NCBI GenBank assembly: GCA_016789785.1
Contig: JAEUQE010000277.1
Span: 1-10,263, forward strand
Length of the DNA stretch: 10,263 nucleotides
Origin: Bryobacterales bacterium
GTDB taxonomy: Bacteria; Acidobacteriota; Terriglobia; Bryobacterales; Bryobacteraceae
Direction of reading: 5' to 3'
A model generated the notes under the pieces. The model ran no database searches. It had not been told where the DNA came from and saw nothing but the letters and a program-made list of their open reading frames with translations. This document shows, one piece after another, positions 1 through 10,263 of the stretch. A program made the position numbers and the translations under genes. Every line of letters starts with the position of its first letter. Positions within the stretch are counted from its first letter, which is position 1.

Positions 1-1291
1 CCTGAATTGCGATCGGCGCGCGGACGTTGTCATAGAGACCGCCCACGGACCAGCGGTGATGCGGCTCGCTCATCGCGTAGGTCACCCCCGCCGTGCAATC
101 CACAAATGCGTTGGGCCCGCAGATGCGCGCACCGACGACGAAGTCGTGCCGGCCGCTGTCGGAGTCGCACCGCTCAATCAAACATAACTGGCCTTCCACG
201 TTGTAGGAGTAGCGGCGGCTTCCGGTAATTTCGGAAACCATGTCGCGGTTGTCGCAGTCGCGCACGGTGACCCATCGGGCCCGGCCGATATCGACACACG
301 CGAAGCCGAAGTGCCGCGAATCGATTTCGCGAACCCACACGTTGTTCGCGTTTTCGATGCCGATGAAGGACCATGCATGGCGCTCGTCGGCGAAGTAGCG
401 TGTGCCGCGAAGCTCGCGCTGCACGGAAGGATCGAACTCGGAGACTCCGCTCATGTGTTCGATGCCCACGTTCCAGATGCGCGTCGATTCGTCGTACTTG
501 CGAATCTCGCCGCCGCCCCATCGCTGCTCGATCGCGCAGGTGATGGGCGCATCCAGCGTGACGCGGCCATCTTCCACCGCCACCACGTGACGCTCGAAGT
601 CGAGGTTGAACGGAGTCCATTGCACGGTGTTGCCTGGATCGTCGGGCCTGGGCGTAATACGATCCATTGCGATCGCGCTGATCCATGCCGCATTGCTGAT
701 GCGGCGCACGATCACCGTGTCACCGGGCCGCAGCGTACCCACGGATGCAACCGGGATGGCGGTCTCACCGACAGGAACATACTCCGCTGTGATGCGTCCT
801 TCCACTGCCAGAACGCGGCCGGAGGAAGTGCCGCGAATCTCGATCAGAGTGCGCTGCTGCCTGCCTGTTGCGTAGAGTACGGTGCCATCGGTACCGCGGC
901 CTTCGCCACGCAGCACCACGCCCGTTGCGGCAATCCGCAGCACGCCGCCGATTTCGTAGCGTCCACGGGTGAGAAGTACGGCGCCACGGAATCCGGCTTC
1001 ATCCAACTCCATGCCCGATACGGCATCAATTGCCGCCTGGATCCGCGCGGTTGCGTCGCCGGTTGTGGGCAGTACGGTCGCTTTCACCGCCACCTCGGGA
1101 ATCGGCGCGCCGCCACCCAGATAGCCGCAAGCGGAGAAGTCCGGGATGCGATTGCCCAATTCATCGCGCCTGTATTGAAGCCGGCCGTCAGTGCCTGGAT
1201 ACACCAACGAACTCAGAGGCCTTTCCTGCGCGGACAGCAGTGTTGCGAGTGCGGAAGCACCAGCGCGAAAGCAGTGTCTGCGAGTGATCAT
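1..1291 (-). CDS. Secreted right-handed parallel beta-helix protein, 3' part cut off by the window edge
   Basis: The minus-strand frame is open from the ATG at 1291-1289 to the window edge, giving 430 residues and no stop. GGGAG lies about 9 bases before the ATG. Residues 1-22 look like a signal peptide with twin arginines (MITRRHCF...) and likely cleavage near LLSAQ. Residues 49-66 carry IPDFSACGYLGGGAPIPEV, followed near 72-95 by a TGDATARIQAAIDAV segment, as at the start of many pectate-lyase-3-like beta-helix proteins. From about 310 onward short strand repeats appear, such as NNVWVREIDS, RWVTVRDCDN and QLCLIERCDS, which fit stacked helix coils. A GPNAFVDCTA and HHRWSVGGLYDN block lies at 392-422. 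These proteins usually bind or cleave polysaccharide outside the cytoplasm, but substrate and catalytic residues cannot be assigned. It is divergent from the permease gene. The coding assignment is firm; the enzymatic role is not. Confidence 0.88.
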   Translation of the reverse strand, partial: MITRRHCFRAGASALATLLSAQERPLSSLVYPGTDGRLQYRRDELGNRIPDFSACGYLGGGAPIPEVAVKATVLPTTGDATARIQAAIDAVSGMELDEAGFRGAVLLTRGRYEIGGVLRIAATGVVLRGEGRGTDGTVLYATGRQQRTLIEIRGTSSGRVLAVEGRITAEYVPVGETAIPVASVGTLRPGDTVIVRRISNAAWISAIAMDRITPRPDDPGNTVQWTPFNLDFERHVVAVEDGRVTLDAPITCAIEQRWGGGEIRKYDESTRIWNVGIEHMSGVSEFDPSVQRELRGTRYFADERHAWSFIGIENANNVWVREIDSRHFGFACVDIGRARWVTVRDCDNRDMVSEITGSRRYSYNVEGQLCLIERCDSDSGRHDFVVGARICGPNAFVDCTAGVTYAMSEPHHRWSVGGLYDNVRAPIAIQ

Positions 1292-1490
1292 TCGATTTCG
1301 CTCCCACGGCCGACAGCTACCACGAAAGAGGACCGGCACTGAAGCAACGGTCCCCTTCCGTTCTCATTTGAGGTCTTGTGCTTCATCATATCGCTGGCGG
1401 GATGGTTCAAGGGCGTCCCGAATACGGACACCCCGTTCCAGGCCCGGTCACACGGAGTCTCTTCCGGCAATGTGATTTGAGCGAGATGGC
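1292..1490. other. Divergent intergenic spacer
   Basis: This 199-base spacer separates the minus-strand beta-helix gene from the plus-strand permease gene, so both promoters should lie here. I see a short inverted repeat at 1346-1362 (AACGG, 7-base loop, CCGTT). No convincing -35/-10 pair is visible in either direction. Confidence 0.4.
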
Positions 1491-3905
1491 GTGGCAACCT
1501 TCGTGCCTCCTGCTCATCCCATGCAGTCTTCCCTCTGGCAGTTGCCACGCAGACGGCCCTCGCTGTATCTGTTGCTCGTTGCGACCCTCGCAGCGGCGAT
1601 CGGCTTACCGACAGCGGCCTTCAGTGTTCTTTACGGCGTGCTCTACGATCCGCTTCCGTATCCTGCATCCGAGCGGCTGGTGATGCTCTGGACGCAGTGG
1701 GAGAAGCTGATGCCCGGCAACCTGCTGGTGGGTGCGGCGAACATGCGCGATTGGAAAGCGCAATCGCAGCTCTTCGAAGACATGGCCGTGGTCCGCCATA
1801 TCGCGAACTACAGTCTCACGGGCGAAGGAACGCCGGAGCGTCTCATTGGTGCGCGCGCCACGGGTAATCTGTTTCGCATCCTGGGCGTCGCGCCGATTCT
1901 CGGAACCACGTTCACCGAGGAGCACAACGAGGAAGCCAAGGCATACGTGGTGGTGTTGAGCGAGCGCTTGTGGAAACGCCGCTTTGGCGCTGATCCCAAC
2001 ATTGTTGGCCGCAAGGTGCAGTTGAATGGGTTCGGCTATACGGTCCTCGGTGTCATGCCGGAGCACTTTCGTTTTCCGAACGGCGAATTCGAACTCTGGG
2101 CGCCGGCGGTCTTTCGCAAAGAGGAGTTCGAGCAGCGTCTTGGCCTCGACTATCTCGGCGTGGGGCGCCTGCGCGCGGGTGTTGCACGCGAGGCCGCTCA
2201 ATCGGAGTTGAATGCGATCTCCGCGCGGTTGGAGCAGCAGTATGCCATCAATCAGGGCATGCGCGCCGCCATCACGCCGATGCTGACGGAAGAGACCCAG
2301 GCAGCACGGCCCGTGATGTGGCTTGTGTTCGGGGCAGCGGGTTTGTTGATGTTGCTCGGGTGTGCGAATATCGCGAACCTGATGCTGGCTCGCGGCAGTG
2401 CGCGACAACGTGAGCTTTCGATTCGCGCTGCCTTGGGCGCGAGTACCGGCCGCATCGCATGGGACCTGTGCCTGGAGTTGGCGCCGGTGCTGTTCGCCGC
2501 CGTGGGCGCCGGAGTTCTGCTGGCAGGCTGGATGATCGAGTTCGCGGTACCGATGCTGCCGGCGGGCACTCCGCGCATGGAGAACGTGAAGTTACATCCA
2601 GCAGTGCTTCTGTTTGCGGTGCTCTCGGCCTGTGTGGTCGCAGTGTTGACAGCGCTGCTTCCCGCGATTCACGCATCGTCGCGGTATGGCAGGACATCGG
2701 TGAACACGCGGTCCACCACTGCCGATCGATCCACATTGCGGCTGCGCGATCTGCTGGTAGTGGGACAACTCGCACTTGCGACGCTGCTGCTGCTCGGTGC
2801 GGGGCTGCTTGGGCGGTCGATGATGAAACTGCGCGATGTGAATCCAGGCTTCCGTGCGGAAAGCGCGTTGAGCTTGCAGATGGCCATCGCGCGTGGGCGC
2901 TACCCGAAGGATGAACAGATCGCGCAGGTGTGTGATCGCTTCGTCGATAGTGTGAGGAAGGTGCCCGGTGTGAAGAGCGCGGGAATGGTGAACCGGCTTC
3001 CGATGAGCGGTATTCAGCAGCTTGGCGTGATGGAAGTGGACAACGGCGGCTCGGAACCTGCGAAGGTCGGCAGCGTGGATTGGCGAAGCGCAACGCCTGG
3101 GTATTTCGAAGCGGCGGGAATTCCCTTGCTGCGTGGGCGCATCTTCCAACAGAGCGACGCGTCGCGAACCACGCAGGTGGGCCTGATCGATCAACAGATC
3201 GCGGACCGTTTCTTTGCGAGACAGGACCCGGTGGGGAAGCGAATGCGGATCGGCCCGGGCGCGCCCTGGATCGAGATTGTGGGAGTGGTGGGACACATTC
3301 GCAATGAGTCGCTCGATCAGGACCGGCGGCCTCAAGTGTACTGGCTATCGCAACAGCGTCCGCAGGATCGCATGGCGATGATCGTTCGTGTGTCCGGGAA
3401 GCCGGAAGACTTCGTGCACGCAGTGTCCAACGCCATTCATGCGGTGGAGCCGGATCAGGCGTTGTATGACGTGCGGCCGATGGAGCAAGTTGTCGAGCGC
3501 ACTCTCGGTGCGCGCAAACTGGCGTCGATCCTGCTCGCCGGCTTCGCTGGAACGGCGATTCTTCTCGCAGCGGTGGGTCTCTATGGCGTGATCTCGTTTC
3601 TGGTGGGACAGCGTAGCCGCGAATTCGGGATCCGTATGGCGCTGGGTGCGCAGCGTTCCGCGATTCTATCGGGGGTGTTGGCACGCTCGCTGTCGCTTGC
3701 AGCGATTGGTATCGCGGCGGGTGTGGCGATTGCCGCCGGCGCGGTTCGTACGATTGTGACGCTGCTTTACGGAGTGCAACCTTTCGATGCGGCTACGGGA
3801 ATCGTGTCGGTGGCGGTGCTTATTTCGATTGTCACCTTTGCGGCCTGGGCTCCGGCGTGGCGCGCATCAAGGATCGACCCCGCCAGATCGCTGCGGCAGG
3901 ACTGA
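1491..3905 (+). CDS. ABC transporter permease, duplicated FtsX/MacB type (ADOP-like)
   Basis: The protein has 804 residues and two copies of the MacB-periplasmic plus FtsX unit, the layout of the acidobacterial duplicated orphan permeases. A first membrane segment lies at about 25-48, followed by DPLPYPASERLVMLW, a hallmark of the family. A periplasmic domain follows, then the first FtsX helices (about 273-400) with the cytoplasmic motif RQRELSIRAALGA at 305-317. A membrane segment near 425-440 precedes the second periplasmic domain. The last FtsX domain has the matching motif QRSREFGIRMALGA near 707-720, and the protein ends in RASRIDPARSLRQD. Relatives move macrolides, lipoproteins or peptides, or transmit force across the membrane; the substrate here is unknown. 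No ATPase gene is in the window. The start is uncertain: GTG at 1491 follows an in-frame stop at 1473, and ATG at 1521 is the alternative. Neither has a clear ribosome binding site. Confidence 0.92.
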   Translation: MATFVPPAHPMQSSLWQLPRRRPSLYLLLVATLAAAIGLPTAAFSVLYGVLYDPLPYPASERLVMLWTQWEKLMPGNLLVGAANMRDWKAQSQLFEDMAVVRHIANYSLTGEGTPERLIGARATGNLFRILGVAPILGTTFTEEHNEEAKAYVVVLSERLWKRRFGADPNIVGRKVQLNGFGYTVLGVMPEHFRFPNGEFELWAPAVFRKEEFEQRLGLDYLGVGRLRAGVAREAAQSELNAISARLEQQYAINQGMRAAITPMLTEETQAARPVMWLVFGAAGLLMLLGCANIANLMLARGSARQRELSIRAALGASTGRIAWDLCLELAPVLFAAVGAGVLLAGWMIEFAVPMLPAGTPRMENVKLHPAVLLFAVLSACVVAVLTALLPAIHASSRYGRTSVNTRSTTADRSTLRLRDLLVVGQLALATLLLLGAGLLGRSMMKLRDVNPGFRAESALSLQMAIARGRYPKDEQIAQVCDRFVDSVRKVPGVKSAGMVNRLPMSGIQQLGVMEVDNGGSEPAKVGSVDWRSATPGYFEAAGIPLLRGRIFQQSDASRTTQVGLIDQQIADRFFARQDPVGKRMRIGPGAPWIEIVGVVGHIRNESLDQDRRPQVYWLSQQRPQDRMAMIVRVSGKPEDFVHAVSNAIHAVEPDQALYDVRPMEQVVERTLGARKLASILLAGFAGTAILLAAVGLYGVISFLVGQRSREFGIRMALGAQRSAILSGVLARSLSLAAIGIAAGVAIAAGAVRTIVTLLYGVQPFDAATGIVSVAVLISIVTFAAWAPAWRASRIDPARSLRQD

Positions 3906-3994
3906 GCAGCATGAAGGTGGAGATCCTCAAGCGGCCTGATGGGACCGGTCTGCTGGGTTCGGAATTGTGCTGGCCGCCTGCGGCCGCATCACGA

Positions 3995-4000
3995 TAGAAT
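3995..4000 (+). promoter_or_regulatory. Possible -10 element before the EEP hydrolase gene
   Basis: TAGAAT lies 12 bases before the ATG at 4013, so a transcript starting about 7 bases downstream would have almost no leader. There is also no Shine-Dalgarno sequence before this ATG, which would fit a near-leaderless mRNA. No -35 box is found at normal spacing (TTGTGC at 3965 is too far), so this is weak. Confidence 0.22.
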
Positions 4001-4012
4001 CGGCTTGTTCCT

Positions 4013-4795
4013 ATGAAGACTGCGATCTTGCTGATGCTGGCCACCTTTCCTTTGCTCGCGCAGAATGCGCAAGTGATTCGCGTGCTGAGCTACAACATTC
4101 ACCACGGCGAAGGTTCCGATGCGAAGATCGATCTGGACCGGATCGCAAAGGTGATTCTGTCCGCCGAGCCTGATCTGGTCGCGGTGCAGGAAGTGGATGT
4201 TCGCACCACTCGGGTGGCTGGCGTTGATCAGGCGCATGAACTGGCGAAGCTCACGGGCATGCATGTCATCTTCGGGCGTACCATTCCGTATCGCACGGGC
4301 TGGTATGGGAACGCGCTGCTGTCCAAGTGGCCGGTGAATCACTACGTGAATCACGAGATGCCATTCACACCGGGCCGTGAGAGGCGCGGCGTGATTGAGG
4401 CGCTGATGCTGCCGCCGCCGAACACAACGGGCGGATCGCAGTACCACATGCTTGCCACGCATCTCGACACGGGGGAAGCAGACCGTCTGCTCGCTGCGCG
4501 GCGGCTGCGTGAGTTAGTGGCCGAGCGCCCCGAGGGTTGGCCCATGATCATTGCGGGAGACATGAATGCGGTGCTGGGGTCCGCGACGATGCGCCTGCTG
4601 GGTGAGGATTGGACGCCAGCGCAGGGCGATGGACCTTTGTTCACGATTCCCGTGGAAAACCCCACGCGGCAAATTGACTTCGTGATGTTCCGGCCGGCCT
4701 CGCGATGGAAGGTGTTGGAGGCTCGTGTGCTGCCGGAAGCGGTGGCCTCCGATCACCGGCCGATTCTCGCGGTGTTGGAACTGATGCCTGAGTAA
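4013..4795 (+). CDS. Secreted endonuclease/exonuclease/phosphatase (EEP) family hydrolase
   Basis: The 260-residue protein is a metal-dependent hydrolase of the DNase I/EEP fold, whose members cleave phosphodiesters in nucleic acids, sphingomyelin or inositol phosphates. All core motifs are visible: SYNIHHGEG with Asn28, LVAVQEVD with the metal ligand Glu60, GNALLSKWP, ATHLD with His150, IAGDMNA with Asp183 and Asn185, IDFVM with Asp222, and the terminal SDHRP with Asp247 and His248. The enzyme should therefore be active. Residues 1-16 (MKTAILLMLATFPLLA) look like a signal peptide, so it probably acts in the periplasm or outside the cell. Length is normal for a single-domain member. It lies 107 bases after the permease and 133 bases before the DUF1080 gene, so it may have its own promoter. 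The fold is certain; the substrate cannot be told from sequence. Confidence 0.93.
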   Translation: MKTAILLMLATFPLLAQNAQVIRVLSYNIHHGEGSDAKIDLDRIAKVILSAEPDLVAVQEVDVRTTRVAGVDQAHELAKLTGMHVIFGRTIPYRTGWYGNALLSKWPVNHYVNHEMPFTPGRERRGVIEALMLPPPNTTGGSQYHMLATHLDTGEADRLLAARRLRELVAERPEGWPMIIAGDMNAVLGSATMRLLGEDWTPAQGDGPLFTIPVENPTRQIDFVMFRPASRWKVLEARVLPEAVASDHRPILAVLELMPE

Positions 4796-4928
4796 TTGCG
4801 CACCCCTCTCGCGGTGGTGCACCCCGCGCTACGGAAGTCCGGTCACCGATGGCGGCAGCCAGCCGCGTTATGATGGCAGTTCCTGAACATCGCTGGCCTC
4901 GCACGGGCACAGCGGAATGAGGTGCTCA

Positions 4929-5630
4929 ATGAACCGAAGGCAATGGATGATGCTCGCCGCGGCGGGCAGTCTGCATGCGCAGGAGTGGAAGCGCGCATTT
5001 CTGGATGGCACAGGCCCGGGCTGGCGCGACTTGAAGGAAGGTGACTTCGCGCCGGTGAATGGTGATCCCGATACGTGGGTGTGGAACGGCGACATTCTGC
5101 GCTGCAAGGGAACACCCATCGGCGTGATGCGCACCAAGGACAAGTTCACGAACTTCGAACTGGTACTCGAATGGAAGCATCTCAAGTCCGCGGGCAACTC
5201 CGGAGTGTTCGTGTGGGTGCCGGAAGAAGTGCTCGTGGGGCTGAAGCCCGATGCGCTGCCGAAGGGCGGCATCGAGGTGCAGGCGCTTGATCATGGCTAC
5301 ATCGAACTCTACATGAAGAAGGCCGGCAAGAAGCCCGACTTCTTCACCACCAATGGCGATATTTTCGCGGTCGGAACGTCGAGGTTGAAGCCATTCCCGC
5401 CACTCTCGCCCAATGGGTCGCGCAGCTTTCCGCGCAAGAACATGAGCAAGGGCATCAACGAGTGGAATCACTACTACGTGCGGGCGATTAACGGCGAAGT
5501 GCGGCTGTGGGTGAACGGCGAGGAAGTCTCCGGCGGCTCGGATGCGGACCCGCGTTCGGGATACCTTTGCCTGGAATCAGAAGGCAGCCCCATTGAGTTC
5601 CGCAACATCCGCGTGCGGGAACTGCCGTAG
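4929..5630 (+). CDS. DUF1080 (3-keto-disaccharide hydrolase) domain protein, exported
   Basis: The protein has 233 residues from the chosen ATG. Residues 1-17 (MNRRQWMMLAAAGSLHA) form a twin-arginine-like signal peptide. The rest is one DUF1080 domain with a concanavalin-like fold: WVWNGDILRCKG near 50-61, NFELVLEWKH near 75-84, GNSGVFVWV at 89-97, GGIEVQALDHGY at 113-124, WNHYYVRAINGEVRLWVNGE near 179-198, and a closing GYLCLESEGSPIEFRNIRVR. Characterised members hydrolyse 3-keto-glycosides or 3-keto-disaccharides; others may only bind sugar. Export suggests work on an external or periplasmic sugar compound. An ATG at 4917 in the same frame would add four residues (MRCS), but AGGTG at 4920-4924 favours 4929. 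Its stop is 6 bases before the next gene, so it probably shares a transcript with the kinase cassette although the functional link is unclear. Confidence 0.92.
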   Translation: MNRRQWMMLAAAGSLHAQEWKRAFLDGTGPGWRDLKEGDFAPVNGDPDTWVWNGDILRCKGTPIGVMRTKDKFTNFELVLEWKHLKSAGNSGVFVWVPEEVLVGLKPDALPKGGIEVQALDHGYIELYMKKAGKKPDFFTTNGDIFAVGTSRLKPFPPLSPNGSRSFPRKNMSKGINEWNHYYVRAINGEVRLWVNGEEVSGGSDADPRSGYLCLESEGSPIEFRNIRVRELP

Positions 5631-5636
5631 ATCGCG

Positions 5637-6698
5637 ATGCCTTCCCCTGATTCCGACACAGCGCCGATTCGTGCCGGCGAGGAACTCGATGCCGCTACTT
5701 TGACGGCTTACCTCCGGGGCCGGCTGGACGGCGTGGAGAACGGCATTGAGATCGAGCAGTTTCCGGGCGGCCATTCCAACCTGACCTATTTGCTGAGGGC
5801 CGGTGGAGCGGAGTACGTGCTGCGGCGCGCGCCGCTCGGTCCGGTGGCGCCGAAGGCTCATGATATGGCGCGCGAGTTCAACGTGCTACGTGCGATTCAT
5901 CCGCACTTCGCCGCGGCTCCGAAACCGTATCTGCTGTGTGAAGACTCAAACGTCATCGGAGCGGTGTTCTATTTGATGGAGCGGCGGCGGGGCGTGGTGC
6001 TTCGGAGTGAGATCGTGCCCGAATTCGCAGCCATTGCGGATCATCCGCGGCAGTTGAGCAGAGGGTTCGTGAATTGCCTGATCCAACTGCATTCCGTGGA
6101 TGTGGAAGCGCACGGGCTTACCGCGCTTGGCAAGCCGCAGGGATTCGTGGAACGGCAGGTGCGCGGATGGGCAGACCGCTGGCATCGCGCGCGCACCGAA
6201 GACAAGCCGGAGATGGATCATGTGGTGCGTTATCTGCAAACGCACATTCCTCCGGATGGGCCGCCAACATTGGTCCACAACGATTTCAAGCTCGACAATC
6301 TGATGTACGCCGCCCACGATCCAAGCCATGTGGAAGCGGTGCTCGATTGGGAGATGGCCACGGTTGGCGATCCGATGGTGGATCTTGGATTGACGCTGTG
6401 TTACTGGGATCCGCCGGATGCCGATGTTCGCGAAGGTCCAGTGCCGTGCCTGACGAGAGGTCCGGGGTGGTTCACTCGTGATGATCTCATTCACGAATAT
6501 TCCTTGCGCACCGGGCGTGACCTGGCTTCGTTGCCGTTTCACGAGATCCTCGGCATCTTCAAACTCGCCGTCATCATTCAACAGATTTACTACCGCTGGT
6601 TCAACGGCCAGACCCGCGATGAGCGCTTCGCACGCTTCCATCTTCGTGTCGATTCGCTGATACGTGGCGCCTATGAACGGGTTCGGCAACTCACATGA
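5637..6698 (+). CDS. APH-fold phosphotransferase, ACAD10/11 kinase-domain type
   Basis: The 353-residue protein has the aminoglycoside-phosphotransferase/choline-kinase fold. Visible parts are the nucleotide loop FPGGHSNLTYLL (42-53), the strand VLRR (61-64), Glu80 in the following helix, the catalytic loop LVHNDFKLDN (212-221) with Asp216 and Asn221, and the metal-binding LDWEMATVGDPMVDLG with Asp237. All kinase residues are present. The whole layout matches the N-terminal domain of ACAD11 and bacterial relatives, which phosphorylate 4-hydroxyacyl-CoAs with ATP rather than antibiotics. No signal peptide or membrane segment is seen, so it is cytoplasmic. The start has no Shine-Dalgarno; it sits 6 bases after the DUF1080 stop, and its own stop overlaps the next start in ATGA, pointing to translational coupling. 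The acyl-CoA kinase role rests on family and on the dehydrogenase gene downstream. Confidence 0.92.
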   Translation: MPSPDSDTAPIRAGEELDAATLTAYLRGRLDGVENGIEIEQFPGGHSNLTYLLRAGGAEYVLRRAPLGPVAPKAHDMAREFNVLRAIHPHFAAAPKPYLLCEDSNVIGAVFYLMERRRGVVLRSEIVPEFAAIADHPRQLSRGFVNCLIQLHSVDVEAHGLTALGKPQGFVERQVRGWADRWHRARTEDKPEMDHVVRYLQTHIPPDGPPTLVHNDFKLDNLMYAAHDPSHVEAVLDWEMATVGDPMVDLGLTLCYWDPPDADVREGPVPCLTRGPGWFTRDDLIHEYSLRTGRDLASLPFHEILGIFKLAVIIQQIYYRWFNGQTRDERFARFHLRVDSLIRGAYERVRQLT

Positions 6699-7411
6699 GC
6701 ACTCTTTATCTTTTTCGTCATGGCCAGGCAGGCACGCGCGATCATTACGATAAGCTCTCGGAGACGGGCTTGCTCCAGTCGCGTTTACTCGGCGAACAGT
6801 TGGCGGGGGACAGCGTCCGGATCGATTTCTTCTACACGGGCGAGTTGAGGCGGCAGCAGGAAACCGCGCGTCAGATTGTGGATGCCTACCGGCGTGCGGG
6901 CGCCGATGTGCCGGAACCAACGGTGGATCCGCATTGGAACGAGTTCGATCTCGATGGTGTGTATCAGGGCATTGCGCCGCAGATGGCTCGCGACGATGAG
7001 ACGTTCCGGGCGCACTACGAAGAGCTTCAGCGCGAGGCCGCGTTGGCCGGGTCCGCGGTGCACCGGCGTTGGACGGCGAGCGATATCGCGGTGGTGCGCG
7101 CATGGATTGAAGGGCGCTATTCCTATGACGGCGAGTCGTGGAACGATTTCACCACGCGAGTACGCAACGCGCGGCGGAACATCCTGCGGCATGATGAGAA
7201 CGCGACGATCGCCGTGTCCACCTCCGCCACGCCGATCGGAATCTGGACAGGCCTTGCGATGGATCTGCATCCGCGGTACATCATGCGGACCGCAGGCGTT
7301 TTGCATAACTCGTCCTACAGCATGTTCCGTTTGCGGGATGGCGAGATCTCGCTCTTCAGCCTGAATAATATTCCACACTTGAAAGAGCCCGCTCTGCGGA
7401 CGTTCCGCTAA
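6695..7411 (+). CDS. Histidine phosphatase (phosphoglycerate-mutase-like) family protein, first copy
   Basis: The 238-residue cytoplasmic protein starts with the family signature [10 protein letters not shown], with Arg8 and the nucleophile His9. A second active-site arginine is at about 53 ([10 protein letters not shown]) and the conserved acid is Glu83 in HWNEFDLDG. The C-terminal catalytic motif, normally V(S/T)HG, reads VSTSATPIG, with Ser177 where the second histidine is expected. Either another residue stands in, or activity is reduced or changed. The gene overlaps the kinase stop in ATGA and ends 13 bases before the dehydrogenase start. Context suggests action on a phosphorylated intermediate or side product of the kinase/dehydrogenase pair, perhaps as a repair phosphatase; this is inference. 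It is a paralogue of the gene at 8630-9319, with which it shares the WNE(F/Y)D block. Confidence 0.9.
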
Positions 7412-7424
7412 AGGAGAATCCACG

Positions 7425-8633
7425 ATGAACTTCGATTACAGTCCCAAGGTACAAGAGCTGCGCGCGAAGCTGACCGCGTTCATGGAGCAACACATCTACC
7501 CCAAGGAACAGCGCTATCTGGATGAAGTGGAGAAGGACCGCTGGGGTGTGGTGGCGGTGATTGAAGAGTTGAAGCCGGTGGCGCGCGCCGCGGGTCTGTG
7601 GAATCTCTTTCTGCCAGAGAGCGAATACGGCGCCGGCCTGACGAATCTCGAATACGCACCGTTGTGCGAGATCATGGGCCGCGTACAGTGGGCTCCGGAA
7701 GTGTTCAATTGCTCGGCGCCCGATACCGGCAACATGGAAGTGCTGGTGCGATACGGCAGCGAAGCGAATAAGCGCGAATGGCTCACGCCGCTGCTGGAAG
7801 GGCGCATGCGATCGTGCTTCTGCATGACGGAGCCCGACGTCGCCTCCTCCGATGCAACGAACATCCAGGCCAGCATCCGGCGCGACGGCGATCAGTACGT
7901 GATCAACGGGCGCAAGTGGTGGAGTTCGGGCGCGGGCGATCCGCGCTGTAAGATCTCAATCTTCATGGGTAAGACCGATCCTTCGGCGCCAAAACATAAA
8001 CAGCAATCCATGATTTTGGTGCCGCTCGATCTGCCGGGCGTGAAGATCGAACGCATGCTGCATGTGTATGGCTATGATCATGGCCCGCACGGCCACGGCG
8101 AGATCTCCTTCACGGATGTGCGTGTACCGGCGTCGAACCTGCTGCTTGGGGAAGGGCGAGGTTTCGAAATCGCGCAGGGCCGTCTGGGACCGGGCCGCAT
8201 CCATCACTGCATGCGTCTGATCGGTGTTGCGGAGCGCGCGCTGGAACTCATGTGCAAACGCACGTTGAAGCGTATTGCGTTTGGCCGCAGGATCGCGGAG
8301 ATGGGGAGCATTCGGGCTGATATCGCGAAGTCACGCATCGAGATCGAGCAGGCTCGTTTGCTGGTACTGAAGGCCGCCTACATGATGGACACGGTGGGCA
8401 ACAAGGCGGCTCGCAATGAGATCGCGGCGATCAAGGTGCTTGCTCCGAACGTGGCGCTGCAAGTATTGGAACGCGCGGTGCAGGCTAACGGCGCGGCGGG
8501 CGTTTGTCAGGACACGTTTCTTGCGGCGGCGTGGGCGAACTCGCGGACATTGCGTTTGGCCGATGGGCCTGATGAAGTACACATGGAGTCGATGGCGAAG
8601 CTGGAATTGCGCAAGTACGAGACTCCGGCATGA
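7425..8633 (+). CDS. Acyl-CoA dehydrogenase family protein, ACAD10/ACAD11 clade
   Basis: The 402-residue protein is a full-length FAD-dependent acyl-CoA dehydrogenase. It has an N-terminal helical domain (about 1-125), the flavin-binding beta domain with [16 protein letters not shown] (131-146) and [13 protein letters not shown] (161-173), then a C-terminal helical domain with [12 protein letters not shown] (253-264) and [10 protein letters not shown] (377-386). The last two motifs and WWSSGA are typical of the ACAD10/11 clade rather than of ordinary FadE enzymes. Where MCAD-type enzymes have the catalytic Glu in YEGT, this protein aligns Asp380 of ADGP. In ACAD11 and the lva pathway such a protein converts a 4-phosphoacyl-CoA to an enoyl-CoA with loss of phosphate. 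AAGGAG at 7411-7416, eight bases before the ATG, is the strongest ribosome binding site of the cassette. Its TGA overlaps the next start in ATGA. Family and clade are firm; the substrate chain is unknown. Confidence 0.95.
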
Positions 8634-9319
8634 GTTCGCTGGTGCTTGTGCGGCACGGACAGGCACGCGCGTTTGAGAAACACTCGGACCGTCTTTCGGA
8701 GTTGGGAGAGCAGCAGGCGCGAGTTCTCGGTGAGTGGTGGCGCGCGCGGGGTGTGACGTTTGGAGCGGCGATTTGCGGGACGCTGGAAAGGCAGCGGCGT
8801 ACCGCTGAACTCGCGGGTCTGGATGGCGTGATTGAGGATTCGAGATGGAACGAATATGACGCGGGCGGAGTGGTGGCCCGCGGTGTTCCTGCACTTGCAG
8901 CCGCGGATCCGGAGTTTGCCCGCCTTCACCGTGCGGCCGAAGAGCACCGGTACACACCTGAGGCAAATCGCCACTTTCAACGCATGTTCGAAATCCTCAT
9001 GAACCGCTGGGTGGAGGGAACGCTGCGGCTCGACGATGTCGAACCGTGGGACGTTTTTCAGCAGCGTGTTCGCGAAGCATTGCGGGACTTGATGAAATCA
9101 CACGGTTCGGGCGCGCGCGTTGCCGTGTTCACCTCCGGAGGGCCGATCGCCGTGGCTGTGCAAACGGTGCTCGCCGCGCCTGCGAACAAGATCATCGAGA
9201 TCAACTGGCGTGTTCGCAATTGCTCAATCACGGAGTTTCTGTTCACTCGCGATCGCATCTCGCTCGACCTGTTCAACGCGGTCTCACACCTTGAACCTTC
9301 CGCTGTGACTTATCGTTGA
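8630..9319 (+). CDS. Histidine phosphatase family protein, second copy
   Basis: The 229-residue cytoplasmic protein carries [10 protein letters not shown] with Arg8 and His9, the arginine region [10 protein letters not shown] (Arg54) and WNEYDAGGV with Glu75. The C-terminal motif reads [13 protein letters not shown], so Ser169 replaces the usual second catalytic histidine, the same change as in the paralogue at 6695-7411. The shared WNE(F/Y)D block and like gene position suggest both belong to one sub-family, but the sequences are far apart, so duplication is not recent. It starts in an ATGA overlap with the dehydrogenase stop, so its translation is tied to that gene. It may act on phosphorylated acyl-CoA or on another phosphate ester made by the kinase, or be a non-enzymatic partner. 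Assignment to the fold is firm; activity is open. Confidence 0.9.
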
Positions 9320-9362
9320 AGACCCGCTTTTCTTTGGCAGTGGAAAGGAGTATGGTTCGGCT

Positions 9363-9368
9363 GGAGGA
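9363..9368 (+). promoter_or_regulatory. Ribosome binding site that sets the start of the 9376 gene
   Basis: GGAGGA lies 7 bases before the ATG at 9376. It makes that ATG a much better start than the in-frame TTG at 9316, which overlaps the previous stop and lacks a site, or the ATG at 9352, where AGGAG is only one base away. Confidence 0.7.
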
Positions 9369-9375
9369 ATCCTAC

Positions 9376-9870
9376 ATGCCGAATGTTGGCAGTATTCATA
9401 AGCTGGGGCCGGCGCGGTCCGCGGTTGGCCGGACAGCGCGGTCGAACCCCACGTTTCAGAACGTGCCTGAGGACCGCATGGCGGCGGCCGTGGCGCACAT
9501 TCTTTCCGATCATGAGCCGAAGGCCGCTGTGCAAGCCGCGGAGATCCTGGTGAAGGCCGCCGGTCCACGGAGCCAGCCGCCGGACATGAAGCGCGCGAAA
9601 GAGGGAATGGAGAAGACGATGTTTGTGGCCGTGCTGGAGGAGATGGTGGAGGAAGTGGCGGCGATGCCGCAGTTTCGTCTCGAATCCGTGGTCGGCGAAT
9701 TGAACCGGCGTCTGGATGAGTTGCGGAATCCGCAATCGAAGCCGAACCAGAATTTGCTGGAAGCGATGCAGCAGATGCAGATCCTGCAACAGAGCCAGCA
9801 GGTGGGCGCCTCAGTGACGCAGGCGATGCATGGTCTGCAGATGAGTGCGATCGGCGGCACGCGCAGGTAG
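9376..9870 (+). CDS. Unrecognised helical protein, 164 residues
   Basis: I do not recognise the family. The ATG at 9376 has a strong GGAGGA site. The N-terminus (1-30) is basic and likely flexible. Residues 33-63 form an alanine-rich helical stretch containing ILSDHEPKAAVQAAEILVKA. Residues 72-118 are predicted helical with many charged residues (EEMVEEVAAM, GELNRRLDEL) and could form a coiled coil. Residues 125-155 are rich in Gln and Met (LLEAMQQMQILQQSQQ) and also look helical. There is no signal peptide, membrane segment or cysteine. The gene starts 56 bases after the second phosphatase, so it may be the last gene of the cassette. Codon use fits its neighbours. A small scaffold or nucleic-acid-associated protein is possible, but nothing in the sequence proves it. 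Confidence 0.78.
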   Translation: MPNVGSIHKLGPARSAVGRTARSNPTFQNVPEDRMAAAVAHILSDHEPKAAVQAAEILVKAAGPRSQPPDMKRAKEGMEKTMFVAVLEEMVEEVAAMPQFRLESVVGELNRRLDELRNPQSKPNQNLLEAMQQMQILQQSQQVGASVTQAMHGLQMSAIGGTRR

Positions 9871-9928
9871 TTGCAAATAGCCGCCAATCAGCGAATCCGC
9901 ATCGTGGCATCCGTGTCGCTGTATTGCC

Positions 9929-9974
9929 GGAGCATGCGATGGCGGCTCTCGCGGCTTTCATCGAACCATGCTCC
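9929..9974. repeat. Inverted repeat able to form a long hairpin
   Basis: The outer arms are exact 8-base complements: GGAGCATG (9929-9936) and CATGCTCC (9967-9974). Directly inside, CGATG (9937-9941) pairs with CATCG (9959-9963), leaving a 3-base bulge (AAC) on one side. The 17-base middle is GC-rich. It starts 58 bases after the stop at 9870. No T-run follows on either strand, so it is not a classic intrinsic terminator, but it could stabilise the 3' end of the mRNA or be a REP-like element. Confidence 0.55.
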
Positions 9975-10003
9975 ATCAAAGAGGACAATGCGCTAAGTCT
10001 CCC

Positions 10004-10216
10004 TTAACGGGCGGAGATGCGGTACTCCCTTCTTCCGCTACAGGGGCTCTCCTCATAGAGCCAAACCGCGTCGCCATAGGTTGCGGCGATGCGATTCAGT
10101 GCCCCGAGTAGTGTGGTATCTTCCAGTGAGTGGTCCTTTCCAACTGGTTTCTCGGGAACTCCATTGATCAGGCGAGGTGGTTTGGATGGGGTGGCCCCCT
10201 GGGCTGAGACAACCAG
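10004..10216 (-). pseudogene. Coding-like remnant without a start codon
   Basis: The minus-strand frame between stops at 10217-10219 and 10004-10006 gives 70 residues that read like real protein, including LLGALNRIAATYGDAVWLYE and the ending EYRISAR. Its first residues, LVVSAQGATPSKP, resemble the tail of a signal peptide with the Ala-Gln cut site of the other exported proteins here. The frame has no ATG, GTG or TTG, and the stop at 10217 cuts it off from upstream sequence. It is therefore likely a broken gene with its N-terminal part lost or frame-shifted, or a short gene with an unusual CTG start. Family unknown; LNRIA...VWLY resembles small exported acidobacterial proteins only by impression. 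Confidence 0.4.
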
Positions 10217-10263
10217 TTAAGACACTGGGTACCATTCGATGATATTTGCTGGCGGACGAAAAC

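Follow-up and report, generated by a model that had tools for sequence, protein, structure and literature searches.

The lva pathway of Pseudomonas putida, reportedly described by Rand et al. 2017, is encoded in an operon (LvaA, LvaB, LvaC, LvaD and LvaE) in which an APH-fold kinase and a dehydrogenase of the ACAD10/11 clade are separate proteins. The same two families are found in the mammalian enzymes ACAD11 and ACAD10. ACAD11 itself has no phosphatase-like domain. According to the available sections of PMC11342911, the HAD domain of ACAD10 has an incomplete motif, shows scarcely any phosphatase activity and holds the kinase in check. In the accessible text of PMC12440821 and PMC11342911, ACAD11 and the LvaA/LvaC pair reach the enoyl-CoA without any histidine-phosphatase protein. 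In the putative levulinate cluster 2 of Pseudomonas citronellolis LA18T (PCLA_07f0390 to 07f0396), an APH kinase homologous to LvaA is clustered with an adjacent histidine phosphatase, a dehydrogenase and an SDR, and no lvaB homologue was found there; the discussion proposed that the phosphatase dephosphorylates as a step of the pathway (PMC6692424, in the portions available).

The DNA analysed here (the window) is a stretch of 10,263 nucleotides from a Bryobacterales bacterium (assembly GCA_016789785.1, contig JAEUQE010000277.1). It contains a four-gene cassette, listed below together with the gene that precedes it.

4917..5630, + strand: gene of a 3-keto-disaccharide hydrolase (PF06439), 6 bases 5' of the kinase gene; syntenic in the relative locus L001
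5637..6698, + strand: APH-fold kinase gene of the LvaA / ACAD10-11 kinase-domain type, predicted 4-hydroxyacyl-CoA kinase (353 aa, Pfam APH 1e-46)
6695..7411, + strand: HPA, histidine-phosphatase-fold protein of the Ser-for-His type (R8, H9, R53, E83 and Ser177), ATGA-coupled to the kinase (238 aa)
7412..7424, + strand: 13-base gap, its start spanned by a Shine-Dalgarno-like AGGAG (sequence)
7425..8633, + strand: acyl-CoA dehydrogenase of the ACAD10/11-LvaC clade, predicted to eliminate phosphate; R253, H261, R264 and D380 (402 aa)
8630..9319, + strand: HPB, second Ser-type histidine-phosphatase-fold protein, of a clade other than that of HPA, ATGA-coupled to the dehydrogenase (229 aa)

The four genes, the ATGA overlaps (6695-6698 for kinase/HPA and 8630-8633 for dehydrogenase/HPB) and the 13-base gap agreed in coordinates and sequence with a preliminary description of this DNA. 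The motif AAAGGAG precedes the ATG of the dehydrogenase, the third gene of the cassette. In a Pfam scan, the kinase matched APH (160 bits), HPA and HPB matched His_Phos_1 (66 and 78 bits, respectively) and the dehydrogenase matched the N, M and C domains of acyl-CoA dehydrogenases; a match to a HAD domain was absent from all four proteins. Intact homologues of the four genes were found in the same order in L001, with protein identities of 76.5% (kinase), 69.7% (HPA), 86.8% (dehydrogenase) and 65.5% (HPB), showing that these frames are not due to chance. The NG86 dN/dS values against L001 were about 0.05 to 0.08 for the kinase, HPA and the dehydrogenase, at dS values above 1.7, near saturation. 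In the case of HPB dS was not computable.

The proteins of the window are separate, whereas those of mammals are fused, and two histidine-phosphatase-fold proteins are present in place of the single HAD domain of ACAD10. The locus also appears to differ from the P. putida operon: no SDR or CoA-ligase match was found among the ten window ORFs scanned (the window ends about 0.9 kb downstream of the cassette), and Ser-type histidine-phosphatase-fold genes do not figure in that operon in the published text available. The P. citronellolis cluster has only one phosphatase, in contrast to the two found here. In that species a histidine phosphatase next to a homologue of LvaA had already been reported (PMC6692424, in the portions available); the part proposed as new is the role of the Ser-for-His proteins.

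Among solved structures, the dehydrogenase was closest to 2wbi, 8v3u, 4hr3 and 8v3v (477-486 bits), while the next ACAD scored 130 bits; the score against ACAD11 was 486 bits. Alignment to 8v3u placed R253, H261, R264 and D380, that is, the clade's Arg, His and Arg on the active-site helix and the catalytic Asp that replaces Glu. The first three were found in 120 of 120 distinct dehydrogenases and D380 in 119 (one gap). The kinase scored 350 bits against PDB 9o56 and 160 bits against the kinase domain of ACAD11. It has the APH fold with the catalytic Asp and the metal-binding Asn/Asp motifs; H214, D216 and N221 were present in all 111 distinct relatives and D237 in 109, the other two being gapped. 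The four dehydrogenase residues and H214, D216 and N221 of the kinase align with those named for ACAD11 (R626, H634, R637 and D753, and D220 in the kinase) in the accessible text of PMC12440821.

Judging from these alignments, the dehydrogenase is a member of the ACAD10/11-LvaC clade, its similarity to ACAD10/11 exceeding that to any other ACAD compared, and its earlier assignment to the ACAD10/11 clade rather than to ordinary FadE was confirmed. The clade, its Arg-His-Arg/Asp set and the catalytic Asp of the kinase mean that a predicted kinase and phosphate-eliminating dehydrogenase pair for 4-hydroxyacyl-CoA is well supported by homology, as the proposal of a split ACAD10/11-like system had implied. 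By homology, the kinase would phosphorylate the 4-hydroxyl of 4-hydroxyacyl-CoA, and the dehydrogenase would eliminate the phosphate from the 4-phosphoacyl-CoA to generate 2-enoyl-CoA for beta-oxidation. APH and ACAD are large and diverse families, so an ordinary acyl-CoA dehydrogenase could simply stand beside an unrelated small-molecule kinase. The clade assignment makes this highly improbable, and the similarity at ACAD11 level, the clade-specific residues and the joint presence of dehydrogenase and kinase in 45 of 121 genomes (Fisher p 6e-26, an optimistic value because the genomes are related) argue against it.

HPA and HPB have the fold of branch 1 of the histidine phosphatase superfamily. 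Like PhoE, the PspA-type phosphoserine phosphatase and PGAM5, both keep the RH motif with the nucleophilic His, the second Arg and the acid Glu (R8, H9, R53 and E83). Unlike in these enzymes, the second catalytic His is absent and Ser177 is found in both proteins. The label "phosphatase" of the preliminary description was correct for the fold but omitted this missing residue. All relatives in which this position was read had Ser. It was present, as were R8, H9, R53 and E83, in 360 of 360 listed proteins (the best 120 of 3609, the best 120 of 2122 and the best 120 of 1009 matches), which include the HPB of the window and some proteins of the loci studied. All 126 tree rows, two being HPA and HPB themselves, had Ser at this position; in one row the N-terminus is missing and RH is not covered. 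In the family sample, 82 matches corresponded to 80 genes, two having come up in two pieces, and 78 of these showed Ser, the other two (G212 and G180:C57) being partial and ending short of the residue. The order of Marinobacter gave 44 matches, one of them (G358) in pieces, and all showed Ser. The search profile (A1) was derived from Ser-type proteins, which favours members close to it in these counts. The motif was read in six canonical controls (L212, L216, L217, L220, L225 and L226), which carry His.

In the sources, the Ser-for-His proteins go by such names as "phosphoglycerate mutase", "histidine phosphatase" and "broad specificity phosphatase PhoE", which may be misleading. A canonical (His) phosphatase adjoins a divergent kinase in Caballeronia (L072 and L079). 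Among the 143 genomes of its class, a close relative at E <= 1e-15 was found in a single one, the genome from which it comes.

Since one of the usual catalytic residues is swapped, the Ser-type proteins may restrain or tidy the pathway rather than drive it, and without the second His they may no longer be able to hydrolyse. HPA (and HPB) could then be non-hydrolysing proteins that bind the phosphorylated product and act as a feedback brake on the kinase or as a partner that it requires. Their part would then match that of the degenerate HAD domain in ACAD10, or that of LvaB in the kinase pair of P. putida. The uniform Ser, the restraining HAD domain (PMC11342911, sections available) and the histidine-phosphatase gene found where P. 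citronellolis has no lvaB homologue (PMC6692424, portions available) are consistent with this, as are the ATGA coupling and the preference for the kinase as neighbour. In the 121 genomes, 31 of the 50 kinase places had a Ser-type gene no more than 100 bp away, in line with the recurrent pairing expected from the preliminary description, against only 16 of the 48 dehydrogenase places. However, none of the 360 listed proteins departs from the nucleophilic His, the two Arg and the Glu, which would be unusual for a dead enzyme, and in rat fructose-2,6-bisphosphatase the replacement of catalytic His is cited as lowering activity less than tenfold (PMC10728186, in the text available). Geobacillus-family genomes that have the dehydrogenase and no Ser-type match also weigh against a purely regulatory protein, which we consider possible but rather unlikely.

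Kinase and Ser-type gene occurred together in 47 of 121 genomes (Fisher p 1e-14, likewise optimistic given the relatedness of the genomes). The two are repeatedly found as neighbours, in Acidobacteriota, Deinococcota, Pseudomonadota and Actinomycetota. The four-gene form claimed for bacteria is present here but rare (4 of 121 genomes); more commonly the kinase stands with a single phosphatase-fold gene, which in other phyla SDR genes frequently join, as in the Deinococcus, Ideonella and Streptomyces cassettes. Loci L001-L080 were gathered via the dehydrogenase and were left out of the linkage counts. In the order of Marinobacter, the kinase or the clade dehydrogenase was within about 1.5 kb at 30 of 44 Ser-type places. 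Adjacency to the cassette was observed in 11 of the 14 plasmid records opened, which were picked from 39 for spread and not at random. Two small Deinococcus ORFs (L081 1719-2060 and L082 2276-2680), considered as LvaB-like, gave no Pfam match; DUF6285 may be the LvaB family.

Strict linkage of the Ser-type genes to the cassette was ruled out. At the cut-offs used, 20 of the 121 genomes had Ser-type genes and no kinase or dehydrogenase match, and the kinase and clade dehydrogenase were absent from 20 neighbourhoods of off-cassette Ser-type genes, although some of these genomes carry a cassette elsewhere. In view of these neighbourhoods, a dedicated cassette role is only a possibility. HPA and HPB could instead belong to a general phosphatase-fold family of lipid/CoA catabolism that is merely often near the cassette, the true substrate being another phosphorylated metabolite. 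By eye, some Ser-type genes were near SDR or thiolase-like ORFs (L205 and L206) and others beside apparently unrelated genes. In a quick tree, HPA and HPB fell in separate starred sets of 48 and 21 rows (SH-aLRT 100 and 95), and both clades include rows without kinase or dehydrogenase nearby. Such a general role is nevertheless improbable, as the kinase adjacency recurs in four phyla and rows of like context cluster on the tree, which has 30 context changes where shuffling gave 61 on average. A recent tandem duplication as the origin of HPA and HPB was ruled out by their different clades.

It is very unlikely that a histidine phosphatase dephosphorylates 4-phosphoacyl-CoA within the main route, the role put forward for P. 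citronellolis, and this was rejected in spite of the retained active-site core. Plain hydrolysis would merely give back 4-hydroxyacyl-CoA, and the known pairs make enoyl-CoA without it (PMC12440821 and PMC11342911, accessible text). Of 41 genomes from the Geobacillus family, 26 had the dehydrogenase and none gave a Ser-type match, which suggests that the protein is not an obligatory step, this empty answer being weak without a known positive in the group. The idea that active histidine phosphatases replace the HAD domain as a part of the pathway was not supported in that form: the known pairs work without such proteins, HPA and HPB lack the second His, and the family also occurs away from kinase and dehydrogenase. 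As the HAD domain of ACAD10 is itself degenerate and restrains the kinase, the comparison may hold in another sense: HPA, HPB and this domain may be analogous as altered phosphatase-fold partners.

HPA and HPB are probably accessory, as a clean-up or a brake. The reading we favour, at a little under an even chance, is a split ACAD10/11 system with both as accessory clean-up phosphatases. Their pocket, in which His9, both Arg and Glu83 are retained, would take up the phosphorylated intermediate or the corresponding free acid, and they would act beside the main route as slow or narrow phosphatases; this proposed step is the new one. They would thereby limit the build-up of phosphorylated acyl species not taken by the dehydrogenase, and translational coupling would match their dose to that of the kinase and dehydrogenase.

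Human ACAD10/11 enzymes allow 4-hydroxy fatty acids to serve as an energy source, and the cassette resembles a split version of them. A wider and more doubtful proposal is that a cross-phylum histidine-phosphatase-fold family with a fixed Ser for His could be a regulatory or phosphoryl-handling partner of bacterial 4-hydroxyacyl-CoA kinases and so an independent equivalent of ACAD10's degenerate HAD domain. If true, two unrelated phosphatase folds would have been disabled or retuned for one control task. What the phosphatase-like domain of ACAD10 does in mammalian 4-hydroxy-acid metabolism is a question that the bacterial cassettes, with another phosphatase fold beside the same kinase and one of its catalytic residues altered in all relatives read, make testable with small, separate proteins.

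Four ORFs make up the cassette; two of their three junctions are ATGA overlaps and the third is a 13-base gap. The four-gene layout of the preliminary description is borne out by the ORF coordinates and these junctions:

5637-6698, + strand: kinase with an APH fold (Pfam APH)
6695-7411, + strand: HPA, the first histidine-phosphatase-fold protein (HP) (Pfam His_Phos_1)
7425-8633, + strand: dehydrogenase (Pfam acyl-CoA dehydrogenase N, M and C domains)
8630-9319, + strand: HPB, the second HP (Pfam His_Phos_1)

A 3-keto-disaccharide hydrolase gene (PF06439, 4917-5630) ends 6 bases before the cassette, while a 184-aa ORF with a TTG start and no Pfam match (9316-9870) overlaps the end of HPB. The nearest dehydrogenase relative found (87% identity) came from a Bryobacteraceae MAG (locus L001), with DNA synteny over window positions 4972-9280, covering the four genes and most of the PF06439 gene, whose syntenic counterpart lies at 3456-4205 of L001. 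The window therefore probably comes from this acidobacterial family. In the comparison with L001, dN/dS showed purifying selection on those three cassette genes where it was computable.

The dehydrogenase scored 477-486 bits against the ACAD11 structures (2wbi, 8v3u, 8v3v) and 4hr3; other solved ACADs reached at most 130 bits. The conserved R626, H634 and R637 of mouse ACAD11 are described as unique to it, ACAD10 and LvaC, and the catalytic Asp residues as D753 and, in the kinase, D220 (PMC12440821). By alignment, in which chain numbers are one lower, they correspond to R253, H261, R264 and D380 of the window dehydrogenase and D216 of the window kinase. The first three were kept in 120/120 distinct dehydrogenase relatives; D380 was kept in 119 of these, the other having a gap, and D216 in 111/111 kinases. 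The proposed link to ACAD10/11 and the lva pathway is sound. Phosphorylation of 4-hydroxyacyl-CoA followed by phosphate elimination has been demonstrated experimentally for ACAD10/11 and is attributed by citation to LvaA and LvaC, and either half of ACAD10 is reported to be replaceable by bacterial orthologues (PMC11342911, PMC12440821). We infer the same chemistry for the window pair, which would convert 4-hydroxyacyl-CoA to enoyl-CoA via a phosphate ester.

Both HPs are of a Ser-type, which keeps R8, H9, R53 and E83 and carries Ser177 in place of the second catalytic His. That the nucleophile and the phosphate-binding residues do not vary speaks for phosphoryl chemistry of some kind, and the fixed Ser says that it would be unlike that of ordinary members. 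A plain phosphatase as the main step was rejected as unlikely; it would merely undo the kinase reaction. A side role fits better. The Ser-type HPs may clean up phosphorylated species, the favoured account, which as a whole falls a little short of being probable. Control of the kinase, the other side role considered and judged rather unlikely, gains support from a parallel: the HAD domain of ACAD10 is reported to have an incomplete motif and negligible phosphatase activity and to restrain the kinase (PMC11342911).

Among 121 genomes of the family of L001 (cut-offs E <= 1e-120, 1e-40 and 1e-20), dehydrogenase, kinase and Ser-type HP were found in 47, 49 and 68, respectively. Kinase and dehydrogenase co-occurred in 45 genomes (Fisher 6e-26), kinase and HP in 47 (1e-14), dehydrogenase and HP in 44 (4e-12); 20 had the HP alone and 50 none of the three. 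An HP lay within 100 bp at 31/50 kinase places; some kinases sit at contig ends, where neighbours cannot be judged. The corresponding figure for dehydrogenase places was 16/48, and 19/50 kinases had a dehydrogenase within 3 kb. The complete four-gene form occurred in 4 genomes. Across the phylum, only 6/149 genomes gave an HP match at E <= 1e-10.

The pairing was also observed in other groups. In the order of Marinobacter, 38/95 genomes carried a Ser-type HP, and 30/44 places (two batches, 19/30 and 11/14) had a kinase or clade dehydrogenase inside about 1.5 kb; 14 had neither. Plasmid records matching HPA numbered 39, and in 11 of the 14 inspected (Deinococcus, Sulfitobacter, Azospirillum, Caballeronia, Pseudoalteromonas, Burkholderia, Streptomyces, Ideonella) a kinase adjoined the HP, several in the order dehydrogenase-SDR-kinase-HP; 3 lacked it. 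A limit of the pairing showed in the Geobacillus family, where 0/41 genomes gave a Ser-type match and 26/41 had the dehydrogenase. In the Deinococcus plasmid cassettes L081 and L082 a small ORF adjoins the dehydrogenase, with MaoC, thioesterase or CoA-ligase genes close by. In Caballeronia (L072, 4075-4800; L079), a divergent APH kinase and an ACAD10/11-clade dehydrogenase are immediately preceded by a canonical His-type phosphatase.

Where Ser-type genes stand apart from the cassette, 20 neighbourhoods, some cut by contig ends and some from genomes with a cassette elsewhere, contained neither such a kinase nor a clade dehydrogenase; the same Ser was present. A general role outside this pathway would suit such genes and is considered quite improbable. 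Long ORFs of shared look near such genes, one starting MxCxHCGK, are possibly a second conserved context (L154, L155, L163, L166). By eye, a DNA polymerase I-like ORF lies near the HP at L158 and L170, and SDR and thiolase-like ORFs surround it at L205 and L206 (Marinobacter order). At L200 the Ser-type gene adjoins a second, weakly matching phosphatase (24 bits) with His in its motif (894-1451 / 1456-2163). In Deinococcus aetherius (L176) the HP is near type I-C CRISPR genes, with kinase and dehydrogenase matches about 24 kb away on the same plasmid.

In a 126-row HP tree (quick method), HPA fell in a 48-row set (SH-aLRT 100) and HPB, together with three Deinococcus proteins, in a 21-row set (SH-aLRT 95). 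These separate sets disfavour local duplication, and the two look like old paralogues united in one cassette. Gene context clustered on the tree (30 changes vs a shuffled mean of 61), and each set includes rows without kinase or dehydrogenase nearby, though the flank available at many loci is no more than 1.5 kb.

In P. citronellolis an LvaA homologue had already been reported with a histidine phosphatase gene at its side and no lvaB; the authors of that work suggested that the phosphatase may strip the intermediate of its phosphate and asked for a functional study (PMC6692424). What the present analysis adds is the Ser-for-His signature, the limits of the kinase-HP pairing (genes away from the cassette, the Geobacillus family), its breadth, and the separate ancestry of HPA and HPB.
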